The notes beneath the pieces were generated by a model. It did not search any database and was not told where the DNA came from. It saw nothing but the letters and a program-made list of their open reading frames with translations. A DNA stretch of 7,233 nt, taken from positions 1 to 7,233 of the forward strand of contig JAJYSI010000163.1 of the NCBI GenBank assembly GCA_021793635.1, written 5' to 3'. Shown here piece by piece: positions 1-7,233 of this stretch. Made by a program: the position numbers and the translations under genes. This DNA comes from Bacteroidota bacterium (GTDB lineage Bacteria; Bacteroidota; Ignavibacteria; Ignavibacteriales; Ignavibacteriaceae). How positions within the stretch are numbered: the stretch's first letter is position 1; each line of letters begins with the position of its first letter.

Positions 1-1895
1 CCCCTAATGTTAAAGTCCCGGAAGTTAGTTTTTATTCTGTCCTAACGGGACTTTTAATGGCGATACTTTTTTCCGCTGCTGCTGCCTATCTCGGATTAAA
101 AATTGGACAAGTATTCGAAGCAGCTATTCCAATTGCAATAATTGCAGTTGGGCTGTCTACTGCCACGAAGAGAAAAAATGCACTTGGCGAAAATGTTATT
201 ATTCAGTCAATCGGCTCAACTTCAGGCGGTGTCGTGGCTGGTGCAATCTTTACTATACCGGCTTTGTACATTTTGAACTTAAATGCAGAATTCTACAAAA
301 TATTTTTAGCTTCATTGTTCGGCGGGGTTTTGGGAATTTTATTTTTAATTCCATTTAGAAAATATTTTGTTAAAGAAATGCACGGGCAATATCCATTCCC
401 TGAAGCCACAGCAACTACCGAAGTTTTAGTTGCGGGTGAGAAAGGCGGCAATCAGGCTATTGTATTAGTCGTTAGCGGAATAATCGGCGGCTTGTATGAT
501 TTTATTGTTGCCTCCACCGGTTGGTGGAATGAAGTTTTTACTTCACGTGTTATTCCAATCGGTGATAAAATTGCCGACAAATATAAAATGATTTTTAAGA
601 TTGATATAGGGGCTGCCGTAATGGGATTAGGTTACATTATAGGACTTCGTTACGCTGCAATTATTTGTGCAGGTTCATTCGTATCATGGTATGTTTTAAT
701 TCCATTAACTGCATACATAGGTCAAAGCCTGACTACGCCGCTCGGTGCAAACGTGACTTTGCTTATAAAAGATATGTCTGCAGATCAGATTTTCTCTAAT
801 TACATACGACACGTCGGTATTGGCGGGATTGCTATGGCAGGTATCATCGGGATTATTCGATCATCAAAAATAATTGGCACAGCATTTTCCTTAGCGGCAA
901 AGGAAATTATGGGTAAGAAGGATGCGGTAAAAGAAAAATTGAGAACTAACCGCGATATAGCGATGAAGGTAATAGCTATTTCCATTATTGCAACAGCTGT
1001 GGCAATTTTTATTTTTTTCTTAGTTGGTGTAGTAGGTACATTTCTTTATGCTTTAGTTGGATTGTTGATAGTCTTAATAATTTCATTCCTGTTTACAACA
1101 GTTGCAGCAACGGCAACGGCCATAGTAGGAACAAATCCTGTTTCAGGAATGACTTTAATGACATTGATATTATCATCAATAATATTGGTAGCAATTGGAC
1201 TAAAGGGTACAAGCGGCATGGTTGCGGCATTATTGATTGGCGGAGTTGTATGCACCGCATTATCAATGTCCGGAAGTTTTATAACAGACTTAAAAATAGG
1301 GTACTGGCTTGGCTCTTCGCCTTACAAACAAGAAAGCTGGAAATTTTTAGGAACTTTAGTTTCAGCAGCAACAGTAGGATATGTAATTCTACTATTAAAT
1401 AATATTTATGGATTTACCGGACCGAATGCTCTTGTAGCCCCACAGGCAAATGCAATGGCTGCTGTTATTAAACCACTAATGCAAAGCCAACCGGCCCCAT
1501 GGATATTATATGTTGCAGGTGCTTTGATGGCATTGCTCCTTACTATGATTGGCGTACCTGCTTTAGCTTTTGCCCTCGGTATGTACATTCCACTTGAACT
1601 AAATACTCCACTTTTAGTCGGCGGTTTGATTGCCTATTTTGTTTCGACAAGAAGTAAAGACGAGAAGATTAATAAATCCCGCGGCGAAAGAGGAACCTTA
1701 ATTGCGTCAGGATTCATTGCCGGAGGAGCATTGATGGGAGTAGTAAGCGCATTCCTTAGAAAATTCAACGTCAATATTGCCGTTAGCTCTGAATGGACAG
1801 ACTCTCATTCAGGAGAGTTATTAGGATTAATTATGTTTGCTGTTTTATGTACTTATATGATATGGGATGCATTAAGAGGCAAACCGGAGGAATAA
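1..1895 (+). CDS. OPT-family oligopeptide transporter, 5' end missing (partial)
   Basis: This is an integral inner-membrane transporter of the OPT superfamily, whose members move small peptides, glutathione-like compounds or metal chelates, usually with protons. The frame is open from base 3 through the ATG at 57, and the 18 residues before it (ending SFYSVLTGLL) continue the first membrane segment. The ATG at 57 is therefore internal and the true start lies left of the window. Numbering from 57, family marks are AYLGLKIGQVFEAAIP at 10-25, ENVIIQSIGSTSGG at 45-58, the QYPFPEATATTEVLVAGEKG block at 111-130 and TNPVSGMT at 359-366. Long hydrophobic stretches throughout give roughly 14 or more membrane spans, close to the usual bacterial length. 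The C-terminus, ending RGKPEE, is intact. No neighbouring peptidase or metal gene is visible, so the substrate cannot be named. It converges with the toxin gene 78 bases downstream, and I see no intrinsic terminator between them. Confidence 0.93.
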   Translation, partial: PNVKVPEVSFYSVLTGLLMAILFSAAAAYLGLKIGQVFEAAIPIAIIAVGLSTATKRKNALGENVIIQSIGSTSGGVVAGAIFTIPALYILNLNAEFYKIFLASLFGGVLGILFLIPFRKYFVKEMHGQYPFPEATATTEVLVAGEKGGNQAIVLVVSGIIGGLYDFIVASTGWWNEVFTSRVIPIGDKIADKYKMIFKIDIGAAVMGLGYIIGLRYAAIICAGSFVSWYVLIPLTAYIGQSLTTPLGANVTLLIKDMSADQIFSNYIRHVGIGGIAMAGIIGIIRSSKIIGTAFSLAAKEIMGKKDAVKEKLRTNRDIAMKVIAISIIATAVAIFIFFLVGVVGTFLYALVGLLIVLIISFLFTTVAATATAIVGTNPVSGMTLMTLILSSIILVAIGLKGTSGMVAALLIGGVVCTALSMSGSFITDLKIGYWLGSSPYKQESWKFLGTLVSAATVGYVILLLNNIYGFTGPNALVAPQANAMAAVIKPLMQSQPAPWILYVAGALMALLLTMIGVPALAFALGMYIPLELNTPLLVGGLIAYFVSTRSKDEKINKSRGERGTLIASGFIAGGALMGVVSAFLRKFNVNIAVSSEWTDSHSGELLGLIMFAVLCTYMIWDALRGKPEE

Positions 1896-1973
1896 TTTTT
1901 TATATTTAATACTTATTTGCCGAAGGCGATTAGTTAATTAAAGTCTTGTCAAATTCTCATTGATTGAATTTTA

Positions 1974-2297
1974 TTAAAAAATTAAAATAGAATTTTGTGT
2001 GTCCTTTGAGAAAGTTTCAATGTTAGAAAAATTATTTCTAAGAAGAATTTCAATAGATTCAGTAGTGCAGTTGCCCTTTCGAATCCAAATAACTTTAGGT
2101 TCAATCTCTCTGATCTTATCATTAAAATCAGAATCTTTTGTTACTATTATATAATTATTTTGTTTTGCAAATTCCAATATTTCTTGATCTGTCGCTTTAT
2201 CTAAGGAGAATTCTTTAACATGTTTAATTACCGGAAAAAGATCGCCTAACTCAAAGCATAATTGATGAGAAAGATTTTGATCCAACAGTAATTTCAT
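1974..2297 (-). CDS. DUF5615 PIN-like toxin of a type II toxin-antitoxin pair
   Basis: This 107-residue protein belongs to the DUF5615 family, a compact PIN/Mut7-C-like nuclease fold expected to cut RNA with Mg2+ when not held by its antitoxin. The start MKLLLDQNLS is the family's typical N-terminus. Acidic residues sit where PIN-like active sites have them: D6, D37 with E39 (TDQEI), and D55 and D57 (TKDSDF). A conserved-looking WIRKGN follows at 71-76. All these residues are present and there is no frameshift, so it is probably functional. Its ATG overlaps the antitoxin stop as ATGA. No clear Shine-Dalgarno lies at a proper distance, so translation is probably coupled to the antitoxin. RNase activity is inferred from the family and not shown here. 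Confidence 0.85.
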   Translation of the reverse strand: MKLLLDQNLSHQLCFELGDLFPVIKHVKEFSLDKATDQEILEFAKQNNYIIVTKDSDFNDKIREIEPKVIWIRKGNCTTESIEILLRNNFSNIETFSKDTQNSILIF

Positions 2298-2518
2298 GAT
2301 GCTAAAATGATTGATTTCTTCTCTCTATCCGCAGCGTAGCTGAGGCACGCGAGGATATCATTTTTATTAAGTTCATTAAAATCTTTTAGCACATCTTCGA
2401 CGGTCATACCTGAAGCCAAATATTCCAGAATATCATAAACGGTAATTCTTGTATCTCTGATACATGGCTTACCACTTCTTTTGCCGGGATTTATAGTTAT
2501 ATAGTCCTTATAATCCAT
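2294..2518 (-). CDS. DUF433 antitoxin, partner of the DUF5615 toxin
   Basis: This 74-residue protein is of the DUF433 family, a small helix-turn-helix type found next to DUF5615 PIN-like proteins and regarded as their antitoxin. Typical features are GKPCIRDTRITV at 16-27 and an amphipathic region, GMTVEDVLKDF then DILACLSYAADRE, at 37-65. I place the start at the ATG at 2518 rather than the in-frame TTG at 2527. An AAAAAAGG stretch ends 9 bases before the ATG but directly abuts the TTG, and the likely transcription start near 2534 would leave the TTG almost no leader. The gene is first in a two-gene operon and overlaps the toxin by 4 bases. The product probably neutralises the toxin and represses the shared promoter, as is common for type II modules. 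Confidence 0.85.
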   Translation of the reverse strand: MDYKDYITINPGKRSGKPCIRDTRITVYDILEYLASGMTVEDVLKDFNELNKNDILACLSYAADREKKSIILAS

Positions 2519-2535
2519 TTTGTTCAACCTTTTTT

Positions 2536-2560
2536 ATTTAAATATACTTTTTACTTAAAT
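2536..2560. promoter_or_regulatory. Candidate operator palindrome over the toxin-antitoxin promoter
   Basis: ATTTAAATA (2536-2544) and TACTTAAAT (2552-2560) form a 9-base inverted repeat with one mismatch and a 7-base spacer. It covers the -10 box and part of the promoter spacer, where an autorepressing antitoxin would bind. The AT-rich background makes this tentative. Confidence 0.35.
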
Positions 2561-2569
2561 AGCATTCAA
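2541..2569 (-). promoter_or_regulatory. Sigma70-like promoter of the DUF433/DUF5615 module
   Basis: Read on the minus strand, TTGAAT (2569-2564) and TATATT (2546-2541) are separated by exactly 17 bases. This predicts transcription starting near 2534, about 16 bases ahead of the chosen ATG. The local sequence is AT-rich, so chance matches are possible, but spacing and position are both right. Confidence 0.5.
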
Positions 2570-2621
2570 TGCAGAGATTAGCATTTTAATTTCTATTTGA
2601 AAATCTGATTCTATAAATGTT

Positions 2622-2641
2622 GCTCATTTTTTGAAATGAGC
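2622..2641. repeat. Perfect 8-bp inverted repeat between proS and the antitoxin promoter
   Basis: GCTCATTT and AAATGAGC are separated by a 4-base loop. It lies 40 bases past the proS stop, where a terminator would sit, but no T-run follows on either strand. It could be a weak or non-canonical terminator or a protein-binding site. Confidence 0.35.
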
Positions 2642-2681
2642 CTCAAGTTTCAAAACACATTCTCTTAGGGCTAAACTATTT

Positions 2682-4370
2682 TTATTTTATCAACTCTTTC
2701 AATTTACCAAGCAGTTCACTTAAATCAACATCAAAGCGTTCACCGGACTTTCTAATCTTAACTTCAACTTTTTTGTCTTTAAGTTTTTTCTCACCGACAA
2801 TTACTTGAAGCGGCATACCTAGAAGATCAGCATCTTTGAATTTGAACCCTGCTTGCGCATCGATCCTGTCATCAAATAAGACAGTAATACCGTTTGAAGT
2901 TAAGTCATCATATATTTTTTCAGAAGCCTCAACAACTTCCGGCTTCTTCATATTCAAACTGATAAGCTGTACCTGGAAAGGCGCAAGTGTATTATCCCAA
3001 ATAATTCCGTTTTCATCATGATGCTGCTCTATATAACAAGCCATAACTCGTTCAACCCCAATTCCATAGCTTCCCATGATGATAGGATTTTCCTTTCCGG
3101 ATTCATCAAGAAAATTTGCTCCCATGGCAGCAGAATATTTAGTACCAAGCTTAAATATATGTCCAAGCTCTATTGCGCTGAATACCTCCAAAATTTCATT
3201 ACAGTTTGGACATGCTTCACCGGACTTCACAATTCTTAAATCAAAATATTCCGGATCTTTTAAGTCTCTCTTCAAATCTATTCCGCCGATATGGAAATCA
3301 TTTTTGTTTGCTCCGCTATAAAGATTATTAGCTTCTTTCAAGCGGTTGTCAATAATAATTCTTCCCTTAAATCCAATGGGTCCAATAGAACCGGCGTCAG
3401 CTCCGGTAATCTCTTTTAGCTCCTCTATATGAGCCGAACGAATTTTTCCGCCCAAGACTTTTTCCAACTTAATTTCATTCACTTCATCGTTGCCGCACAT
3501 TAAAATAAGAACCGGCTTATCATCATAAATATAGACCCTTGATTTAGCACATTCGGTTTCATCTATTTTTAAGAACTCACAAAGCTCATCAATGGATTTT
3601 ATATTAGGAGTAGAAATTTCTTTTAACTCCAAAATGTTTTCATCCCGTTTCTTTGAGGGAATTATTGATTGAGCAACCTCAACGTTAGCAGCGTAGCCGC
3701 AATGTTCACAATATGCAACTGTATCTTCACCAGCATCAGATTTAACCATAAACTCTTCAGAGCCTGTACCGCCCATTGCCCCGCTGGATGCTCCAACAAC
3801 AAAATATTTGAGATCGCAGCGGTCGAAAATATTTCTATAGGCTTTATCGTGAAGATCATAAGACTTATCTAATTCTTCCCAGGTTGCGTCGAACGAATAT
3901 GAATCTTTCATTAAAAATTGCCTGCCACGGATAACACCGCTTCTTGGCCGAGCTTCGTTTCTGAATTTAGTTTGAATCTGATACCAGATTTGGGGCAAAT
4001 CTTTATAAGATTTTAACACATTCCTGGCATGGAAAGTCATTATCTCTTCGTGAGTAGGGGCTAAAATATATTCGCGATTCTTGATATGGAACATCGTATC
4101 GCCGAAGGCTTCAACACGGTTTGTCTCTTCCCATATTTCTCTTGGGTTTAATCCCGGCAAATGAAATTCTTGTCCGCCGATTGCATCCATTTCTTCTCTA
4201 ATTATTTGAGAGATATTTTTAATAACTTTATAACCGAGAGGAAGGAAAGAATATATTCCCGCTGAAAGCATTCTTACCATACCAGCGCGCAGCATATAAA
4301 CATGACTAGCAACGACCGCATCATTAGGGACTTCTTTTAACGTAGGAACAAAAGATTTACTCAAGCGCAT
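2682..4370 (-). CDS. proS: Prolyl-tRNA synthetase (bacterial type with editing insertion)
   Basis: This class II aminoacyl-tRNA synthetase charges tRNA-Pro with proline in the cytosol. Its 562 residues are close to the E. coli enzyme. Catalytic-core marks in order are an APTHEE loop at 104-109, motif 2 from about 131 to 160 (FRNEARPRSG, then GRQFLMKDS) and motif 3 GSYGIGVERVMACYIEQ at 433-449 with Arg441. Between motifs 2 and 3, roughly 220-395, is the INS domain that removes mischarged Ala; K276 probably corresponds to its key lysine. The anticodon-binding domain occupies about 465-560. Two Cys pairs, CEHC (221-224) and CPNC (387-390), bracket the insertion and may bind zinc; E. coli ProRS lacks them. 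A GGA 7 bases before the ATG supports the start. It is transcribed alone, with 254 bases before the next gene. Confidence 0.97.
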   Translation of the reverse strand: MRLSKSFVPTLKEVPNDAVVASHVYMLRAGMVRMLSAGIYSFLPLGYKVIKNISQIIREEMDAIGGQEFHLPGLNPREIWEETNRVEAFGDTMFHIKNREYILAPTHEEIMTFHARNVLKSYKDLPQIWYQIQTKFRNEARPRSGVIRGRQFLMKDSYSFDATWEELDKSYDLHDKAYRNIFDRCDLKYFVVGASSGAMGGTGSEEFMVKSDAGEDTVAYCEHCGYAANVEVAQSIIPSKKRDENILELKEISTPNIKSIDELCEFLKIDETECAKSRVYIYDDKPVLILMCGNDEVNEIKLEKVLGGKIRSAHIEELKEITGADAGSIGPIGFKGRIIIDNRLKEANNLYSGANKNDFHIGGIDLKRDLKDPEYFDLRIVKSGEACPNCNEILEVFSAIELGHIFKLGTKYSAAMGANFLDESGKENPIIMGSYGIGVERVMACYIEQHHDENGIIWDNTLAPFQVQLISLNMKKPEVVEASEKIYDDLTSNGITVLFDDRIDAQAGFKFKDADLLGMPLQVIVGEKKLKDKKVEVKIRKSGERFDVDLSELLGKLKELIK

Positions 4371-4482
4371 AAATTTTCCAGTATATATTATTAGTTCATT
4401 AGTTTAATTGGGCAGAACGTTATTTTGAATAACAAAGATAAGTAAATGAAAAAAGCTTATCAAAGCAAGGGAAATTTAACTT

Positions 4483-4574
4483 AAGGGCAATTCTAAAAAC
4501 TTCTATTTTCTCTGCGAACGTTGCGTATTCTTTGCGTTAAATTTTTACATAAGATAGTTTTTAGAAGTACCTTT
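4483..4574. repeat. Small inverted-repeat element (MITE- or REP-like) in the proS-DUF1648 gap
   Basis: The ends are imperfect 19-base inverted repeats (4483-4501 and 4556-4574) matching at 16 of 19 positions. The inner 11 bases, TTCTAAAAACT and AGTTTTTAGAA, are perfect. The 54 bases between them hold the degenerate GCG-containing repeat listed separately. There is no coding potential. The whole could fold as one long hairpin in RNA or behave as a small non-autonomous mobile element. No clear target-site duplication could be assigned. Confidence 0.5.
4510..4540. repeat. Degenerate tandem repeat, three units of about 10 bases
   Basis: CTCTGCGAA, CGTTGCGTATT and CTTTGCGTTAA are three successive units sharing a (C/T)TNTGCGNA-like core at a period of about 10-11 bases. 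On the opposite strand it reads AACGCAAAGA, TACGCAACG, TTCGCAGAG. From memory, sequences of this AACGCAAAGA/CGCAGAG type recur in intergenic DNA of many unrelated bacteria and are often miscalled as short proteins. No ORF is called here. Confidence 0.5.
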
Positions 4575-4624
4575 TAATAAGTTTTTGTTTGTTTTGAACT
4601 TTGTAAGTTAAATTAAACTCTTAT

Positions 4625-5737
4625 TTATTTCGAAAATATTTTAATAATAAACGGAACCGCAATTAAGGCAATTAATATAATAAAGCTGATAGGATGTCCA
4701 AAGTTAAACGTCCACCCAATGCCCATTCTTTTGGGAACCATAAATGCCGGATCGTCGGGATTATAATAAAACATTCCAAGCTTCCAATAAAAATTATCGT
4801 CAGCTATCTTATAGTTGTTTGCTGTTTCACCTGTATCAAATTTTAACCTGCTGCCGGACTGCCCTGTTTTTATTGCTAGCACAATTGCACCGATAAGAAC
4901 AGCATTCGGAACAACGATATTTATGATCGTAAATAATTCGCCAGATAAATTAATCAGCTGGTCTATTTTGAGAGAGATTATTACAAAGAATGCGGATAAA
5001 ATAAAAGCTAATATGACAATATAACCAGACCAAAGATACCTGAATTTCCTATCCTGAAGTTTTGATTTTTCAGGGTAATTGGATGAAGTCTGCTGCTTAG
5101 CTCTTTTGATAACGAAATAAATTCCTACAAACAACAATAAATTTATTATTGAACTAACCGGCATTAGAAATACGTAAAAGCATGTTTTGGATGTAAATAG
5201 AATTGCCTTCCCGTCAAAATTAAATTTAATAGGAATTGTTGCGGGTATTTTATCATAATTCAATGTAATAAATAAAAAACAAAATATAATTATGATTAGC
5301 GATGGAATAAACCAGGCAAAAGGAATAAGATATTTTCCTTCTCTGAAGCTGGTATCTACAACTATTATTTGCTCCTTCTTCCCAACATCTTTTTTAACAA
5401 TAGAATTGTTAATTATTGCCATCTTGTGATTGTATAAAACATAAAGATATCCTATAAAGAACACCGAGAGTATAATACCCAGGGAGAGTATTGATTTATT
5501 TTCATATTCATATAAAGATAAAGCAAGTACGATTGAATACGGAATCATCGTTGCCAAATAGTTATGCCTAAAATTTCTTTTTAGTTGTTCCACCATTGGG
5601 TTATTTATTTCTTTATAAGGAATTCTAATACCGAAGATGATCGTTTCTTTATTTAAGAAAGGTATTATAAATCCTAGAACAACAGTTGAAATAAGTATAG
5701 GAAAATACAGCAATAATAAAGCATAATTATGTTCCAT
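4625..5737 (-). CDS. Multi-pass membrane protein with DUF1648 and DUF5808 domains
   Basis: This 370-residue protein has about eight membrane spans (near 7-28, 62-78, 84-104, 138-158, 186-210, 236-256, 270-290 and 349-367). A DUF1648 region starts around 148, with LNYDKIPATIPIKFNFDGKA at 159-178 as its hallmark extracytoplasmic loop. A DUF5808-like stretch follows at 316-346 (FYYNPDDPAFMVPKRMGIGW, then TFNFGHP). DUF1648 also occurs in SdpI, the Bacillus immunity protein and toxin sensor, but that does not establish the same role here. Its ATG shares one base with the regulator's stop (TAATG), and an AAAGG inside the regulator's last codons serves as ribosome-binding site, so the two are co-translated. 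The function is unknown; a role in envelope stress or immunity, under control of the adjacent regulator, is inference. Confidence 0.85.
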   Translation of the reverse strand: MEHNYALLLLYFPILISTVVLGFIIPFLNKETIIFGIRIPYKEINNPMVEQLKRNFRHNYLATMIPYSIVLALSLYEYENKSILSLGIILSVFFIGYLYVLYNHKMAIINNSIVKKDVGKKEQIIVVDTSFREGKYLIPFAWFIPSLIIIIFCFLFITLNYDKIPATIPIKFNFDGKAILFTSKTCFYVFLMPVSSIINLLLFVGIYFVIKRAKQQTSSNYPEKSKLQDRKFRYLWSGYIVILAFILSAFFVIISLKIDQLINLSGELFTIINIVVPNAVLIGAIVLAIKTGQSGSRLKFDTGETANNYKIADDNFYWKLGMFYYNPDDPAFMVPKRMGIGWTFNFGHPISFIILIALIAVPFIIKIFSK

Positions 5738-6123
5738 TATTTTTTACCTTTGTTAATTATTTGAAAAATTTCCTTGCATTTATCTAAAAACTCATTTTCG
5801 CTTATCCCTTTGCAATAGGCTTCCGCAATCATTGGTTTTATAAGCAGTGGAATTTCTTTAAGAAAAGATTTGTTACGCATTTGGGAAAGACTATTAACTA
5901 TTACGCCACTTCTTTTATGAATAATTAGAAATCCTTCTCTTTTCAATATTGAATATGTTTTACCGACGGTGTGCAAATTTATTCCTATGTCCTCAGCCAT
6001 CTGGCGCACGGAAGGAAGCGGCTCTCCTTCCTTTAATATTCCGAAAGCTATCCCTTCAATGATTTGATTTTTAAGCTGTTCGTATATTGGCGTTTCTGAT
6101 GCGAAATCAATTTTTAGAATCAT
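5737..6123 (-). CDS. GntR-family transcriptional regulator, YtrA-like (short)
   Basis: This 128-residue DNA-binding protein has an N-terminal winged helix of the GntR family: TPIYEQLKNQIIEGIAFGIL at 11-30, the recognition region PLPSVRQMAEDIGINLHTVG at 35-54, then KTYSILKREGFL and a wing near 70-77. Only about 50 residues follow, which is too short for the FadR or UTRA effector domains and typical of the YtrA subfamily. Such regulators normally sit at the head of, and repress, an operon for a membrane system; here the partner is the overlapping DUF1648 gene rather than an ABC transporter. The start at 6123 is the first ATG after the promoter. It has no Shine-Dalgarno, but the N-terminus MILKIDFASETPIYEQ matches the family. 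Upstream lies a strong palindrome overlapping its own promoter, consistent with autoregulation. Confidence 0.92.
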   Translation of the reverse strand: MILKIDFASETPIYEQLKNQIIEGIAFGILKEGEPLPSVRQMAEDIGINLHTVGKTYSILKREGFLIIHKRSGVIVNSLSQMRNKSFLKEIPLLIKPMIAEAYCKGISENEFLDKCKEIFQIINKGKK

Positions 6124-6126
6124 TTG

Positions 6127-6190
6127 TTGATCAATTGCTATGTCTATTATCTGTTATATCTAATATATAACAGATATAGCAATTAATCAA
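6127..6190. promoter_or_regulatory. Nested palindrome, probable operator of the GntR-DUF1648 operon
   Basis: The inner part is a perfect 12-base inverted repeat, TATCTGTTATAT (6148-6159) and ATATAACAGATA (6165-6176), with a 5-base spacer. The outer part is TTGATCAATTGCTAT (6127-6141) against ATAGCAATTAATCAA (6176-6190), matching at 14 of 15 positions. The left side carries an extra spacer, 6142-6147, between outer and inner arms. The inner palindrome covers the -10 box and the outer right arm covers the -35 box of the operon promoter. A dimeric GntR regulator would be expected to bind the inner repeat. Confidence 0.65.
6162..6190 (-). promoter_or_regulatory. Sigma70-like promoter of the GntR-DUF1648 operon
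   Basis: On the minus strand TTGATT (6190-6185) and TATATT (6167-6162) lie 17 bases apart. Transcription would begin near 6155, giving a leader of about 32 bases before the GntR ATG. The boxes fall within the palindrome, so a bound repressor would block polymerase. Confidence 0.6.
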
Positions 6191-6234
6191 TGATTATTTT
6201 CTAAAATATTTAAGGCACGATACATCTTTCTACG

Positions 6235-6843
6235 TTAAATTGATGCGGGTTCCATTTGCATTTTATCGGAGTACGGTTGGCATTTTGAGATGTTGGCGTC
6301 AGGGTCGTCGATGAGGTAGTTTATTGCTTCATTAATTTTTAGAATCACTGGTATGCGGTGATGAATTGGTTTTATGAAATCGTTTGGAGATGCAGTGATT
6401 AAAGATGAAAATATGTTTTTATCTTTGTCTATATGGTAAAAGGGCGGGAACAAAAAGATTTCTTCATCCCGGAGAAATATTCTGTATGGGATTTTCTTTG
6501 TGCCTTCTTTTTTCCATTCGTAAAAGGCGGACATGGGGGCTAGCAACCGGTTCTTTTCAAATAAGCTAAGCCAGAATTTCTTTTCTTTTATTGTTTCAAT
6601 CCGGCTATTGAATATAAGCGGCGATCCGGCGCTGAATTTAATTCCCCAGTTTGTTTGCGATAGTTTATAACTTCTGTCATTATAGGTAATTGAAAGTATT
6701 TTATTGGTTGGGGCAATGTTAGTGAACTTTGTGGGTTTAAGTACAGGTTCAAGATTAAGTTCAGGTTCAAGGTCGATGTTTTGCCTTATTAAGGGTCTAA
6801 CTAAAGACTGAATTGATGGTTTTGTTTCGAAGCGTCCGCACAT
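6235..6843 (-). CDS. SRAP-domain protein (YedK/HMCES-like abasic-site shield)
   Basis: SRAP proteins crosslink covalently to abasic sites in single-stranded DNA through an N-terminal cysteine, protecting the lesion during replication. The 202-residue product begins MCGRF, so Cys2 becomes the reactive terminus after Met removal, which fixes the start. Other active-site residues are present: N79 in FNSRIET (with R81, E83), E109 in SAFYEW, and H161 in the HHRIPVIL motif. TNIAPTNK (41-48) and WGIKF (66-70) are also family marks. Two oddities stand out. Residues 25-36 (LEPELNLEPVLK) come from a hexanucleotide repeat and form a low-complexity linker. FPPFYHI at 132-138 replaces the usual AGLW-like strand. 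No Shine-Dalgarno is visible. It is the last gene before a non-coding right end; the regulator downstream on the same strand has its own promoter. Confidence 0.93.
   Translation of the reverse strand: MCGRFETKPSIQSLVRPLIRQNIDLEPELNLEPVLKPTKFTNIAPTNKILSITYNDRSYKLSQTNWGIKFSAGSPLIFNSRIETIKEKKFWLSLFEKNRLLAPMSAFYEWKKEGTKKIPYRIFLRDEEIFLFPPFYHIDKDKNIFSSLITASPNDFIKPIHHRIPVILKINEAINYLIDDPDANISKCQPYSDKMQMEPASI
6735..6776. repeat. Hexanucleotide-period repeat inside the SRAP gene
   Basis: On the plus strand this reads as seven degenerate 6-base units: GTTTAA, GTACAG, GTTCAA, GATTAA, GTTCAG, GTTCAA, GGTCGA. CAGGTTCAAG occurs exactly twice, 18 bases apart. It encodes the Leu-x dipeptide run at residues 25-36 of the SRAP protein. 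The unit resembles the tract just upstream of the gene. Confidence 0.7.
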
Positions 6844-6851
6844 GGTAATAA

Positions 6852-6881
6852 GTTTAAGTTTAAGATTAAGTTAAAGTTATA
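6852..6881. repeat. Hexanucleotide-period repeat just upstream of the SRAP start
   Basis: The five units are GTTTAA, GTTTAA, GATTAA, GTTAAA and GTTATA, starting 9 bases before the SRAP ATG. On the gene's strand this is a CTTAAN-type leader in the same codon phase as the gene, ended by an in-frame TAA, so it does not lengthen the protein. It occupies the place where a ribosome-binding site would be expected. Confidence 0.6.
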
Positions 6882-6998
6882 AAAACAATTTTGCAATTCA
6901 TTAAATGCAATAGGATTTGGTTTAAGCAATTTTTTTATTTTTCAATCATATAGATTTATTGATTTCATATTGTAGGACAAAAAATATTTATTTACTCC

Positions 6999-7027
6999 TT
7001 GACAAAACAAATTATAAAATTTAGATT
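6999..7027 (+). promoter_or_regulatory. Sigma70-like promoter of the candidate small RNA
   Basis: A perfect TTGACA (6999-7004) is followed, 17 bases later, by TAGATT (7022-7027), a 4-of-6 match to TATAAT. The predicted transcript start near 7033-7035 coincides with the first base-paired position of the RNA. An alternative -10, TAAAAT at 7015-7020, lacks as good a -35. Confidence 0.55.
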
Positions 7028-7031
7028 AGAA

Positions 7032-7115
7032 TTAACTCTTTCGAAGGGTTCTCCCCTGCCCTTTGAAGCAATCAGAGTTAAGCCCGGTGTCACCCCCATC
7101 GCCGGGCTTTTTTAT
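7032..7115 (+). ncRNA. Candidate small RNA with two C-rich hairpin loops
   Basis: No ORF is present, but the segment is densely structured and GC-richer than its surroundings. An outer 8-bp stem, TTAACTCT (7032-7039) with AGAGTTAA (7074-7081), encloses a 9-bp hairpin, TTCGAAGGG (7040-7048) with CCCTTTGAA (7059-7067), which has one G-U pair and the loop TTCTCCCCTG. The terminator hairpin follows with loop TCACCCCCAT. Both loops are 10 nt and C-rich, as in small RNAs that pair with Shine-Dalgarno sequences. A promoter sits directly upstream. It does not match tRNA, SRP RNA, 6S RNA or any riboswitch class I know. A leader or attenuator for a gene to the right of the window is the main alternative; at least 115 bases without a gene follow. 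Confidence 0.6.
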
Positions 7116-7118
7116 TTT
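7080..7118 (+). terminator. Strong intrinsic terminator ending the candidate small RNA
   Basis: AAGCCCGGTG (7080-7089) pairs with CGCCGGGCTT (7100-7109), with one G-U pair and a 10-base loop. The run TTTTTTATTTT (7108-7118) overlaps and follows it. On the opposite strand no T-run follows the hairpin, so it works only for plus-strand transcription. No plus-strand protein gene lies upstream in this part of the window. Confidence 0.88.
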
Positions 7119-7233
7119 AAATTGGGAATTTATTGCGTATTGAAATGAAATATTAAAAAACGGCCATAAATAATTTTTATTGGTTTTTAATAATTCATTC
7201 ATTATTTTATTATAGTTATTATTTTTATTAATT

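What the first reader, a model, noticed from the sequence alone, without database searches (positions are those of the whole stretch)
6999..7118. Independent small RNA with paired C-rich loops
Promoter (TTGACA-N17-TAGATT), immediate structured RNA and strong terminator form a complete transcription unit with no ORF. Two stable hairpins each present a 10-nt loop with a C-run (TTCTCCCCTG and TCACCCCCAT). Duplicated C-rich loops are a known design in regulatory RNAs that bind G-rich ribosome-binding sites (for example RsaE/RoxS-type UCCCC motifs). I recognise no described family. The outer stem's last two bases (7080-7081) also belong to the terminator stem, so the two stems meet or compete slightly.
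Basis: partly seen in the sequence, partly recalled or inferred. Interest (0 to 1): 0.72.

Follow-up and report, generated by a model that had tools for sequence, protein, structure and literature searches.

The report
Conserved small RNA with C-rich loops
This is a real RNA family, not listed in the reference library, of about 80 nucleotides and often in several copies per genome, in a little-studied group of bacteria (Ignavibacteria); its stems change freely while a C-rich loop stays nearly fixed, as expected of a regulator that pairs with G-rich ribosome-binding sites.

Summary
Window 6999-7114 is a σ70-type promoter, two hairpins and a terminator (z -6.7). It belongs to a structured RNA family of Ignavibacteria that passes no Rfam threshold. 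Over 77 copies, 21 of 22 pairs show two-sided changes and 96.4% of cells pair (0 of 500 shuffles). The inner stem is replaced between clades; loop UUCUCCCCUG is exact in 91 of 145 copies. One genome holds eight strong copies. Matches better than E 4.7e-5 fell only in the class sample of the nearest genome.

That site is probably ancestral; the window's copy is a dispersed, free-standing one.

Best mechanism (inferred): a trans-acting, Hfq-independent sRNA masking Shine-Dalgarno regions (Hfq 0 of 9 genomes, RRM 9 of 9). The loop binds RBS regions about as well as the anti-SD does, but many permuted loops nearly match it, and no conserved target was found. It works like αr14, sX13 or RsaE but fails the membership tests run (αr14, anti-hemB, RsaE).

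The parts
6999..7004 (+). -35 hexamer TTGACA
   Evidence: kept at this spacing in many copies (118 of 146 copies score at least 9 of 12 against the family's TTGACA/TATATT, 4.9% of mononucleotide-shuffled upstream stretches do)
7022..7027 (+). -10 hexamer TAGATT (family consensus TATATT)
7034..7113 (+). the small RNA (R2 model match, 93.4 bits, E 2.2e-21; this sequence is one of the 77 the model was built from)
7034..7038 (+). outer stem of hairpin 1, 5' arm (pairs with 7075-7079)
   Evidence: helix 1: 5 of 5 pairs with two-sided changes, 92.1% of cells paired
7041..7048 (+). inner stem of hairpin 1, 5' arm (pairs with 7059-7066)
   Evidence: helix 2 (counted with the U7049-G7058 wobble): 9 of 9 pairs with two-sided changes, 99.2% of cells paired
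7049..7058 (+). conserved C-rich loop 1, UUCUCCCCUG
   Evidence: exact in 91 of 145 copies, CUCCCCUG kept in 119 of 145; C7054-C7056 invariant in the 77-copy alignment
7059..7066 (+). inner stem of hairpin 1, 3' arm
7075..7079 (+). outer stem of hairpin 1, 3' arm
7082..7107 (+). terminator hairpin
   Evidence: helix 3: 7 of 8 pairs with two-sided changes, 95.8% of cells paired
7090..7099 (+). C-rich loop 2, UCACCCCCAU (more variable among paralogues)
7108..7113 (+). U-tract of the intrinsic terminator
   Evidence: sequence

Best explanation
The region is a gene for an ~80-nt trans-acting regulatory RNA, one member of a multicopy RNA family of Ignavibacteria. RNA polymerase starts about 6 nt after TAGATT, makes a 5'-structured RNA that exposes two C-rich loops, and stops at the second hairpin. 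SHOWN by comparison: the unit, its structure, its conserved loop and its multiplication. INFERRED: the start point, and that the loops pair with G-rich Shine-Dalgarno regions (the common GGAGAA type or better matches) of several mRNAs and block ribosome entry, without Hfq and possibly with an RRM-type protein. The ancestral copy probably lies 5' of a DUF3098-like gene; the window's copy is a dispersed duplicate.
For: Covariation. Family size: 33 of 40 relatives, 93 of 294 in the class sample, 23 of 35 genomes behind loci with record titles. Promoter at fixed distance. Stems are replaced while loop 1 stays, the signature of a recognition loop. The loop binds RBS regions (mean -3.39) about as well as the anti-SD tail does (-3.52), and stretches further upstream weakly (-1.39 and -1.19). 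The complement GGAGAA is in 24 of 594 RBS stretches and 2 of 594 control stretches. Three of the fetched AGGGGAG-ATG sites look like true RBSs by their reading frames (L268, L272, L274). Hfq 0 of 9 genomes, RRM_1 9 of 9.
Against: No transcript data. C-rich composition explains most of the RBS preference: of 60 permuted loops 5 do as well by mean energy and 17 by the count of strong pairings, and the loop read backwards is nearly as good. AGGGGAG-N-ATG sites equal the reversed-pattern control, 128 and 128 in 8 genomes, and the homologous pairs among the sites fetched lie inside longer coding frames. GGGGAG is not enriched at RBSs (2 of 594 and 2 of 594). Over whole genomes the loop's 10-nt complement is commoner than its reversed control even without the RNA genes (154 and 79; 68 and 26 of these in one genome, recounted), but in 844 kb of related loci it is no commoner than its permutations, so this decides nothing. 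In related genomes with weak matches hairpin 1 keeps no C-run while the terminator loop does.
Confidence: 0.55

Rival explanations
1. Leader origin: the RNA is first of all the 5' leader of the DUF3098 gene. A promoter is followed by a partly leaky terminator that sets or senses DUF3098 expression; dispersed copies such as the window's are duplicates with little or independent function.
For: 84 of 145 copies are followed on the same strand, within the 700 nt searched, by a DUF3098-like frame, among them 63 of the 72 genomes with one copy in my set. The link holds although the upstream gene differs between clades (82-aa gene or an ABC-ATPase-like gene). Where the start codon could be placed (75 copies) it lies 3-83 nt after the RNA, median 26, leaving little room for another promoter. 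Longest U-runs are slightly shorter there (5.33 and 5.93, p 5e-4, uncorrected for kinship).
Against: By number of T in 8 bases the same comparison gives p 0.058, and paired by genome lower 10, equal 9, higher 2 of 21. Free-standing copies keep structure, loop and often promoter. I saw no alternative antiterminator pairing (by eye only, no call). In 30 DUF3098 loci of the phylum sample the model finds nothing beside the gene (best 14.5 bits, E 0.2), and 9 of the 30 best-scoring DUF3098 loci of the class sample and all 40 others fetched lack a C-loop terminator.
Confidence: 0.2
2. Protein decoy: the C-rich loops bind and titrate an RNA-binding protein (for example a single-RRM protein), in the way CsrB-type RNAs titrate CsrA (recalled); multicopy status raises the dose.
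For: Near-invariant loop on replaceable stems; RRM_1 proteins in 9 of 9 genomes; multicopy.
Against: Nothing ties any of these proteins to C-rich RNA here; only one or two loops per RNA.
Confidence: 0.15
3. Selfish or passive repeat: a promoter-terminator cassette that spreads without a regulatory role.
For: Multicopy; one copy looks chimeric (L111: hairpin 1 of one paralogue type, terminator of the other); a tandem pair 205 nt apart in L153.
Against: Compensatory changes at nearly every pair. Some dispersed sites recur between genomes: beside the SRAP gene in L081 and L099, and after the same 379-aa gene in L112, L113, L115 and L116. No phage, plasmid or viral home in the searches made. Mobile genes beside copies were not searched for systematically.
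Confidence: 0.05
4. Chance terminator or small coding gene.
For: An overlapping 49-aa ORF exists.
Confidence: 0.01

Closest known systems
αr14 / NfeR1 ('cuckoo RNA') family, Rfam RF02344
   Same: Hfq-independent sRNA (NfeR1, 123 nt); loops carry an ultraconserved C-rich anti-SD motif while stems differ highly in sequence (passages of PMC10746234).
   Different: Three hairpins with CCUCCUCCC there; here two hairpins with UUCUCCCCUG and a variable C-run. Best score 35.0 bits, gathering 58.8. Alphaproteobacteria there.
anti-hemB, Rfam RF02837
   Same: Best Rfam match of the window, over the whole model (28.3 bits, E 0.0017).
   Different: Gathering score 49.5 reached in none of the 17 sources searched; Burkholderia family.
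RsaE / RoxS, Rfam RF01820
   Same: Duplicated UCCCC seed; pairs with SD sequences (passages of PMC9217828).
   Different: 22.7 bits, gathering 79.
sX13 of Xanthomonas
   Same: Stable stems with apical 4C/5C loops, G-rich motifs near start codons of repressed mRNAs, Hfq-independent action (abstract and passages of PMC3771888).
   Different: Three hairpins; no sequence comparison made here.
FopS sRNAs of Bacteroides thetaiotaomicron
   Same: Multicopy sRNA family in the same phylum that associates with an RNA-binding protein, RbpB (abstract and passages of PMC11697453; that RbpB is of RRM type is recalled).
   Different: 14 members of ~65-70 nt with an R1' seed and σABfr promoters; here TTGACA/TATATT promoters and a C-rich loop motif. 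No sequence comparison made.

Membership tests
αr14 / cuckoo RNA (RF02344) | Rfam gathering score 58.8 | tested here: not met
   27.7 bits for the window; at most 35.0 over 16 relatives' loci
αr14 / cuckoo RNA (RF02344) | CCUCCUCCC in the loops | tested here: not met
   loop 1 is UUCUCCCCUG in 91 of 145 copies and none of the listed variants is CCUCCUCCC
αr14 / cuckoo RNA (RF02344) | three hairpins | tested here: not met
   two hairpins
anti-hemB (RF02837) | Rfam gathering score 49.5 | tested here: not met
   28.3 bits; at most 32.5
RsaE/RoxS (RF01820) | Rfam gathering score 79 | tested here: not met
   22.7 bits
C-rich-loop anti-SD sRNAs (functional kind) | conserved unpaired C-rich motif on structured stems | tested here: met
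C-rich-loop anti-SD sRNAs (functional kind) | pairs with and represses G-rich ribosome-binding sites | tested here: inconclusive
   generic RBS pairing, 5 of 60 (mean) and 17 of 60 (count) permutations as good; three single candidate RBSs, no conserved target
C-rich-loop anti-SD sRNAs (functional kind) | is transcribed as a separate RNA | not testable with these tools
   no expression data; promoter and terminator conserved
Riboswitch or leader of a gene to the right | downstream gene in the same transcription unit | tested here: not met
   window copy: no + strand ORF of 40 aa or more begins after it in the window; in the orthologous locus L081 the next ORF of 60 aa or more starts 367 nt on. 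Met for the DUF3098-adjacent copies

The most novel reading that the evidence does not exclude
A dual-purpose RNA: a leader of a conserved membrane-protein gene (DUF3098-like) whose attenuated transcript is itself a trans-acting C-loop regulator, and which has repeatedly spawned autonomous sRNA genes at new sites. The window's gene would be one such escaped copy, within what would be the first sRNA network described in Ignavibacteria (as far as the paper search shows).
Probability: 0.25. Interest if true: 0.78.

Novelty: new member of a known kind. Interest (0 to 1): 0.6.

Why it matters
It adds a well-supported RNA family, with promoter, structure, loop and a covariance model, to a deep branch of Bacteroidota. 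The held library has no paper with 'ignavibacter', 'small RNA' and 'sRNA' together, and no Rfam family passes its threshold. The design matches anti-Shine-Dalgarno C-loop RNAs of unrelated phyla, so it is a good case for convergence. The DUF3098 link suggests how leader RNAs might become independent sRNA genes, a question that expression data from one strain could address.

Tried and rejected
Target search. Perfect loop complement CAGGGGAGNA in 15 genomes: 188 hits and 79 for the reversed control. By place 34 of the 188 are the RNA genes themselves, leaving 154 and 79, with 68 and 26 of these in G262 alone. Of 30 fetched stretches 6 are RNA genes and 4 of the other 24 have a possible start codon within 45 nt; these look internal to genes (judged by eye). 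In 844 kb of related loci AGGGGAG and CAGGGGAG are no commoner than their permutations (19 of 21 and 110 of 168 as common or commoner), so I build nothing on the excess. AGGGGAGNN{2,9}ATG in 8 genomes: 128 hits and 128 in the control. Of 50 loci fetched, 14 gave a downstream frame of 50 aa or more; the only strong homologous pairs (L257/L258, L259/L261) start inside longer open frames, so they reflect coding conservation. L268, L272 and L274 look like true RBSs but with unrelated genes; candidates only. Antiterminator or riboswitch reading for the window copy: no downstream gene. Stronger loop pairing of the DUF3098 RBS (mean -5.21 in 75 and -3.39 in 594) reads as a better-than-average SD, so I did not build on it. 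Plasmid, phage and viral homes: plasmids none; phages best hits 17-25% of the query at E 0.03 or worse; of 80 viral stretches held with the loop 14-mer (the scan stopped at 120) one match only, 20.4 bits, E 0.043.

Rows dropped: L093, L094, L104, L105, L107, L121 (short pieces, mostly promoter-like) and the more distant L106 were left out of the alignments; L096, L109 and L113 (identical or near-identical to others) were left out of A3; so were L158 (no loop 1) and L169 (near-twin of L168). L289 lacked a scorable U-tract; L193-L195 and L334-L353 were not in the 146. Identical contexts were merged (151 to 146), which hid G001's own DUF3098 copy (L109). One search placed L412 wrongly; one search mends this (21 instead of 20 positives).

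Full report
WHAT IS THERE. Loop 1 is closed by a U-G wobble, so it counts as 8 or 10 nt. The window copy is free-standing: the SRAP gene to the left points away, no + strand ORF of 40 aa or more begins after it inside the window, and in the orthologous locus of the nearest genome the next ORF begins 367 nt downstream.

WHOSE DNA. The prolyl-tRNA synthetase of the window is 96-97% identical to those of two MAGs labelled only 'Bacteroidetes'; genomes labelled Ignavibacteriales and Ignavibacterium follow further down (81% and below). No whole genome is held for the window, so all genome counts below are for relatives.

A MULTICOPY FAMILY. A plain DNA search of 14 related genomes gave matches at E below 1e-4 in 12 of 14, several per genome in most. 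The other two, G011 and G013, gave matches of 59.5 and 61.3 bits with the covariance models. Model R1 (35 copies) matched 93 of 294 genomes of the class sample at E <= 0.01, with strict filters. Model R2 (77 copies) matched 33 of 40 relatives; G001 has eight strong matches and one weak. It matched 23 of 35 genomes behind loci with record titles, at E <= 0.001, with 19 matches among them at E below 1e-7 (I gave 35 of the 80 loci, and 14 others). Among the matched is the complete chromosome IGN3; Stygiobacter electus (L040) had none. Over the phylum, 69 of 395 genomes matched at E <= 0.01, but every match at E <= 4.5e-5 lay in a genome of the class sample; the best outside it was E 4.7e-5, a 34-bit match with a shortened hairpin 1 and no DUF3098 gene beside it.

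STRUCTURE IS UNDER SELECTION. In 77 copies (74 distinct) of a MAFFT alignment, 96.4% of cells pair, 21 of 22 pairs have two-sided changes, and the covariation score is 0.551 against 0.262 in shuffles, 0 of 500 reaching it; slid structures fall to 0.05-0.15. The shuffles do not correct for kinship; the slid control keeps it, but favours a structure read off these sequences. The narrower set A1 gives the same picture, except that further pair types are reached by 10 of 500 shuffles. Inner stems differ wholly between clades, for example UCAAAAGG/CCUUUUGA, ACGACAGU/ACUGUUGU and UCUGUAGG/CCUACGGA, around the same loop. Loop 1 is UUCUCCCCUG in 91 of 145 copies and keeps CUCCCCUG in 119 of 145. Loop 2 is C-rich but variable.

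PROMOTER. 118 of 146 copies have at least 9 of 12 matches to TTGACA/TATATT at the right distance, against 4.9% of mononucleotide shuffles; the -10 consensus was chosen after seeing the copies. Copies beside DUF3098 have the best promoters (mean 10.9 of 12, others 8.95).

THE DUF3098 LINK. 84 of 145 scored copies are followed on the same strand by a small membrane-protein gene related to DUF3098 (Pfam E 2.2e-5, 24.4 bits, just under its cut-off of 25; own profile). This holds in 84 of 95 genomes of my set (the window counted as one) and in 63 of the 72 with one copy in the set. Qualifications: genomes entered the set because they had an RNA match; copy numbers come partly from strict filters and from my choice of what to fetch; G001's own DUF3098 copy was merged with an identical one; one copy (L092) sits at a contig end. 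The gene upstream differs between clades. In reverse, 94 of 100 class genomes have a DUF3098 gene. I looked at 70: of the 30 best-scoring, 21 have a C-loop terminator just upstream; of 40 others, chosen mostly among genomes without a model match, none has; the opposite strand gives 0 of 70 (mended; in 15 of the 40 short pieces the gene start could be placed only by coordinate). So the RNA marks some clades of the class. In 30 loci from the phylum sample (28 in genomes outside the class sample) the model finds no such RNA beside the gene. In 14 of 27 weak-scoring stretches a DUF3098 gene is again present on the RNA's strand; in several of these the RNA keeps the CCCCCC terminator loop but has lost the C-run of loop 1.

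MECHANISM. A recognition loop held by replaceable stems points to pairing or protein binding in trans. RBSs here use GGAG-type SD, with GGAGAA frequent (24 of 594 and 2 of 594 in the control stretch); the 594 come from neighbourhoods of one gene in 57 loci and are not independent. Loop 1 prefers RBS regions about as strongly as the anti-SD tail does, but of 60 permutations of its letters 5 do as well by mean energy and 17 by count. This fits the C-loop kind without proving it. No conserved target was found; three single sites look like true RBSs (L268, L272, L274). Whole-genome counts of the loop's complement are ambiguous. Hfq was found in 0 of 9 genomes searched, RRM_1 proteins in 9 of 9 (several of the genomes are draft MAGs and may be incomplete).

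KNOWN OR NEW. No Rfam family passes its threshold over the RNA in the window or in 16 relatives' loci; tRNAs near some copies do. The nearest are anti-hemB, αr14 and RsaE. Paper searches used the terms. One search found 0 papers; (DUF3098) found one, an expression table row. For PMC10746234, PMC3771888, PMC9217828, PMC11697453, PMC2864571, PMC5760752 and PMC10434189 I saw passages; the rest only as listings. I therefore call it a new RNA family of a known functional kind: it works like αr14, sX13 and RsaE, but it is not a member of the Rfam families tested.

CONFIDENCE. That this is a genuine structured RNA family: about 0.97. That it acts by masking ribosome-binding sites: about 0.55.

Noticed in passing
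window 1974-2527, - strand: DUF5615/PIN-like protein (107 aa) overlapping a DUF433 protein (77 aa), the layout of a toxin-antitoxin-like pair (the TA reading is recalled).
   Followed up: no
window 4625-6123, - strand: GntR-family regulator beside a DUF1648/DUF5808 membrane protein.
   Followed up: no
window 6735-6880: Short degenerate repeats of the type GTTCAAG/GTTTAAG around the start of the SRAP gene (seen by eye).
   Followed up: no
L106 near 1530-1610 (genome G013): A TTGACA-type promoter followed by what looks like a two-hairpin RNA with CCCCCC and CCCUCC runs, clearly different from the family in sequence; perhaps a more distant relative.
   Followed up: no
L111 (genome G001): Copy that looks chimeric: hairpin 1 of one paralogue type and terminator of the other, suggesting recombination or gene conversion among copies.
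   Followed up: no
L153, 2350-2430 and 2555-2635: Two copies in tandem 205 nt apart, each behind its own promoter-like sequence.
   Followed up: partly
L158, 2764-2836: A family copy whose first hairpin has lost the C-rich loop; a possible decayed copy.
   Followed up: no
genome G262: 68 exact copies of the loop's 10-nt complement against 26 of the reversed control in one 5.2-Mb genome; unexplained.
   Followed up: no
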